From NCBI RefSeq assembly GCF_014635185.1, contig NZ_BMCM01000006.1:1-64000 (forward strand): a stretch of DNA of 64,000 nt, written 5' to 3'. Of the stretch, positions 1 to 64,000 are shown piece by piece (the stretch's first letter is position 1; each line of letters opens with the position of its first letter). A program made the position numbers and the translations under genes. Below the pieces are notes generated by a model. It was not told the origin of the DNA. It saw only the letters and a program-made list of their open reading frames with translations, and ran no database searches. Source of the stretch: Microbacterium murale (lineage in GTDB: Bacteria > Actinomycetota > Actinomycetes > Actinomycetales > Microbacteriaceae).

Positions 1-504
1 AACCAAGGCGTCGGCGTGACGATGCTCACCGGAGACAACGCCCGCACCGCTCGTGCACTGGCGGTACAGGCTGGGATCAGTGACGTGCGAGCGGAGCTGC
101 GTCCCGAGGATAAGGCGAGCGCGATCGGGGAGCTGTCGAAGGCGGGGCCGGTCGCGATGATCGGCGACGGCATCAACGATGCCCCGGCCCTCGCTGGCGC
201 AGACATCGGTGTCGCGATGGGAGCGACCGGCTCCGACGCGGCAATCGAATCCGCCGACGTGGCCTTCACCGGCCATGATCTGCGCCTCATTCCGCGGGCG
301 TTCGATCACGCACGCCACGGTCGACGGATCATCAACCAGAACATCATCCTGTCGCTGCTGATCATCACTGCACTGCTCCCGCTCGCGCTCTTCGGCGTCC
401 TGGGGCTCGCGGCCGTCGTCCTGGTCCACGAGGTCGCGGAGGTCATCGTGATCCTCAACGGTCTGCGCGCCGCACGCACCCGCACGCCACGACTGGAAAG
501 CTGA
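1..504 (+). CDS. Heavy-metal translocating P-type ATPase, C-terminal part
   Basis: The gene enters from outside the window, and about the last 168 residues are present. Visible are the P/N-domain motif TMLTGDN, the hinge motif MIGDGINDAPAL, and two closing transmembrane helices with the HEVAEVIVILN segment that corresponds to the metal-site helix of CadA/ZntA-type pumps. It would export a soft divalent cation across the membrane using ATP. Its stop overlaps the start of the CadD gene by one base (TGATG), so the two are co-translated, which favours cadmium or zinc as substrate. The metal-binding N-terminus and CPx motif are not visible, so the ion is inferred. Confidence 0.9.
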   Translation, partial: NQGVGVTMLTGDNARTARALAVQAGISDVRAELRPEDKASAIGELSKAGPVAMIGDGINDAPALAGADIGVAMGATGSDAAIESADVAFTGHDLRLIPRAFDHARHGRRIINQNIILSLLIITALLPLALFGVLGLAAVVLVHEVAEVIVILNGLRAARTRTPRLES

Positions 505-1112
505 TGCTCGCAACTATCGGTTCAGCGATCGGCCTGTTCGCGGCAACCAACATCGACGACATTGTCGTGCTCACCGTGCTGTTCCTGGCTTCCAGTCGAG
601 GGAAGCCCCGGCCGTGGCAGATCGTCGCGGGCCAGTATCTCGGGTTCATCACCCTCGTCGTGATCAGCGTGATCGCCGCTCTCGGCCTCACCATCGTCCC
701 GGACGAATGGGTCGGGTTCCTCGGCCTGATTCCGCTCGGCATCGGCATCTGGACGCTCGTCCGAGGTCTGCGTCGTAACGGCGATGACGATGATGATGAC
801 GACAAGATCACTGCGGTCGGACTGTGGGGGGTCGCAGGGATCACGATCGCCAACGGGGCCGACAACATCTCCCTGTACACGCCGATCTTCCGCACCAGCG
901 CTCCCGGCGACGTCGCGATCATGATCGTCGTGTTCCTCATCCTCGTCGCCGTCTGGTGCGCGGCCGGGCGGCTGATCGGCACCCACACGGCCGTTACCGA
1001 AACGCTCGAACGCGTCGAGCACTGGCTCGTCCCGGTCGTGTTCATCGGTCTGGGCCTGTTCATCCTGATCGAATCTGGGGTCATCGTCCGTCTGATCGAG
1101 GTCCTCGCCTGA
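504..1112 (+). CDS. cadD: CadD-family cadmium resistance transporter
   Basis: This is a 202-residue integral membrane protein with about six hydrophobic segments. The N-terminus carries the TNIDDIVVL segment and the middle has NGADNISLY, both typical of the CadD/LysE-like cadmium transporter family. A run of seven aspartates (about residues 92-98) in a cytoplasmic loop after RGLRRNG is a likely metal-contacting feature. It probably exports or sequesters Cd(II). The ATG start overlaps the stop of the upstream P-type ATPase, forming a two-gene metal resistance operon. Length matches the family. Confidence 0.88.
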   Translation: MLATIGSAIGLFAATNIDDIVVLTVLFLASSRGKPRPWQIVAGQYLGFITLVVISVIAALGLTIVPDEWVGFLGLIPLGIGIWTLVRGLRRNGDDDDDDDKITAVGLWGVAGITIANGADNISLYTPIFRTSAPGDVAIMIVVFLILVAVWCAAGRLIGTHTAVTETLERVEHWLVPVVFIGLGLFILIESGVIVRLIEVLA

Positions 1113-1144
1113 CCTCCTCCGAGGCAGAGATCCACCCATCCGTT

Positions 1145-1327
1145 GTGCGAAAACTATCGTCGGCGCGGCGGTGGCAGCTCGCTGGTGGAGCGCTCCCGAT
1201 CGCCGTGGTCGTCGTGGTGATCGATCAGGGAACGAAGGTGTGGGCCGAAGCCATCGCCATCGTGATCACAATCATCGGAATCGCACTCGCTTGCCGCACA
1301 CCACCTGGCAGCGCCTCCGATGCATGA
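1145..1327 (+). pseudogene. Decayed lspA (signal peptidase II) remnant
   Basis: A short frame from a GTG reads an N-terminal hydrophobic helix followed by VVVVIDQGTKVWAE, which matches the DQGSK region of LspA. It then jumps to VITIIGIALACR, which resembles the ITVIGVAATALLF stretch in the middle of the intact lspA at 14128-14664. The intervening NPG segment and both catalytic Asp regions are missing. It is best explained as an lspA copy with an internal deletion and lost 3' end. It lies between cadD and the DUF6153-like gene. Confidence 0.55.
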
Positions 1328-1537
1328 GACGACCATCGCCCTCAATGCCGGCTACCCGCGGCGAATCGCGGGCGTGTCTGGTTCTGACACTCTCTACTTT
1401 CGTGAGAATCCGCCACCTCTCATGAGGCAGGCCAACCGTCCAGTCTCATGCAGTGAGCGACGGCAGGCGTTCATACCCGACTCGGTTATCCTTGAGTGTG
1501 ATGCGTTAGTTAAGTGCCGTGATCCGAAGGGAGTGCT

Positions 1538-1978
1538 ATGCGGACGTTGATGCTGAAGATCGCAACCGCTGCGCTGCTGGTGCTTGTTTCGGTTATAGGC
1601 GCCTTCGCTCTGCCGCACGCGGGTTCAGCCCCCGGCGCAGAGAGTGCCGTCACGAGCACACTGGCAATGAGCCCACCCTCTTTTAGCGCAGATACCGCGG
1701 ATGCGGCGTCCGGTCCCACAAAGATGATTGTCGGTCAGGCAGTTGAGGGCTCTGCGACTGTCATTGCATCACCTGCTTTGATCACGGCTGGCGTGTGTGC
1801 GGCGTTGATCGGGTGCTGCATTCTGGGATTGATTCTCCTCCGCCGCTATCTTCAGGGCGGGCAGAGATCTTCATGGGTCGCAACTCTGCGTCGTATGTCA
1901 CCCGTCGCATCTGCTCCCATGCCGCTGGCTTGGCCGATCCGCCCGTCACTGGTTTTTCTCTCCATCAGCCGAACCTGA
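1538..1978 (+). CDS. DUF6153-like small membrane protein
   Basis: This 146-residue protein has an N-terminal signal/anchor helix (about residues 8-27), a Ser/Ala-rich extracytoplasmic linker, a second helix rich in Cys and Ile (about 85-105, including GCCILGLILL) and a basic tail ending LSISRT. The minus-strand gene at 18017-18445 has the same layout and the same C-terminal residues, so the two are paralogues marking the beginnings of the two halves of the copper island. The start at ATG 1538 follows a GGGAG-type ribosome site. Function is unknown; family members occur with metal and thiol genes in actinobacteria. Confidence 0.65.
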   Translation: MRTLMLKIATAALLVLVSVIGAFALPHAGSAPGAESAVTSTLAMSPPSFSADTADAASGPTKMIVGQAVEGSATVIASPALITAGVCAALIGCCILGLILLRRYLQGGQRSSWVATLRRMSPVASAPMPLAWPIRPSLVFLSISRT

Positions 1979-2132
1979 TTCCTGAGCTGACGCGCTTCCA
2001 TGTCTGCTCAATCGAGCGATGTGCATATCTAGCGCGTTCCCGTACTGGGCTGCGTAGCGCAGCTCTTTGGTGACGGCCACGCCGTGCACCGCACATTAGC
2101 TCCCAAGAATCATCGTTCACGCTGGAGAGACA

Positions 2133-2726
2133 TTGAGAATCGTTCCCGTTTCTATCGCAACGGTTTTGGCGGCCACGTTGTTGCTATCGGGCTGCGCCGC
2201 CGACCCACTTTCCGAACAGTACGCGGAGATCGGCGACCCAGGGTACGCGTCTGCGGATGGCACCATCTCCGAATTCGCGCCAGGTGATCGCGGTGAAATC
2301 GTTGTGTTCGATGGCACCACAGATGAGGGCAACACGGTGTCCAGCAGTGATTATGCCGACGAGGTGCTGGTGGTCAACTTTTGGTACGCGGCGTGTGCTC
2401 CCTGCCGAGTTGAAGCTCCGGATCTTGCTGCCCTGTCGACCAAATATCAGGATGCCGGCGCCAGCTTCCTGGGTGTCAACGTCTACGACCAAGCAGAGAC
2501 ATCGCTCGCTTTCGCGAGAAATTTCGACATCGAGTATCCCTCGATCCTCGATGCCAACTCGGGGGCTGTCCGGCTCGCGTTCGCCGGTCACGCTCCACCC
2601 AGTGCGGTGCCGACGACGTTGGTGCTTGACAAGCAGGGCCGTGTTGCCGCACGATTCATCGGTCTTATCGACGAACCTTCGATACTTGACACCATAATCA
2701 GCGACCTCATTGCAGAGGAACCGTAG
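2133..2726 (+). CDS. TlpA/ResA-like thiol-disulfide lipoprotein
   Basis: This is a 197-residue secreted lipoprotein. It has a signal peptide with lipobox LLLSGC (Cys about residue 21), then a thioredoxin fold with active site CAPC in the context [16 protein letters not shown] and the cis-Pro segment [13 protein letters not shown]. It should act outside the membrane as a disulfide reductase fed by the adjacent CcdA, keeping apocytochrome c haem-binding cysteines reduced. The start is a TTG at 2133 preceded by GGAGAG. The stop overlaps the GTG start of ccdA by one base. Confidence 0.85.
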
Positions 2727-3466
2727 TGGGTACGATCGACCAGATCGTGGTGTCGGGGAGTCTGCTGATCGCCATCCCGTTGGCACTTCTCGCCGGGCTC
2801 GTGTCATTTGCCTCGCCGTGCGTATTGCCTCTGATCCCCGGATATCTCGGGTACGTCGGCGGTCTGAGCGACAACGGCAGCCGCGCAGACCGCCGGAGGA
2901 TGCTGCTGGGCGTGCTCCTTTTCATCCTCGGTTTCAGCGCGATCTTCGTGACGCTGGGGCTCCTCTTCGGGACAGCGGGATTGTTGTTGGTGCCGTGGAT
3001 GGACATGATCACGCGCATCGCAGGTGTGATCATTATCCTGATGGGGCTTGTCTTCATCGGAATGTTCACGTCGATGCAGCGAATGATTAAACCCCGCTGG
3101 AAGGTAGCGACCGGCCTAGCCGGTGCCCCCTTCTTAGGTATTGTCTTCGGCCTGGGTTGGGCTCCATGTATCGGTCCGACCCTGGCGGCTGTTCTCGCAC
3201 TCAGCTTGAACGGTGGCTCTCCCGCCCGCGGTGCGCTGCTCGGCGCCATCTACTGCCTCGGCCTCGGCATACCATTCCTCCTAGTCGCCCTAGGGCTGAA
3301 CTGGGTGACCGGATCAGTGAGCTGGCTCAAACGCCACATACGCATCATCAACATCATCGGTGGTGCACTGCTGATCCTCGTCGGCATTGTCATGGTCTCC
3401 GGGCTATGGACTGCGTTGATGTCAAGCCTGGGAGGGGTGATCAGCGGTTTTGTCCCGGCCATCTGA
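2726..3466 (+). CDS. ccdA: Cytochrome c biogenesis protein CcdA
   Basis: This 246-residue polytopic protein of the CcdA/DsbD transmembrane family passes reducing power from cytoplasmic thioredoxin to extracytoplasmic thioredoxins. The N-terminus has [20 protein letters not shown] with the first redox Cys. The second Cys is in [14 protein letters not shown]. About six hydrophobic helices are present. It overlaps the TlpA-like gene upstream and resB downstream, so the redox partner relationship is clear from context. GTG start. Confidence 0.93.
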
Positions 3467-5084
3467 CCACATCGACACACCCAACGTCGACGAGATATCG
3501 CAACCGGCACTCGGTGTGAGCGGGTACCTACGGTTCTTCTGGCGTCAACTGACGAGCATGCGAACAGCGCTGTTGCTGCTGTTGTTGCTGGCTCTCGCCG
3601 CCGTCCCCGGCTCATTGGTGCCACAGCGAAGTTCGAATCCCAACGGAGTCATCCAGTACTTCAAGGACAATCCTGATCTCGCTCCGATCCTCGACGCCCT
3701 ACAGCTGTTCGATGTTTTCACCTCGATGTGGTTCTCCAGCATCTACTTGCTGCTGTTCCTGTCCCTGATCGGGTGCGTGATCCCGCGCACCGCACATCAC
3801 CTCAGAGCACTGCGCACACCCCCGCCGAAGACACCGGCGCGGCTGGAACGTCTGCCCGGGTTCAGCACGGTGGAAACGACGGACACGGATGCAGCCGTCG
3901 CTATCGAGTCCGCGCGCACCCTTCTGCGCAAGAGCGGCTACCGCGTCCGCGTGTTCGACGGAGCGAACCTTTCCGTATCGGCCGAACGAGGCTACCTGCG
4001 AGAAACCGGCAACCTCGTGTTCCATACCGCGTTGATCGGCGTGCTCTTCGCAGTGGGAATCGGTGGAGGCTTCACATACACCGGACAGCGAGTCATCGTC
4101 GAAGGACAACCTTTCGTGAACATCCTGAGCGACTATTCAAGCTTCACCCCTGGGCGGTTTTTCGATGAGAGCATGCTGCCACCGTTTCGGATGGTGCTGG
4201 ATGATTTCTCCGTCGAGTATGAGCAGGAAAACGTCAACGCGTTAGGGTTCCCCATCGACTACACCGCAGATGTCTCCGTCACTATCCCAGGAGAACCGGT
4301 CTCCCGCGGCACCGTCAAAGTCAATCAGCCTCTGCCTCTGCTCGGCTCAGACGTCTTCCTGCTCGGGAATGGCTACGCACCGCGGATCACGGTGACGGAC
4401 GGTGAAGGGAATGTGGCCTTCACCGACATCGTTCCCTTCCTGCCCCAGGATGCCAATCTCACATCAATGGGGTTCATCAAAGCCCCCGACGCACTGCCAG
4501 AACAGATCGGCATGATCGGGTTTTTCTATCCCACTGCGGGAGAACTCTCCACCGGCGCACTGACCTCGATCCACGCCGACCTTCTCAACCCACTGTTGAC
4601 ACTCAATGTGTACACGGGCGACCTGGGCATCGACGATGGCATTCCCCGCAACGTGTATCAGCTCGACGTCGACGGGATGACCCAGGTTGCTGGAGGGGAC
4701 ACCGGCATCGAGGCGATCAAGCTCCGTCCCGGTGAGACCGCACCACTCCCCAACGGGCTGGGAACGGTCACCTTCGAGGACGCGAACCCCGCCCCATCGA
4801 TGGCGAAAGACTATGCAGACAGCGTCCTGCGGTTCGCCACTTTCGACATCACCCATGACCCATCGCGAGGGTGGGTCCTCGCATTCGCTCTGCTATCCCT
4901 CAGCGGGCTCCTGATCGCCTTGTTCATCCCTCGCCGCCGGGTATGGGTGAAGGCCATCGAGACGTCGGGCGCCGTGCGGCTGGAGTACGCCGGTCTTGCA
5001 CGCGGGTATGACCCGGGGCTTGAACCTGCCGTCAACGACCTCCAGCAACGGCACCGCCAACAGCTCAACATCAAGGACACATAA
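3450..5084 (+). CDS. resB: Cytochrome c biogenesis protein ResB
   Basis: This 544-residue protein of the ResB/Ccs1 family works with CcsB in system II haem handling and ligation to apocytochrome c. Three N-terminal membrane helices (about residues 30-55, 80-105 and 190-210) frame the [12 protein letters not shown] and [14 protein letters not shown] motifs. A large extracytoplasmic domain follows, with a final helix near residue 485 ([16 protein letters not shown]). The TTG start at 3450 overlaps the end of ccdA by 17 bases; the exact start is uncertain but the coupling is plausible. Confidence 0.92.
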
Positions 5085-6037
5085 TGACCCTCATACTCGA
5101 TGAATACTCACTCCTCACGGTGTACACCGCGATGGGCATCTACACGCTCGCGTTCGTGATGTTCGCGATTGACATGGCGAAGCGATCCACCAGCAAACCG
5201 GTACCAGTCAGCGTAGGCTCGCAGCGTCGGCAGAGCGACGCTCAAGGAGCCGTCGCCACCCTCCAAGAAACCGAGCCTCCGCGACAGCCGTCACGCTACA
5301 AGTTCGAGCGGATCGCATTCTCGCTTGTCGTGCTCGGTTGGGTGTTCCACGCCGCGGGAGTTGCACTGCGCGGGATGGCACAGAGCTTCGTGCCCTGGGC
5401 GAACATGTACGAATTCGCGCTGATCTCGTCCGCCCTTATCGTCGGCGTCTTCATCGTCATACAGTGGTGGCAGAACCTGAAGTTCCTGGGGGTATACATC
5501 ACCGGGTTCACCCTGATCACATTGGGTGTCGGTACCGTTAACTTCTACGTTCCAGTGAAGCCGTTACCGCCCGCACTGGACTCCTATTGGCTCATCATCC
5601 ACGTCATCGTCGCGTCCCTGGGAACCGCGCTTTTCGCCATCGGAGCCGGTCTCGCAATTATCCAGCTGCTGCAAGCCAGACGCGAAGCAGGTAAGAAGTC
5701 GCTTGCGCTGTTGAAGACACTGCCCGACGCCATGAAACTGGAGAATCTCACCTATTTCACAACCGTGATCGGTTTCGTCTTCTGGACCTTTACTCTCATT
5801 GCCGGATCCATCTGGGCGGAGCGATCCTGGGGCCGGTACTGGGGCTGGGACACGAAAGAAGTTTGGACATTCATCATCTGGGTCATCTATGCCGGATACA
5901 TTCATGCACGGGCTACCCGAGGATGGCGCGGAACACGTTCCGCGTGGTTGGCGATCATCGGGTTCCTCGCCGTCATCTTCAATTACGCCATCGTGAACGT
6001 CTTCATCCCCGGCCTGCACTCGTACTCAGGGCTCTGA
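5084..6037 (+). CDS. ccsB: c-type cytochrome biogenesis protein CcsB (ResC)
   Basis: This 317-residue polytopic protein has the tryptophan-rich haem-binding signature WGRYWGWDTKEVWTF near residue 245. Flanking conserved histidines (for example in FHAAG and IIHVIVASLGT) act as haem ligands. With ResB it forms the system II cytochrome c synthetase. The ATG overlaps the resB stop (TAATG). A second such system on a mobile island would serve cytochromes or copper proteins matured outside the housekeeping set. Confidence 0.93.
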   Translation: MTLILDEYSLLTVYTAMGIYTLAFVMFAIDMAKRSTSKPVPVSVGSQRRQSDAQGAVATLQETEPPRQPSRYKFERIAFSLVVLGWVFHAAGVALRGMAQSFVPWANMYEFALISSALIVGVFIVIQWWQNLKFLGVYITGFTLITLGVGTVNFYVPVKPLPPALDSYWLIIHVIVASLGTALFAIGAGLAIIQLLQARREAGKKSLALLKTLPDAMKLENLTYFTTVIGFVFWTFTLIAGSIWAERSWGRYWGWDTKEVWTFIIWVIYAGYIHARATRGWRGTRSAWLAIIGFLAVIFNYAIVNVFIPGLHSYSGL

Positions 6038-6245
6038 AGATCTCGCGAAAGCTCCCTTTCCCAGCACCACCGTCAGCGTGGCCAGGTGACAACCATCATC
6101 CGATTCAAGAAAGATAGACCGATGGCGACTCGCGCAGAGAGGATGCTGAACAAACCACCGAGCATCACGATCACCATGCACGCGCATCTCACGGGAACTC
6201 GACCCCCGAGCTCAGTGCGCACACCCGGCGAGCCAAGGAGACTGT

Positions 6246-7169
6246 GTGTTGACTGACGTGATGCTTCCCTCCTTCCCTGACTGGTTCCGTTTCGACCCCA
6301 CAGGCGCCTCTCCCATCGTCGCGGTGGCGGCATTGCTCCTATGCGGGTGGTATGTGTACGGTGCGATCTGGATGTGGACGCACGGCAGAAGGTGGGCCAT
6401 ACCAAGGACGATCGCGTTCATCCTCGGCTGTGCGCTGATGTTCGTGATCGCGACGTTCGGCGTGAACCGTTACGCGAGCGTCTCGCTCACCGCGTTGATG
6501 TTCCAGCAGATCACGGCGATGACCGTCATCCCACCACTGCTCATCGCTGGTTCCCCCGGTCGACTCCTGCTTCGCAGTACCCCGCACCATGGAGCAGGAC
6601 GGCTCGTCCTGCGGGCGGCTCACGCCGGACTCCGATCGCGGTGGGCGCGTGCGCTGCTGCATCCCCTCATGCCCATCGCGATCGCGCTCGCGATGTTCCC
6701 CGCCCTCTACCTGACGGATCTCATCAGCTTGGTGATGGCGACTCGGGTCGGAGCAGACCTCCTCCTCGCCTTCTTTTTGGTTGCGGGCATCGTCGCAGCA
6801 GTGCCGCTGTGGTCCTCGGACCCGCTTCCGCGGGCACCCTCGTTTCCGGCGCGGCTGGTCGACATCTTCGTGGAGATACAGATTCACGCCGTTCTCGGGC
6901 TCGTCCTGATCCGAGCGGGCACCCCGCTGTTCGCCGCATACGCAACCCCGCAGCAAGGGTCGGATCCAGGTTACGACCAAGCCATTGCCGGGATGCTGTT
7001 GTGGACCTACGCCGAGCTGCCGCTGCTCATCGTGCTCATCGTCTGCCTATCCCGTTGGCGTTCGCGCGATCGGCGCCGTGCCCGTGTGAACGAGTCCCAT
7101 GAAGACGCCGAGCTGGTGGCGTACAACGCCTACCTCGAACAGATCGATCAGAAGAGTCGGCCCCGATGA
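6246..7169 (+). CDS. CtaG-like (caa3-type) cytochrome c oxidase assembly protein
   Basis: This 307-residue protein has seven or so hydrophobic segments. It matches the caa3_CtaG family: FDPTGASP near the start, MFQQITAMTVIPPLLIAGSPGRLLLR in the middle and a conserved IQIHAVLGLVL helix. CtaG is involved in copper delivery to cytochrome oxidase. The same family forms the C-terminal half of the CopD-CtaG fusion at 9685-11583. The start is one of two GTG codons at 6244-6248. About 200 bases without a gene separate it from ccsB. Confidence 0.82.
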   Translation: MLTDVMLPSFPDWFRFDPTGASPIVAVAALLLCGWYVYGAIWMWTHGRRWAIPRTIAFILGCALMFVIATFGVNRYASVSLTALMFQQITAMTVIPPLLIAGSPGRLLLRSTPHHGAGRLVLRAAHAGLRSRWARALLHPLMPIAIALAMFPALYLTDLISLVMATRVGADLLLAFFLVAGIVAAVPLWSSDPLPRAPSFPARLVDIFVEIQIHAVLGLVLIRAGTPLFAAYATPQQGSDPGYDQAIAGMLLWTYAELPLLIVLIVCLSRWRSRDRRRARVNESHEDAELVAYNAYLEQIDQKSRPR

Positions 7170-7378
7170 CGCGAGGTCGGACCAGATGATGCGACTGCCA
7201 AGGTATTGGCGTCAGTGAAGCTCGGTGAATATCGAGCATCGAGGCGAGCCGACGTCGTGCCGCTGGAATTCCAAGGCACGATAGACACGTCAGCATGGGC
7301 TGAACAGATCTCCACTCCCACCCATGTCTGTGAGACCGGTCGTTATTGCGAAACCTGTGGGGCCGACAGAGGGGCTGT

Positions 7379-8737
7379 GTGAACGAGAAGACGAAGGCTG
7401 CTGCTGCAGCAGCAGCAGCCGAGGAGTGCGGCTGTGCACCTACACTCGCCGAACGCGACTCCCTCTGGAAGAAGGACGTGACCCGGCGCGGAGTGTTCGG
7501 GCTCGGAGTCCTCAGCGTCGCCGCCCTCGCCGCATTCGGCGTCAGCTCCGGTGTCTCCGCCGCGTATGCCGCGTCGTATCCCAGCTGGGACGACGTGCAA
7601 CGCGCCAAGAACAGCGAAGCCGCCAAGACCGCTGAGATCACCCGTATCCGGGGGCTGATCCAGTCCCTAGCGCAGAAGGTCGTCGAGACGCAAGCTGCCG
7701 CCAAAACGGCATCCGATGGGTTCTACACCGCACAGCAGGAGTATTTCGCCGCGATCGCCGAGGCTGAGAGCCTGCAGTCGCAGGCCGACGAGCAGGCCGA
7801 GATTGCGAATGCTTCAGCGCGCAAGGCGGGTCAGGTCGCAGCACAGATCTACCGCAACGGCGGTGACGACACTGTTCTCAAACTCTTCTTTGCCGGCTCC
7901 GCGGCCAATGCCGACGAATTGCTCTCGCGTTTGGGCACGATGGACAAGTTTCTTGACTACAACCAGTCCGTCTACGATGAGGCGATCTCCGCACGCAACG
8001 CCGCTCAATTGTTGACTGACCAAGCGAAAGTTGCCCGCGACGAGCGCGACCGCCTGCAGCAGGTCGCTGAACAGAAAATGGTTGCAGCACAGGACGCAGC
8101 GGCGGCAGCACAGGTTGCGCTCGACGAGCAGGCTGCGAACCTCGAAACGATGAAGGCTCAGCTCGCCGCACTCAAAGACACCACCACCCAGACAGTGTCT
8201 GACTACCAGGCCGGTGTTGCCGCCCGCGCCGCAGAGGAGAAGGCGCGCCGCGCACGCGAAGCCGCCGCAGCCGCGGCCAACGGCGGCGGAAACAGCGGAG
8301 GCGGCGGGGCAGGAGGATCCGCCGGTTGGGTGCGCCCTCACGGCGGCGCCCGCAGTTCGAGTTACGGTCCACGTACTCCGGCGTGTGGCTCTCAGGGCTG
8401 CTCGTCGAGCTACCACTACGGGGCGGACCTCGCCAACGGGTGCGGCGCAGCGATCTACGCCGCGAACTCCGGCACTGTCGACTACGCCGGCCCGAACGGT
8501 AACTATGGCAATTACATCCGGATCCAGCACGGTGGAGGCGTCAGCACCGGGTATGCGCACATCAAGCCCGGCGGCATCATCGTTCGCAGCGGTCAATGGG
8601 TGAGCTCCGGTCAGGTCATCGCGTACGCCGGTGATACCGGGCGTTCCTTCGGCTGCCACCTGCACTTCGAGGTCTACATCAACGGCGGGTACACCAACCC
8701 GATCCGGTTCATGGCGGCCCGAGGCGTCTATGTCTGA
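7379..8737 (+). CDS. Secreted M23-family peptidase with coiled coil
   Basis: I take the GTG at 7379 (GAGGGG just upstream) rather than the TTG at 7346, which gives 452 residues. A poly-Ala stretch is followed by a twin-arginine-like signal (VTRRGVFGLGVL). A long alanine-rich coiled coil (about residues 60-290) precedes a Gly-rich linker and a LytM domain with HYGAD and GCHLHFE, which hold the zinc ligands. It likely cleaves or remodels peptidoglycan, as EnvC/NlpD-like proteins do. It ends the plus-strand half of the copper island; a cell wall role in allowing envelope complexes to assemble is inference. Confidence 0.85.
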   Translation: MNEKTKAAAAAAAAEECGCAPTLAERDSLWKKDVTRRGVFGLGVLSVAALAAFGVSSGVSAAYAASYPSWDDVQRAKNSEAAKTAEITRIRGLIQSLAQKVVETQAAAKTASDGFYTAQQEYFAAIAEAESLQSQADEQAEIANASARKAGQVAAQIYRNGGDDTVLKLFFAGSAANADELLSRLGTMDKFLDYNQSVYDEAISARNAAQLLTDQAKVARDERDRLQQVAEQKMVAAQDAAAAAQVALDEQAANLETMKAQLAALKDTTTQTVSDYQAGVAARAAEEKARRAREAAAAAANGGGNSGGGGAGGSAGWVRPHGGARSSSYGPRTPACGSQGCSSSYHYGADLANGCGAAIYAANSGTVDYAGPNGNYGNYIRIQHGGGVSTGYAHIKPGGIIVRSGQWVSSGQVIAYAGDTGRSFGCHLHFEVYINGGYTNPIRFMAARGVYV

Positions 8738-9034
8738 GTTTTCCTAGAAGAAGCCGCGAAGCGTCGCTACGTATCTGCGGCGACTCTCGGATCGCGACGG
8801 GCGCTCACCTTCTATCGCCCGCCTGCATCGAGGTGGTGACTGCCGCGAGTCACAAAAGCTGGTTGTAGTTCGTCTCGAGGTGACTCGCTCTGTTCATCCA
8901 AAGTTGATTTCATGCACCCCAATAGAGTTCGCGCGCGCTTTCACCCAGAGTCCACTGTGAGCCACGACGCCATCACCACTTCACGAGCCGTCCCACGCGG
9001 GAGGTGTCTTCCATGACCGGTGGCATCCTCAAGC
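8738..9034. other. Gap between convergent genes
   Basis: About 300 bases separate the M23 gene and the minus-strand copC. I see no convincing gene, strong hairpin or repeat. It is where the two halves of the copper island meet. Confidence 0.5.
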
Positions 9035-9688
9035 TCAATCTCGGGCCCGTCGTTTTCGGATCTGGCTCACGATGAGCGCAATTGACACGATTCCCACGCC
9101 CACAATGACCGCTCCGATGATGATGGGGATCACGATGCCTGCGGATTCTTCTCCCTGATCTGGGAGTGCCGAAGGCGAAGCTTCGGGGCTTGCTGTGACA
9201 TCTGTATCTGTCGTCGGATCGGGAGTCAATGCTCCGGGCTGTGCGCGGCTGTCTTCGTTCCCACACGCCGGTAGATCCCAGCCGAGAGCCGGCTCAACCT
9301 CGTCCAACGGCGCGTACGTGAACTCGTATCCCTCGGATATGGGATGCCCATCACTGGACACGGCGTTCCATACCACCGAGTAGACGCCCGGTTCGCCGAG
9401 CTTCACCGCGGTAGAGAGGACGTTGCGGTCGATCGTGGAGCAAGTGGACTCGTAAAACAGCCCATCGGGCCCCTGAATTTGCGCGAAGCTTGCCTGGCTG
9501 AAATCGACAAGCTCACCGCTGAAGGTGAGGACCACTTCGTCGAGCTGTGTGACGGTGTCATCGGCTGCTGGTGAGGCGTCCTGAAGGGTGTCATGTGCGA
9601 CGGCTGCTGGGGCGGGGCCGCTGATGGCCGCCAGCGCAGCTAGGGCGATGATGGCACCAGCGAACCAGGGGGATTTTCGTGCAGTCAT
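9035..9688 (-). CDS. CopC-domain copper-binding protein
   Basis: This 217-residue protein has a signal peptide ending at AVAHDTL, so the mature N-terminus begins with the copper-ligand histidine. A CopC beta-sandwich follows with SDGHPISEGYEFTY, then a Thr/Ser/Pro-rich linker and a C-terminal membrane anchor (about residues 180-205) with a basic tail. It binds copper outside the membrane and hands it to CopD. Its ATG overlaps the stop of the copD-ctaG gene by four bases. It resembles the second CopC at 14654-15328. Confidence 0.88.
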   Translation of the reverse strand: MTARKSPWFAGAIIALAALAAISGPAPAAVAHDTLQDASPAADDTVTQLDEVVLTFSGELVDFSQASFAQIQGPDGLFYESTCSTIDRNVLSTAVKLGEPGVYSVVWNAVSSDGHPISEGYEFTYAPLDEVEPALGWDLPACGNEDSRAQPGALTPDPTTDTDVTASPEASPSALPDQGEESAGIVIPIIIGAVIVGVGIVSIALIVSQIRKRRARD

Positions 9689-11583
9689 GCGTGAATGTCC
9701 TTTCGTTGTGAGACCAGGGTGTTGGCGTGCGGATTACTGTGCTTCCAGCGGATAACCACTACGACGGTCAATGCCGCAAGCGTTCCTCCGATGGACAGGG
9801 CAATGGCTCCGCCAACGGCCTGGTCCTGCAGCGGGGTGCGTCCCCAGGTGCGGCCCATCGCCCCAAACCACTCCGACACCATGAGATCGGATCGGGTGAT
9901 GATGTTAATGGCGAACAGCGCCGACACCAGGGTCACCGCGATGAGCGTGCTGAGCAGCCATGGGCGCGAGAGCTGAGGTGTTGACTGATTTGGGCGGAAA
10001 AAAGCGGCGACAAGCAAGCACCCCGTCAAGAGCAGATGTGTGAGCAGCCATTGGTAGCCGAGTTGGTCGTACAGCGACCACCGCAATAGGTCGGTGTAAT
10101 GGACCAACCACAGCGAGCCGGCGAACAACGTCGCGGCGAAGACAGGGCCTGTCGTCACTCGCGCTATCGGGCTATCGGCTGCCTTCAATACCCACTCCCG
10201 GATGCCTCGGGTTTCATCCTCGCGCGGACGGATGGCAGCGATCGCCAGAGTGAGCGGGGCGGCAGATACGAGGAGAAGAGGTATGACAAGGCTCAATAAG
10301 ACAAGCGACAGAAGACGCATGCTGATCAGATATGTCCCGTAGACGGCGATCGGCCCGCTGGTCGTCCAGAACAGCAATCCCATGGCACTGATCCAGTACA
10401 CCGTGCGTCGCACGGGCCAACGTTGCTGTTCTCGTCGGAGACGTTGGACGCCCGCGATGTAGAAGAACACTCCGAACGCGGCCACAAATACCCACAGAAG
10501 ATCGGGGCTCCATGCGGTGAACCAGCGCTCTATGGTGAGGTTGGGCGGCACGGGCGCTTCAGTGAGGATCTCCGCGGCCGTCGTTTTCGCTAGGGGCGCC
10601 GTTTCGGACGGCGCCGCCGTCCGCGCAAGCGCGGCGGCCGCCCCACTCGCGATGCCCAAGAAGGCCAGTTCAATACACACGAACACCCAGAACATGCCTC
10701 GTCCGGAGCCAGCTTTCGCGATGAGGCGACCACGGTAGAGGGCCCCAAGGATCCCTGTGGCCAGCAGAGCGATGATCTTGGCGAGCAGGATCAGCCCATA
10801 CGGAGTTGCCAGGTCTTCCCATCGTCCGAGTGCAGTGAGCGCACGTGCGTATCCCGATACGGCGACGATGATGAAAGCGACCAGCGCGAGCGTCGAGTAT
10901 CTGCGGAGGAGATCCTCGAGTGCGGATTGCGGCACGACGGGGCGAACAACGGCAAGAAGCGTCAAACCACCAAGCCAAACTGCGGCTGAGACGACGTGCA
11001 GGACGAGAGACATGACGGCTGCGTCGTGATTGGCGAGTTCGCCTGAGTGTCCTTGCGTTGCCATCGGCACCAGGCTGATAAGTGCTAGCAGCGCGGTGAT
11101 GAGCACGGCGCCGTATCCGCGCACGGCAAATGTGAGCACGGTGACGGCGGACGCAAGGACGGTGGTGATGAGCCATGCTCGCCCCAGCTCGGTGTCCAGA
11201 AGGAACCGTCCCAGTTGCGCGCCGAACTCTGATCCGAGGCTGACTTCCGGGTTGAATGATGATAGGAACGTGAGGAACGCGACCGTTCCGCTTGCCACGG
11301 TGAGCACCGCAGCACCCGTGGAAGCGACGTCGAGCGCAATGTTGAAGGGCTTCGTACCGGTTGCGAGTCCGAACAGTGCGAGTACGAGCGCTCCGGCCAT
11401 TACCGCGCCAAAAAGGTTCACGAACAACTTGGCAAACGGAAGACCCCAGCGCACCAGAGCACCCGGATCATTGGTGAAGCGGGGGTCCGCGCCGCCGCCG
11501 ATCATCAGTGCGATGGCGGCCGCGATGATTGCGGCGAGGATCAGGATCGTCGGCCCGGTTAGACGGAGGAAAGTCGGGCTCAC
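9685..11583 (-). CDS. CopD-CtaG fusion: copper import/oxidase assembly membrane protein
   Basis: From the GTG at 11583 the product is about 632 residues. The N-terminal half (about residues 1-330) is a CopD copper permease with TQGHSGELANHDAAV and VSAAVWLGGLTLL. The C-terminal half (about 345-610) is a CtaG-like domain with TSGPIAVYGTYLISMRLLS and WLLTHLLLTGC. This arrangement is known in actinobacteria. It would take copper from CopC and route it to extracytoplasmic cupro-enzymes. The GTG overlaps the stop of the DUF3515 gene; a longer frame to 11637 lacks support. Confidence 0.88.
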   Translation of the reverse strand: MSPTFLRLTGPTILILAAIIAAAIALMIGGGADPRFTNDPGALVRWGLPFAKLFVNLFGAVMAGALVLALFGLATGTKPFNIALDVASTGAAVLTVASGTVAFLTFLSSFNPEVSLGSEFGAQLGRFLLDTELGRAWLITTVLASAVTVLTFAVRGYGAVLITALLALISLVPMATQGHSGELANHDAAVMSLVLHVVSAAVWLGGLTLLAVVRPVVPQSALEDLLRRYSTLALVAFIIVAVSGYARALTALGRWEDLATPYGLILLAKIIALLATGILGALYRGRLIAKAGSGRGMFWVFVCIELAFLGIASGAAAALARTAAPSETAPLAKTTAAEILTEAPVPPNLTIERWFTAWSPDLLWVFVAAFGVFFYIAGVQRLRREQQRWPVRRTVYWISAMGLLFWTTSGPIAVYGTYLISMRLLSLVLLSLVIPLLLVSAAPLTLAIAAIRPREDETRGIREWVLKAADSPIARVTTGPVFAATLFAGSLWLVHYTDLLRWSLYDQLGYQWLLTHLLLTGCLLVAAFFRPNQSTPQLSRPWLLSTLIAVTLVSALFAINIITRSDLMVSEWFGAMGRTWGRTPLQDQAVGGAIALSIGGTLAALTVVVVIRWKHSNPHANTLVSQRKDIHA

Positions 11584-12080
11584 GGTGTGCTTCCCTCGCC
11601 CTGCTCGCCGTCCTCCTGAGTGGCCGGCGCTGTGCACTCGCTAGTCTTCGGCAGTTGCTGGACGGCTCCGGCCAGCGATTGAAGGACACTGTCTGCAGAC
11701 AGGATCGTCGTGTCCACGTACACCTGCACGGCAGGCGCCCGTCCGTACGTTGTCAAGCGCAGCTTGGGTGTCTCGGATTCGTCGACGATCCAATCCACGC
11801 CGCTCAGACTGACACACTGCTGCGTTGTCGGGGCAGGTGGCTCCAGGCCGCAGGTGACGAGTACGCTGCTCGGCGTTCCCCACGCGGCTGTCGCCTGCGC
11901 GTCGGTCCAGACGCGGCTTTGATCGCCGACTGAGTCCGGAAGGCGTACCGTGACCTCAGCGCACAGCGGATCATTCGCGTCCACTGCCGGTTCCATGTGG
12001 ATCGTGGATGTGCAGCCGCTGAGCCCCAGGCTCATTCCCACCGCGGCGGAGAGTACGAGAAGTTGAGTCGTCATTTTCAT
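11580..12080 (-). CDS. DUF3515-family lipoprotein
   Basis: This is a 166-residue lipoprotein with lipobox LGLSGC (Cys about residue 23). The domain contains DPLCAEVTVRLPDSV, TAAWGTPSSVLVTCGL and GVDWIVDE, all hallmarks of DUF3515. Its ATG overlaps the lnt stop as ATGA. Function is unknown; Cys pairs suggest disulfides. It is one of the lipoproteins that the neighbouring LspA and Lnt could process. Confidence 0.85.
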   Translation of the reverse strand: MKMTTQLLVLSAAVGMSLGLSGCTSTIHMEPAVDANDPLCAEVTVRLPDSVGDQSRVWTDAQATAAWGTPSSVLVTCGLEPPAPTTQQCVSLSGVDWIVDESETPKLRLTTYGRAPAVQVYVDTTILSADSVLQSLAGAVQQLPKTSECTAPATQEDGEQGEGSTP

Positions 12081-13678
12081 AGGTTGTTCCGTTCGCGGCG
12101 TGCACCGCCGGTATAGCGCGTGTGACGCAGGGCGAAAGTGGCAACGAGCAGCGCCAACACACTTGCGCCGCCGAGCACGGGACCGATCCAAGGCATCAGT
12201 GCCACTGCCGGGGTGATGCCGGTGTAGCGGGACACTTCGCTGATCTGGGCGCCGGTTGTGTCCACGGATAATTCTGAGAGCACCGTTCCATCCTTCCGGA
12301 TGATCTGGCTGGTGCCCGTGGTGGAGACGTTCACAACTGTCCGACCGGTTTCGATGGCACGCATGCGTGCTGTGGCCAGTTGCTGCAGGTTCTCGTCCGT
12401 TCCTCGGAAGTCGGCGTTGTTCGTCTGGAACACGTACATTTGCGCACCAGCCATCGCACTTTCTCGAATGACGTTGTCGTAGATCACGTCGAAGCAGATC
12501 GCCAATCCGATGCGCGCGCCTGCGACGTCCATGGCAGGTGCGTTCGAACCGGGGGCGTACTCCCGCTGGATCAGACCAATGAGGTCGGGAGCGACGGCTT
12601 CGTAGAACCATCGATCTGGGACGTATTCACCGAACGGCACCGGGTTGGCTTTGTCGTGGAGCTGCGCCGCCCCGTCCTCGCCCCACAACAGCGAGGTGTT
12701 AAATATGCCCCCCTCGCGCACTGTTGCCGCGTTCACCAACGCGGGGGCCCCCATGTCGCGGACGAGCCGGTCAAGCCGAGCGGCGGCTTCCGCGTCGCGG
12801 AGAGGGTCAGCATCGACGGACCCCTCAGGCCAGACGAGAAGATCCATCGGGCGTCCGGCTAGCGGCGTGCTCGCCGCTTCCTGCGCGTCCAGGATGTCCC
12901 CAGCGGATTTCGCGTCGAAATAGCCACTCGGACCATTGCCTTGCACCCACCCGACTTTCAAGGTCCCGACTTGCTCGGTCGGAAACAGCGGGATGAGCAC
13001 GGTGAGGAGAACAACCAGCCCGGCGGGAATCAACCGTCGCCCTCGTCGCTGACCCAATGCTTGTAGGACACTGGCGCAGATGAAGACCATCAGGAAGGAC
13101 AGCCCTGTCGTACCTACCCATGAGGCGGCGGCTGCGAAGGGGCTGTCAACGAGAGTGAGGCCTGTCCGCGCCCAGGGGAAGCCACCGTATGGCCAGCTGC
13201 CCATTACCGTTTCACGCAGCACCCATACGCCGGCCACCACTGCGGGCACGACCGTTGAGAGACCTCGCGTGGAATGAGCGAGCCGGTATGCGAGCGCAAT
13301 CAACACGCCACCGGCACCGAACAGTATCGATTCCAGGCCTGCCAGCGCCACCCAAGGCACCGGCCCCAGGAACTTCGACACCCACACGAGGTGTGTGAAA
13401 TAGAAAGACGCCCCGTACACGAGAGAAACGAGGAAAGCGGACGGGAGCGAACGCCCGCGCAACGTCCAGAGACTGACCGTCACGCTCACGAAAGCAACGG
13501 GCCACCAGCCGATTTCGGGGTAGGCGAGGTCCAGGGATGCACCGGCGAGAAGCGCCGCGACCACCGCGAAGCGCAGTGGCAATGCTGGCGGGATCGTTCT
13601 CGGCGCAACCCCAGGTTGGGAGGGTCGCCACTCTCGCTGCGCAGGATGAAGCATCGAAGAGTCAGCGTTCAACGTCAC
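12077..13678 (-). CDS. lnt: Apolipoprotein N-acyltransferase
   Basis: This is a 533-residue protein. About six N-terminal membrane helices precede a nitrilase-type catalytic domain with the Glu of LVWPEGSVDAD, the Lys of HDKANPVPFGEYVPDR and the Cys of IGLAICFDVIYD, the expected Glu-Lys-Cys triad. A last helix closes the protein. It N-acylates the lipid-modified cysteine of lipoproteins. It sits in one transcription unit with LspA and the DUF3515 lipoprotein. The start is GTG 13678 or the ATG eight codons later. Confidence 0.92.
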   Translation of the reverse strand: MTLNADSSMLHPAQREWRPSQPGVAPRTIPPALPLRFAVVAALLAGASLDLAYPEIGWWPVAFVSVTVSLWTLRGRSLPSAFLVSLVYGASFYFTHLVWVSKFLGPVPWVALAGLESILFGAGGVLIALAYRLAHSTRGLSTVVPAVVAGVWVLRETVMGSWPYGGFPWARTGLTLVDSPFAAAASWVGTTGLSFLMVFICASVLQALGQRRGRRLIPAGLVVLLTVLIPLFPTEQVGTLKVGWVQGNGPSGYFDAKSAGDILDAQEAASTPLAGRPMDLLVWPEGSVDADPLRDAEAAARLDRLVRDMGAPALVNAATVREGGIFNTSLLWGEDGAAQLHDKANPVPFGEYVPDRWFYEAVAPDLIGLIQREYAPGSNAPAMDVAGARIGLAICFDVIYDNVIRESAMAGAQMYVFQTNNADFRGTDENLQQLATARMRAIETGRTVVNVSTTGTSQIIRKDGTVLSELSVDTTGAQISEVSRYTGITPAVALMPWIGPVLGGASVLALLVATFALRHTRYTGGARRERNNL

Positions 13679-13793
13679 GGGAACTCAGCGTGTTCAGGGA
13701 TTGGTTGTAGGCGTCGAGCTGTGCATTGCCGTGGGCGTCGACATCACGATTGGTGGCGGCAGGTGCGGAACCGGTGAGCAGGTCTCGTTTCAT
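13662..13793 (-). CDS. Small translationally coupled ORF (43 aa)
   Basis: An ATG at 13793 overlaps the stop of the upstream membrane protein gene as ATGA, and the frame ends inside the 5' end of lnt. The peptide is polar, begins MKRDLLTGSAPAATNRD and has no membrane segment. The double overlap fits the packing of this operon and suggests that it is translated. No family is recognised. Confidence 0.4.
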   Translation of the reverse strand: MKRDLLTGSAPAATNRDVDAHGNAQLDAYNQSLNTLSSRDVER

Positions 13794-14125
13794 TTCCGTT
13801 TCACCTTGATGGTCGCACCGGCAACAATAAACACGACGGCCGCCGCGGGTTGAGCTGTTGTCCAAACAGACCCGGAGAACGGGAAGGGCGCCACAGGGTT
13901 CCAGATCACCGCGATGGCTACGAACACCGGAATCCACCACCAGTGCCGTGCCTGCATGGCGAACCAGCCCACGATCAGAGCAAAGATCGAGGCGACAAAC
14001 TGGACCAGGGGCTCCCAGTCCGCAAGGATCAGTGCCGGGGCGAGGAACAAGATGGCTGCCGCGATGAGGCTGGGCGCGAGAGCGTTTCGCTGATATCGCG
14101 AAGGGGTTGGTGTTTTCCGGTTCAT
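13790..14125 (-). CDS. Small four-helix membrane protein (DUF6804-like)
   Basis: This 111-residue protein has hydrophobic segments at about 17-35, 40-57, 63-80 and 88-105. A WNPVAPF motif lies between the last two, followed by a basic tail, which resembles the DUF6804 group of small actinobacterial membrane proteins. It lies between lspA (3-base gap) and the 43-residue ORF, so it belongs to the lipoprotein maturation operon. Function unknown. Confidence 0.6.
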   Translation of the reverse strand: MNRKTPTPSRYQRNALAPSLIAAAILFLAPALILADWEPLVQFVASIFALIVGWFAMQARHWWWIPVFVAIAVIWNPVAPFPFSGSVWTTAQPAAAVVFIVAGATIKVKRK

Positions 14126-14127
14126 GG

Positions 14128-14664
14128 TCAGCTCACCGTCTCCTCTACTGTTGGGCGCCCGACTACAGTCGGGCCTGGTTGTGTGGTGCGTCGGTCGTTC
14201 CCTCGAAGGCTGCCGACAACGAGGAGGACAGCGCCGATAGCGAGGGCGACGTCGGCGAGATTGCCGATGAAGAGGTCCGCATACGCCAGAAAATCTGTGA
14301 CGTGGCCTCTGCCGAATGCGGGCGGCGCGAAGAGCCGGTCGATGAGGTTGCCGACCGCGCCCCCGAAGATGAACCCGATTCCGATGGCCGATCCTCTATT
14401 TCGAGTTCGCGCAGCTGCAACGAACAAGAGGGCCGTCGCGGCAACTCCGATTACTGTGATGAGTCCTGTGGCGCTGGAGCCTAATGAGAAGATTGCGCCG
14501 GGATTGAATGCCAGTTGAAGCCCCAGAAGGTCACCAAGAAGAGGTATACGTCGGTGTTGACTCAGTTCGCTGACAGCCAGGATCTTCGACCCCTGGTCTA
14601 CCAGGACGACGCCCGCGGCGACGATAAGCGCCGTGGCGAATCGGCGCAGACGGTTACGCGTCAT
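14128..14664 (-). CDS. lspA: Lipoprotein signal peptidase (signal peptidase II)
   Basis: This aspartic protease cleaves the signal peptide of diacylglyceryl-prolipoproteins. Four hydrophobic helices are visible. Conserved motifs are VDQGSK, AFNPGAIFSL, the first catalytic Asp in GGAVGNLIDRLF and the second in VTDFLAYADLFIGNLADVAL. I take the ATG at 14664, whose first codons overlap the copC stop; an in-frame ATG lies at 14691. It pairs with lnt in the same operon, so the island carries two steps of lipoprotein processing. Confidence 0.92.
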   Translation of the reverse strand: MTRNRLRRFATALIVAAGVVLVDQGSKILAVSELSQHRRIPLLGDLLGLQLAFNPGAIFSLGSSATGLITVIGVAATALLFVAAARTRNRGSAIGIGFIFGGAVGNLIDRLFAPPAFGRGHVTDFLAYADLFIGNLADVALAIGAVLLVVGSLRGNDRRTTQPGPTVVGRPTVEETVS

Positions 14665-15328
14665 CGCGGGCATCCGCTGCAGCTTCAGCACGGTCTCTTT
14701 GCCGGCGTTGATGCCCCATCAGGAGTACTCCAATGACGCTGCCACCGAGGATAACGCCACCGCCAATGAGCGCGATAATGGGCAGGAACTCCAGTCCGCC
14801 GGAGGGCACACCGCCGTATTCCTTCGTCGTTTCAGCGGAGGACGCAGAGGCCGCGGGCGTCGGCTCTTCCGTGGCCCCTTCGGGCGCTGAAGGACTGGGG
14901 CTGGCACCTTCCGGTTCGTTGACGTCGGAGCTCGCGGTCAGAGGCTCCACGGCATAGGTGTACTCGCCATTGACTGGATGCCCATCGGCGGATACGACTT
15001 TCCAGCGCACGATGAACACGCCCGTGGCGGTCTCCGGCAAGAGGTGCTGAGTAATCGAAGCGTTACTGATACTGGGAGCATCGATTGCGACATTGGACCC
15101 CCGCTCATCGAGCACTTCGATGTCCGACGCACCTTCCGTATCCGTGAGCTCCCCGCTGAACGACAGTGTGATCTCATCCGGAGAGCTGTTAATGGTGGAG
15201 TCCGCTTGTGGATAGGACGAGATGAAATCGTCGTGAGCTGCAGCGGGGGAAGATATGCCGAACACGCTGGCGAGCGCGATAAGAAGAGTGACCAGGGCGG
15301 CGCAGGGGGCTGAGTGCTTCTTACGCAT
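14654..15328 (-). CDS. CopC-domain copper-binding protein
   Basis: This is a 224-residue protein. A signal peptide ends AAAHDDF, giving a mature N-terminal His, and the CopC domain contains SADGHPVNGEYTY. A Glu/Pro/Ser-rich linker and a membrane helix with GGGVILGGSVIGVLL follow, with a charged tail. Fold and role are as for the CopC at 9035-9688. The start overlaps the end of the CDF gene by eight bases. Confidence 0.88.
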   Translation of the reverse strand: MRKKHSAPCAALVTLLIALASVFGISSPAAAHDDFISSYPQADSTINSSPDEITLSFSGELTDTEGASDIEVLDERGSNVAIDAPSISNASITQHLLPETATGVFIVRWKVVSADGHPVNGEYTYAVEPLTASSDVNEPEGASPSPSAPEGATEEPTPAASASSAETTKEYGGVPSGGLEFLPIIALIGGGVILGGSVIGVLLMGHQRRQRDRAEAAADARDDA

Positions 15329-16235
15329 GAGTGACGTGTTCTCCGGGGTGCGATTCGGGTTCGATCTGGAATGTGGAGTGTTCGACGCTGACGGTGAAAT
15401 GCTCGGTGACGCATTGCTGGAGCTTTGTCAGCAGCGCAGCGGAGTCCTCCATGGTCGCCGCGGTGTCGACGACGACATGAGCGCTCAGCGTGGGGAGATC
15501 TGTCGATACCTGCGTAGCGTGCAGGTCGTGCACGGCAACGACGTGCGGGAGCTCGAGGATATGTCGGCGGACCTCGTCAAGGTCGAGACCCCGCGGGGTA
15601 GATTCCAGCAGCACCCGACCGGAAGCCCGCAGCAGGATGATTGTGCGCGGGATGATAAGCAGTGCGATAAGAACGCCGGCTACAGCGTCTGCTTGATACC
15701 AGCCGAAGAGCACGATGAGGATCGCACTTGCGATGACGGCGACGGATCCGAGGGCGTCGTTGACGACTTCGAGGAACGCGGCACGCATGTTGAGGTTCTG
15801 CTTGCGTCCGCCCACGAGGACAAGCAGGGATACGACATTGGCGACCAACCCCACGATGCCAAAGAACAGCAGGCTCCCTGACGCGATCTCCGGAGGCTCG
15901 AACAGTCGCCTGACCCCTTCGACGAGTGCGAAGAGGCCGACGCCAAGCAGCAGTGTGGCTTGCGCGAGCGCGCCGAGTACTTCCGTGCGTCGCAGTCCAA
16001 AGGTGTAGCGGGGAGTCGGTGGCCGGTTCATCAGATGCGCGGCGGTGACGGCCATCGCGAGCCCGATGACATCGGTGAGCATGTGCGCCGCGTCCACAAG
16101 CAGCGCGAGGCTGCCGGTGATAACCGCGCCGATTACTTCGACGACGAAGAATGATGCGGTAATCGAGAACGCGATAATCAGGCGTTTGCGGGGGGTGGCG
16201 TTTCCGGTCCCGTGATTGTGACCCATTTCCGTCAT
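15321..16235 (-). CDS. Cation diffusion facilitator (CDF) metal transporter
   Basis: This 304-residue protein has six membrane helices and a cytoplasmic C-terminal domain. The metal site in helix 2 is HxxxD (DAAHMLTD), and the helix 5 site is in VNDALGSVAV. The His-rich N-terminus (MGHNHG) may bind metal. It exports Zn, Co or Cd in exchange for protons in the CzcD/ZitB group. It is co-transcribed with copC and lspA. Confidence 0.92.
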   Translation of the reverse strand: MTEMGHNHGTGNATPRKRLIIAFSITASFFVVEVIGAVITGSLALLVDAAHMLTDVIGLAMAVTAAHLMNRPPTPRYTFGLRRTEVLGALAQATLLLGVGLFALVEGVRRLFEPPEIASGSLLFFGIVGLVANVVSLLVLVGGRKQNLNMRAAFLEVVNDALGSVAVIASAILIVLFGWYQADAVAGVLIALLIIPRTIILLRASGRVLLESTPRGLDLDEVRRHILELPHVVAVHDLHATQVSTDLPTLSAHVVVDTAATMEDSAALLTKLQQCVTEHFTVSVEHSTFQIEPESHPGEHVTHA

Positions 16236-16249
16236 GATTGGCCTTCCTT

Positions 16250-17263
16250 TCAGGGACGGTCGGTGATCTGGTGGGCGATGGTGAGCGCGTCTCGCCAGGC
16301 TCCGGGGATCGTGTCGGCACCCCGCAGGCTGTGGCTAGGTATCCCAGCGACGAACAGGCCAGGAACGCTGGTTTTCGTACGCAATGGTCGGCCCGAATGC
16401 TGTTCAGGGAGCCAAGAAACACCGGGGGCGTAGCCAGTGGCGAGGATCACTGATACTGGTTGCATCTGTGATCCGTCGGCAAACGTCACTGTCGCGCCAC
16501 CCGCACCCACGACGGCCGACGCCCGCGTGATCTCCGGAGAAAGGTGAGCCTGGTCACTGAAAACTGGCTCAGGGCGTCGCACGCGTGACAGCCACGACAG
16601 CGTCGACCCGGCAGCCGATGCGTAGTGTTCCCGTGCCCGATACCGACGTCGTGTCCGCGACGAGAGAGTGACGTCATGTGAGCCGCGGAGCTCCTCAGCG
16701 AGCCGGACACCGCTGTTTCCCCCGCCGACGACCAATACGCTGCCAGGCGGGAGCTGCGCCGGATACTGGTATTCGCTGGAGTGCAACACGATGCCAGGCA
16801 CCGTCAACGCCTGAGACCATTCCGGGACCTGCGGCACTGTGGCGGCACCAGTCGCACAGACGACGTTGCGCGTTTGGATATCCCCGCTGGAGGTCGATAG
16901 TTGCAGCGTGAAGCCAGCGCCAATCTGCGTCACCTTCTGGGCTCGCACTCCCCACACGGTTCTCACACCGAGCTCGGCTTCCACCGATGCCAGATAATCG
17001 AGCATCTCATCGGGTCTCGGATAGCGGCTCTGCTCTCCCGGAAATGGGAACTGAGGAAGCGCACTGCGACGTGCATCACTGAGGAGCACCATGGAATGCC
17101 ATCGATTCGCCCAGCTACGTTGCCCTTCAGGTGCGGCGTCGATAACCGCGAAGTCCTTCTGCGGCTCCATGCCCTGATTTCTCAGCGCGGCTGCAACAGC
17201 CAAGCCGGATTGTCCGGACCCCACGATAATGACCCGTCGGTGCGATAATGCCCGCGCCTTCAT
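16250..17263 (-). CDS. FAD-dependent pyridine nucleotide oxidoreductase
   Basis: This 337-residue flavoprotein has an N-terminal FAD-binding GSGQSGLAVA motif, a second nucleotide-binding GGGNSGVRLAEEL motif near residue 175 and the ATGYAPG motif seen in flavin monooxygenases and CzcO-type proteins. The substrate is unknown. Its start overlaps the stop of the DsbA-like gene, so thiol or metal redox chemistry is a reasonable guess. Confidence 0.78.
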   Translation of the reverse strand: MKARALSHRRVIIVGSGQSGLAVAAALRNQGMEPQKDFAVIDAAPEGQRSWANRWHSMVLLSDARRSALPQFPFPGEQSRYPRPDEMLDYLASVEAELGVRTVWGVRAQKVTQIGAGFTLQLSTSSGDIQTRNVVCATGAATVPQVPEWSQALTVPGIVLHSSEYQYPAQLPPGSVLVVGGGNSGVRLAEELRGSHDVTLSSRTRRRYRAREHYASAAGSTLSWLSRVRRPEPVFSDQAHLSPEITRASAVVGAGGATVTFADGSQMQPVSVILATGYAPGVSWLPEQHSGRPLRTKTSVPGLFVAGIPSHSLRGADTIPGAWRDALTIAHQITDRP

Positions 17264-17922
17264 CGATCGCCGTTCACCGCTGACTCGATGCTTTTCTCAA
17301 GGTCATCCCACTTCTGGAGGGTGACCGGTTCACCGTCGATGAAGAACGTGGGAGTGCTGCTGACCCCGAGCCGCTCGCCTTCATTGAGATCCAGCTCGAC
17401 CCGGTCCGCCGTTGCAGGGTCAGCGACAGATTCATCGAACACCGCCATATCCAACCCGATCTCCTCAGCGAAGCTTCGGAAGAGCTCGGCGCGTGACTCC
17501 TGCGCCTCACCCCACTGCGTCTGAGTTTCGAACAGCCGATGGTACATGTCCTCAAACCGGTTCTGCTGCGCGGCCGCCTCGGCGGCGATCGCAGCGTTCT
17601 TGGAGTTGAAGTGACCAGGCAAGGGGAAGTACCGGACCACGTAGGTGATCTCTCCGTCGTACTTTTCACGGAGATCCTCGACAACTGGGTAGAACGCGCC
17701 GCAAGCTTCACACTCGAAGTCCAAGAACTCGACCACGGTCACCGAGCCCTCACCTCCATCATCAAGGACATGCGACCCTTCTCGCATCACCTGCGGGCCG
17801 TCACCGCTCTCAGCGACGGACGCAGCATTATTTTGGTTGACGAGGATATAGATCAGCGCACCAACAAACAGCACGATCACAAGCGCCACGGCCGCGATGG
17901 CCGCCTTCACAGAATTTTTCAC
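17260..17922 (-). CDS. DsbA-family membrane-anchored thiol oxidoreductase
   Basis: From the GTG at 17922 (GGAG seven bases upstream) the product has about 220 residues: an N-terminal helix (about 8-28), then a DsbA/thioredoxin_4 fold with CEAC in FLDFECEACGAF and the cis-Pro segment GVSSTPTFFIDG. An earlier GTG at 17952 is possible. It would oxidise or isomerise disulfides of exported proteins, complementing the reducing TlpA/CcdA pair. Confidence 0.85.
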   Translation of the reverse strand: MKNSVKAAIAAVALVIVLFVGALIYILVNQNNAASVAESGDGPQVMREGSHVLDDGGEGSVTVVEFLDFECEACGAFYPVVEDLREKYDGEITYVVRYFPLPGHFNSKNAAIAAEAAAQQNRFEDMYHRLFETQTQWGEAQESRAELFRSFAEEIGLDMAVFDESVADPATADRVELDLNEGERLGVSSTPTFFIDGEPVTLQKWDDLEKSIESAVNGDR

Positions 17923-18016
17923 AGACACTCCAAACACAGACACAAAGGACACACGGATCCCAGCTACAGCCGGGTGGACGCCATCACACGCAGATGGCGC
18001 GCGTGCGGCGTGTGTG

Positions 18017-18445
18017 TCAGGTGCGTGAAATGGAGAGCTGCGTCAAATACAGAGGAGCAGTGAAAGGTCGGCCCGTCGCCCGAGCGAGCGCAAGCATGCG
18101 CGGCAGACGAAACAGGATGCGTGGAGCCGCTCGCACGGAGAGAACGCGCGCGACAACAAGGACAAGTACGCAGCAGATGATGCCCAGCAAACATCCAGCG
18201 ACGCCGAGCATTAGCGAGTCGTCGGATCCTTCGCCGATCACAGTGCCAGCGGTAGCGGCTTCTGCGCTATCGACAGAGGATAAGTCGTGTGTCGTAACCG
18301 GCACACCCGCGAACGAGGCAGTCGAGATGGACGCCTCAGACTCGTGAATCTCTCCCGACCATGCCCCAACGATCAGAAGCAGCGCCAGCCCGAGCCCGGT
18401 AATGATCTTCGTTATCAGCGAAGTTTCGGCCAGCAACGTCTTCAT
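18017..18445 (-). CDS. DUF6153-like small membrane protein
   Basis: This ~142-residue protein has an N-terminal helix (about 10-30), a loop with acidic and His residues, and a second helix rich in Gly, Cys and Val (LGVAGCLLGIICCVLVLVV). The basic tail ends LSISRT, identical to the tail of the protein at 1538-1978. It is the first gene of the long minus-strand copper operon. Start at ATG 18445, or ATG 18469. Confidence 0.65.
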   Translation of the reverse strand: MKTLLAETSLITKIITGLGLALLLIVGAWSGEIHESEASISTASFAGVPVTTHDLSSVDSAEAATAGTVIGEGSDDSLMLGVAGCLLGIICCVLVLVVARVLSVRAAPRILFRLPRMLALARATGRPFTAPLYLTQLSISRT

Positions 18446-18544
18446 GCGTTTGCTAGCCGTCGGTTTCATTTCTCCACCATGATATCAGTCGAATACGGGC
18501 AAACTTCTGGACAAAAGCTCCGACCACATGTGAGGCCTTCAGGT

Positions 18545-18720
18545 CTCCCCACGCGTGCGCCCACCCCGTCGCGGATCGGCAGGCAAAAGCCCCTGCGGCC
18601 TCCAGTTCTCCGAGATAAGGAACGAAAGTCGAGTGCGGCACCTGTAAAAAAGATCGTAAGCGTCTTGGGCGCACTGCGCGAGCGACGTTCCGACATCGCC
18701 GACGGCCTTGAGAGGGATCC
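18545..18720 (-). pseudogene. Frameshifted copy of a winged-helix regulator
   Basis: The stretch around 18548-18644 closely matches, at DNA level, the coding sequence of the intact regulator at 32152-32469; both read LQVPHST(F/L)VPYLGELEAAG on the minus strand. Here an extra base after the GELEAAG region shifts the frame and the 5' part is not recognisable. It lies just upstream of the DUF6153/DsbA operon, where a working copy would control it. Confidence 0.7.
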
Positions 18721-18958
18721 GGCCAGGTGAGGCGAGCGCAGCACAGTCAGTTGGATGAGCGAGATCACGCTCCGCCAACGCAATGTGGAGCGTTCCCACT
18801 CTGATCGCTATTCCGAGAAGGATCCGAAGTCGTGGCGAGGCGCGAGGTCCATATCGCTTTCACCACATCCCGGCAACTTCGGGCCAGACAGCCTCGCAAA
18901 CGACTCAAATCCAGATTTGAAATGCCTTCGGAATCTAGCTTCTGATCAGGCATTTAAT

Positions 18959-19027
18959 GGCGGAGACGGAGGGATTTGAACTCTCGGTCCCCTTGCGAGG
19001 ACTCCACCTTAGCAGGGTGGTGTGCGC
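18959..19027 (-). pseudogene. Truncated tRNA-Ser(GCT)
   Basis: On the minus strand the anticodon arm CCACC-CTGCTAA-GGTGG (anticodon GCT), the variable arm, the T arm with GTTCAAATC and the acceptor 3' half CGTCTCCG followed by CCA are all present. The 5' acceptor strand GGAGACG and a proper D arm are absent. The T stem has a mismatch. It is a 3' tRNA fragment of the sort left by integration of an element, not a working gene. Confidence 0.75.
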
Positions 19028-19423
19028 CCTCACGCTGCCCTTGGACCGTTCGCAGATAGTGCGCTTGGAACCGCCGAGAAGCCTGAGTTTCTGTGGGTTC
19101 TCGGCTTCGTGAGCTCTCGCACCTTGCACACGAGAGACACTCGAATACTCGTCAGAATCGCTTCACTCGGGACGCTCCGGACACTTTTCGGACACCTGAC
19201 CGCTCACAACTAACGGTCTGGATTTTGAATCCATCGCCACTCAGTCTCGGCGGGCCGAAGCTCTGAAGATCCCGGAAACTCGCAAAGCCTCTGTCCGATC
19301 TCACGAGAGTTGTCGATCGGTGAGACAGCTCGTCCACGAAAAGACGGGTGAGTGGTGCGCTGCCGAGACTGCCGGTTAGTCTCACGAAAAAAGTCGGCAA
19401 TCGCGTTTCGCCCTCACGCTGCC
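19025..19423 (+). repeat. 15-bp direct repeat flanking a 370-base segment
   Basis: CGCCCTCACGCTGCC occurs at 19025-19039 and again at 19409-19423. The first copy begins where the tRNA-Ser fragment loses its homology to a real tRNA. The segment between them holds no convincing gene. Confidence 0.6.
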
Positions 19424-19679
19424 TAAAAGGTCGGGTGGACAGTTTCGGCGCAGCAGGTTCCGGCAGGGGGTTTCGGCAGGTGCGCAACCGGCGTGCCGTG
19501 CGGTCGGCCGGCGACCTTGGTGCGCTCGCCAGAAACGATAGTTTCTGGCGAGCTGGTGATTGAGTGACCGTCCGGTGCTTACTGAGAGCCGTCAGCATGG
19601 CGGCAAGTACTCGCGCCGTGTGTCGGCGGAGAGAAGTGTTCCCGAGAGAACTATTCGCAGCCCGTAGGCCATGCCCAAG
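19050..19679. other. Non-coding stretch (scar region)
   Basis: About 630 bases without a supported gene. It holds the second copy of the 15-bp repeat and a 30-base palindrome. An open frame on the minus strand (19152-19598) has no recognisable family and an implausible composition. Confidence 0.5.
19524..19553. repeat. Perfect 13-bp inverted repeat
   Basis: GCTCGCCAGAAAC and GTTTCTGGCGAGC are separated by GATA. There is no following T-run, so it is less like a terminator than a recombinase or regulator site. Confidence 0.75.
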
Positions 19680-20087
19680 TTAGATGAGTTCGCCCACCAG
19701 CTGTTCGATGCGTGCACGGATGTCGTCGCGGATGGGGCGCACCGAGTCGATACCTTGACCTGCCGGGTCGTCGAGCTCCCAGTCCTCGTAGCGCTTGCCG
19801 GGGAAGAATGGGCAGGCGTCGCCGCAGCCCATTGTGATGACGACATCGGAGGCCTGGACCGCTTCGGTGGTGAGTACCTTCGGGGCTTCGGCAGTGATGT
19901 CGATGCCAAGTTCGGCCATGGCGTCGACGGCGATGGGGTTGATCTGATCGGCCGGCATGGATCCGGCGGAGCGCACCTCGATGCGGTCGCCGGCGATATC
20001 GCGGAGGAATCCCGCGGCCATTTGAGAGCGGCCAGCGTTGTGCACGCATACGAAGAGGACGGAGGGCTTTACGGTGGTGTCGGTCAT
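19680..20087 (-). CDS. arsC: Arsenate reductase, thioredoxin-linked LMW-PTP type
   Basis: This is a 135-residue protein. The phosphatase loop FVCVHNAGRSQMAAGF gives the CX5R site. The GCGDACPFFPGKRYEDW segment carries the distal cysteine pair that forms the disulfide reduced by thioredoxin. It converts arsenate to arsenite. The start is the ATG at 20087; a longer frame upstream overlaps the previous gene. It is the last gene of the trxB-trxA-acr3-arsR/C-arsC operon. Confidence 0.92.
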   Translation of the reverse strand: MTDTTVKPSVLFVCVHNAGRSQMAAGFLRDIAGDRIEVRSAGSMPADQINPIAVDAMAELGIDITAEAPKVLTTEAVQASDVVITMGCGDACPFFPGKRYEDWELDDPAGQGIDSVRPIRDDIRARIEQLVGELI

Positions 20088-20112
20088 CGTGACTCCAGTT
20101 TTGAGAAAGTGG

Positions 20113-21108
20113 TCAGTTGAGAAGGTTGTCGACGAGGGTACGGACGCGGGCGGCGATGTCATCGCGGATGGCTTCGACGCCTTCGCGGGACGCGAGGGCT
20201 GGGTCGCCGACGGCCCAGTCGTCGTAGCGGACCCCGGGGATGATCGGGCAGACATCGCCGCATCCCATAGTGATGACGACATCCGCGGCGCGGACGGCGT
20301 CGTCGGTCAGAGGCTTCGGGAACCTGTCGGTGGCGCCGTCGCCTTCGATCTCTGCGAGCAGTGAGCGCACGTGCGGGTGGATGACGTCGGCGGGGCTGGA
20401 GCCTGCCGACCGCGCGATGACTCTGCCACCCGCGAGCTGATTGACCAGTGCGGCGGCGAGCTGCGAGCGACCGGCATTGGCGACGCAGACGAACAGCACC
20501 TGCGGGACGGCCGTGTCACGGTCTCGAGTGAGGTCGCTCAGCCGCTGCCTGGCGAACCGCTCCGTGAGCGGAATCAGCGCTGAGGTCACCCGGGCGGTGC
20601 GGGCGAGAGCGCTGTATGACTCTCGCACGATGGTCAAGACGGTCGCTGAGTCGAGCTCCGGGATCTCTGCAGCCAGCTCGTCGGCGAGGTGAGTGACGCG
20701 GGCGTCGAAGTCTGGTCGGCGCGCCTCATCGACTGCGTCTTCTGTCCAGGGTCCTGCGACTGTCGCGGGCGCGAATGAATCCAGCAGGGTGGTGACGGCG
20801 CGGCGGCGGTTCGGGTTGATCTTGTACCAGACCCAGGTGCCGCGACGCTCGGACGTCAGCACATCGACGTCCTTGAGAACCTTAAGGTGATGCGACACCG
20901 TCGGCTGTGACACCTCGGCGAGCTCAGCGAGGTCGCAGACGCAGGATTCGCCGCGCGGGTCGGAGGCGATCGCGGACAACATCCGCAGGCGCAGCGGGTC
21001 GGAGAGCGCCTTCAATGTGGCTGCGACGGATGACGCCGCGTCCTGCCCTATCGCGTGCGAGGCGACCGGACTGCAGGTATCTTCAGCGGTCAAAGTGACA
21101 TTCATCAT
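20113..21108 (-). CDS. ArsR-ArsC fusion: arsenic repressor joined to arsenate reductase
   Basis: This 331-residue protein has an ArsR winged helix at about 25-105 with the As(III) site ESCVCDL and HTH SQPTVSHHLKVL. A three-helix linker domain follows (about 120-195), then an LMW-PTP arsenate reductase (about 205-331) with FVCVANAGRSQLAAAL and GCGDVCP. It can both sense arsenite and reduce arsenate. The start overlaps the acr3 stop by four bases. Confidence 0.9.
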   Translation of the reverse strand: MMNVTLTAEDTCSPVASHAIGQDAASSVAATLKALSDPLRLRMLSAIASDPRGESCVCDLAELAEVSQPTVSHHLKVLKDVDVLTSERRGTWVWYKINPNRRRAVTTLLDSFAPATVAGPWTEDAVDEARRPDFDARVTHLADELAAEIPELDSATVLTIVRESYSALARTARVTSALIPLTERFARQRLSDLTRDRDTAVPQVLFVCVANAGRSQLAAALVNQLAGGRVIARSAGSSPADVIHPHVRSLLAEIEGDGATDRFPKPLTDDAVRAADVVITMGCGDVCPIIPGVRYDDWAVGDPALASREGVEAIRDDIAARVRTLVDNLLN

Positions 21109-22214
21109 GGCGTCCTTACCTCGGTGTATGGAGCTGCGGTGTATGGGTCAGTGTGGAACCAGCGCCTGGCTGCCCAGAGCGAGACATAGACGAGCCCGAC
21201 AAGCACGGGCACTTCGATTAGCGGACCAACGACGCCCGCGAGGGCCTGACCCGACGTCGCCCCGAACGTGCCGATGGCCACGGCAATCGCGAGTTCGAAG
21301 TTGTTGCCGGCTGCAGTGAACGCCAACGTCGATGAGCGGGCATAGCCCAGCCCGAGCGCTTTGCCGGTGAAGAGTCCGATGAACCACATCACTGCGAAAT
21401 ACACCAGCAGCGGCAGTGCGATCCGCGCCACGTCGAGCGGGCGGGACGTCACCTGCTCGCCTTGCAGGGCGAACAGCAGCACGATGGTGAACAGCAGCCC
21501 GTAGAGGGCCCACGGGCCGATCTTCGGCAGGAACTTCTCCTCGTACCAGTCGCGGCCCTTGCGGCGTTCGCCGATGAAGCGGGATGCGAATCCTGCCAAC
21601 AGCGGGATGCCGAGGAAGATGAGCACGTTGAGGGCGATCGCCCCGACAGAGAAGTTCAGCCCCTGGGTATCCAGGCCCAGCCATCCGGGGAGGACGGTGA
21701 GGTAGAACCAGCCGAGCAGCGAGAACGCCACGACCTGGAACACCGAGTTGATCGCGACGAGTACTGCGGCGGCTTCGCGGTCGCCGCAGGCGAGGTCGTT
21801 CCAGATGACGACCATCGCGATGCATCGGGCGAGCCCGACGATGATGAGGCCGGTCCGGTACTCCGGCAGGTCGGGGAGGAACATCCAGGCAAGGGCGAAC
21901 ATCAGCGCGGGACCGATCAGCCAGTTCAGCACGAGCGAGGAGATGAGCAGCTTCTTGTCGCCGGTGACAGCTGCGACCTTGTCGTAGCGGACCTTCGCGA
22001 GCACCGGGTACATCATCACCAGTAGGCCGAGGGCGATGGGGATCGAGATCCCGCCCACTTCGAGGCTTGCGAGCAGCGGCGATACGCCGGGGACGAAGCG
22101 TCCGAGGAGGATGCCGGCGACCATGGCGAGCCCGATCCACAGCGGCAGCCAGCGGTCCAGGGTGGACAGGCGTCGCGTCGTTGACGTCGGTGCGGGAACG
22201 GTTGCAGCACTCAT
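21105..22214 (-). CDS. acr3: Arsenite efflux permease, Acr3 family
   Basis: This is a 369-residue protein with ten or so membrane helices. The helix 4 motif GLARCIAMVVIWNDLACGD contains the Cys essential in Acr3, and the TAAGNNFELAIAVAI helix is conserved. It extrudes arsenite, the product of ArsC. It overlaps trxA upstream and the arsR-arsC fusion downstream. Confidence 0.95.
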   Translation of the reverse strand: MSAATVPAPTSTTRRLSTLDRWLPLWIGLAMVAGILLGRFVPGVSPLLASLEVGGISIPIALGLLVMMYPVLAKVRYDKVAAVTGDKKLLISSLVLNWLIGPALMFALAWMFLPDLPEYRTGLIIVGLARCIAMVVIWNDLACGDREAAAVLVAINSVFQVVAFSLLGWFYLTVLPGWLGLDTQGLNFSVGAIALNVLIFLGIPLLAGFASRFIGERRKGRDWYEEKFLPKIGPWALYGLLFTIVLLFALQGEQVTSRPLDVARIALPLLVYFAVMWFIGLFTGKALGLGYARSSTLAFTAAGNNFELAIAVAIGTFGATSGQALAGVVGPLIEVPVLVGLVYVSLWAARRWFHTDPYTAAPYTEVRTP

Positions 22215-22537
22215 GCGAGCAGCGCCTCCATTTTCTCGGCGATGACGGGCTTCGGGTGTGCGCCGATGAGGATGTCGGTGCGGACACCGTTCTTGTAGAA
22301 ACCCAGTGTGGGGATCGAGGTGACGCCGGCGGCCATCACTGTCTCCGGGTTCTGGTCGGCATCGAGCTTGACGACCTTGATCCGGCCGTCGTACTCCGCT
22401 GCGAGCTGATCCAGCAGAGGTGCGACCTGCTTACAGGGGCCGCACCAGGTGGCCCAGATGTCCACGACGACGGGGAGATCCGCATCGAGGACTTCGGTCT
22501 GGAATGTGGCGTCGGTGACAGGTGTGGGGGCGCTCAT
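22211..22537 (-). CDS. trxA: Thioredoxin
   Basis: This is a 108-residue cytoplasmic thioredoxin with active site [13 protein letters not shown] and cis-Pro [12 protein letters not shown]. It recycles the ArsC disulfide and could feed CcdA. It overlaps acr3 and trxB by four bases each, so it is dedicated to this operon. Confidence 0.95.
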
Positions 22538-23511
22538 GCGAACACTTCCTCGGTTTCGAGTTCGATCGTGGTGCTCTCGTCAAGAGCGGACAGATAGTGC
22601 TGTGCGTCCTGCGCTGCCGCGCATCCGGTGCCGGCGGCGGTGATGGCCTGCCGGTAGGTGTGGTCGACGAGGTCGCCCGCTGCGAACACTCCGGGAAGGT
22701 TCGTGCGGGTGGAAGGATGTTCGACGAGCACATATCCGTCGGCGTCCGTGTCGATGATCCCGGTCACGAGTTCGGAGCGCGGGTCATGGCCGATGGCCAC
22801 GAAGACGCCGGTTGCCGAAAGCTCGCGTTCTGCTCCGGCAACGGTGTCGCGGAGGGTGACCGCGTGTACCTTCTCGGCGCCGATGATCTCGGCGACCTCG
22901 CTGTTCCATGTGACGTCGATCTTCGGGTGGTCGAGCACCCGCTGCGCCATGATCTTCGAGGCGCGGAACTCTTCGCGGCGGTGCACGACGGTGACCTTCG
23001 AGGCGAAGCGCGTCAGAAACAGTGCTTCCTCCATCGCGGAGTCGCCACCGCCGACGACGACGATCTCCTGCTCGCGGAAGAAAAACCCATCACACGTCGC
23101 ACACCACGAGAGACCGTGGCCGGTCAGCCGTTCTTCTTCGGGCAGTCCGAGTTTGCGGTAAGCGGACCCCATCGTGAGGATGACGGCGCGGGCGTGGATG
23201 GTCTCGCCGGCGCCGGTCTCGATGACTTTGATCGGACGGTCGAGGTCGACCCGGATGGCATCGTCGAGCAGGATGCGCGCGCCGAAACGTTCGGCCTGGG
23301 CGCGCATCGACTCCATCAGTTCTGGCCCCTGCACTCCGTCGACGAACCCGGGGAAGTTCTCCACCTCGGTCGTCGTCATCAGCGCGCCGCCCGCGGCGAC
23401 GGAACCTGCGAGAACGACCGGCTCGAGGCCCGCGCGAGCAGCGTAGACCGCGGCGGTGTACCCGGCGGGTCCGGAACCGATGATGACCAGCTCAACCTCT
23501 TGAATCGACAT
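22534..23511 (-). CDS. trxB: Thioredoxin-disulfide reductase
   Basis: This is a 325-residue flavoprotein with FAD motif [18 protein letters not shown], redox site [17 protein letters not shown] motif [13 protein letters not shown] and terminal [18 protein letters not shown]. It supplies electrons from NADPH to the adjacent thioredoxin. I start it at ATG 23511; the frame extends to 23550 without a good start. It leads the minus-strand arsenic operon. Confidence 0.94.
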
Positions 23512-23639
23512 GTGTCTATATTGACATCCATCGATGCCGAATGCAATCATGCTGAAAAGAGTTCACCTGCCCGTCACCCGGCAAGCAGATCATGCCAGTG
23601 CAGTACCCCCTTCTTCCCTCCTCCAAGAAAGTCGCGAAA
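23512..23639. promoter_or_regulatory. Divergent promoter region of the arsenic genes
   Basis: This short interval between divergent trxB and the LMW-PTP gene must hold both promoters. It contains an AT-rich TCTATATTGACAT segment and a CATCGATG palindrome that could be part of an ArsR operator. No exact consensus is claimed. Confidence 0.4.
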
Positions 23640-24044
23640 ATGATGCCCCAGCCTAAGACCGTCCTCTTCATCTGCACTCACAACGCGGGGCGTTCGCAGC
23701 TGGGCGCCCACCTGCTCACCCACGTCGGAAACGAGCACCTGGTAGCTACGAGCGCGGGCATCAACCCGGCCGAGGCAATCAACCCGGCGGTCGCGGCATC
23801 ACTGCAAGAACTCGGCATCGACACAAGCGGCGCAAATCCGCGTGCGGTGACGGCCGAAGATCTCGACACCGCTGATGTCGTGGTTCTGATGAAGCCGGGC
23901 CTGTCGCTACCAGGCCCGGTGCGCGGAGAACTCGTCGAGTGGTCATTCCCTGATCCATCGAACTGGGAAGCCGACGGAGTGCGCGAGCTGCGCGATGCTG
24001 TCAATGAGAGCGTGCGCGGGCTCGCCGCGCGTCTCGCGGACTGA
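23640..24044 (+). CDS. ArsC-like low-molecular-weight phosphatase
   Basis: This is a 134-residue protein with phosphatase loop FICTHNAGRSQLGAHL. It lacks the GCGDxCP distal cysteine pair of the other ArsC copies, having MKPGLSLPGPVRGE instead. It may use mycothiol or another thiol, or not be an arsenate reductase. I start it at ATG 23640, by analogy with the short lead of other ArsC proteins; an in-frame ATG lies at 23592. Confidence 0.8.
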   Translation: MMPQPKTVLFICTHNAGRSQLGAHLLTHVGNEHLVATSAGINPAEAINPAVAASLQELGIDTSGANPRAVTAEDLDTADVVVLMKPGLSLPGPVRGELVEWSFPDPSNWEADGVRELRDAVNESVRGLAARLAD

Positions 24045-24047
24045 GGA

Positions 24048-24092
24048 CACGAAGGGCAGGGTCCTCCTCGCCGGGGACTCCGGCCCTTCGTG
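24048..24092. terminator. Bidirectional hairpin between convergent genes
   Basis: CACGAAGGGC and GCCCTTCGTG form a perfect 10-bp stem just after the LMW-PTP stop and just before the flavoprotein stop. It fits a shared terminator, though no T-run follows. Confidence 0.6.
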
Positions 24093-24101
24093 ACGTGACG
24101 G

Positions 24102-25409
24102 TCAGCCGACGGTGACGGGGCGCAAACCGATCTGCACCAAGGCCGGAGCCGGGGCTGCACAGCAGCTTCCCGCGTTGTTATCGAAGTCGCCGGATCCACC
24201 GCACACGCCAGTGTCGGGAAGGACGAGTTCATTGCGTGCGGCGGCCTCGTGATCTCCCGCGATGTGCGCGGTGACGCTTCGTACCTGCTCGTACCCCGTC
24301 ATCGCGAGGAACGTCGGCGCGCGGCCGTATGACTTCACACCGACGATGAAGAAGCCCTGCTCCGGCTGCGCGAGTTCCCTGACGCCGGTGGCCCCCACTG
24401 ATCCGCACGAGTGGATGTTCGGGTCGATCTCCGCGGCGATCCCGGCGACGGCATCGAGAGCGGGGTCAAGGCTGATACGCAGCTCGCGCAGCATCTCCGT
24501 GTCAGGCCGGAACCCGGTCAGAGCGAACACATGAGCGACGCCCACGACCTCACGTCCGTCCTCGGCGATGATCGTCAACGCCTCATCCTCTTGACGGATT
24601 TCCGCGACCCGGAATCCGGTGACCAGGTTCACCAGACCCTCATCGATCATCTTGCGGGCGCGAGAGCCGAGCGCGGCGCGCTCCGGGAGCTCATCGCCGA
24701 GCCCACCACCGAAGACATTTGTGGCGCTCCCCCGACGCAGAAGCCACGTGACCTGGGTGCCGGGCGATCGCCTGACCAGTTCGCTCAGGCGCAGCACGGC
24801 ATGCGTGGCGGAGTGCCCGGCGCCCACGACGACGACATGCGACCCGGCGAGCTCGGACACGTCGTCAGGGATGCGGTACGAGATCGAAGCCGAGGCCCTT
24901 GCTTCGCCGAGCGCCGGGAACCCATCGCTGCCCGCCGGATTCGGAAGACCCCACGTGCCGCTTGCGTCAATGACGGACCGGGCGCCCAGGCGGGATTCAT
25001 GCCCGTCTGAGTCGACCACGTGCACGATGAAGGGCTGGCTCTTTCGTCCGCCGTCGACGACCTTGTCGCGCCCCTGGCGAGAGATGCCGGTCACGGTTGT
25101 GGCGTATTTCACCCGCTGCCCCAGAACATCCGCGAGCGGGGCGAGGTAGTCGCTCACCCATTCCGCCCCGGTCGGGTATCCCGAGACGGGTGCGCTCCAG
25201 CCTGTGGGTTCGAGAAGTCGTCGTGCGGCGGTGTCCGTCAGCTCCGGCCATGACGAGAAGAGACGCACGTGGCCCCATTCCAATACTGCTGCTGCAGGCC
25301 CCTCACCACGCTCGAGGACAACGACGTCCACATCGCGTTCGGCAAGGTGCGCCGCGGCGGCAAGACCCTGCGGACCCGCTCCGATCACGACAACAGGAAG
25401 TTCATCCAT
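24102..25409 (-). CDS. Arsenic-associated FAD-dependent oxidoreductase
   Basis: This 435-residue flavoprotein has FAD motif GAGPQGLAAAAHLAERD, an NADPH-type motif GAGHSATHAVL near residue 190 and ALTGFRPD near residue 300. It matches the flavin monooxygenase-like proteins often seen in actinobacterial ars loci. The C-terminal ~40 residues hold a Cys-rich tail (GVCGGSGDF, then SCCAAPA), a plausible As(III) or metal-binding tail. I prefer ATG 25409, since AGGAG is well spaced from it. Reaction unknown. Confidence 0.82.
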   Translation of the reverse strand: MDELPVVVIGAGPQGLAAAAHLAERDVDVVVLERGEGPAAAVLEWGHVRLFSSWPELTDTAARRLLEPTGWSAPVSGYPTGAEWVSDYLAPLADVLGQRVKYATTVTGISRQGRDKVVDGGRKSQPFIVHVVDSDGHESRLGARSVIDASGTWGLPNPAGSDGFPALGEARASASISYRIPDDVSELAGSHVVVVGAGHSATHAVLRLSELVRRSPGTQVTWLLRRGSATNVFGGGLGDELPERAALGSRARKMIDEGLVNLVTGFRVAEIRQEDEALTIIAEDGREVVGVAHVFALTGFRPDTEMLRELRISLDPALDAVAGIAAEIDPNIHSCGSVGATGVRELAQPEQGFFIVGVKSYGRAPTFLAMTGYEQVRSVTAHIAGDHEAAARNELVLPDTGVCGGSGDFDNNAGSCCAAPAPALVQIGLRPVTVG

Positions 25410-25420
25410 CACATCTCCTC

Positions 25421-25492
25421 AAATCGAAGTTCTTCAATACGAAAACTGTTTCGCATCTGTTGAAGATTGTCAATACGTGTCAGACTAGCCTC
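25421..25492. promoter_or_regulatory. Divergent ArsR-type operator/promoter
   Basis: Between the flavoprotein and arsR, an inverted pair TCTTCAA (25431-25437) and TTGAAGA (25460-25466) frames an AT-rich segment. CAATACG is repeated at 25435-25441 and 25470-25476. This is the expected place for self-regulation by the adjacent ArsR. Confidence 0.5.
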
Positions 25493-25834
25493 GTGAGCTT
25501 GCCAACGATCATTGAAGCGAGCGCCTGTTGCGTGCCGCGCATCACTTCCTCGCTCACGGCTGAGGATGCGGAGCGGGTGTCACGCGTGTTCAAGGCGCTC
25601 GGCGATCCCACGCGAGTCAGGCTGCTGTCGTTGATCGCGGCCGGCGAGGGTGGTGAGGCATGCATCTGCGACCTCACGGAGCCGGTCGGACTCTCGCAGG
25701 GCACGGTTTCGCATCACATGAAGCTCCTCACCGATGCGGGGCTGGTGACGCGGGAGCAACGAGGCAAGTGGGCATACTTCGCTGTCAACAACGGCGCACT
25801 GGACGCGGCCGCCGACGCGATCCGCTCCGTATAA
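25493..25834 (+). CDS. arsR: ArsR-family arsenite-responsive repressor
   Basis: From a GTG at 25493 the product is 113 residues. The winged helix contains LGDPTRVRLLSLI, GEACICDLTEPVGLSQGTVSHHMKLL and wing residues REQRGKWAYF. Cysteines in SACC near the N-terminus and in CICDL could bind As(III). It probably controls the divergent flavoprotein and itself. Confidence 0.9.
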   Translation: MSLPTIIEASACCVPRITSSLTAEDAERVSRVFKALGDPTRVRLLSLIAAGEGGEACICDLTEPVGLSQGTVSHHMKLLTDAGLVTREQRGKWAYFAVNNGALDAAADAIRSV

Positions 25835-25860
25835 CTGCGGTCGCAGACCACTAGGGTACC

Positions 25861-26031
25861 CACAATTACGGCGCCATCAACGGTGTCTTCGCCGCTCCGA
25901 TCACCCTCGTCGGCGCGGTCGACCCTGCCATCGGACCGCTCTTCGCCGTCGCGACCGGTTCCCATTCAGCGATGGCGGTCGTCACCGTCGCACCGACTGC
26001 GCTCTCGCTCACCTTCGCCCGATTCTCCTGA
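25861..26031 (+). pseudogene. C-terminal remnant of an MFS transporter
   Basis: A short open frame reads NYGAINGVFAAPITLVGAVD and continues through a hydrophobic helix to a stop. This matches the last two helices of MFS permeases (YGALNG...P motif). No start or upstream helices exist; the ArsR gene abuts it. It is what is left of a deleted transporter between arsR and pstS. Confidence 0.65.
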
Positions 26032-26062
26032 CGCGGTAATTCAAGAGAGTTCTTCCACGTTC

Positions 26063-26084
26063 GTTCACCTCACGTTCACATAGA
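26063..26084 (+). promoter_or_regulatory. PHO box upstream of pstS
   Basis: Two adjacent 11-base direct repeats, GTTCACCTCAC and GTTCACATAGA, match the GTTCACC direct-repeat unit bound by actinobacterial PhoP. A partial third unit lies just upstream. Position about 90 bases before the pstS start is right for phosphate-starvation activation. Confidence 0.8.
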
Positions 26085-26174
26085 TGACCTTCTATGAATA
26101 CGTCAAATAGACAAGCATCTATTTGAGGCGGTCCACTGGCTGCCTGACACGTATCTGAGATGAAGGAAGCAATC

Positions 26175-27140
26175 GTGCGAAAGACCACAGCAAAGATTCT
26201 CGCGTCGACGGCGCTGGTCGTCATCGGCGCGCTCACGCTGAGCGCTTGCGGCGGACAATCCGCGGAAGGCGACTCCAACGGATCGGGCGACTCCGCAAGC
26301 GGATTGTCTGGTGCGGTGACCACCGACGGTTCGTCGACCGTTGCCCCGCTCACCGAGGCAGCGGCCGACCTGTTCGGCGACGAAGAGTCCGGTGTGAACG
26401 TCTCCGTCGCCACGTCCGGCACCGGCGGCGGGTTCAAGTCCTTTTGCGCCGACGAGACCGACATCTCCAACGCGTCCCGTCCGATCAAGGACGAAGAGGC
26501 CGCGGAGTGCGAAGCTGCGGGTGTCGAGTACACCGAGATCGTCGCAGCCAACGACGGGCTCTCGGTCATCATCAACCCGGAGAACGACTGGGCTGAGGAC
26601 CTCACCGTCGAGCAGCTCAACACCATCTGGAGCCCGGAAGCCGAGGGTGAGATCACCAACTGGAACCAGGTCGACTCAAGCTTCCCCGATCAGGCCATTA
26701 CCCTCTTCGGTGCAGGCACGGACTCTGGCACGTTCGACTACTTCACCGACGCGATCAACGGCGAAGAAGGCGCGATCCGCACCGACTACAGCCCTTCGGA
26801 AGACGACAACATCACTGTCCAGGGCGTCTCGGGCGACGTCGGCGCGATCGGCTTCCTCGGCCTGAGCTACGTCGAAGAGAACGAGGGTGTCATCAAGGCC
26901 GCCATGATCGATGGTGTGTTGCCGAGCACGGAGACCGTCCAGGACGGCACGTACACGCCTCTGGGGCGTCCGCTGTTCATCTACGTCAACAACGCCGCCT
27001 ACGTTGAGAAGGAACAGGTGAAAGCGTTCGTCGACTTCTACGTCGCGAACTCGCTCGACATCGCCGAGCGTGCCCTGTTCGTCCCCCTCACCGAGGAGCA
27101 GGTCACCACGGCCTCGGACGAGCTCGCCTCACTCGGCTGA
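26175..27140 (+). CDS. pstS: Phosphate ABC transporter substrate-binding lipoprotein
   Basis: This is a 321-residue lipoprotein with lipobox LTLSACG. TTDGSSTVAPLTEAAADLF and GTDSGTFDYFTDAING carry the phosphate-contacting Ser, Thr and Asp residues of PstS. I choose the GTG at 26175, seven bases after AAGGA, over the ATG at 26160. It binds phosphate outside the membrane and discriminates against arsenate. First gene of pstSCAB. Confidence 0.95.
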   Translation: MRKTTAKILASTALVVIGALTLSACGGQSAEGDSNGSGDSASGLSGAVTTDGSSTVAPLTEAAADLFGDEESGVNVSVATSGTGGGFKSFCADETDISNASRPIKDEEAAECEAAGVEYTEIVAANDGLSVIINPENDWAEDLTVEQLNTIWSPEAEGEITNWNQVDSSFPDQAITLFGAGTDSGTFDYFTDAINGEEGAIRTDYSPSEDDNITVQGVSGDVGAIGFLGLSYVEENEGVIKAAMIDGVLPSTETVQDGTYTPLGRPLFIYVNNAAYVEKEQVKAFVDFYVANSLDIAERALFVPLTEEQVTTASDELASLG

Positions 27141-27163
27141 TCCGCCCGCTCACGACGCCTCCC

Positions 27164-28120
27164 ATGACCACCGTCACTGAGCGGACAGGGGGTCCGGCCA
27201 CTGGTCGGGCCCCCGCCCCCGCCACTTCGTTCGCCGGACGCCGCCGGCCTGGTGAGTTCCTCATCAAGCTCGGGCTGCGCGCGGCCGCCGCCATCACCGT
27301 CGTCACGACGGTCGGCATCCTCATCGCGCTGCTGATTCCCTCGCTGAGCTTCTTCGCCGAAGTGCCCGTGATTGAGTTCCTCTTCGGCACACGCTGGGCA
27401 CCCCGATTCGCCGACGCGTCCTTCGGCGTCCTGCCCCTGGTGACCGCCACGTTGTGGACGACCGTGATCGCGCTCCTCGTCGCCGTGCCATTCGGTCTCG
27501 GCGCCGCGATCCTCCTCGCGGAATATGCCAAACCCCGCGTCCGAAAGATCCTCAAGCCGCTGCTGGAGATCCTCGCCGGCATCCCTACCGTCGTCTACGG
27601 GTTCTTCGCCCTTCAGTTCGTACAGGGCACGGTACTGCGGGACTGGCTCCAACTGCCCACCGGCGCATTCAGCGTCCTCGCCGCAGGCCTCGTGATGGGC
27701 GTCATGATCATCCCCACCATCGCCTCAATCGCCGAGGACGCCATGTCCGCCGTTCCCAGCGCCCTCCGCCAAGGAAGCGCCGCCCTCGGCGCCAACCGCA
27801 TGCAGACCACCCTGCGCGTCGTCTTCCCCGCAGCACTGTCAGGCATCGTCGCCGCCGTCGTCCTGGGGATCTCCCGCGCGGTCGGAGAGACGATGATCGT
27901 CGCGATCGCCGCGGGCAGCCAGGCGCAACTGGTGAGCAACCCTCTTGAGCAGGGACAGACAATGACTGGCTTCATCGCGAACGCCGCCCTCGGCGACTCC
28001 CGCGTCGGGAGCCTGGAGTACAACACGCTCTTCGCCGTCGGACTGCTGCTGTTCCTCATCACGCTGCTCATCAACTTCATCAGCATCCGCTTCGTGCGCC
28101 GATTCCGGGAGGCCTACTGA
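27164..28120 (+). CDS. pstC: Phosphate ABC transporter permease PstC
   Basis: This is a 318-residue permease with six membrane helices. The EAA-like loop that contacts PstB is [20 protein letters not shown]-terminal [19 protein letters not shown] precedes helix 1. It pairs with PstA. Its stop overlaps pstA's ATG (ACTGATG). Confidence 0.95.
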
Positions 28121-29034
28121 TGTCCGCGCCCACGACCACGCGACCCCGCACGCTCCGCGCGACCCGCCCACTCGCTACCGGGCGCAACGGCGAGATGCGC
28201 CCCACCGCACTTCTGTTCCTGCTGCTGCTGTGGTTCTCACTGTTCGTCGCGTTCGCGGTGCTCATCACTCTGCTGGTGACCATCTTCCTCACCGGACAGA
28301 ACAAGCTCTCCTGGAACCTCATAACGAACTTCCCGTCCGCCGATCCAGAAGAAGCCGGAGCTCGCCCCGCGATCCTCGGCTCCGTCTGGGCGATCGGCAC
28401 GACCGCTGTGCTGACCCTGCCCCTGGGTATCGCCGCCGCCGTGCACCTGGAGGAGTTCGCCGACCGGAAACGCTGGTTCAACAAGTTCGTCGAACTCAAC
28501 GTGCAGAACCTCGCCGCCGTCCCATCGATCGTCTACGGCCTGCTCGCCCTCGCGTTCTTGTCGATGCTGGGTGTTGCCAACAAGAACATCGTGATCGGCG
28601 GCGCACTCGCACTGACCCTGCTCATCCTCCCGGTCATCATCATCGCCACCAGGGAGGCTCTTCGCGCCGTGCCCCGAGAGATCCGGGACGGGTCGCTGGC
28701 GCTCGGCGCGACGCCGTGGCAAACGACATGGCGGCAGGTGCTCCCCGCATCCGTCCCCGGCATCGCCACCGGCTCAATCCTCGCCCTGTCCCGAGCCCTC
28801 GGCGAAGCCGCACCGCTACTCGTCCTCGGCGCCCTTGTGTATATCACCTTCGACCCGAACGGACTCCTCAGCGGGTACACCACGCTGCCGATCCAGATCT
28901 TCAACTGGACCGGCCGCCCGCAGGAAGGCTTCCACGAGCTCGCAGGCGCGACCAGCGTGCTGCTCCTCGCCGTCCTCGTCCTGATGAACGCCCTCGCCAT
29001 CTTCATCCGCAACAAGTTCCAGAAACGGTGGTAA
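28120..29034 (+). CDS. pstA: Phosphate ABC transporter permease PstA
   Basis: This is a 304-residue permease with the coupling loop [18 protein letters not shown] and conserved [15 protein letters not shown]. It forms the channel with PstC. The pstB start follows two bases after its stop. Confidence 0.95.
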
Positions 29035-29036
29035 CC

Positions 29037-29890
<854 letters not shown>

Positions 29891-29894
<4 letters not shown>

Positions 29895-30580
29895 ACGACA
29901 TCCCCCGGACCGGCAATGCCCGCTTCGTCGTACACGGCAACAGCACCGATATCCTCCGGGGTAGCTTCGCCGAGTTCCGACACGCGGGAGTACCGATCAC
30001 GATGCATGCAGAAGTCGTCGGCGCTCTCGCCGATCTCGCCCACGATGACGACGCGTCACTCATCCTCGCCGGCGGCGAAGCCTTCGAGCAGCTCAGCGCC
30101 ATCCTCCAGATCGCTCAGCCCGTATGCGGCGGCTCCATCTTCCTTGGCGTATCCGACACCACCTCGACGGCGACGATAGCCGCCGCGATGACAGCAGGAG
30201 TGCGCGGCACTGTACGTCTGCCCATGACCCCACAGCGACTGCGTGACGTCGCACGCCTGCACCCGCGAACCGGCCCAATAGAGCGGATCCTCACCATCGG
30301 CGAGTTGACTCTCGACATCCCACACCGCAGCCTTCGATGGCAAGATCAGTCGCTGCTCCTGCCCGCGCGGGAGTTCGAGCTCCTGCACCAGATCATTCGT
30401 GCATACCCGGAGAGCGTGAGCATTGACACCCTCGCACTCGCCTTCGGCTCCGACCTCGAAGACCCCCATGCCTCGGTGCGGGTCGCCATGACGAAACTGC
30501 GTGCACGGTTGGCGGCGTTCGCCCCCGCACAAGCACTCATCGAAACGGTGCGGGTAGCGGGCTACCGGCTCGCGTCCTGA
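29891..30580 (+). CDS. PhoB/OmpR-type winged-helix regulator with degenerate N-domain
   Basis: This is a 229-residue protein. The C-terminal part (about 130-229) is a trans_reg_C winged helix: [43 protein letters not shown] and [10 protein letters not shown]. The N-terminal 120 residues look receiver-sized but lack a clear phospho-Asp pattern (no DD/D/K set). It is translationally coupled to pstB, so it likely tunes pst or ars genes. It overlaps the convergent arsC fusion by 19 bases. Confidence 0.78.
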
Positions 30581-31518
30581 GGCTCGACCCCGAGTTCAAC
30601 CAGCAGGTCCAGAACGCGCGAGCGAATGTCGTCACGCACATCCCGGAGACCAACATCATCAAGCTCCAGCGGATCCGGAAGATCCCACTCCATGTAGCGA
30701 CGCCCCGGAAACACCGGACAGGCGTCACCGCACCCCATCGTGATCACATAGTCGGCGGCCCGGACGACGTCATCGGTCAGCGGCTTCGGGAACTCGCCCC
30801 ATAACTCCACCCCCGCTTCCAACAACGCCGCAGCCACACGGGGATGCGCGACCTCGGCCGGTGATGAACCTGCCGTCCGAACGTGCACCTTCCCGCCGGA
30901 GAGGTGACGCAAGAAGGCTCCAGCTATCTGCGAGCGGCCCGCGTTCTGCACGCAGACGAACAGCACCTCCGGTGTATCGCGGAGCAGCAACCCCTGCGCG
31001 GTGGCCAGAGCCTCTAACCGGTCGGCGGCATAACGTTCAGTCATCGTCAGAAGGTGTTCTCGGACACGTGCGCGCTGACTCAACAGCAAATAGCTCTGCG
31101 CAACATAGCTCGCCACGGTCTCGGGGCTGAACGTGGAGCTGAACCGATACGCGAGATCCGCGACGATCGTCATCACTCCCTGCGGGAGATCCGCGACCGC
31201 CGGAGCAGCCGGCACAGTCTGCAGCGACTCACTCGACAGCAATCGCCCAAACCGCACCCACGCATCGACCGTTGGGGTCACGCGGCCCTCGTCGTTGCGG
31301 ACCAGCGCCGTCATCAGCAGAGACTGCAGCGCCGCATCGACCACTGCCTGATCTAACCCCAACTCCGCGGGGATCGACGCTACCGCGACGTCTGACGCGA
31401 GAGCGCTGAGGACGCGCAGAATATCGGGATTGCCCAGGACCGAAACCTGCGCTGCGCGATCCCGCGCGGATCGCTCGTCGAGCGGCTTACCTACACGATG
31501 GCGCGCGTCATTTCTCAC
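30562..31518 (-). CDS. Arsenate reductase with ArsR-like N-terminal domain
   Basis: From the GTG at 31518 the product is 318 residues. The C-terminal ~130 residues are an LMW-PTP ArsC with FVCVQNAGRSQIAGAF and GCGDACPVFPGRRYMEW. The N-terminal ~100 residues have a winged-helix-like pattern (LGNPDILRVLSALAS) without an As-binding cysteine motif. A helical linker as in the fusion at 20113-21108 joins them. The GTG overlaps the arsR stop. It is a divergent paralogue whose sensor half appears to have lost metal binding. Confidence 0.85.
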   Translation of the reverse strand: MRNDARHRVGKPLDERSARDRAAQVSVLGNPDILRVLSALASDVAVASIPAELGLDQAVVDAALQSLLMTALVRNDEGRVTPTVDAWVRFGRLLSSESLQTVPAAPAVADLPQGVMTIVADLAYRFSSTFSPETVASYVAQSYLLLSQRARVREHLLTMTERYAADRLEALATAQGLLLRDTPEVLFVCVQNAGRSQIAGAFLRHLSGGKVHVRTAGSSPAEVAHPRVAAALLEAGVELWGEFPKPLTDDVVRAADYVITMGCGDACPVFPGRRYMEWDLPDPLELDDVGLRDVRDDIRSRVLDLLVELGVEPQDASR

Positions 31519-31835
31519 TGCAGGAAGTCCTCGATCGCACCGCGTCGAGCGGGATCCACCGATAGCCACCCGAGCTTCCCGTCTTGCTGACGTGTGATGA
31601 ACCCGTCGTCGAGCAGTATCCGGACGTGATGAGTCACAGTCGGCTGCCGCAACCCCAGAGCATCAGCCAGCTGACTCACGGTGGCGCGCTCTTCAAGGGA
31701 GCCCAGGATGATGCTCAGGATCTGAAGCCGCGTCGGATCAGCTACCGCCCGCAGCGTACGCGCCAGCTCCTCGGCGGCACCACGATCCAGGGCACCACCT
31801 AGTTGGGCCTTGGGTTTCGGAAGCGACGACATCAA
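31515..31835 (-). CDS. ArsR-family regulator lacking cysteines
   Basis: This is a 106-residue winged-helix protein with AVADPTRLQILSIILG, QLADALGLRQPTVTHHVRIL and wing TRQQDGKLGWL. No cysteine is present, so it cannot use the usual As(III) thiol site. It is co-translated with the downstream arsenate reductase. Its effector is unknown. Confidence 0.85.
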   Translation of the reverse strand: MMSSLPKPKAQLGGALDRGAAEELARTLRAVADPTRLQILSIILGSLEERATVSQLADALGLRQPTVTHHVRILLDDGFITRQQDGKLGWLSVDPARRGAIEDFLQ

Positions 31836-31859
31836 GCCGAGTCTACGTCCAACGCGCTG

Positions 31860-32165
31860 TCACAAAGCAGCGCACATCTCCCACCCCCGGGCGCATTCGA
31901 CTCGACCATCAGTCTGCTTCCCTCTGACCGATCTTCCACAGGGTTGAGCTCTCAATCCTTCGAACACCGCCGCGTCCTGCACATATCGGTGACCGTTCTC
32001 CATACAGGTCCACCGCGACCGGAACAGGTTCGTTCCACGCTGTTGCAGGTACGCGGCAATTTGCGTATATGTCGGTTCGAGCCCCCACTCGATCAACCCC
32101 GGCCAGCTGACGATGTTCACACCGACGTCTCTTAGCTGGTCCACGCTAACGTCAGATCTCCCCAA
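31860..32165 (-). CDS. Hypothetical protein (uncertain)
   Basis: A 101-residue frame from a TTG overlaps the end of the winged-helix gene upstream. The N-terminal part (VSVDQLRDVGVNIVSWPGL and following) has plausible protein-like composition; the rest is less convincing. No family is recognised. Alternatively this 316-base interval is non-coding. Confidence 0.3.
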   Translation of the reverse strand: MGRSDVSVDQLRDVGVNIVSWPGLIEWGLEPTYTQIAAYLQQRGTNLFRSRWTCMENGHRYVQDAAVFEGLRAQPCGRSVRGKQTDGRVECARGWEMCAAL

Positions 32166-32469
32166 TCTCCTGCCCCAGCCTCAAATAGATGTCCGTAACA
32201 GCCTCATCGTTGACGCGGTACACAACCCACTCCCCACGCTTCCGCTCACCCCGCGGCGGATCGGCAAGTAACAGCCCTGCGGCCTCCAGCTCTCCGAGGT
32301 ACGGAACAAGCGTCGAGTGCGGCACCTGCAGTGCATCGGCGACCGCCTTCCGCCCGACGTTCGGCGTTTTTCGTAGCTGACGAATGATGCCAGCCATCAC
32401 ACGATTACCGAGGATCGCGAGGGGCCCCTCGGCTCCGTCACCGTCGGCTGGACGCGCATATTTCGGCAT
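32152..32469 (-). CDS. Winged-helix transcriptional regulator
   Basis: This is a 105-residue protein with AILGNRVMAGIIRQLRKTP and HTH VGRKAVADALQVPHSTLVPY, then LGELEAAGLLLADPPRGERK and a wing. It probably controls the divergent conjugation operon through the inverted repeat at 32538-32560. ATG 32469 preferred over the longer frame to 32559, whose extension would cover the operator. A broken copy is at 18545-18720. Confidence 0.78.
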   Translation of the reverse strand: MPKYARPADGDGAEGPLAILGNRVMAGIIRQLRKTPNVGRKAVADALQVPHSTLVPYLGELEAAGLLLADPPRGERKRGEWVVYRVNDEAVTDIYLRLGQEIGEI

Positions 32470-32537
32470 CTTTCTATTGTGCTCGCCCTGTCGTTGTGCG
32501 TCCAGACAAAGCGCACCAATTACCCGTTTACTTCTAA

Positions 32538-32560
32538 AGTGAACGGGTGTAACGTTCACT
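32538..32560. promoter_or_regulatory. Inverted-repeat operator in front of the conjugation genes
   Basis: AGTGAACG and CGTTCACT, perfect 8-bp arms with a 7-base spacer, lie between the divergent regulator and the first transfer gene. This fits a dimeric winged-helix repressor site. Confidence 0.65.
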
Positions 32561-32747
32561 CCATGATCAGTGCAGCGCAGCCAAATCTGCTCCGTTTCGG
32601 GAGCGGTCTTGCGTGCTTGTCCCCCAAATGGCCTACAGACACGGTGAACCGAACTGGAGTAATGTCCACTTCGTCACTGCGGCGGTTGCCGGGGCAGTGC
32701 AGACCGGGCATCGTCGCCATCCTGAAACTTCGGGAGGGCTGACCATC

Positions 32748-33482
32748 GTGGTCAGGGAGCGGAAGCAAGGACGACGTCTGCTGTGGGCGTGGGTCGGCGG
32801 CGGCATCCTGATCGCTGGAATCGTCGCGATCACCGTCAGTTCAATCTTGAACTCGCAGAACCCAACAGCTGGGCGGTCGCACACGATGACGCCATCGGTG
32901 CCCGCATCCGATCCGCCGACGGCCGCCTCGTCCGTGGTCGTTGATCCGTCGGTGGCGGATCGTGGCTGGGTTCCAGAACCGATCACCACGGACGCGAACG
33001 TCTACATCCGCAGCGCGCTCGAGGCAGCAGCGACTTTCGATACGCAGCGCAGCGAACGAGACGCATGGCTGACCTACCTCGACAGCTGGTTCACTCCCGA
33101 TACCCGTTATGCATCTGAAGCTGACCAGCAGGATGCCATGTCAACTGCACAACTCGAATTGCGCCAATCTGTTGTGCTTCCCGAAAACGATTGGACCTCG
33201 CTCGCGGGCGAGGACGGACGGGTCACTGCCGCTGTTCACGGCGACATCGATTACACCCAGGTCCCTGAAGACAAGACCGGACTGATGGAAATCGGGACCG
33301 CCGACGTTGTCCTTACGTTCACCCGCGTCGATAGCGACGGTGCGGAGCACGCGTACGACGAGCAGGTGCGGGTGAGCGTGCAGGTTCTATGCGACGGAGA
33401 GTCGGTGCCCACTCCCGATAGCGACCAGCAGCCGGGCGATTGCAAGATCGTCCGCTATTTCCCGGAGCCGATGGAGCCCTGA
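32748..33482 (+). CDS. Conjugation-associated membrane protein (VirB8/TcpC-like position)
   Basis: I start it at GTG 32748 (GGGAGG upstream), giving 244 residues: a basic N-terminus, one membrane helix (about 12-34), a Thr/Ser/Pro linker and a ~170-residue extracytoplasmic domain of mixed alpha/beta type. It is the first gene of the transfer operon, the place taken by TcpC/VirB8-like scaffold proteins in Gram-positive T4SS. That role is inferred from architecture and position only. Confidence 0.6.
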   Translation: MVRERKQGRRLLWAWVGGGILIAGIVAITVSSILNSQNPTAGRSHTMTPSVPASDPPTAASSVVVDPSVADRGWVPEPITTDANVYIRSALEAAATFDTQRSERDAWLTYLDSWFTPDTRYASEADQQDAMSTAQLELRQSVVLPENDWTSLAGEDGRVTAAVHGDIDYTQVPEDKTGLMEIGTADVVLTFTRVDSDGAEHAYDEQVRVSVQVLCDGESVPTPDSDQQPGDCKIVRYFPEPMEP

Positions 33483-33483
33483 C

Positions 33484-34101
33484 ATGGGCGCACCCTTGCT
33501 GTCCATTCCGGCCCTCGCGACGTCGAGGACCGGACGCCGGGTAGTGCTGGGGTTCTTCTCCACCGTCGCGCTTGTCGCGCTGATCGTGTTCGCACCGCTG
33601 ATAGCGGTCCCCCTTGCGCTGGCTGGCTACGCGTTACCGACGGTGCCGCCGCCAGGCACCAACTCCGGGCCCGTCGCCAGCGGTGAATGGGGTTACCCGC
33701 TTGCTGGCGAATATTCCAAGGGACGCGGGTACGGCTACAACCCCGTCAATGGATGCAGCTACTGCTCGACCGATCACAAAGGCTACGACATGGCCCAGGG
33801 GTGCGGAAACACTGTTCATGCCGCAGGAGCCGGCGTTGTGATCGTCGCCGGCTCGCACTATGGGTGGGGCAACACCGTGCTCATTGACCACGGAAGCGGT
33901 GTCGAGACTCTCTATGGCCACATGCAATGGGGGTCCATCCGCGTCTCAGTCGGGCAACACGTCACCGCTGGAACCCCCCTCGGCGCCGAAGGCAACACTG
34001 GCCGATCGTTCGGCTGCCATTTGCACTATGAAGTCCGCGAGGACGGCGTCGCGATCGATCCGCAACCGTTCATGGCCGCTCTGGGCCTGCCATTGAAGTG
34101 A
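33484..34101 (+). CDS. Membrane-anchored M23 peptidase of the transfer operon
   Basis: This is a 205-residue protein with an N-terminal helix (about 20-48), then a LytM domain with DHKGYDMAQGCG, TLYGHMQ and GCHLHYEV zinc ligands. It would open peptidoglycan for the secretion channel, in place of a VirB1/TcpG transglycosylase. One base separates it from the preceding stop. Confidence 0.85.
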   Translation: MGAPLLSIPALATSRTGRRVVLGFFSTVALVALIVFAPLIAVPLALAGYALPTVPPPGTNSGPVASGEWGYPLAGEYSKGRGYGYNPVNGCSYCSTDHKGYDMAQGCGNTVHAAGAGVVIVAGSHYGWGNTVLIDHGSGVETLYGHMQWGSIRVSVGQHVTAGTPLGAEGNTGRSFGCHLHYEVREDGVAIDPQPFMAALGLPLK

Positions 34102-34119
34102 TACAGAAGGAGAATCATT

Positions 34120-34407
34120 GTGAATCTGCCGTTCGACGTCACCATCCCGGACATCAGCCCGGACTTCTCAGCCCCGTTCTTTCAGGGGTTCCAGGTCATC
34201 GCGTCCTACATTCTCGCTGGCGCGATGCTCGTCGTGTTGATCATGCTGATCATCGCGGGCGCGGCGCTCGCGTTTCGCGGGCTGGCCTCTGATCGCGTTC
34301 GAACGTGGGCTGGGGAGAACATCCTTTGGATCTTCATCGCCGCCGCCATCCTTGGTGCAGCGAGCGGATTGTTCGCATGGTTCGTGAACTTCGACTTCGG
34401 CTTCTGA
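34120..34407 (+). CDS. Small two-helix membrane protein (VirB2/TrbC-like)
   Basis: This is a 95-residue protein with hydrophobic segments at about 27-50 and 68-90 linked by a short basic loop. Size, two-helix layout and location before a TrbL-like gene fit a pilin-like VirB2/TrbC subunit. GTG start after AGGAGA. Its stop overlaps the next start. Confidence 0.6.
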   Translation: MNLPFDVTIPDISPDFSAPFFQGFQVIASYILAGAMLVVLIMLIIAGAALAFRGLASDRVRTWAGENILWIFIAAAILGAASGLFAWFVNFDFGF

Positions 34408-35906
34408 TGCGCACTGGTCGCACGGTATTGGCAGGCGTCCTCCTCGGACTCCTCGCCGCACTGTGCGCGATCACACCTGCAGACGCGACCGGTCAGCCGT
34501 CATCGACCACGACCGCCGTCGTGCAGCCACGCACTCAGCTGAACCCGGTGAACGGCGAGTCTTGGTCCGCACCGGCGTTCCCAGTGATCTGCAACGAAGC
34601 CTCGGGTCAAGTCTCGTGCACGCCCACGACCGCGAGCGAAGTCAAGCCCCAGGTGTGTTTCAGAGAAGTGCTCATGAATGGCGCCAATACAACGGTGTGC
34701 ACGACGTACGAGGGTCACGTCGCGGCGATTCAGTCCGCCGGCGGCAAACAACTCTTCGTCGATTACGACTGCAGCGTTGGTGACGTCGTATGTGTAACTT
34801 TTGAGAATGCGGGACGTGGTATGGCGATCACCGCCACCGCGGTGATGATGCTGGTGGCATCGAGCATGCGGTTCGACACGAGCACCGTCTTGTGGACAGC
34901 TGCCGTGAGCGAATGGTCGTTTTGGCAATGGGCTGTCTTGGTGGTGTTGTTCGGCGCCATGGTCTGGGCGATCGCTTCCGCGGTCGTCTCTGGCGACCGA
35001 GAAGAGCTTGTCGGGGCGATCATCCGCAGCTTCCTCGCGGTTCCTGCCGTCCCACTCACCCTGTGGATGCTGGGACACCTCCTCAATGCAGTGGATGATC
35101 TCACTTGGTACATCCTGAACCGTGATGGCCCAATAACATTGCTCACCACGCTCCAGAAGGTCATGTGGGCGGGAGGCAACGCGAACTACTTCTTCGCCTT
35201 CCTCATCCACGGACTGCTACTGCTTTCGATGCTGCTGCTGATGCTCGTTTTCACCTTCCGCAACATCGCGCTGGCCGCGCTGATCACTGTCGGGCCGGTC
35301 GCCTGGATGCTGTTTCCCGCCAAGAGCGTCGGGCCGCAGTGGGTCGTGCGCTATGTGTCCGCCACCGTTGCTCTGCTGCTGGCCGGGCCATTGACGATCG
35401 GCTTCGTGACTCTGATCATCAACGGGCTCGCTGAAGTCGACACGATCTGGGATCCGCAATCATGGCCGTTGATGATCGGTCTCGCTCTCGCCGCCTTCGC
35501 GCCGTTCGCGGTCTTCGGTCTTTTCAGCTTCGTTGGAGCATCCGCCTCGGATGCTCTCGGATCACGTCTGGGTGCTGGCGCCGGTCGCGTCGCATCCAAC
35601 GCCGCACGCTCCGCGACGCGGCTGCCTTCCCGACTTGGCTCCTTACCGTCCGGAATTGCCAGGACCGCAGGCCCCGGCCGCGTTGCCGCACATTCCGCGA
35701 CGAGCTCGATTCGTCGAGGAACTGCGCGGCCCGCCGGAGTGAGTGCTTCTGCCTCGCGCACAACGGCGGCGACAGCATCCGCTACGTCCGCCTCAAATCG
35801 ATCGACGGCAGGTCGGGGATCGGCACCGGCAGCAACATCAGCAACCACGACACTGGCGCCACCATCACCATCACCGTCACCGTCTCCTGGAGGAAAGCCG
35901 TCATGA
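34407..35906 (+). CDS. TrbL/VirB6-like conjugation channel protein
   Basis: This is a 499-residue protein with a signal peptide (about 1-27), a Cys-containing extracytoplasmic domain, then six or so helices (about 135-390) including LLLLSMLLLMLVFTFRNIAL and AALITVGPVAWML, typical of TrbL/VirB6. The C-terminal ~110 residues are Ala/Ser/Thr/Arg low complexity ending in Ser-Pro repeats. It forms the inner membrane channel. Confidence 0.75.
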   Translation: MRTGRTVLAGVLLGLLAALCAITPADATGQPSSTTTAVVQPRTQLNPVNGESWSAPAFPVICNEASGQVSCTPTTASEVKPQVCFREVLMNGANTTVCTTYEGHVAAIQSAGGKQLFVDYDCSVGDVVCVTFENAGRGMAITATAVMMLVASSMRFDTSTVLWTAAVSEWSFWQWAVLVVLFGAMVWAIASAVVSGDREELVGAIIRSFLAVPAVPLTLWMLGHLLNAVDDLTWYILNRDGPITLLTTLQKVMWAGGNANYFFAFLIHGLLLLSMLLLMLVFTFRNIALAALITVGPVAWMLFPAKSVGPQWVVRYVSATVALLLAGPLTIGFVTLIINGLAEVDTIWDPQSWPLMIGLALAAFAPFAVFGLFSFVGASASDALGSRLGAGAGRVASNAARSATRLPSRLGSLPSGIARTAGPGRVAAHSATSSIRRGTARPAGVSASASRTTAATASATSASNRSTAGRGSAPAATSATTTLAPPSPSPSPSPGGKPS

Positions 35907-37396
35907 CATCCGCATCCGACAGCACCCGACCCGTCCGGCTGCCAGGACGGTCCCGCCAGGGAATCGTCCTGGGCATGGATGGCTGGCAACTCACCTTCAT
36001 CGCGGCCGCCGCAGTTGTCGTTCTCGTTTTCGTGAATCGGTTCGGTCCCGTGGGTCTTCTGTACGCATCACCGATCTACCTCGGCCTGGGGATTTCTGCC
36101 GTGGTCACGCTCCACGGCATGTCAGCTCCGAAGATGGCGGGCCTGTGGCTGTTGAAGCAGGTCCGTCACACGACAGGAGCTACCACGCAGGCCTACCGAC
36201 CGGAGCGGCCGCAGCTCGTCGGCACATTGAACCTTCCGGGTATCCGGGCGTCCGTGCAGCTGTGGGAGGTCGAGGGGATCGCTTGCGTCTATGATCCGCA
36301 CAATCGCACTGTCTCGGTCACCGCAGAGCTTGAGGTTCAGGGTTTCCTCATGCACGACGAATCTGAGCGGCTGGATCTTGCCCAGCAGTGGTCCCGTGTC
36401 CTCGCATCGTTCACTCAACGCCCCGGTATCAAGCGCGTCACACTGCAGGAGCGCACGCTGCCGACTACGATCCGCAGCGCCCGCGAACACTACGACACCG
36501 TAGCCCAGCGGAGTGAGGTAGACCGCGAATCAGTTCTCCTGGAGAATTACGAGCGTGTGATGAACGACTCGGAGCGGTTCGCCGTCGCCCACAAAAACTA
36601 CCTCACCTTCACCCTGGACCTCGTCGCATTGAGCGCGCAGGTGAAAGCGCTCGGCGGCGGCCAGGAAGGTGCCCAGGCACTGGCATTCATCGAGACCCGA
36701 ACCCTTTCGGATGCTCTGAGCGTCGCGAAGATCAATGTCCGGAGCTGGCTGTCGCCACGCGAGATTTCGGCTCTCACGCGAATCACCTTCGACCCGGAGT
36801 TCGCATCAACGGTTCAGAACCGTACCGATGACAATGCGGGTGTCGACCTCGCGGCGATTGGGCCGATGTATCTGGAAGAACCACGGGGCGTGAACCATCT
36901 CGTGCGCACTGACTCGGGTGTGCACACGACGATGTGGATCCACGAATGGCCACGATCGGACGCGCACGTCGGGTTTGTATCGCCGATCGTGTTCGCCCGG
37001 CATCCGCACACCGGTGACGCTGTGACCCACATCCTCTCCCTGGTCCTCACTCCGGTCCCGCTGAAGCGAGCACTCAAGCGCGTCCGCGATGAGAAGAAGG
37101 TGTGGCGCGGCAACGAGCGGCTGCGCGCCAAGCGCGGGGTGGACGGATCGGCGGCGGATGCCGCGGACTGGACGGCCCTTGAGAAGGAGGAGCAGGAGCT
37201 GATCGCCGGGCACGGCGAATTCCGGTACGGCGGATACCTCACCGTCACTGCGCCGGATGAAGAGCAGCTCGATCAAGCCATCGCCGGGATGCGGAATGCG
37301 CTCGCGCAGGCAGAGATGGAAGCCCAGATCCTGTATTGCCAGCAGGCCGAAGCGCTCATGGTCAACGCGCTCCCGATGGGCTTGGGGATGAAGTGA
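35903..37396 (+). CDS. SCO6880-like conjugation protein
   Basis: This is a 497-residue protein with two N-terminal helices (about 28-65) with PrgI-like spacing, then a soluble domain. The overall layout and its position between TrbL and the VirB4-like ATPase match the SCO6880 family of actinobacterial elements. No P-loop is present. The stop overlaps the next ATG. GGAGG precedes the start. Confidence 0.72.
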   Translation: MTSASDSTRPVRLPGRSRQGIVLGMDGWQLTFIAAAAVVVLVFVNRFGPVGLLYASPIYLGLGISAVVTLHGMSAPKMAGLWLLKQVRHTTGATTQAYRPERPQLVGTLNLPGIRASVQLWEVEGIACVYDPHNRTVSVTAELEVQGFLMHDESERLDLAQQWSRVLASFTQRPGIKRVTLQERTLPTTIRSAREHYDTVAQRSEVDRESVLLENYERVMNDSERFAVAHKNYLTFTLDLVALSAQVKALGGGQEGAQALAFIETRTLSDALSVAKINVRSWLSPREISALTRITFDPEFASTVQNRTDDNAGVDLAAIGPMYLEEPRGVNHLVRTDSGVHTTMWIHEWPRSDAHVGFVSPIVFARHPHTGDAVTHILSLVLTPVPLKRALKRVRDEKKVWRGNERLRAKRGVDGSAADAADWTALEKEEQELIAGHGEFRYGGYLTVTAPDEEQLDQAIAGMRNALAQAEMEAQILYCQQAEALMVNALPMGLGMK

Positions 37397-38982
37397 TGAC
37401 GCGCCAACGGATCGACTTCGAGCCCGGCGGCCTTTCCGGGAAGGAGCGGCGACAGGGACGCCGGGAACGTGCGAGTGATCAGCGCCACCACGACGCACCC
37501 CGCACGCAACCTCGCGAGAGGGCCCTCCCGGAGCCCGCAGTTTCCGGCCCCTTCGGTCCGGGATTGGCAGAGTCAGGGTATTGGAATCTCGCCCCCGTGA
37601 ATGTTCCGCCGCACCAGGCGACATCCCAGCACGTCGCCGGCATCTACCCCTTCGTTGCTGATGCCGGCCTCGGACATCGCGGCCCGATCCTCGGTGTCGA
37701 CCTCAACGCGGACGCCCTCTGGCATTTCTCCCCCTGGGAGACCTATGCCGACAGCACCGACCGCGGCTCGTTCTCAACGAACGTCCTCGTTCTCGGCGCC
37801 TACCGTGCAGGCAAAAGCGCGGTGATCAAGACACTCGTCAGCAGGTCCATGGCCTTCGGCCACCAGGCCGTGGTCCCCTCCGACCCCAAGGGCGAATGGC
37901 GGGCTGTCGCCGAGGCAATCCCGGGTGGAAACGTCATCCGGCTGGGCGGCGCATTCGACACCCGCCTGAACCCCCTCGATCGCGGACCACGACGCACCGG
38001 AGTGTCTGATGAGCAGCACGAGCAGATGGTGAAGCAGCGTCGCATCACCGTCCTTACCTCTCTGGTCCAGGCCGCGCTCCCCGGCGCCCACCTCAGCGCT
38101 GTCGAGCACGCGGCGCTTCTTGAGGCGCTGGAGCGATGCATCACCCACACTGGTGATCGCCCCACGCTCCGCACAGTATTCACGGAGCTGTCTCAGATCA
38201 CCTCGGAGACCGATCGCGATCGACATCTTGCTCACGGAGCAATACAGCCAAGCTTTGTTCTGCGGCGGTTCGTGAACGGCGATCTCTCGGGGCTGTTCGA
38301 AGACCATTCCACGGTGAGCTTCGATGACGACGCCCCAATCGTGGTGGTCGATACGTCCGAGTTATTCGCACGCGGCGACCTTGTCGCGCAGCTGTCGCAG
38401 ATCTGCACGACGGCGTGGAACCAGGCCGTGATCTCGGACCGGGACGCGCACAAGACCCGATACGTCATCCGTGAGGAGGGCTGGCGGGATATGACGTCGC
38501 TGGCGTCATTGCAGATGTATCAGCAGTGGTTGAAGTTGTCCCGCCACTACGGGATCAGCAACATCGTCATCCTGCACAAAATGGGCGACCTGGATGCTGT
38601 CGGAGAAGCCGACTCGCAAGAACGCAACCTCGCCTACTCGATCGCCGGAGACATCGAGAACAAGTTCATCTTCCGCATCAATCAGCAAGAGAGCGCCAGC
38701 ATCCAGCAACGCCTCAATGTACCGCCAGCGCACGCCGATATGGCCCGCCAGCTACGCAAAGGTGAGTTCCTGGCATATGTCGGGCAGTACTCCTATCTGG
38801 TCGATGCGTTTGCTACGTCCACGGACTGGGAGTACGAACTCTTCAAGACGGACGACGCCATGGAACTCCCCGGCGGCAGCCCCGGTGAACTGCAGTACTT
38901 CGAACCCCACGACCTCGATTCTGTCTGGCCGGTGGATAGCGATGTGGACGGCTGGCTGACTTCAAGCAAGGAGCTGAAATGA
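37396..38982 (+). CDS. VirB4-like transfer ATPase
   Basis: This is a 528-residue protein with a Pro/Arg-rich N-terminus. Walker A is LGAYRAGKSAVIKTL near residue 142, then PSDPKGEW as in VirB4/TraG-like NTPases. The Walker B-like segment is TRYVIREEGWRD, with Glu in place of the usual Asp before the catalytic Glu. It powers T4SS assembly or substrate transfer. SCO6880 upstream and ParA-like downstream are both overlapping or abutting. Confidence 0.8.
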   Translation: MTRQRIDFEPGGLSGKERRQGRRERASDQRHHDAPRTQPRERALPEPAVSGPFGPGLAESGYWNLAPVNVPPHQATSQHVAGIYPFVADAGLGHRGPILGVDLNADALWHFSPWETYADSTDRGSFSTNVLVLGAYRAGKSAVIKTLVSRSMAFGHQAVVPSDPKGEWRAVAEAIPGGNVIRLGGAFDTRLNPLDRGPRRTGVSDEQHEQMVKQRRITVLTSLVQAALPGAHLSAVEHAALLEALERCITHTGDRPTLRTVFTELSQITSETDRDRHLAHGAIQPSFVLRRFVNGDLSGLFEDHSTVSFDDDAPIVVVDTSELFARGDLVAQLSQICTTAWNQAVISDRDAHKTRYVIREEGWRDMTSLASLQMYQQWLKLSRHYGISNIVILHKMGDLDAVGEADSQERNLAYSIAGDIENKFIFRINQQESASIQQRLNVPPAHADMARQLRKGEFLAYVGQYSYLVDAFATSTDWEYELFKTDDAMELPGGSPGELQYFEPHDLDSVWPVDSDVDGWLTSSKELK

Positions 38983-40283
38983 CCCTCGACGCCCTCCCCC
39001 GCGCCTACGCAACCGTCACAGGCACTGACGCCACATTCATCACGCCTGACGGGCACCATGAACCTATCTCCGCATCGCCCGACGAAGACATCCGTCGCGT
39101 CGTCGTGCAACGCGCGACTGCCGAGGCTCGACGGACGGGCACCGCACTCGAACTCGTCACCTCCGGCGACCGCGGCGAGCACCGTCTGATGGTCAGCGGC
39201 ACCGGTGAACTGACGACCGTGCCCACGACACCGACAGCGGCGTCGACAGTTAAACGGCACCGCGAAGCCTCCGATTGGTCAGCGCCTGTCCCCTCGCACG
39301 CAGTCGAGTCCGACTCCATCCCGAAGCTAACTGATATGGCGAACAAGGAATTTTCCGAGGATCCGCAGCGCGCCTCTTTCATCGTCGCGGACGATTCACT
39401 CGACGACTGGCATCCGATGGGATGGCGGGCAGCTGTATCGTCGATTGGCATTCGCGTTCCTGAGAGCGCGAGCACGCGTCGGCGTCGCGTCGCGGAGATG
39501 AACGTCTCGCGGCACTGGGCCGGGTACCGGGCGATCGCAGTCGCGAACGGCAAGGGCGGGGTTGGAAAGACGATGACAACGGCGATGCTCGCGGCGATGT
39601 TCGCGCGTATCGGCGGTGGCAACGTCCTCGCTTGGGACAATAACGACACTCGTGGCACGCTCGGATGGAGAACCGAGCAAGGCTCCTACGACACGACGGT
39701 CCGCGATCTGCTGACGGCAACGAACGACCTCCTTGCCCCGACTGCCACCGTCTCCGACATCTCCCGGTTCGTGCATCATCAGTCAGCGGACCGCTACGAC
39801 GTGCTGCGGTCGAATCCCGAGCTCCTCGCCACGCACCAGCGCATCGAATCCGCGCAGTTCGACGAATTGATGCGGGTTGCGACCCGGTACTACCGTCTTG
39901 TTGTCTTCGATTCCGGCAACGACGAGTCCGCCGACCGTTGGCTGAGGATGATCGACGGATCGCATCAGCTCGTCGTCCCCACGCTCCCCTCCCCGGAATC
40001 CGCTGAGTCCGCCGCGCTGCTACTCGAAGCACTGCGGGAGCGGGATGAACACTCCGCTCGACTCGCTGAGAATGCCGTCATGGTCGTCACGCAGCCAGAG
40101 ACCGGAGCCCGACGAGTATCGGAGCGAATCGCTGCAGGGTTCAACCATCAGGTGCGTGTCGTAGATACCGTCCCGTTCGACCCAGCACTCAAGAGCGGTC
40201 CGTTGCGGTTCGACGCACTTCGCCCGCACACACGAGACGCCTGGCTCCAGGTTGCGAGCGCTGTCAGCGCCGGAATGGAGTGA
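38979..40283 (+). CDS. ParA/MinD-like ATPase of the transfer operon
   Basis: This is a 434-residue protein. The first ~185 residues have no recognised family. The rest is a deviant Walker A ATPase with VANGKGGVGKTMTTAMLAAM, LAWDNNDTRGTLGW and FDSGNDES. It lies between the VirB4- and VirD4-like genes, so a role in polar placement of the channel or relaxosome is likely. Start overlaps the VirB4-like stop. Confidence 0.78.
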   Translation: MTLDALPRAYATVTGTDATFITPDGHHEPISASPDEDIRRVVVQRATAEARRTGTALELVTSGDRGEHRLMVSGTGELTTVPTTPTAASTVKRHREASDWSAPVPSHAVESDSIPKLTDMANKEFSEDPQRASFIVADDSLDDWHPMGWRAAVSSIGIRVPESASTRRRRVAEMNVSRHWAGYRAIAVANGKGGVGKTMTTAMLAAMFARIGGGNVLAWDNNDTRGTLGWRTEQGSYDTTVRDLLTATNDLLAPTATVSDISRFVHHQSADRYDVLRSNPELLATHQRIESAQFDELMRVATRYYRLVVFDSGNDESADRWLRMIDGSHQLVVPTLPSPESAESAALLLEALRERDEHSARLAENAVMVVTQPETGARRVSERIAAGFNHQVRVVDTVPFDPALKSGPLRFDALRPHTRDAWLQVASAVSAGME

Positions 40284-40296
40284 GGGGAGCATACTC

Positions 40297-42129
40297 ATGA
40301 ACACCGGGTGGGCAGGAAAAGCCGTAGCGGTTGTCATCGCCACGGGGTTCATGCTGAGTCTCGGCGCGGCCTTCATCGCGGAGTCGGTCTCGACCCTCGT
40401 TTGCGGCGAGCGCCCCCGACCCGACAGCCTGTTCGCTGGTCTTCTGCTCGCGATTACCGGCGACCCGTCTCCGTACACCTCGGCGTGCCCAATGCCCGTT
40501 TGGGAAATCCGTGCGCTCGATCTCCTCTTGTTGCTCATACTGATCTCCGCCGCAATCATGATCCTGGTGTTCTACCGGCGATACCTATCCTCCGACCGTG
40601 CGTTCATCGTAGATCTGCGCAACCGTCCAGGATTCGCAACAAACTCTGAGGTGCGTCAGCATCTGTCTGCCCGGGCTGTACTTCGTCGCGCGCGTCAACT
40701 CCGCCCAGATGTTGACAAGCCACAGCCGACGGATGTCGGGTGGCGGGTGGGACGATCCCGTGGCCGCGACGTTTATGTATCGATCGAGGACTCCGTCGCT
40801 CTCGAAGGTCCGCCCCGCTCAGGCAAGGGATATCGCGTCCTCATCTCCGCGATCCTTGACTGGTCCGGTCCGCTCATCACCACGTCCACCACGAACGACA
40901 ACCTGACGGCAACGATGAGGTTGAGGCAAGAGCGCGGCGAGGTTCATGTGTTCGACCCGCAGGGGCTGTCCGGTGTGCGGCATCCGTTACGGGTGAGTCC
41001 GCTCGCCGGGTGCGAGGACCCACTAGTCGCGATGCAACGCGGCAACGCCATCATCACGGGAACCGCGCTCGGATCGTCTACGACGAACGGAGAGTGGGCC
41101 CAAGCATCCGGTGTGGTTCTCGGCAGGCTCCTGCACGCCGCAGCCATAGGCGACCGCACGATCGCGGACGTGTATGACTGGGGATCTAGTCCGGCGTTCG
41201 CCCGCACGGCCGTGGACGTACTGCGCTCCGACGGAGCACCAGGGTGGGGCGACAACCTCGAGGCGACGATCAGTGGAGATGAGAAACTTGTCTCGTCGAT
41301 CTGGTTCGGCGTTCAAGGGGCTGTCGCCCCACTCGCTGTTCCCCAGATCCGTGACTCACTGATGCCCCGGCGCGGCGACTCGATCCTCGACCCCCGTGAG
41401 TTTCTGGACGGGGCGAACTCGTTGTATTTGATCGGGTCCTCATCCGGGGCTTCCGCGATGGGTGGATTCCTCGGCGCCCTCCTCGACGACATCGTCGACG
41501 TCGCAAGGGACCGCGCCCTCGCCTCCCCAGGCTCCCGGCTGACGCACCCGCTCGGGCTGATCCTCGACGAGATCGCGAACATCTTCCGCTGGGATGCGCT
41601 ACCGCGGACGATGGCCGACGGTGGTGGCCGCGGGATCTGCACTTTCGTCGTCCTGCAGGCACTCTCCCAAGCAGAGACGGCCTGGTCCCGTGCCGAAGCC
41701 GACACCATCTGGGCCGCCGCCACTGCAAAAGTTCTCCTCGGCGGCGCATCCCACGTCGCGCACCTTCGCGACGTCGAAGCGCTGCTTGGCACGCGCGACG
41801 CCCGCCGCACCGAACGCTCCTGGAACACTGCGCAGCACGGTTACCACACCAGTGAACGGCAAGACCGGCTGCCGCTCATGTCCGTCGACGAAATCCGCCG
41901 CATGCCCGAAACCCTCGGCCTACTGGCATACCGCAACCGCCGCGGCGTGCTTCTGGACCTCGCCGGCTGGGACGCGCGACGAGATGCGAAAACGATTCAA
42001 CACGGCAAATTCAGCACCGAAGCTGAGCAACGTACCGTCTTCGACGCTGCGAAGCGACACACATCACCGCCACCGCCGCTTGATGTCGAGGACACGGAGC
42101 TTTCCGCTGAGGTGGTGAATGACGAATGA
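40297..42129 (+). CDS. TraG/VirD4-type coupling protein
   Basis: This is a 610-residue protein with two N-terminal helices (about 8-28 and 75-95). Walker A is EGPPRSGKGYRVL near residue 175 and Walker B is LGLILDEIANI near residue 425, followed by the sensor region FVVLQALSQAE. It links the relaxase-DNA complex to the secretion channel. GAGGGGAG precedes the ATG. Confidence 0.9.
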   Translation: MNTGWAGKAVAVVIATGFMLSLGAAFIAESVSTLVCGERPRPDSLFAGLLLAITGDPSPYTSACPMPVWEIRALDLLLLLILISAAIMILVFYRRYLSSDRAFIVDLRNRPGFATNSEVRQHLSARAVLRRARQLRPDVDKPQPTDVGWRVGRSRGRDVYVSIEDSVALEGPPRSGKGYRVLISAILDWSGPLITTSTTNDNLTATMRLRQERGEVHVFDPQGLSGVRHPLRVSPLAGCEDPLVAMQRGNAIITGTALGSSTTNGEWAQASGVVLGRLLHAAAIGDRTIADVYDWGSSPAFARTAVDVLRSDGAPGWGDNLEATISGDEKLVSSIWFGVQGAVAPLAVPQIRDSLMPRRGDSILDPREFLDGANSLYLIGSSSGASAMGGFLGALLDDIVDVARDRALASPGSRLTHPLGLILDEIANIFRWDALPRTMADGGGRGICTFVVLQALSQAETAWSRAEADTIWAAATAKVLLGGASHVAHLRDVEALLGTRDARRTERSWNTAQHGYHTSERQDRLPLMSVDEIRRMPETLGLLAYRNRRGVLLDLAGWDARRDAKTIQHGKFSTEAEQRTVFDAAKRHTSPPPPLDVEDTELSAEVVNDE

Positions 42130-42515
42130 CCAATACGCGCCGCACCGGCCTGAAAAACCTGTATAGGGAAGAGTTCCTCCGCTCTCCAGCCTGGTTCGCT
42201 CGCCGGGATCGTTGGTTCCGCGCTCACAGTGCGAATGGCACAGTCCCGTGCGCGGCATGCGGAGTGATGACCCCGAAGGCCAAGCTTGAGCTGCACCATC
42301 GCGACTACCGCGGCGTCCGCATTATCCAGGGCACTTGGCAGGCGTGGGAAGACGACGCCGACCTCGTCCCGCTGCATCGCCACTGCCACGAACTCCTTCA
42401 CCGCCTCATCGATCGCGACGTCGTCCTCGCGCTGCACCGCACCCGACCCGACGCATCCGACCACGCGCTACGGATGCTGCAGCTCAAGCTCCGCAACATG
42501 GATGCCGCATCATGA
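42126..42515 (+). CDS. HNH endonuclease-like protein
   Basis: This is a 129-residue protein. Zinc knuckle CAAC, then LELHHRDYRGV with the HH pair and DLVPLHRHCHELLH fit an HNH/treble-clef nuclease fold. ATGA overlap with the coupling gene and with the next gene. Role in transfer is unknown. Confidence 0.7.
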   Translation: MTNTRRTGLKNLYREEFLRSPAWFARRDRWFRAHSANGTVPCAACGVMTPKAKLELHHRDYRGVRIIQGTWQAWEDDADLVPLHRHCHELLHRLIDRDVVLALHRTRPDASDHALRMLQLKLRNMDAAS

Positions 42516-42991
42516 CCAGATTCGACCCCGAGGATGTCGACGCGCTGCTCGCGCAGGAGCTCAGCGGCTTCGACCCAAACTCGCGCACGGGCGACTCAGG
42601 GATCATCGGGGGCCCGGTCACCAACTGGCGAGAGCTCTCGGATGCCGAAGCCACAGAGCACTGGCGTGCGTTGCGCGCCTGGGTCGAATGGCTCACCGTC
42701 CGTTACAACATTGCGATCAGCGTCGTGCCGGATTGCTGGTGGCAACACGGTCCACTCGTCGAAGAACTCTCTGCCCTGCACGCCGCCCATCTTGCCGCGT
42801 TCGATCCCAGCGACAGCGGTTTCGGCCCGATCGGCTGGCACGAACGACTCGCGATCGCGATTCCCCGATTGAACCGCTCCTACGGAGGCGGATGCAACAA
42901 CGGGCATAAACCCACAAGGCCCCGCTCATGGGCCCAAGCGACCGATGAGCAGGAATGGGAGGCATGGGCTAACAAGGCCCACGCTCAATAA
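42512..42991 (+). CDS. DUF4913-domain protein
   Basis: This is a 159-residue soluble protein. RALRAWVEWLTVRYNI, PDCWWQHGPLVEELSALH and the WHERLAIAIPRLNR segment match DUF4913, common in actinobacterial plasmids and ICEs next to traG. Function unknown. ATG overlaps the HNH stop. Confidence 0.8.
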   Translation: MTRFDPEDVDALLAQELSGFDPNSRTGDSGIIGGPVTNWRELSDAEATEHWRALRAWVEWLTVRYNIAISVVPDCWWQHGPLVEELSALHAAHLAAFDPSDSGFGPIGWHERLAIAIPRLNRSYGGGCNNGHKPTRPRSWAQATDEQEWEAWANKAHAQ

Positions 42992-43023
42992 GGACGCGCC
43001 CGCGTCCGCGACGAAAGGAACAA

Positions 43024-43473
43024 ATGATGACTACCAAAATTCCAGTGACGCTGGAGGGAAACCTCACTGCCGACCCCGAACACGGCGCAGGCGAATCAGG
43101 CAACGAGTACGCCCGATTCAACCTGGCCGTCAACGACAGGAAGCTCAACGAGAGCACGGGTCGATGGGAAGACGCCGGCACGGTTTTCCACCGCGTCGTC
43201 GTGTTCAACCAGCAGTCCCGACACGTCACCGACTCGCTCCACAAGGGCGACTCCGCGATCGTGGTCGGCGAGCTTCGGTTCGGCAGCTACACGGATAAGG
43301 AAACCGGTCAGACCCGCGAAACCCGCGATGTCGTCGCTGACAACGTTGGCGCCTCGCTTAAGTTCGCAGGTGCAACCGTGAACCGCGTCCCAAAAGCTAG
43401 CGGCCCCGCAGCAGATGCTTCGGGGCCGGTAGCAGCACCGGCCTCTTACGCCGGAGCAGGTGTCGCGCGCTGA
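43024..43473 (+). CDS. ssb: Single-stranded DNA-binding protein
   Basis: This is a 149-residue OB-fold protein with TLEGNLTADPEHG, ARFNLAVNDRKLNEST and FHRVVVFNQQSRHVTDSLHKGD. It lacks the usual acidic DIPF-type C-terminal tip, ending in Ala/Pro/Gly. It would coat the transferred strand. GGAAC precedes the start. Confidence 0.9.
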   Translation: MMTTKIPVTLEGNLTADPEHGAGESGNEYARFNLAVNDRKLNESTGRWEDAGTVFHRVVVFNQQSRHVTDSLHKGDSAIVVGELRFGSYTDKETGQTRETRDVVADNVGASLKFAGATVNRVPKASGPAADASGPVAAPASYAGAGVAR

Positions 43474-43484
43474 GAATCCATACA

Positions 43485-43520
43485 GAAGCGGACGGGAGCG
43501 ATACTACTCCCGTCCGCTTC
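43485..43520. terminator. Hairpin between convergent ssb and repeat-protein genes
   Basis: GAAGCGGACGGGAG and its reverse complement CTCCCGTCCGCTTC form a perfect 14-bp stem with an 8-base loop, 12 bases after the ssb stop. It can terminate both converging transcripts. Confidence 0.8.
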
Positions 43521-43541
43521 ATCGTGCGAGAGTCGATCCGT

Positions 43542-44753
43542 TTACCGTATCCCCCGGTACGGATCTGAGCCAACGGCTGGCGCTCTGTGCGGCGCAGCAG
43601 CATCACGTTCCGCGTCGCGTCGCTGGGCGATTGCTTTGGCGCGCTCAACGGTGTGGTCGCGCAGCGCGGTCAAGCGGCGGTTGATGACGGATGAGACCTC
43701 GTCATCGAGTCGGGCCTTGACCTCGGCATCCATCTCGTACGCCGGCAAGCCCCTCGCTGTTCGGGCGATCGAGTCCATCCGGATCTCCTCACGCAGTCGC
43801 GCTTCACGCCGTCCACGGTGATGCGCGAAAATCTGCGGCCGCTCCGCATTGATCTTCTCCACCAGCCGCTCGTGCGATTCCTTCAACGCATGCAAGTCCC
43901 GCGCGCGACGCCACTGGAACACTTCCGGGGGAAGAGTTCCATCGGGGTCGCCCACGAGTGGGTCACCTTCCGCGGTTTCGAGCGGAGTTGACTGCATCCT
44001 CAGCACAACCCGCCGACGTACGGCTACGATCTGGGGAAGGTTCAACCGGCGTTCGTCCACCCCTTCGGCTGCGATAGCGCCCCGCTCGGCGACCGTTCGG
44101 CGACGAGCAAAATACTGTCCCGCCGCTGCGTCGTGTGCCCGACGCTCGTTCGCGTAGACCCGATGGATCCGTCGCGGAGGCAACCCGAGCCTCTTTAGTC
44201 GGCTTCGCAACTTCGATGCTTCACGGCCTCGCGCGCGTTGTTCCTCGATGTTCTTCTCGTACCACTGCTTGAACGCGTCGGGGTTCTGACTACGGCGCGC
44301 GGCAGCGGCCGACCGCTGACGTTCTCGGGTCTCATCAGCATGCGCATCGCGGTAGCGTTGCGCGCCCGTCCGGCTTTGGTTTCGCGACCGCTGGGGGTGT
44401 CGTTCCTTATACCGGCGCTGGTATTCGCGAACTTTCTCCGGATGCTCCGCCCGAAATCGACGGGACCTCTCAACTGCAATGTCTCTGTTCTCGGCGTACC
44501 ACTGTCGGCTGTGCGCATTGCGCTTCAGCCGCTGCCGGCGTCGATGAGCCTGTCGTCTTGCGGACTCACGGTTCAGTTCGCGGGTCCGTTCGGGGTTCCG
44601 TTCTCGCCATGCCCGATGTAGTGCCGCGATCTCCTCGGGGTGCGCTTCACGGTACCGTCGCCGATATTCCGCTGCCGCTTCTGGATTTTTCTGATTCCAC
44701 GTAAGTCGACTGCGCGAGTTCCTTGGCTCTCCCGCATTCTCTGTCGGGCACAT
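43542..44753 (-). CDS. Arginine-rich repeat protein of unknown function
   Basis: This is a 403-residue, very basic protein. About residues 20-180 hold seven or so degenerate ~17-residue units of the form R-x-[YWF]-R-x-x-[HN]-P-E-x-x-R-E, such as RRYREAHPEEIAAL and RRFRAEHPEKVREYQ. Such units occur at the N-termini of some phage endonuclease VII-type proteins, but no nuclease site is recognised here. The C-terminal half is charged and helical. It follows the small gene and relaxase on the same strand. Confidence 0.65.
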   Translation of the reverse strand: MCPTENAGEPRNSRSRLTWNQKNPEAAAEYRRRYREAHPEEIAALHRAWRERNPERTRELNRESARRQAHRRRQRLKRNAHSRQWYAENRDIAVERSRRFRAEHPEKVREYQRRYKERHPQRSRNQSRTGAQRYRDAHADETRERQRSAAAARRSQNPDAFKQWYEKNIEEQRARGREASKLRSRLKRLGLPPRRIHRVYANERRAHDAAAGQYFARRRTVAERGAIAAEGVDERRLNLPQIVAVRRRVVLRMQSTPLETAEGDPLVGDPDGTLPPEVFQWRRARDLHALKESHERLVEKINAERPQIFAHHRGRREARLREEIRMDSIARTARGLPAYEMDAEVKARLDDEVSSVINRRLTALRDHTVERAKAIAQRRDAERDAAAPHRAPAVGSDPYRGIR

Positions 44754-44757
44754 GCGA

Positions 44758-45018
44758 TCATTCCGCGGGCGAGGTACCCGCCACGGTGCCGTAGACGAAC
44801 GCTGTCAAGGCTTCCCTGTGACGTGTGGGATCAACCACGGTTCGTCCGATCAGATCCCGCAGTTCAGCGCTCACGTGCTCTGCGGCGAGATCATCCAGGC
44901 ACCAGTCGATGTCTTCATTGAGCTGATACCCCGGGGAGTCTGCAGGCAGTGCCGGGTAGTACATAATCGCGATCGTTCCGACCCGCTGCAGCAACGCATC
45001 GGCATCGTCGAGTTTCAT
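44758..45018 (-). CDS. Hypothetical small protein downstream of the relaxase
   Basis: This is an 86-residue acidic, helical protein with no cysteine-rich or membrane segment. ATGA overlap with the relaxase stop and a four-base gap to the repeat-protein gene place it in one operon. Possibly a relaxosome accessory; no family is recognised. Confidence 0.6.
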   Translation of the reverse strand: MKLDDADALLQRVGTIAIMYYPALPADSPGYQLNEDIDWCLDDLAAEHVSAELRDLIGRTVVDPTRHREALTAFVYGTVAGTSPAE

Positions 45019-48000
45019 CGGATTCCTCCTTGGTGAGATGCTGGCGCCTGGACGACCAGCTCGCGGTGGTGGGTTCGTTCGTCAATTGGTTCAAGACGTG
45101 ACATCCGGTCATCAGCGAGAAATGGCGCCAAGCCGCGCGCTTCGATTGCCAGGGCCGCGTGTAGCCGTTCCTCCAATTGTGCCCGCGCGGTGCCGTCGAG
45201 TGCAGCACGTTCTTCGTCGCCGAACCGACGGGCCCGGCCGTGGTGCCGCGCCTCGCGGTCTGCCGCATCAGCATCCGCGGTGAGCAACACGGTTCGAGCA
45301 GCACAGAGCCAGTCCGTGAGATCGGGCGAGTCGGGCGACGTGGAGATGCCAGGTGCGACCTCTGGTCTGGCGAGTGCAGCGGTCTCGTCGCGTGCCGACC
45401 TGCGCAAGTCGCGGTGCGCTTCTCGGATGGCGTCCTCCACATCAGGTTCGGGGAGTCCCCGCATCATCGCTCCTGCGAGTTCTTCGGTCGCCCCAGCGTC
45501 GGAGGGGGCAACGACGACGACTTCGTTGTGCCGTCTACCGCGGGTCAAGCCCACGTACAGCCCCGATGCATCGACGTCCGGGCCGACGAGCGAGATGTCG
45601 GTCGTCTCCCCCTGGATGCCGTGCACAGTCGTGGCATACGCCAAGTGAACGTAGTCCGCAGCGTACTCTCGGGACACAACTCTTGTGTCGGCAGCATCGT
45701 CGATTCGCTGGAGCTCCAAGGCTGTGGGGCCGATCCGCGTAACCATCCAAATCGCGCGATTCTCCACACCTGCATCGCGGTCGTTTCGGCGGGTCTGGAC
45801 AACGTCTCCTTCTAGGAGCCGCTGCTCCTCCCCGCCGACCGCGATCCGGTGCGCACGGATCTGGCCGCGGATGACGCGCTCCTGTTGAATCGCGTCATTG
45901 ATGTACGACGCTTCCTCATTCGTCGCAGTGACGATCGCGACCGACCGGCCGCGATCGTGATGGTAGAAATACCCGTGGACGAGCGCCGCGCGCGCAGCAT
46001 CAAGATCGCCCACGCGTCGCACATGATTCTGTTCTTGAAGTGTCGCAGCGGTATCCAACGCGTCAAAGATGGTTGCGGGTGAGCGTACCCGCAATGTGAG
46101 CGCCGCGTACTCCGGGTCTTCGAAACGATGCACGCCGGTCAGTTCGACGGCGTGCCCGGCACGGCGTTCGGCAAGAGCCATCGCCCCGGAATGACCGATA
46201 GGGCTCGCCTGGTGGGGATCACCAACCAGGGCGATACCAGCTCCCGTTTCGATGGCCAGTTGTGTCAGCGCGTCAGCAGCGTTGAGATCTAGCATCCCCG
46301 CCTCGTCAACGACAACGCGGACGCGTGGGTCGAGGGAGTGGTGTCGCGGACCCAGATAAGTGCTACCCGTGGAAGGGTCTCGTTGCCCGGGGCACAGTCT
46401 CCACCACAGATCGGCACCAGCGTCATCCTTCCCCCACCGCCAGCCGTGGTCAGCGAGCAGCGCATGGATGCTGGTACCAGTTGCACCGATCTCGCGACTC
46501 GCAACCGCCGCTGCCTTTCGCGTCGGCGCCACGATCAGCAGGCGCCGCTTCTGCACTTCTAGCGCCGAGCGCGCAACGCGCAACATCGTGGTTTTCCCCG
46601 TCCCCGCCGGCCCTGTGACTGTCACGAGCCGATCCAAACCCGCGACTACGCCGGCGGCGAGGCGCTGGGAAGGATCCAGTTCGCCACCCGCGAGCATCCG
46701 TCCCGCGGTTAGATCTACCCCAGGGTTCACTGAGTTCGGTATTGGCGCGTTACTCAGGCAGACGAGTCGCGCTCCGAGATCAACCTTGAGACGCGCGAAC
46801 TCGTGCGTGACAAGCGCCTTCACATGTTGCGGTTTATCCAGGTCATCGGGGATCAGATCTCGTGTGTGTGCAAGAGCCCGCGCGGTGACGTCGTCGACGA
46901 GGTACTGCAGCTGGTCACGGCCGCCGACTACTCCCGACGACGCTACTGCACGACCGGCACCAGCGCGGATGTCCAGCACGCTGAATCGTCCGTTGCTCGC
47001 TCGGGATCGTTGATCCGCATCCGCCACCGCCCGCCGCGCGAGGAGGTCGTGATCCACCCAGTCGAGCCTCGACCCCGGCATGGTCAGCGGCTGACGCGGG
47101 ATGAGGACTTTGGGGTCAATACGCAGCAGTTCCTGTGTCGTCAGATCGGACCATTCGTCCTCGTCCACCTCACTCGGCTTGCCCGGGCGGTTGATCGCCC
47201 ACGAATGCCGATCAATCATTTGCACGACGTCCGAACTCGGAGTCTCGCCCGGATGGCTGACCCTCCACTGTTCGAACAGCACGGCCCTGTTCGCTTCGAT
47301 CTGATTCGACCGACGCGACACCGCACGGACGAGATGGGCGAGCTGCGAGATCTCCCCGTCCGCATTCAAGTCGTAACCGTGAGCTGCGAGTGCTGCGATC
47401 CACTCTGGGTCCGTGCGGGCTGCGAGATCTCCCTCGGCATTGACGATGTTCTGCACCCGCATTGCTACCCGCGAGTCGACGTTCGACCACTGGCCGTCTA
47501 TGCCGCGAACGCGCACGTTCAGCCACAGGTGACGATGAATGTGAGGATCCAGCGCGCGCGATCGACGATGCTGAAGTTCGACTACTTCCAGTCGCGCGAG
47601 CCTCTCCCGGATGCGGCCGCCGGCGCCCCGCCGAGCATTCAGCTCGCGCTCCCAGGTCATGATGATCCGGTCTCGGAGGCGATCCTGCAATGCCTCGTAC
47701 GCACGCTCAAGCTCAGGGTGCAAGAGCGTGGCGATGCTGAACGACTTCCACGCGTTGATCGTGCTGTCAAGAATCAGATCCGACGCAGGAGACGCAAGCT
47801 CTCGCCCTCGGCGCTCCCCCGTCTCGGGATCACGCCCGTCCACCCACTCTGTCAGCTGCCGCGCGTCCAGCTCGTCGCGAGCGGTCACGCCGGCTTCGAT
47901 GCTGAACCGCGAGACAGTCGAGCCGTCGACACGACTGTATGCTTCCAGCGCATCGACCCCAATAGCGCGCATGTGTGAGTCGCAGGACCCCCGGAACGCG

Positions 48001-48068
48001 TAGGCCATCGCCTGCCGGACTCCCTGTGAGCCCGTACCCCGTTTCCAACGTTCGAGTCCTCCTCGCAC
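45015..48068 (-). CDS. MobF-type relaxase-helicase (TraA-like)
   Basis: This is a 1017-residue protein. The relaxase part (about 1-300) has a Tyr in ALEAYSRVDG and the metal-binding His cluster LDPHIHRHLWLNVRV. The helicase part has Walker A VTGPAGTGKTTMLRV near residue 485, VRVVVDEAGML, LVGDPHQASPIGHSG and TTVHGIQGETTDISL. It nicks oriT and unwinds the transferred strand. The oriT is not identified; the intervals around 48.07-48.37 kb are candidates. The N-terminal start is uncertain. Confidence 0.85.
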   Translation of the reverse strand: MRGGLERWKRGTGSQGVRQAMAYAFRGSCDSHMRAIGVDALEAYSRVDGSTVSRFSIEAGVTARDELDARQLTEWVDGRDPETGERRGRELASPASDLILDSTINAWKSFSIATLLHPELERAYEALQDRLRDRIIMTWERELNARRGAGGRIRERLARLEVVELQHRRSRALDPHIHRHLWLNVRVRGIDGQWSNVDSRVAMRVQNIVNAEGDLAARTDPEWIAALAAHGYDLNADGEISQLAHLVRAVSRRSNQIEANRAVLFEQWRVSHPGETPSSDVVQMIDRHSWAINRPGKPSEVDEDEWSDLTTQELLRIDPKVLIPRQPLTMPGSRLDWVDHDLLARRAVADADQRSRASNGRFSVLDIRAGAGRAVASSGVVGGRDQLQYLVDDVTARALAHTRDLIPDDLDKPQHVKALVTHEFARLKVDLGARLVCLSNAPIPNSVNPGVDLTAGRMLAGGELDPSQRLAAGVVAGLDRLVTVTGPAGTGKTTMLRVARSALEVQKRRLLIVAPTRKAAAVASREIGATGTSIHALLADHGWRWGKDDAGADLWWRLCPGQRDPSTGSTYLGPRHHSLDPRVRVVVDEAGMLDLNAADALTQLAIETGAGIALVGDPHQASPIGHSGAMALAERRAGHAVELTGVHRFEDPEYAALTLRVRSPATIFDALDTAATLQEQNHVRRVGDLDAARAALVHGYFYHHDRGRSVAIVTATNEEASYINDAIQQERVIRGQIRAHRIAVGGEEQRLLEGDVVQTRRNDRDAGVENRAIWMVTRIGPTALELQRIDDAADTRVVSREYAADYVHLAYATTVHGIQGETTDISLVGPDVDASGLYVGLTRGRRHNEVVVVAPSDAGATEELAGAMMRGLPEPDVEDAIREAHRDLRRSARDETAALARPEVAPGISTSPDSPDLTDWLCAARTVLLTADADAADREARHHGRARRFGDEERAALDGTARAQLEERLHAALAIEARGLAPFLADDRMSRLEPIDERTHHRELVVQAPASHQGGIR

Positions 48069-48109
48069 ACCATCAGCGTACGCCGAGTTTGCCTATCACG
48101 CCAGAGTAT

Positions 48110-48358
48110 TCACAGAAAGTGCCTGCGTGCATCGCTAATACGATCAAAGCTGCCGCGCCGAATAAGCTCGGTTTGCTGTGATTCCCAAGCAGATCCCTCA
48201 CCGTCTGAGAGGATTGATTCATCGACATAGCCCCACCCCCGTATCCAGCCATTCACCGCCAGCCAGGTGATGACTGCCCGTACGGTGAGCTCGACAACAC
48301 GAGGGTTCGAATCGAAGAATGATCCTGTCGACGGGTGCACTGGAGGTTCGACGCCCAA
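48110..48358 (-). CDS. Hypothetical small ORF after the methylase gene
   Basis: This is an 82-residue frame from a TTG at 48358, ten bases after the methylase stop. It includes an amphipathic helix VVELTVRAVITWLAVNGWIR. No family is recognised, and the start has no clear ribosome site. It could be a fifth gene of the defence-like operon or non-coding DNA between the relaxase and that operon. Confidence 0.35.
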   Translation of the reverse strand: MGVEPPVHPSTGSFFDSNPRVVELTVRAVITWLAVNGWIRGWGYVDESILSDGEGSAWESQQTELIRRGSFDRISDARRHFL

Positions 48359-48368
48359 AAGAGCCCGA

Positions 48369-49286
48369 CTAAAAGTCTGTACCGGTGAGCGGTGCGTCCT
48401 CAGATTCGTCGACGATCTTGACCTGTGCAGGCACTCGCCATTGCCCCGACGACACCATGTCTCGGCAGCCGGTTGGCTCGTGCGTCAGGCAGACTTCTAC
48501 CAGCTGGTTGCCGCGTCTCCTTTCGCCCACAACGGTCCACCCTTGGTACAGCCGAAGCAGCGATGGATCCGTCGGAAGGGTGATGTAGATTTTAGCCCCT
48601 AGCCGCCGACAGCGTTCGGCTTCCGCTGCGAGCCGCCGGTGATCGGACGGAGAGAAAAGCAGTGAGCCGTATCGCCTAAAGGGATAGTCACCTGATGCAC
48701 CATACGGCGGATCCAGAAATACAACGTCGCCCCCGGTGACGCGCGCCATCAGATCCAGATAGTCCACGTGCTCAACCGATACTCGTCGCATCACCTCTTC
48801 GAGCTCACCCATGCCTTTTGCGAAGGTGTCCAAGTTGAGGCGGCCGCCGCCGCCGTACGGCACGTTGTAACGCCCCTTCTGGTTGGTTCGATACAAGCCG
48901 AAATAACCGGTTCGATTGAGGAAAGCGAATCGAGCCGCGCGTTCGACATCGGTCGGCGGCGACCAGTCGCGTACTTGCAAGTATGTGTCGCGGTCATCGT
49001 GCAAGCTTCTGAGAATCGCGACGATGTCTTGGCCGTGCGTTGCGGACTGACCGAAAAAATTTACGAGCTCGCCATTAGTGTCAGCGCCCATAGAAGATGT
49101 CGCCGCGATCCCGAAAGAAACGCTCCCCCCGCCGAAAAAAGGTTCCACGATGCGTGGAATGTGCGTCGGCAAGAATTGCTTCAGGAGTGGTACGAGTTTG
49201 CGTTTGCCTCCGGCCCACCTCAACGGCGTGACACACGTCGCGGACGACTGACCCACTACAGGCGCACCCTGACTACCGTGTACCAT
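48369..49286 (-). CDS. D12-class N6-adenine DNA methyltransferase
   Basis: This is a 305-residue Dam-family enzyme. TPLRWAGGKRKLVPLL and VEPFFGGGSV bind S-adenosylmethionine; ADTNGELVNFF, FLNRTGYFGLYRTN and KGRYNVPYGG are D12 hallmarks, and the catalytic motif is VFLDPPYGASGDYPF. It methylates adenine in a short target. It overlaps the unknown gene upstream by 31 bases, so it is part of the same operon, where it could mark self DNA or act as a regulator. Confidence 0.92.
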   Translation of the reverse strand: MVHGSQGAPVVGQSSATCVTPLRWAGGKRKLVPLLKQFLPTHIPRIVEPFFGGGSVSFGIAATSSMGADTNGELVNFFGQSATHGQDIVAILRSLHDDRDTYLQVRDWSPPTDVERAARFAFLNRTGYFGLYRTNQKGRYNVPYGGGGRLNLDTFAKGMGELEEVMRRVSVEHVDYLDLMARVTGGDVVFLDPPYGASGDYPFRRYGSLLFSPSDHRRLAAEAERCRRLGAKIYITLPTDPSLLRLYQGWTVVGERRRGNQLVEVCLTHEPTGCRDMVSSGQWRVPAQVKIVDESEDAPLTGTDF

Positions 49287-50251
49287 GCGATCTCCGCGGC
49301 GCTCGACTCAAGACGCCGCTCAGGATCGGAATAATAGACCTGCGCGACGGGATGCTCGATAGCATACAGTGCCATCGCCAACGCAGCTACCTTCGTGCCG
49401 CACAACACGAAGCTCACCGCAGCGGGGTCCTCCGGGTCGGCGATTATCGGCGCGAGCGCGCGCTCTAGGACTTCAAGGCATCCGGACATGTCGTTCGAGG
49501 GAAGGTAGAGCACACCATCTTTATCAACGAGGTATTCTTCCGCGACCCCCGCGCTCGCGCGCCGTGCGGCGCGCTCGTGTTGCTCATCGATACCTGTAGA
49601 CAGCGCGACCAAGACTCTGTCAGGTTCCAATGCATTGACGAGGCGGCGTGTGTGCTCGCCTTCGAAGCCCCCAGCGATCACCATCACCGAACGCGCGCTC
49701 GGGGACGCGCCATCCCCCAGGGTCGGAATCGCCCGCGGTATCCACGTGCCTTCGGTGAAGGCGGCAGGGCCAGAGGTTGTCTCATACCTGCGCGCGGCGG
49801 TGTAAACAGCCGAGTATGTATCTATAAGACCAGTCCGCGCGCCGAACCCCAGCAAACTCAGCGCAACATAACGAGGCACGCTATTCAGATCGATCGCGAT
49901 GCGAAGAGGGCGACCAAGACTTTCGTAGATCGAGCTGACCGAACGACGAACGGCCAGCCACGCTGAGACGAGGTCAGCCGAGTCGACATCCAAAACAATC
50001 GGAGGGTTATCAGCTACGGCCATCATTGTTTCGAAGAGCACGACTTCGTGCTCATCCACACGCCCAGATACCCCCCGGTTTTGATACCGAAGCAAGAGAG
50101 CGTACGGAACCGCGGAAGGCAATGAGATCTCAGTCAAAGCCATGCACCGGCGATCCCAGGTTGCTGCCCCGATAAGCAAGTCGACGTCACGCACGCCGAC
50201 TTGATTTGCCTCTACCGAGAGTTCCTGGCTGACGGATCGCAGACTAGCCAC
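49256..50251 (-). CDS. Unrecognised protein of the ATPase/methylase operon
   Basis: This is a 331-residue soluble protein. DVDLLIGAATWDRRC near the N-terminus and RIAIDLNSVPRYVALSLLGFG near residue 125 suggest an alpha/beta (Rossmann-like) domain. A second one follows, with VMVIAGGFEGEHTRRLVNALEPD and FVLCGTKVAALAMALYAI. No catalytic motif is recognised. Its start overlaps the ATPase stop by eight bases, and its end overlaps the methylase gene. It may be the effector or specificity part. Confidence 0.75.
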   Translation of the reverse strand: MASLRSVSQELSVEANQVGVRDVDLLIGAATWDRRCMALTEISLPSAVPYALLLRYQNRGVSGRVDEHEVVLFETMMAVADNPPIVLDVDSADLVSAWLAVRRSVSSIYESLGRPLRIAIDLNSVPRYVALSLLGFGARTGLIDTYSAVYTAARRYETTSGPAAFTEGTWIPRAIPTLGDGASPSARSVMVIAGGFEGEHTRRLVNALEPDRVLVALSTGIDEQHERAARRASAGVAEEYLVDKDGVLYLPSNDMSGCLEVLERALAPIIADPEDPAAVSFVLCGTKVAALAMALYAIEHPVAQVYYSDPERRLESSAAEIAWYTVVRVRL

Positions 50252-52163
50252 GACTGGTTCCTTCCCATTCTCCCAAACCGGGCAAAGTCGGATGACCCTG
50301 TCGTGCTGATGGTTGGGTCGCTACGGAGGAAAGCCACTTGCTTGGCGCCGCCGCAGAATCCGTCATGGCCCGCCCAACTAAATCAAATGTGAGCGTCGTA
50401 TCGTACTGAGGCTTCCAATAACTAAAACCAAAGTGTCGCGCGAACGAGCGGTTGACTCGGCAACTAAGTCGCCCCTCCGTTATTTCAAGGTCTGAGATGT
50501 ATCCGTAGCTGGCGGCCTGCTCGAGCAAGCGAATCAACGTAGCGTAGCTAGCGCCCGCCTCAATTGGTCGACCAGGGTCGCGGACAACGATCCGATTCGC
50601 GTTGGGTCTGCCCATGCGCTTGTCGCCGTAAAAGTCACTCCTATGCGAAACTTCCCCAAACAACTTCACGACCGCACTCGCTACAACATGATCAACCAGA
50701 GTTGCGGACATCGAGTCAAGCTTCTGCCTTCCGAGCCTGTCGAGGGCCGCGTCCTGCAATCTGTAATCCAGCCGCGGGGCGGCCAAGAATTTGGCGACGT
50801 CCTTATCCGTCATCGACTCAGGCTCATCGCGGCTCCACAATTCCATCGCGTATCGAAGAAAGCGCACGAAATCGCGAACGCTGTTGTCCGCCATGTTTAC
50901 AGCGATTCGCCACCCTGCGTACGTTGGACGATCGATTCCTAGCGAACCCAGAAGGTGCAGGTAACCAGCGATCTTTTTCTTGCGGTACCCGACGCTTTCA
51001 TCTCGTCTCGACTGCGCCGTGTTTGCACGAATTGCGCCAGCTTGTTCTAGATGTTCCCGGATCGGACTTCCCCCGCGCGGCCGTCGGCGCATGCGCTCGG
51101 CCGCGCGCCGCTCCGAGCGGCTGATTGCGATTTCGAATAGTTCGTCGAGATCCGGATTGCCAAGAAAGCTCTTCAAGTCGAACCGAGGGCGGGCGACACC
51201 GACGAGCTCTAGGCGCGCACGCATCACGCCATTAAGCAAATCGACCATTTGCTCCGGTGGCCGGTCGTCGAGATCGACGATCTCTCGATCATCGATCGAC
51301 AGCGACGCACCTGCAGCCCGCGTGGAGCTCCCGAGCGAGTTCAGCACTGAGACGGCGAGATACACAGGGGAGTCGGTTTCGCGAATCAGGGTTCTGAGCG
51401 CAACTGCCCAGTCTTCCGAGAGAAACTCACCTTCGTCCATGCAAATGCGGAAAGTCCAGAGGCCTTCTCCACCAAGCCTGGAGACGAATGTTGCAAGCGC
51501 GGAGAATACCCTTGATGAAACAACACCAAGATCTAATAGGTCTAGACGCGTCAGCGCATCTTCCGGGCTCGGGAACTCTATAGCAGCGGCGTCTCGCAGA
51601 TAGCGCATAATGCCGCGCGCGATTCTATCGATGTCGACGATGCTGATCGTCTCGTTGGTGGTGACAGGGCCGACTTTCAGCGCCTTTGGGACCCACTCCC
51701 ACACCATTTGAGCGACTGGGCCCAGATCAGCGAGCTCCTCGCCGTAGGACGCAAAGCGGCGTGCGTCATTGAGCCCCCGAATAGCGGCACATATCTCGAC
51801 GATCCAGCTGGCGCGCAGATAGCTGGAGATGATTGCGTAGCGCACCTGGTCATTGCTCGAACGTAGCCAGATATCGAGCATGTCGACGGGAAGGAGCTTG
51901 ATCTGCAGGAAACAACCCACGGTATGGTCAGCGAATGGTTCATCACCGAGTGCGCTTCGCAAGTGCGAATTGGTTAACCGTTCACGCCAATCGAGAGCAC
52001 GAAGAAGTGTCGTCTTGCCCGTGCCGCGGTGTCCTTTTAGTACAACATGTTTGGCTAGGCGGGATAATCGTTGATATGCGGGAGTCGCCAGGTAGTAGAA
52101 GTGCTGGATGCGGTCTTGCTCCCAGCGATCGTCGAAGAAATGAGCGAGCGTCTTAGTTGTCAA
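50244..52163 (-). CDS. AAA/STAND-like ATPase (ORC-CDC6-like)
   Basis: This is a 639-residue protein. Walker A is VLKGHRGTGKTTLLRAL (Lys about residue 50) and Walker B is FRICMDEGEFLSE near residue 250; then LAVSVLNSL-type sensor region. The overall pattern resembles bacterial ORC-CDC6/STAND-like ATPases of defence loci. The C-terminal ~300 residues contain winged-helix-like and unknown segments. The start overlaps the phosphoesterase stop by four bases. It probably acts as the sensor or motor of the operon. Confidence 0.85.
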   Translation of the reverse strand: MTTKTLAHFFDDRWEQDRIQHFYYLATPAYQRLSRLAKHVVLKGHRGTGKTTLLRALDWRERLTNSHLRSALGDEPFADHTVGCFLQIKLLPVDMLDIWLRSSNDQVRYAIISSYLRASWIVEICAAIRGLNDARRFASYGEELADLGPVAQMVWEWVPKALKVGPVTTNETISIVDIDRIARGIMRYLRDAAAIEFPSPEDALTRLDLLDLGVVSSRVFSALATFVSRLGGEGLWTFRICMDEGEFLSEDWAVALRTLIRETDSPVYLAVSVLNSLGSSTRAAGASLSIDDREIVDLDDRPPEQMVDLLNGVMRARLELVGVARPRFDLKSFLGNPDLDELFEIAISRSERRAAERMRRRPRGGSPIREHLEQAGAIRANTAQSRRDESVGYRKKKIAGYLHLLGSLGIDRPTYAGWRIAVNMADNSVRDFVRFLRYAMELWSRDEPESMTDKDVAKFLAAPRLDYRLQDAALDRLGRQKLDSMSATLVDHVVASAVVKLFGEVSHRSDFYGDKRMGRPNANRIVVRDPGRPIEAGASYATLIRLLEQAASYGYISDLEITEGRLSCRVNRSFARHFGFSYWKPQYDTTLTFDLVGRAMTDSAAAPSKWLSSVATQPSARQGHPTLPGLGEWEGTSRG

Positions 52164-53506
52164 ATGAGGTACCCCGCATCCGCGAAAGATGTTCCTGGAA
52201 CGGTGTTGCGACGCAAGACCCCTGTCCAGCAGAGCGTCTCGACCAGGGATTCCACTTCGTCGGCAGGCATTGGCGGACTGAACCGGCTCCCCTCTGCCAC
52301 TAGCTCACCGCCGGTCGCGGCGCTATTCTGCACTACAAATGCAAGAAGGTTCCGTTGGGCTGCCGTGAGCGATGGCCGTCGAGCTAAGGAGACCTCGATT
52401 AGGTCCGGTTCCAGCGATATTGTCTGCTCACCTTGGCTGATTCGGTACTTCTCGACGCGGATCCCAAGGGGACGGCCCTGAGCGTCGAACTTGATCGCGA
52501 TCTTATTGAATCCGGAGCGCAGTTCTGGCGCCGCGATGATGACCGCACGGTCATGCAGAGGCAGAATGTCATTGGCCTTCGGAAAATCGACGATCTCGAC
52601 GACATGCTGATGGATGTGTCCGTGCAGATAGAGCACCGAGCGTCCGAGCTTCGTCAGCTGTCGCCTAGCTTGACCCGCGTTCGCCATCTCGGTATAAGGA
52701 TTGAGGCGCGGAGTATGCTGCGGGAGCAACCCATGGTGTGCGAGCAACACGGGAACGACTGTCCCGTTCAGATGCCCCCAGCAAGCAGCGATTCCTTGGA
52801 GTTCATCGGGGTGGAGGAGCGGAACGTCAAGGACCTCTTCTAGGGCCACGCCTGGGGAGTGTCGCTCGATCGCCGCATCCAGGTCCAAGCCATCTAGTTC
52901 GTTGAGCGCCGCCTCCAGTACTAGGTCCTTCGCCCCAGCAGGCAGATCCCGCCTCGTCGCGCCCACACCACGACAAGTGTTGACGCTGACGACGCTGACC
53001 CCTCCGCCATCAGGCAGGGCGACCGTAGTCTCACGATGGCTTCTTGTGAACACGTCACCCAAGCCCTCATGTACGCAGATCTGCGCAAGCACTTCAAAAC
53101 GATCCAGGTCTTCGAAACTGACGAACGGCTGGTCTCCTTTGAAGTTGACATCATGGTTGCCCGGAACCACGTGCAACCGGTCAGGGCCTATCTTTTCGAC
53201 TAGACGGCTGTCCCCCAATACTTCAGCAAGATAGCGAACGCCGCCGACGAATCCGTCACGGTCACCACGCGATGTGATGTCACCACACACGGCGACGATG
53301 GCCCCTGGGGAGGCGTTAAGCTGGTCGACTATCGCACGATGCACCTCGCGCGGAATGGGATATCCGAGCGTTGCGTCAAGTTGGCCCGGTGTGGATGAGT
53401 CATGAGTATCTACATCAGTGGTTGCGGCCTGAAACTCGCAAAAATGTAGGTCACCAAGCTGAAGAATTATCTGCTCATGGGGCACAGTCGCGGTCACTCC
53501 TGTCAC
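52160..53506 (-). CDS. Metallophosphoesterase with C-terminal helical domain
   Basis: This is a 448-residue calcineurin-like phosphoesterase. Metal ligands are GDLHF (Asp19, His21), CGDIT (Asp76), PGNHD (Asn117, His118), LAHHG near residue 255 and HGHIHQH. About residues 370-448 form a small winged-helix-like domain (LTAAQRNLLAFVVQNS). It may cleave nucleic acid or a nucleotide signal. It is the first gene of the overlapping four-gene set. GTG start; later GTG codons are possible. Confidence 0.88.
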   Translation of the reverse strand: MTGVTATVPHEQIILQLGDLHFCEFQAATTDVDTHDSSTPGQLDATLGYPIPREVHRAIVDQLNASPGAIVAVCGDITSRGDRDGFVGGVRYLAEVLGDSRLVEKIGPDRLHVVPGNHDVNFKGDQPFVSFEDLDRFEVLAQICVHEGLGDVFTRSHRETTVALPDGGGVSVVSVNTCRGVGATRRDLPAGAKDLVLEAALNELDGLDLDAAIERHSPGVALEEVLDVPLLHPDELQGIAACWGHLNGTVVPVLLAHHGLLPQHTPRLNPYTEMANAGQARRQLTKLGRSVLYLHGHIHQHVVEIVDFPKANDILPLHDRAVIIAAPELRSGFNKIAIKFDAQGRPLGIRVEKYRISQGEQTISLEPDLIEVSLARRPSLTAAQRNLLAFVVQNSAATGGELVAEGSRFSPPMPADEVESLVETLCWTGVLRRNTVPGTSFADAGYLI

Positions 53507-53676
53507 CCCTTCGTCAGCTAGCCTCGAAATGATCCTATGGTACGGCCGATGCTACGCGAGTCCTGTTGCCCGCCCTCGCATCAACTAAGTACCCTCCGCC
53601 GCCGCCGAAGCAATACCCGAGTCACACGGCGCGCAGATCGTTGCGCCGTTGGTAAGCTCCCACGAGGAGTAGCAAA
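53507..53676. promoter_or_regulatory. Divergent promoter interval
   Basis: This 170-base interval between the minus-strand defence-like operon and the plus-strand zeta pair must contain both promoters. I see no strong repeat. GAGGAG lies upstream of the antitoxin ATG. Confidence 0.4.
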
Positions 53677-53934
53677 ATGCCAAGATACCCCTCGCCATGG
53701 CGAGTCAATGATGCAGTGCTTCACGACGCCCTGCGCGATGAATTCCGCTCAGCCATCGCCGCGGTGATGGCCGCTGCCGATGACTCCGGCGACGAGGCGG
53801 TCGGCCTGATTCGGCAGTTGCGGTCCGACATATACGACACGGACGGCTTTGACCGCAGCGGGGTGGCGTCGCACCTCGCTGCCGGGAGATCGCCGACTCG
53901 AGCGACCCCGGAGCGGTCGCGTGACCGACGGTGA
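53677..53934 (+). CDS. Putative antitoxin of the zeta-like pair
   Basis: This is an 85-residue protein with a short helical N-terminal part (VNDAVLHDALRDEFRSAIAA), an acidic middle and a basic Arg-rich tail. A good AGGAG precedes the ATG, and the stop overlaps the zeta-like gene by 14 bases, the usual layout of an antitoxin. No family is named; role from position. Confidence 0.6.
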   Translation: MPRYPSPWRVNDAVLHDALRDEFRSAIAAVMAAADDSGDEAVGLIRQLRSDIYDTDGFDRSGVASHLAAGRSPTRATPERSRDRR

Positions 53935-54919
53935 GTCAGTAGATGCCAGACGGGTGCAGGATGTCATCCTGCGGTCGTTGTTCGATGGCGCCCGTCCGAG
54001 CGAGACCCCGACTTTCGTGCTTCTGGCGGGTGCGCCGGCCGCTGGCACGGGACGTGCGATCGCGCGGCTGCGGCGCGAGCATGACGGGGACCTCGTCCCG
54101 GTCTCGATCGAGGATCTGCAGGCCTTCCACTCGAGGTACTTGGACACGCAGTTCCGGCAGTCCGCTGCGGGTCGGAAGGAGCTGTCGCAGCTCGCGGCGT
54201 CCTGGCTGCAGGCCTGCATCAGCCATACGCGCGAGAACGGGTACTCGTTGCTTCTTGAGGGCGAGTTCCGGACTCCAGACACGGCGCTGGGCGTAGCGCG
54301 ACGGTTTGCCGATTCCGGGTATGACGTGCACGTCGTCACTGTCGCTGCGCGCGATGATCAAAGCCTGCTCACCGCCACGTCGCGTGGTCTACGCCGCATG
54401 CAGGAAGGACAACCGGCGGAATTTGTCACCCCTGCAGAGAACGAGCAGAGCATGCGGGACGTGACCGCGCTGATCGTGGCTGCCGCTGACAGCCCGTTGG
54501 TCCGGCGCGTGTCCGTGCTCAACCAGCACGGTGTGACAGTTTTCGATGCCGAACGGTCAGAATCTGGGATGCTGAGCGGAGCATCCGTCGCGCTGAGCAC
54601 TTCACGATCAGAGGCGATGAGCGCTCTCGAGGCGACGCAGTGGTTGAGCGAGCTTCGCCACATGACCGAATACGCACGGTCGCTGCGAACCCTCCCGACC
54701 CCTGCTATCGAGTCCCTCATCGAGCTGCATGAGATGGCGATCCGACGCGTCGTGCCGGAGCTGCCCGTGCCGCCCGGTTCCGAGGTCGCGAGGATCCAGC
54801 AACAGAAGCTGGCAACAGATCTCGCTGCACTCAAACGCATGCGGGTGCAGCCAGAGGTCATCGATGTGGCCGCCCCTACCGTCACACCCGCGGAGTCTCG
54901 GCCTTCGATCTCTCGGTGA
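53921..54919 (+). CDS. Zeta-toxin-family protein with altered P-loop
   Basis: This is a 332-residue protein from GTG 53921. LLAGAPAAGTGRAIARL stands where zeta toxins and related kinases have a GxxxxGK[ST] P-loop, so the key Lys is replaced. ISIEDLQAFH-like segment (VSIEDLQAFHSRYL), LLEGEFRTPDT and DRSEXX-like VVTVAARDDQSL follow as in zeta proteins. The C-terminus has a long helical part. It may be an inactive toxin or use a different nucleotide mode. Confidence 0.75.
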   Translation: MTDGESVDARRVQDVILRSLFDGARPSETPTFVLLAGAPAAGTGRAIARLRREHDGDLVPVSIEDLQAFHSRYLDTQFRQSAAGRKELSQLAASWLQACISHTRENGYSLLLEGEFRTPDTALGVARRFADSGYDVHVVTVAARDDQSLLTATSRGLRRMQEGQPAEFVTPAENEQSMRDVTALIVAAADSPLVRRVSVLNQHGVTVFDAERSESGMLSGASVALSTSRSEAMSALEATQWLSELRHMTEYARSLRTLPTPAIESLIELHEMAIRRVVPELPVPPGSEVARIQQQKLATDLAALKRMRVQPEVIDVAAPTVTPAESRPSISR

Positions 54920-55116
54920 ATTGACCGCGCATTGTGGCGTCGTCCGGATAGCTGCCGATGCCTAGTGGGCGGTGGGCTGGGGAGTGCCGCGTCGTGGAAT
55001 ACCGGACCGAGCGTCAGCGAGGGAGGATATGCCGCGAAAGCGCGGAACGGACCAGGTCGCCGTCCACTACCCTCTTGCAGCCGGCGGTGCTGCTCAACAC
55101 CGCCGTCCTGTCCGTC
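54920..55116. other. Gap after the zeta gene
   Basis: About 200 bases between convergent zeta-like and glutaredoxin genes. I see no gene or strong hairpin. Confidence 0.4.
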
Positions 55117-55371
55117 TCAACCGATTTCGAGATCAGAAGCTAGCTCGTCGATGAGGTCGGGGCGGAAGCCCGACCAGCGCGCATCTCCTGCTTCGATGAC
55201 CGGAGCCTCGCGGAAACCAAGTCCGTCGACGAGGAAAGCACGGATCTCAGCGTTGTGTTCAGCGTGGATGTCGACAAGGTCGTATCGAATGCCCAGCGCG
55301 TCGAGGCGCTGACAAGTGAGCCGACAGCGCTGGCACGAGGGCCCGCTCGAGTACACCGTCACGTGCGTCAT
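55117..55371 (-). CDS. Glutaredoxin/NrdH-like protein
   Basis: This is an 84-residue thioredoxin-fold protein. The redox site is CQRC in VYSSGPSCQRCRLT, and the REAPVIEAGD segment holds the cis-Pro. NrdH-like proteins are frequent on actinobacterial plasmids next to partition genes. Its ATG overlaps the stop of the ParB-like gene. Confidence 0.85.
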   Translation of the reverse strand: MTHVTVYSSGPSCQRCRLTCQRLDALGIRYDLVDIHAEHNAEIRAFLVDGLGFREAPVIEAGDARWSGFRPDLIDELASDLEIG

Positions 55372-55850
55372 GATGCGCTCCTCCGCTCTGGCCCGAACTT
55401 CGCAGAGCTTCCGAGGTTCCGCTCTCCGGGACTTCGAGACTTCGCGACTCTGTTACTTAGGGAGTCCCGAGCTTCTGGAGCCCTAGGCTGCGAGACTTCC
55501 GGACTTTCTGTGTCTGTAGCTCGCAGACTTCGGAAGTCTGGAACTCCGGAAGTCACCGAACGGCGAAGTTCGTCCTCGTCGGAGCCGCGGAGCTGGTCCC
55601 GATGCGCCAGGAGGAGGTCGATGGTGACGCGGATGAGGGTGTTCTCGGTGATGCGATCGCGCCTCGAGGTCCGCTCTCGCATGAGCGACCGGGTCAGCGT
55701 CGTCAGCTCCGTGTACTGGTCGTCGCGAACGCGGGTCTCTTTTCGCGTGAGCTTCAAAAATTTGGGCACCGGCTCCGGCGTCCGGCTTCGCTGACGATCG
55801 AGTCGTACCCGCGTCCCGCTGAGACGCTCACTCAGGTTGACCTGGCCCAT
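55368..55850 (-). CDS. ParB-like partition partner
   Basis: This is a 160-residue basic protein. FLKLTRKETRVRDDQYTELTTLTRSLMRER and ITENTLIRVTIDLLLAHRDQL fit a ribbon-helix-helix or similar DNA-binding domain. The last ~60 residues are low-complexity and encoded by a cluster of DNA repeats. Its position directly after parA marks it as the centromere-binding partner. Confidence 0.7.
   Translation of the reverse strand: MGQVNLSERLSGTRVRLDRQRSRTPEPVPKFLKLTRKETRVRDDQYTELTTLTRSLMRERTSRRDRITENTLIRVTIDLLLAHRDQLRGSDEDELRRSVTSGVPDFRSLRATDTESPEVSQPRAPEARDSLSNRVAKSRSPGERNLGSSAKFGPERRSAS
55395..55570. repeat. Cluster of GACTTC/GAAGTC repeats (centromere-like)
   Basis: Within the 3' part of the parB-like gene, GACTTC or its complement GAAGTC recurs at least six times, often next to CGGG or GAG. 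A perfect palindrome, CAGACTTC-G-GAAGTCTG, is at 55524-55540. This density is not forced by the protein and looks like a partition site. Confidence 0.6.
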
Positions 55851-55853
55851 GAT

Positions 55854-56561
55854 TCACCACGCTCCCTGCAACTGTGGGTTCAGCTGCTCGGTCACCTCAA
55901 GCCCGAGCCGCGTGACATCCCAGATAGCGCCCTGTGTGCTCCGGTTGTCGCGGACGGTCGTGACGAGGCTCCCCAGCACCGGCGCATCAGCCTGCGCCTT
56001 GTACTGGCGCAGGCACGCGTCGAAGCGCGGCACCCCGAGCGTGACGTCGAGGAGCTCCTTCCAGGCCTCCAGCTGGCCCTGGATTCGCGGATCGATCCGA
56101 TTGAGCAAGACCGCGAAGCGGACTCCGCGCGGCTCGATGAACCGCTGGATTGTCCGCATGGTTGGTTCGACGGCGAGCGGCTCAGGGGTGAGCGGGACGA
56201 TGACGAAGTCCGACGCATCGACGACGACTTCCAGTGTGTGAGGGTCCTCCAAACTCCCCGGCGTATCCACAATCACAACGTCGTACTCGCGGTCGAGGTA
56301 TGACAGCCTGGAGAGGACAGAGGAATGCTGGCTGCCCGCGAAGTCGAACGGCAGGTGCCGCTCCGCATTTTCTGCCCACCACACGGTGGACTGCTGAGGA
56401 TCGACGTCCACCACCAGCACGCGATGTCGGCGCGACAGCGCTGCGGCGAGCTGCATTGCGACCGTCGTCTTCCCCATCCCACCTTTCTGGTTCACGACCG
56501 AGATGATCTTCATGCCTCCAGCGCCAGCCGCGTTGGACGGCATGGCAAGTTCAGCGAGCAT
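55854..56561 (-). CDS. parA: ParA-family partition ATPase
   Basis: This is a ~235-residue protein from ATG 56561 (an internal ATG at 56513 is also possible). Deviant Walker A VVNQKGGMGKTTVAMQLAAA, VLVVDVDPQQSTVWWAENAE and VIVDTPGSLEDPHTLE are classic ParA. Placed with the ParB-like gene and repeat cluster, it helps keep an excised, circular form of the element. The start overlaps the Xis-like stop. Confidence 0.9.
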   Translation of the reverse strand: MLAELAMPSNAAGAGGMKIISVVNQKGGMGKTTVAMQLAAALSRRHRVLVVDVDPQQSTVWWAENAERHLPFDFAGSQHSSVLSRLSYLDREYDVVIVDTPGSLEDPHTLEVVVDASDFVIVPLTPEPLAVEPTMRTIQRFIEPRGVRFAVLLNRIDPRIQGQLEAWKELLDVTLGVPRFDACLRQYKAQADAPVLGSLVTTVRDNRSTQGAIWDVTRLGLEVTEQLNPQLQGAW

Positions 56562-56793
56562 GGCCGTCACCGGACGACATCGCTGACGCGTCGATCCACG
56601 ACTTGAGCTCTTCAACGTCATAGAGAATCACTCGGCCGAACTTGTAGTAGTCCGGGCCGCGCCGCTCGTACCGCCACTCAGCGAGCTTCTTGACCGTGAG
56701 CCCCGGGATGAGCCGGGCCACCTCCTGCGGCTTCACGAATTCATGCCCTAAGTCGGGCGACTTCATGGTGGTCACCGTTGACATCGTCTTCAC
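56551..56793 (-). CDS. Excisionase/MerR-like small HTH protein
   Basis: This is an 80-residue protein with FVKPQEVARLIPGLTVKKLAEWRYE (helix-turn-helix) and PDYYKFGRVILYDVEELKSWI, the pattern of HTH_17/Xis proteins. It probably regulates integrase action or transcription of parAB. It overlaps parA. Confidence 0.82.
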   Translation of the reverse strand: MKTMSTVTTMKSPDLGHEFVKPQEVARLIPGLTVKKLAEWRYERRGPDYYKFGRVILYDVEELKSWIDASAMSSGDGHAR

Positions 56794-56899
56794 CCTTCTT
56801 GCGTATCGAAACTACGTATTGACACAAGTAGACGACTTAGCCGTACACTTAGTCAAGGGGTTTCTGTGAATCTCTGGCGCGGTAAGGCAAACTAGGGGG
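56794..56899. promoter_or_regulatory. Divergent promoter between Xis-like and integrase operons
   Basis: This AT-richer interval has TTGACA at 56819-56824 on the plus strand and TTGACT on the minus strand, each followed at 17-19 bases by A/T-rich -10-like hexamers. ACTTAG occurs twice. GGGGGG precedes the next gene's GTG. Confidence 0.45.
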
Positions 56900-57490
56900 G
56901 TGAAGGTCGACGTGAAGAATCCTGACGGCACAGCAATGACGTGGCACTCCGCCACACAGCCCGTCGGGTCCGCGCTGCGCATTGCCCCTGAGTTCGTTGC
57001 CTCCGTGGTCGACGAGGACGCTGGAGTCGAAACCACCATCGAGGCGCACTACAACACGGACGAGGGGCGCTACATCGTCACCACGATCCTCAACCGCGCA
57101 ACCCGACCGGACTTCGACCACCAGGCGCTACGGCGCACCGCATCAGCCGCCATCGTGCAGGCCGCCGTCCCTAACTGCATCGCCGTGCGCCTGAGCGACG
57201 AACCAGACTCCACCTGGACGACGATCGCGGACCTCACCTCCACCGAGGGACGCATCATCCCGCCATGGATGGCAGCCACCGCGGTGAAACGCGGCATGAA
57301 GGACGAACGCATGGAGGTCGTAGAGATCCTTTACGGCGCCGCCGCCCTTGCTGGTACCCCGCCCGTACGCGCCGTGCAAGTGGAACTCGACATCCCCCAC
57401 CGCACTGCATCCGACTGGATCAAAAAGGCCCGCGACGCAGGGCGCCTGGAAGGCATGTCGTACACCGTCGGCCGCCAGGCCGATGGGTAG
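56900..57490 (+). CDS. Hypothetical protein upstream of integrase
   Basis: This is a 196-residue protein. The N-terminal ~130 residues are of unknown fold, and the C-terminal part RAVQVELDIPHRTASDWIKKAR looks like a helix-turn-helix. It is translationally coupled to the integrase (8-base overlap). It may be a regulator of integration. GTG start. Confidence 0.7.
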   Translation: MKVDVKNPDGTAMTWHSATQPVGSALRIAPEFVASVVDEDAGVETTIEAHYNTDEGRYIVTTILNRATRPDFDHQALRRTASAAIVQAAVPNCIAVRLSDEPDSTWTTIADLTSTEGRIIPPWMAATAVKRGMKDERMEVVEILYGAAALAGTPPVRAVQVELDIPHRTASDWIKKARDAGRLEGMSYTVGRQADG

Positions 57491-58619
57491 CATCGAGCCG
57501 TACGAGACTACTTCAGGCCGACGGTACCGGATCCGATACCGTACGCCCGAGAATCGACAGACGGACAAGCGCGGATTTCGCACCAAGCGCGAAGCAGCCG
57601 AGTACCTGACTTCTGTCGAGACCCAGAAGTCCCAAGGGGACTACATCGCCCCCAGCAGGTCAAGAATCGATATCAACACCTGGGCCATCACCTGGCAGCA
57701 GACACTCGCCCACTTGAAGCCAACGACGCGCTCTGGATACATCTACAGCCTGAACCGCCATGTGCTTCCACGATGGGGCAGGATCCACTTAGCCGATATC
57801 TCCCATACTGACTTGCAAGTGTGGGCCGGCGAGCTCTCCGAAACGCTAGCGGCTTCAAGCGCGAGGCAAGTGTTCCACGTCATGAACAGCATGCTCACGC
57901 TCGCCGTACGCGACAGAAGGCTGACCCGAAATCCATCAACCGAGGTCAAGCTCCCGAAGGTGACGAAAGCGAAGCGCGGGTATCTCGACCACGCACAAGT
58001 GCGCGAACTTGTGCGTGCCGCAGGACCAGACGGAGACATCATCGCCACGCTCGCCTATACCGGGCTTCGATGGGGTGAGCTTGCCGCTCTTACCGTCGAT
58101 AGCGTCGATCTCGGGAGAAGACGACTCTCGATCACTCAGAGCGTGAGCGAGGTCGGTGGCGCACTCGTCTGGGGCACTCCGAAAACCAACCGATCACGCG
58201 TCGTCGGGTTCCCCGCGTTTCTGACTGAATCCATCCAAGCTCGCATGAGCGGCAAGCAACCGACAGACCAAGTGTTTACATCTCACGACGGTGCCGTCCT
58301 ACGCAACAATAATTTCCGACGCCGCAGCTTCGCCCCCGCGCTCGAGCACGTGCGGGAGATCGATCCCACGTTCCCTGTGATCACTCCCCACGATCTTCGA
58401 CACACAGCAGCCAGCCTCGCCGTCTCTGCCGGCGCGAACGTCAAGGCTGTGCAACGGATGCTCGGGCACGCTTCGGCAGCCATGACGCTCGACGTCTACG
58501 CAGACCTGTTCGATGACGACCTCAACGCAGTCTCAACAGCGCTCGATCGCGACGCAAGCGCCCACTTCGGCGACGGAAGTTGGAACAGGCAAGAACCAAC
58601 CCAAGCTGGTCTGCGATAG
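57483..58619 (+). CDS. int: Tyrosine integrase
   Basis: This is a 378-residue phage-type integrase. An arm-binding N-terminal domain (about 1-50), core-binding domain (about 60-155) and catalytic domain follow. Catalytic residues are Arg in TGLRWGELAAL, His-x-x-Arg in HDLRHTAAS, His in MLGHASAAMT and Tyr in LDVYADLF. It reads toward the tRNA-Met 3' end 130 bases away, the usual position relative to the attachment site. Confidence 0.95.
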   Translation: MGSIEPYETTSGRRYRIRYRTPENRQTDKRGFRTKREAAEYLTSVETQKSQGDYIAPSRSRIDINTWAITWQQTLAHLKPTTRSGYIYSLNRHVLPRWGRIHLADISHTDLQVWAGELSETLAASSARQVFHVMNSMLTLAVRDRRLTRNPSTEVKLPKVTKAKRGYLDHAQVRELVRAAGPDGDIIATLAYTGLRWGELAALTVDSVDLGRRRLSITQSVSEVGGALVWGTPKTNRSRVVGFPAFLTESIQARMSGKQPTDQVFTSHDGAVLRNNNFRRRSFAPALEHVREIDPTFPVITPHDLRHTAASLAVSAGANVKAVQRMLGHASAAMTLDVYADLFDDDLNAVSTALDRDASAHFGDGSWNRQEPTQAGLR

Positions 58620-58720
58620 ACCAGAAAAGACCTGCTCAAACGGACCGGTTCCGAATGGTTTGTGGGCAAAATGTGGGCAGAACGGCGATTTTGGGCTGAC
58701 AGCACCACACCAGCAAAAGC

Positions 58721-58747
58721 AAAAACCCCCGTCGACCGGGGGTTTTT
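58721..58747. terminator. Rho-independent terminator
   Basis: AAAAACCCCC and GGGGGTTTTT with a 7-base loop form a perfect hairpin with T- and A-runs on both sides. It lies just 3' of tRNA-Met and 100 bases after the integrase stop, so it can serve both strands. Confidence 0.9.
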
Positions 58748-58752
58748 ATCTG

Positions 58753-58826
58753 TAGCAGGAGCGGGGCTTGAACCCGCGACCTCACGATTATGAGTCGTGC
58801 GCTCTCACCAACTGAGCTACCCTGCC
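58753..58826 (-). tRNA. tRNA-Met (anticodon CAT)
   Basis: The 5' acceptor GGCAGGG, D arm GCTCAG, anticodon arm with CTCATAA, T arm GCGGG-TTCAAGC-CCCGC and acceptor TCCTGCT are complete. CCA is not encoded. Elongator-type. It is the likely attachment gene of the element. Confidence 0.92.
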
Positions 58827-58870
58827 GCACGGCATCCCCGCCCATGAAGAACATGAAAGCGAATGCTGCG

Positions 58871-58942
<72 letters not shown>

Positions 58943-59008
58943 GTTGTCACCCGCGAGGGCAACCACACGAGAATACCATTTCTTCGGCGTTCTCAAAAAC
59001 TGAGGAGG

Positions 59009-60238
59009 TCAGTAAGACCTGCGTCCGGCGTTCTCCTGCAGCCAAGGCAGCGGGTCGATCGTCGAGTCGTTGACGATGAGCTCGAAGTGCATGTGCGCAC
59101 CGTAGGAGCGACCGGTGTTTCCGACCTGTCCGATGACGTCTCCGACCTTGACCGTCTCGCCGGCTTCGACCCGCAGCGAGCCGTACTGCATGTGCGAATA
59201 GTGGCTCGTGATGAGCGCGCCGTCGATGATGTGATCGATGTAGACGGTGACGCCGTAGTTGCCGCCGGACTCCGTCGCTATGCGCACCGTTCCATCGGCG
59301 ATCGCCTGCACCGGCGCACCGGCACCTGGCACGAGGTCGAGCCCCTCGTGCAGACGTCCGTCGCGCATCCCGTACCCGTAGCTCATGCCGACGCCGACGA
59401 CGAACGGCCACTGGATCGCCGCCGTCGGGTCATTCGTGTACACCGAGTTCGAGTAGGCGATGCCCTGCTCGGCGGCAAGGTCGCCGAGCGAGAGCGTCGA
59501 GAAGCTCTCCGCGCGCTGGATCGCGTCGTTGCGCACATCGGACGACGCGACGTACGCCTGGATCTCGTCGTCAGAGACATCGGATGCTAGGCCTTCCGAC
59601 GCAGCGACCAGCGAAGTCGCCGACCGGACGGGAATGCCCTGAGCTGCGGCGACAGCCTCAGCGGGCAGCGTCATGGAGACGGCGAGCAGACCGGCGATGC
59701 CCATGATGCTCACCGTGGCGCCGGCCGCGACGAGTTTGCGTCGCGTGCGGCCTCTGCGCGGAGCGACGTGCACGGCGGTCGCCTCGGCGGGAAGCGCGCT
59801 CTTGACCGGCATGGCGGGCTCAGTCACCACCGGCTGCTCACCCGTCACCGCACGGAAGGCGCGGGATGCCGCGACGAACGCGTCGGCGTGCGCATCAGCA
59901 TCCGCCGACGTCGTGACGATCTCGATGATCGGCTCGCGCCCTGCCTCGGCAGCTGCCGTCAATTCGACGACGACAGGTCCGTCGGACACGGCCTCCGCGA
60001 CGCTGTCAGGGGCGGTTTCGATGCTCTGAAGTTCGACCCCATCGGGCACGACGACCTGAGACTCAGCCATCGCCGAGCGCAGACGCTCACGTGCAGCGCG
60101 ACGAGAGAGGACCGGCATGACGACCTCGATCGAGGAAGTCTCCACTCGAACGCCTGCCAGGGTCACCGAATCCGCAACCTGGCGACGGCTGGAACGGCGC
60201 GTGGGCGCAGGCTCAGCCATAGGGGCGTCAAGGGCCAA
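59009..60238 (-). CDS. M23-family peptidase, membrane-anchored
   Basis: This is a 409-residue protein. A long cytoplasmic N-terminal part, one helix (about 172-192), then a LytM domain with RLHEGLDLVPGAG, HYSHMQYG and GAHMHFELIV zinc ligands. It likely acts on peptidoglycan. It seems to be a chromosomal gene beyond the element. A GC-rich, low-repeat style matches its neighbours. Confidence 0.88.
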   Translation of the reverse strand: MALDAPMAEPAPTRRSSRRQVADSVTLAGVRVETSSIEVVMPVLSRRAARERLRSAMAESQVVVPDGVELQSIETAPDSVAEAVSDGPVVVELTAAAEAGREPIIEIVTTSADADAHADAFVAASRAFRAVTGEQPVVTEPAMPVKSALPAEATAVHVAPRRGRTRRKLVAAGATVSIMGIAGLLAVSMTLPAEAVAAAQGIPVRSATSLVAASEGLASDVSDDEIQAYVASSDVRNDAIQRAESFSTLSLGDLAAEQGIAYSNSVYTNDPTAAIQWPFVVGVGMSYGYGMRDGRLHEGLDLVPGAGAPVQAIADGTVRIATESGGNYGVTVYIDHIIDGALITSHYSHMQYGSLRVEAGETVKVGDVIGQVGNTGRSYGAHMHFELIVNDSTIDPLPWLQENAGRRSY

Positions 60239-60355
60239 AACGGTTCTCTCGGGATTCGCGCTGGGGGGCTAAAGACCTTCGAAGTTCGGGGCGAACGAAG
60301 GTAACGATCGCGTAAACACTACCGTGGTCGTACTGAGAATGCCATGTACGGATCC

Positions 60356-61150
60356 TCAAATCTCCTTGTCGAGGGCCCCGGTGATCCGAGCGTGCAACGG
60401 CGCCCCTGCAGCGATCAACATGGGACGAGCGGATGCCGTGTCGAGACGAGTCACGATGCCTCCCGCTTCGGTGACCAGAAGGAAACCGGCCGCGAAGTCC
60501 CACGGGCGCAGTCCTCGCTCGAAATAGCCGTCGAGTCGCCCGGCGGCAACGTAGCTGAGATCGAGCGCCGCAGACCCGCCCCTGCGCAGGTCGCGTGCGA
60601 GCGGCATGACCTGTCGCACGGTCAGCAGGTCGCCGTCGTGCGTCGACGGGTCGTAGCCGAATCCGGTCGCCAGCAGCGCACCCGCCGGCGTCTCGTCCGT
60701 GACGGCGAGGCGAACTCCATTGAGCCACGCCCCCTCACCGCGACCTGCGGTGAAGAGCTCGTCCAGCACGGGCGCGTACACGGCGCCGGCGAGAGGTCGC
60801 CAGCTGTTCGGGTCGGCGCTGCCCTCGACCGCCGCGATGCTCACGCTGTACGCGGGCATGCCGTACGCGTAGTTCACGGTGCCGTCGATCGGGTCGACCA
60901 CCCAGGTCACTCCGGTCGTGCCGTCGCCGCCACCGGACTCTTCGCCGAGGAACCCGTCACCGGGACGCTCGGCGTCCAGCCGAGCGCGGATCAGCGCCTC
61001 GACCTCCCGATCGGCCTCGGTGACGATGTCGGCGAGAGTCGACTTCGTGGCCGCCAGCGAGACGCCTTCGGCACGTCGGCGCCGTGCAAGCTCACCTGCC
61101 TCGCGTGCGATGTCGGCCGCGAATTCCTTCAGGTGCGACGCCGACGTCAC
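60356..61150 (-). CDS. Inositol monophosphatase family protein
   Basis: This is a 264-residue enzyme with FLGEESGGGDG, WVVDPIDGTVNYAYGMP and RPWDFAAGFLLVTEAGG, the metal- and phosphate-binding motifs of IMPase/SuhB. It hydrolyses inositol-1-phosphate or related sugar phosphates. Its ATG overlaps the next gene's stop. Confidence 0.93.
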   Translation of the reverse strand: MTSASHLKEFAADIAREAGELARRRRAEGVSLAATKSTLADIVTEADREVEALIRARLDAERPGDGFLGEESGGGDGTTGVTWVVDPIDGTVNYAYGMPAYSVSIAAVEGSADPNSWRPLAGAVYAPVLDELFTAGRGEGAWLNGVRLAVTDETPAGALLATGFGYDPSTHDGDLLTVRQVMPLARDLRRGGSAALDLSYVAAGRLDGYFERGLRPWDFAAGFLLVTEAGGIVTRLDTASARPMLIAAGAPLHARITGALDKEI

Positions 61151-62415
61151 AGCGGCGGCGCAGGGGGCGGAGGCGGGAACGCCCCTGGCGCTGCCGGAGG
61201 CACGTTCGGCGACTCCGGCGCGTCTGGGGTCGGCGGCACGTCCGGGGACGGCGGCAGGTCGGGAGCGGGCGGAACGTCGGGTGCCGAGGGCGCGTTCAGA
61301 ACGGACGTGTCGCCGGCGATGCCGTCGGGAGCGGCCGGCGCCCCGGCAGGCGGAACCGGCAGGCCATCGGGTCCGATCGGAGCATCAGGAGACGAGACGA
61401 AGGCCCGCTGCGGAGGTGACGGCGCGTACGGCTGCTCGGGGTACTGCGCCTGTCCCGGGTATTGGTTCGCATCGGGGTACTGCGCCTGCGACTGGTACTG
61501 GTACTGGTTCGGATCCGGGTACTGGTTCGCGTCTGGGGACTGGCTCTGGCCGTAGTACTGGTTCGGCTCCTGGTACTGGCTCTGCTGCGCGGTCGGATAC
61601 CCGGTGTAATAGGCGTTCCAATCCGGCGAGCCGTCCTGCAGCACGGGAAGCGGCGTCACGCCGTCGGCATACGTCGGCCACTGCTGCTGGATGGGCTGCT
61701 GAGCAGGCTGCTGGACCGGTGCCGCAATCGCCGGAGCGGAGCCGTAGGCCTGAGGCGCGTAGTAGCCCGCGGGCGCCGCAGGCGCCTTCTTCGGCGCGAA
61801 GAGCGCGTTGAGCAGCGGGATCAGTGTCGTGCCGACTGCAGCGAGGATCGCGAGCGCGACGACGATGCGCCAGTAGAGGTCGCCGTAGTGGAAGGTGTCG
61901 GGAAGCGTGAGGTAGATGATGAGCATCGCGACCAGCAGCACGAGAACCGCGATCGTCACGTAGTAGATGACGGTGGTGAACGTCGTGACGTAGCGCTTGA
62001 CCGCGGGAGTGAACAGTCGCACGTGCAGCAGTGCGAGCTGCAGCACTCCGATCACGAGCAGCAGCATGAAGAAGCGCCCGATGCCACCGGCGTACTCCCC
62101 CGGCTCTTCGGGCAGCCAGATCTTGATGGCGCCGACCAACAGCGCGACGATCCAGGTGATCATGCTGGCAAGAGCCAGCCAGTCCGGCCTCTTCGGTGCG
62201 AGCCCCGCCTCGAGGATCGCGATCCCGGCGAAGCCCGCGAGCAGCAGAATCGTCAGGAAAGCGCGACCGATGATGCCGTCCTGATCGCCGATCAGCACCC
62301 ACACCACGCAGACGAGCGCTGCCGCGATCAGCGCACCGATGGCGATCCAGATCGCCCCTCGGATCAACAGGGAGGCGTTCGCCTTCCCCTTGGTTTCCGT
62401 GCTGACCTCTGACAT
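61147..62415 (-). CDS. Membrane protein with Tyr/Gln/Pro-rich tail
   Basis: This is a 422-residue protein. About six helices lie in residues 15-215. The rest is a cytoplasmic or external low-complexity tail with repeated QYPDANQYPG- and QYQSQ-type units, then a PPAPDLPPSPDVPP stretch. No family is named. It precedes and overlaps the inositol monophosphatase gene. Confidence 0.75.
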   Translation of the reverse strand: MSEVSTETKGKANASLLIRGAIWIAIGALIAAALVCVVWVLIGDQDGIIGRAFLTILLLAGFAGIAILEAGLAPKRPDWLALASMITWIVALLVGAIKIWLPEEPGEYAGGIGRFFMLLLVIGVLQLALLHVRLFTPAVKRYVTTFTTVIYYVTIAVLVLLVAMLIIYLTLPDTFHYGDLYWRIVVALAILAAVGTTLIPLLNALFAPKKAPAAPAGYYAPQAYGSAPAIAAPVQQPAQQPIQQQWPTYADGVTPLPVLQDGSPDWNAYYTGYPTAQQSQYQEPNQYYGQSQSPDANQYPDPNQYQYQSQAQYPDANQYPGQAQYPEQPYAPSPPQRAFVSSPDAPIGPDGLPVPPAGAPAAPDGIAGDTSVLNAPSAPDVPPAPDLPPSPDVPPTPDAPESPNVPPAAPGAFPPPPPAPPL

Positions 62416-62510
62416 GACGTTCCCCTCTTCGGCCGACTGCTCTCATCCTGCCACGCCGTGCGGCGCGCGCGCAGGGATCGCCGCCGACCTGTGGGCAACT
62501 CGCGCTGAAC

Positions 62511-63308
62511 TCAGCGCGCCTTCTTCGCGGATGCTGCGGCGAACGCCGCGACGCGAGCCTTGGCATCCGGAGTGTCGAAGGCTGCGCCGATGGAACGCGC
62601 CTCTTCGTCCAACTGCTCGGCGAACGTCCGCTCGGGACGCGAGCGCACCAGCCGCTTCGCCTGCCCGTATGCGCCCGCAGCACCGGCGAGCCAGAAGCGT
62701 GCCACCTGCTCAGCGCGTTCGCGCACACGATCGGCCTCGTCCGCAGCATCCGCACCGCTCACGACCTCGGCGACCAGGCCCCATTCCTGCGCTTCCTCCG
62801 CGCTCAAGAGGCGATCCTGCAGCACCAGCTGCAGCGCGCGCCGCTGGCCGACGGCGGCGGCGAGCTGCGCAGACACCGAGAGGTCTGGGGTGAGGCCGAT
62901 GTTCGCGTAGAGGCTGCCGATCTTGGAGCGTCCGCCGACGACGGCATAGTCGGAGCAGAGCAGGATGCCGAGGCCGCCGCCCGCCGTCGTGCCGTGTGCT
63001 GCGGCGACCACCGGGACGGCCGCTTGCGTGAGCGCGCGGATGCCGGCGTTGATCACCCCGGCGAGGTCGGCGATGTCGGACCCTGCGCCCATCGTGGTCG
63101 CCATGTCGAGCACGTCACCGCCGGCGCAGAAGGCCGGCCCCGCGGCATCCAAGAGGATCGCCTTGACGTCATCCCGCGAGGTCGCCTCGGTCGTGACATC
63201 GCGCCACGCGCGGGCGAGATCGGCGTTGAACGCGTTGAGGCGCGTCGGGCGGTTCAGTGTCAACCGCGCCAATCCACCGTCGACCGAGAACAGGATGGGA
63301 TCGCTCAT
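62511..63308 (-). CDS. Enoyl-CoA hydratase/isomerase family protein
   Basis: This is a 265-residue crotonase-fold enzyme. LNRPTRLNAFNADLARAW, the oxyanion-hole segment FCAGGDVLDMA and GTTAGGGLGILLCSDYAV are characteristic. The ATG at 63308 follows GGAGATGCC. It likely acts in fatty acid oxidation or related CoA chemistry. Confidence 0.92.
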   Translation of the reverse strand: MSDPILFSVDGGLARLTLNRPTRLNAFNADLARAWRDVTTEATSRDDVKAILLDAAGPAFCAGGDVLDMATTMGAGSDIADLAGVINAGIRALTQAAVPVVAAAHGTTAGGGLGILLCSDYAVVGGRSKIGSLYANIGLTPDLSVSAQLAAAVGQRRALQLVLQDRLLSAEEAQEWGLVAEVVSGADAADEADRVRERAEQVARFWLAGAAGAYGQAKRLVRSRPERTFAEQLDEEARSIGAAFDTPDAKARVAAFAAASAKKAR

Positions 63309-63357
63309 GGCATCTCCTTCGAAGCGCGAGGTGAGTTCGTCGCGCCCAGCGTATGCG

Positions 63358-63852
63358 TCAGTCCGTCGACTCCAGAACTCGTTTGGCGAAACCCTCCATA
63401 CGACGCCGTGTGCCGTCGAGGCGCATGTCCACCTGGCCGGGGACCCGGATCTCGTTCGGGGCGAGCGGATGCGCGAGCCGCACGTTCTCATGACAGGAGA
63501 GGTCGGCGCAGATGTAGGTGCCGACGCTGTCGCCGCGGCGCCCGGCGTCCCCCACTCGGCGCGCAGAGAACAGGGCGACCTGATTGCCGGGCTGCATCGT
63601 GTGGCAGATGTTGCACATGCCCGTACGCGCACGTCCGGGGTCGGTGGAGCGCAGTACGACGCCGACGAGGCGCCCGTCGATCTCGACGACGACGCATCCC
63701 CGCTTGCTTGACGCCGGATCGCGCCAGGCGAGGAAATCGTGGAAGTCCCAGTCGACGAGCAGGAAGTCGTGCGGCATCTCGATGAGCCGCAACTCCTCCT
63801 CCGTGGCGTTGACGAACGACGCACGGACGTCGGATTCGGTGAGCGCTCGCAT
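63358..63852 (-). CDS. FBP-domain (FusB-like) zinc protein
   Basis: This is a 164-residue protein with a C-terminal treble-clef zinc site, CNICHTMQPGNQV and YICADLSCHENVR. It matches the FBP (elongation factor G-binding) domain found widely in actinobacteria. Probably binds EF-G on ribosomes. The last 150 bases of the window after it hold nothing I recognise. Confidence 0.85.
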   Translation of the reverse strand: MRALTESDVRASFVNATEEELRLIEMPHDFLLVDWDFHDFLAWRDPASSKRGCVVVEIDGRLVGVVLRSTDPGRARTGMCNICHTMQPGNQVALFSARRVGDAGRRGDSVGTYICADLSCHENVRLAHPLAPNEIRVPGQVDMRLDGTRRRMEGFAKRVLESTD

Positions 63853-64000
63853 CGCACCAGTCTAGGAAAGCGGCAGGCCTTCGAGGCGCGATGGCTTCAG
63901 CCTGTTCGCTATCTCCCGCATGCGTGCGCGTCAACGCCCTGCCGAAAAGGCACGCAAGCGCCGCATGCTGTCATTTCAGACCCGGAAGACCGAACGGATG

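What the first reader, a model, noticed from the sequence alone, without database searches (positions are those of the whole stretch)
48369..53506. Four-gene overlapping operon: phosphoesterase, AAA ATPase, unknown protein, D12 adenine methylase
The sequence shows a calcineurin-type phosphoesterase, an ORC-CDC6/STAND-like ATPase, an unrecognised two-domain protein and a Dam-type methylase encoded with 4-, 8- and 31-base overlaps between a relaxase operon and a zeta pair. Defence loci combine sensor ATPases, nucleic-acid or nucleotide hydrolases and self-marking methylases, often as ICE cargo. I do not recognise this exact combination as a named system. Anti-phage action with methyl-based self-recognition is inference.
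Basis: partly seen in the sequence, partly recalled or inferred. Interest (0 to 1): 0.88.

Follow-up and report, generated by a model that had tools for sequence, protein, structure and literature searches.

The report
Mobile phosphoesterase–ATPase–CARF–methylase defence-like operon
Four tightly packed bacterial genes on a conjugative-type element turn out to be a recurring, widely scattered gene set that looks like an undescribed immune system: a phosphate-cutting enzyme, a DNA-style ATPase, a likely nucleotide-sensing protein and, in one of its two forms, a DNA-marking enzyme.

Summary
In detail: four same-strand ORFs with 4-, 8- and 31-base overlaps. The set recurs. A genome scan seeded by the phosphoesterase (MPE) gave 40 loci; the ATPase follows the MPE in 37 of 40, and all three core genes are present in 33 of 40. 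Reciprocal MPE and ATPase scans of viral contigs hit the same 3 contigs. The Dam-type methylase is linked in 11 of 12 non-alphaproteobacterial loci and 0 of 21 alphaproteobacterial ones, whose genomes all hold a strong N6_N4_Mtase match, probably CcrM; one deep tree split could also explain this. All 30 MPEs match the anti-phage DS-9 model, far below its cut-off where checked. Best reading: a mobile, probably antiviral, NTPase/CARF-gated phosphoesterase module with methylation as self mark; function is inferred. ThyX is a recurrent extra gene, and one distant relative has PRTase-CE in the MPE position. No named system was found in the libraries and papers searched.

The parts
52160..53506 (-). 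Calcineurin-like metallophosphoesterase (MPE), 448 aa, first gene of the operon
   Evidence: PF00149 E 5.6e-8; D19, H21, D76, N117, H118, H257, H297, H299 in 30 of 30 rows (their role as metal ligands is recalled from the superfamily motif); NCBIfam DS9_1 E 8e-12 but 44.7 bits against a cut-off of 420
50244..52163 (-). ORC-CDC6-like P-loop ATPase, 639 aa (TTG start, 4-base overlap with the MPE)
   Evidence: PF24389 103.4 bits, cut-off 27, 30 of 30 rows; Walker A G44xRGxGK50T51 and D243 invariant
49256..50251 (-). CARF6-family protein, 331 aa (8-base overlap with the ATPase); C-terminal part holds the invariant G285-x-K287
   Evidence: PADLOC CARF6 models, best E 6.2e-9; at least 26 of 31 rows match a CARF6 model; GxK 31 of 31
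48369..49286 (-). Dam-family D12 DNA adenine methyltransferase, 305 aa (31-base overlap); gene of the linked subtype
   Evidence: TIGR00571 above cut-off; closest solved chain DpnII methylase 2dpm E 1.3e-27; linked in 11 of 12 complete non-alphaproteobacterial scan loci
53849..54919 (+). Context: zeta toxin (85-aa upstream ORF 53677-53934 without Pfam match)
   Evidence: PF06414 E 7.1e-22
45015..48068 (-). Context: TrwC-type relaxase-helicase
   Evidence: TrwC PF08751 E 7.8e-30, AAA_30 E 9.1e-37
40252..42129 (+). Context: type IV coupling protein
   Evidence: TraG-D_C E 5.5e-27
57348..58619 (+). Context: tyrosine integrase beside tRNA-Met 58752-58826 (-)
   Evidence: Phage_integrase E 3.3e-22; ARAGORN

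Best explanation
A mobile, probably anti-phage or anti-plasmid defence operon. The ORC-CDC6-like ATPase and the CARF protein are the sensing and gating part. The metallophosphoesterase is the effector, activated when the ATPase engages foreign DNA or its replication and the CARF protein binds a nucleotide ligand. The Dam-type methylase marks the host's DNA so that it is spared. In Alphaproteobacteria, where no methylase is linked to the operon, the resident CcrM-type adenine methylase may supply the mark. My pick for the effector's substrate is the phosphodiester bonds of unmarked DNA (restriction-like, as in the SbcD/Mre11 phosphoesterase-ATPase pairs). Shown here: the unit, its order, co-inheritance, active-site conservation, the CARF6 match, the relation to a defensive phosphoesterase family, and the methylase distribution. 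Inferred: all activities, the trigger, the ligand, the substrate and the role of methylation.
For: Unit: all three core genes in 33 of 40 scan loci, same strand; closest possible starts lie -16 to +5 bases from the preceding stop, except +19 once in L020. ATPase scan and MPE scan of viral contigs gave the same 3 contigs, each with MPE-ATPase-CARF. The 30 listed plasmid MPE records (35 in all) are all among the 34 ATPase records (compared by eye). Pairwise distances of core proteins correlate at r 0.84-0.94, methylase with core 0.67-0.78. Catalytic residues invariant. CARF6 models match at least 26 of 31 rows. All 30 MPE rows match the DS9_1 anti-phage model at E<=1e-3; the DS-8 and DS-9 phosphoesterase residues are needed for defence (PMC13092281, passages). 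Methylase linked in 11 of 12 non-alpha and 0 of 21 alpha complete loci; 21 of 21 alpha genomes have an N6_N4_Mtase at E<=2.8e-63 with open frames of 372-444 aa; the one non-alpha exception, L021, has an unlinked dam-like gene. Rare: 1 of 297 order genomes and 1 of 396 phylum genomes, each time only the window's own. 30 of 34 ATPase-bearing plasmid records are typed conjugative. Some neighbours match defence models: Mrr-type, DpdD, DpdK, PtuA, type IIG.
Against: No activity measured. The methylase/CcrM pattern is nearly one split on the ATPase tree (2 changes), so ancestry alone may explain it; 6 of 21 alpha genomes also hold an unlinked D12 methylase over the cut-off. In 3 of 12 linked methylases motif IV departs from DPPY. 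No SMODS or Cas10-palm match in the window's genome, so the CARF ligand is unexplained; the CARF fold was not confirmed by the PDB profile search. The MPE profile is closer to solved Lmo2642 (E 1.7e-8) than to SbcD/Mre11 (E 1.2e-3). ThyX and PRTase-CE partners hint at a nucleotide rather than a DNA target. The neighbour scan had no random-gene control.
Confidence: 0.45

Rival explanations
1. Same defence module, but the phosphoesterase acts on free nucleotides or a nucleotide messenger, so that the cell shuts down by nucleotide depletion; ThyX, where present, restores the thymidylate supply.
For: ThyX is among the nearest two genes (ORFs of 100 aa or more) on one side of the operon in 5 of 33 complete loci (L013, L014, L015, L017, L037), in three lineages, and follows it in plasmid L003. 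4 of those 5 genomes have ThyA, and in those 4 the linked ThyX is the only ThyX found. In the distant relative L055 a PRTase-CE gene stands before ATPase-CARF-ThyX. The closest solved profile match is Lmo2642 (that it is a phosphodiesterase is recalled).
Against: Linkage to DNA methylases (Dam here, C5 in L055) is hard to explain for a pure nucleotide target; ThyX is not among the near neighbours in 28 of 33 loci; L055 is a single case.
Confidence: 0.27
2. The phosphoesterase is the off switch: it destroys the CARF ligand, and the ATPase or the CARF protein is the effector.
For: CARF proteins elsewhere sense cyclic oligonucleotides and are paired with ligand-degrading nucleases (PMC11090510 passages, and general knowledge); 8 of 30 MPE rows match the cAMP phosphodiesterase model PRK11148 at E<=1e-3.
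Against: No killing domain was reported in the ATPase or CARF protein; in DS-8 and DS-9 the phosphoesterase is needed for defence.
Confidence: 0.1
3. Not defence: an ORC/CDC6-like replication, partition or maintenance module of plasmids and integrative elements.
For: Sits between a relaxase gene and zeta/integrase genes here; often on conjugative plasmids; the ATPase is named for replication initiators.
Against: No neighbour family recurs in more than 5 of the 117 neighbour genes scanned, and the commonest is ThyX, not a replication or partition family; the CARF6 and DS-9-related members point to immunity.
Confidence: 0.13

Closest known systems
DS-9 / DS-8 anti-phage metallophosphatases (DefensePredictor, PMC13092281, passages seen)
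   Same: Related metallophosphoesterase domain; DS-8 joins it to a P-loop (NACHT) NTPase
   Different: 44.7 bits against a cut-off of 420 for DS9_1; no HAD partner; here the NTPase is a separate ORC-CDC6-like protein, with CARF and methylase added
CARF6 family (PADLOC models; the name is that of the census of Makarova et al. 2020 as I recall it, paper not held)
   Same: The third protein belongs by profile; one family member matches a CARF6 model at 2.3e-160
   Different: What the census says about its neighbours could not be read here
BREX (PglZ, BrxC ORC/Cdc6 ATPase, PglX/BrxX adenine methylase; PMC12839542, passages)
   Same: Similar functional layout: a phosphatase-fold enzyme (PglZ; fold recalled), an ORC/Cdc6-type ATPase, an adenine methylase
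   Different: No BREX family was reported for the four proteins; only about 5 kb; a CARF protein is present; looks convergent
Pfam ORC-CDC6-like (PF24389) and PRTase-CE (PF24390) families
   Same: The ATPase is PF24389; a PF24390 protein stands beside the same ATPase-CARF pair in L055
   Different: The source publication of these families was not found in the library
Type II restriction-modification, Dam/DpnII methylases
   Same: Dam-family methylase (TIGR00571)
   Different: No restriction-endonuclease domain reported in the operon; ATPase and CARF instead

Membership tests
DS-9 (NCBIfam NF053862) | Equivalog score of at least 420 bits | tested here: not met
   44.7 bits; 30 of 30 rows match at E<=1e-3, best E 1.3e-14
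DS-9 | HAD phosphatase partner gene | tested here: not met
   No HAD match in the four genes
CARF6 proteins (PADLOC) | Match to CARF6 profiles | tested here: met
   E 6.2e-9 over residues 117-310; at least 26 of 31 rows
CARF6 proteins (PADLOC) | CARF fold and ligand binding | tested here: inconclusive
ORC-CDC6-like (PF24389) | Gathering score 27 bits | tested here: met
   103.4 bits
Dam family (TIGR00571) | Cut-off 114.85 bits and motif IV D-P-P-Y | tested here: met
   146.3 bits; window has DPPY; across 12 rows 9 DPPY, 2 DPTY (L010, L017), 1 DAPY (L036)
BREX | PglZ, BrxC, PglX proteins | tested here: not met
   No such Pfam, PADLOC or NCBIfam match reported for the four proteins
Type III CRISPR or CBASS (source of a CARF ligand) | Cas10 or SMODS synthase in the genome | tested here: not met
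   Own genome 0 of 1 for PF18144 and PF22335. Other hosts: SMODS over cut-off in 3 of 33; Cas10-palm over cut-off in 8 of 33, about 26-44 bits, with a model that also rings in E. coli
MADS (mad8) | Match along the protein | tested here: not met
   E 8.3e-4 on P-loop residues 37-65 only
Type II R-M | Cognate endonuclease | tested here: inconclusive
   No known endonuclease family reported in the operon; whether the MPE cuts DNA is not testable here
Anti-phage defence system | Protection in a phage test | not testable with these tools
   Needs the bench

The most novel reading that the evidence does not exclude
A modular immunity family not yet named: a fixed ORC-CDC6-like ATPase plus CARF core, an exchangeable effector slot (metallophosphoesterase or PRTase-CE), a DNA methylase self mark that can be Dam-type or C5-type, carried along or borrowed from the resident cell-cycle methylase CcrM in Alphaproteobacteria, and a ThyX that guards the thymidylate supply. 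It would couple DNA methylation state to nucleotide signalling without any known cyclic-nucleotide synthase.
Probability: 0.2. Interest if true: 0.86.

Novelty: new variant of a known kind. Interest (0 to 1): 0.66.

Why it matters
It joins three themes that are usually separate: phosphoesterase immunity (DS-8/DS-9, whose substrate is unknown), CARF sensing outside CRISPR and CBASS, and methylation-based self marking. The compact operon (about 5 kb) makes the MPE substrate and the non-CRISPR CARF ligand testable, and the alphaproteobacterial subtype gives a test of whether a defence system can rely on the host's own CcrM mark.

Tried and rejected
Rejected: chance ORFs (recurrence in many phyla). 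Rejected: four obligate genes (0 of 21 complete alphaproteobacterial loci carry a linked methylase). Rejected: exact membership in DS-9, BREX, MADS, CBASS or type III CRISPR. Set aside: Cas10-palm matches in 18 of 33 host genomes (8 over the cut-off), because E. coli rings in the same control; I read them as related palm folds such as GGDEF (recalled, not tested), and some could be real Cas10. Led nowhere: window ATPase alone in viral contigs (0 confirmed); an ATPase homologue in phages (no match); the L055 ATPase in plasmids and viral contigs and L055 PRTase-CE in plasmids (no match); PDB searches for the CARF and ATPase families; an attachment repeat for the integrase, none of 15 bases or more in the window; random-genome sampling, only the seed genome each time: 1 of 297, 1 of 396, 1 of 385 (the tool scored only the few best candidates per genome). 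Paper searches found no description; Makarova et al. 2020 on CARF families is not held, so a neighbourhood figure there cannot be excluded.
Full report
OBSERVATION. Pfam gives Metallophos, ORC-CDC6-like (PF24389) and MethyltransfD12 for genes 1, 2 and 4 and nothing for gene 3. PADLOC places gene 3 in the CARF6 family (E 6.2e-9, residues 117-310). The methylase is a Dam-family enzyme above the NCBIfam cut-off, with DpnII methylase as the nearest solved chain (2dpm, E 1.3e-27).

A RECURRING UNIT. Three plasmids found with the single proteins showed MPE next to ATPase (broken in the Sphingobium one), and two of them a third gene alignable with gene 3, with no methylase annotated in the stretch. 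A scan of the species-genome collection with an MPE alignment of four sequences gave 40 loci. ORF calling and iterated profile searches find the ATPase directly after the MPE in 37 of 40 and all three core genes in 33 of 40. Of the other 7: L027 and L044 are cut by contig ends inside the MPE; the MPE frame of L042 stops about 100 bases before a contig end; L009 and L016 are cut inside the ATPase and L043 just after it; L023 has a short ATPase frame (395 aa) and no CARF gene. All members are on one strand. Taking the closest possible start codon, core genes start -16 to +5 bases from the preceding stop except one +19 (L020); the methylase lies -20 to +10 from its neighbour except +52 (L020). 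The scan was seeded by the MPE, so reciprocal tests matter. In viral contigs an ATPase scan and an MPE scan gave the same 3 contigs, each with MPE-ATPase-CARF, one also with the methylase. In plasmids an ATPase query gave 34 records and the window MPE 35; the 30 MPE records listed are all among the 34 (compared by eye; 5 not listed). 19 of the 34 are Agrobacterium records with the same score, so there are few independent cases. Four viewed examples, on Mesorhizobium, Sinorhizobium, Agrobacterium and Ensifer plasmids, keep metallophosphoesterase, ATPase-position gene and a third gene.

CO-INHERITANCE. Pairwise distances correlate at r 0.84-0.94 between the three core proteins (12 to 30 loci) and at 0.67-0.78 between the methylase and the core (12 loci), with at most 2 of 2000 permutations reaching the value. 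The operon travels as one unit, with the methylase somewhat looser.

TWO SUBTYPES. Among the 33 complete scan loci the methylase is linked in 11 of 12 non-alphaproteobacterial ones (after CARF in 10, before the MPE in L017) and in 0 of 21 alphaproteobacterial ones. On the ATPase tree (37 rows, 36 labelled, window and two plasmids included) this is 2 changes against a shuffled mean of 10.2; several branches are long. By record titles the linked group spans Actinomycetota, Bacteroidota, Planctomycetota, Thermodesulfobacteriota, Acidobacteriota, Dormiibacterota, Bacillota, Betaproteobacteria and a Nealsonbacteria MAG; the last has a 9.1 Mb genome, so its label is doubtful, and most of the others are MAGs. 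L021, the non-alpha exception, has a dam-like gene elsewhere in its genome. All 21 alphaproteobacterial genomes have an N6_N4_Mtase match at E<=2.8e-63 with an open frame of 372-444 aa, better than any in the other 13 genomes searched, the window's own included (best 4.4e-56). I read these as CcrM (recalled as near universal in that class; not otherwise tested). 6 of the 21 alpha genomes also have a D12 methylase elsewhere over the cut-off. Borrowed self-marking is thus possible, but ancestry alone would give the same pattern.

ACTIVE SITES. In 30 MPE rows D19, H21, D76, N117, H118, H257, H297 and H299 are invariant. In 30 ATPase rows Walker A (G44, R46, G47, G49, K50, T51) and D243 are invariant. 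In 31 CARF rows R35, Y150, Y156, G195, G285 and K287 are invariant. In 12 methylase rows D192 and Y195 of motif IV are invariant, with DPTY in L010 and L017 and DAPY in L036.

WHY DEFENCE. (1) All 30 MPE rows match the NCBIfam DS9_1 model and 20 the DS8 model; DS-8 and DS-9 are validated anti-phage systems whose phosphoesterase residues are needed (PMC13092281, passages). The window MPE scores far below the cut-offs, so this is kinship only. (2) CARF6 models match at least 26 of 31 rows. (3) Patchy presence: random genome samples found only the seed genome, 1 of 297, 1 of 396 and 1 of 385. (4) Mobile context: relaxase, coupling protein, integrase and tRNA-Met around the window copy, plasmids, and an IMG/VR contig whose other ORFs look to me like phage structural genes (L053, by eye only). 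(5) Neighbours matching defence models: Mrr-type, DpdD, DpdK, PtuA, type IIG (117 neighbour proteins, 54 models at E<=1e-15 of which 25 were shown; no random-gene control). The operon's three 2-kb bins are at 57.5-59.6% G+C, against 62-64% in the 6 kb on either side and 68% at 60-64 kb; this fits later cargo, though values of 59-60% also occur at 2-6 kb and 18-20 kb.

LIGAND AND SUBSTRATE. No SMODS or Cas10-palm match in the window's genome. Among 33 other hosts SMODS is over cut-off in 3 and Cas10-palm in 8 (about 26-44 bits); the latter model also rings in E. coli. The CARF ligand is therefore unknown. The MPE profile matches solved Lmo2642 (E 1.7e-8) and then SbcD/Mre11 (E 1.2e-3). A winged helix at the MPE C-terminus is my guess from the sequence; Pfam reports none.

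EXTRA PARTNERS. ThyX is among the nearest two ORFs of 100 aa or more on one side in 5 of 33 complete loci: L013 after the methylase, L017 overlapping the CARF stop by 4 bases, and L014, L015, L037 after CARF. It also follows the operon in plasmid L003. In plasmid L057 a 447-base thymidylate-synthase gene lies behind an IS66 insertion. In L019's genome ThyX is about 5.4 kb from CARF on the other strand. 4 of the 5 genomes have ThyA, and in these 4 the linked ThyX is the only one found. The three rhizobial cases are probably one event. In the genome of L039 a second contig (L055) holds C5 methylase, PRTase-CE (PF24390), PF24389 ATPase, a CARF-family protein with the GxK kept, and ThyX, in that order on one strand. 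This is one locus; searches for more in plasmids and viral contigs gave none.

MECHANISM. I commit to a methylation-licensed, NTPase- and CARF-gated phosphoesterase system, with unmarked DNA as the likeliest substrate, at 0.45. Nucleotide depletion is at 0.27, element maintenance at 0.13, and MPE as off switch at 0.1. The layout resembles BREX (PglZ, ORC/Cdc6-type BrxC, adenine methylase; PMC12839542, passages), but no BREX family was reported for the four proteins, so this is a resemblance in working parts, not membership.

NOVELTY. Ten paper searches and passages seen in nine papers show no description of this operon. Two gaps remain: the CARF census of 2020 is not held, and the source of PF24389/PF24390 was not found. 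I therefore rate it a new variant of a known kind, not categorically new.

LIMITS. No structure prediction was possible. The set of loci depends on the MPE patterns. MAG labels may be wrong. The functional steps are inference.

Noticed in passing
L013:9903-10826, L017:12195-12974, L014:13164-14102, L015:12420-13391, L037:12410-13384, L003:9177-10115: A flavin-dependent thymidylate synthase (ThyX) sits next to the operon in several lineages; 4 of the 5 scan genomes also have ThyA.
   Followed up: partly
L055:747-6972 (minus strand): A distant variant operon: C5 methylase, PRTase-CE, ORC-CDC6-like ATPase, CARF-like protein, ThyX.
   Followed up: partly
L057:8785-12091 and L061:683-1129: IS66 insertion between the CARF-position gene and a short ThyX gene on a Mesorhizobium plasmid, with Mov34/ThiF genes upstream of the operon.
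   Followed up: no
L023:9258-10445 and L002:5842-7365: Decayed copies with a shortened ATPase frame; no CARF gene found in either.
   Followed up: no
window 57348-58942: Tyrosine integrase beside tRNA-Met and tRNA-Thr; no matching attachment repeat of 15 bases or more inside the window.
   Followed up: partly
window 53677-54919: Zeta toxin with an 85-aa upstream ORF lacking any Pfam match, a possible new antitoxin.
   Followed up: no
L056:2892-4175: 427-aa protein without a Pfam match next to a ThyX that has no copy of the operon within the 9 kb fetched.
   Followed up: no
L041 (G692): The contig labelled Nealsonbacteria lies in a 9.1 Mb genome with 15 N6_N4_Mtase matches, so the MAG label is doubtful.
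   Followed up: no
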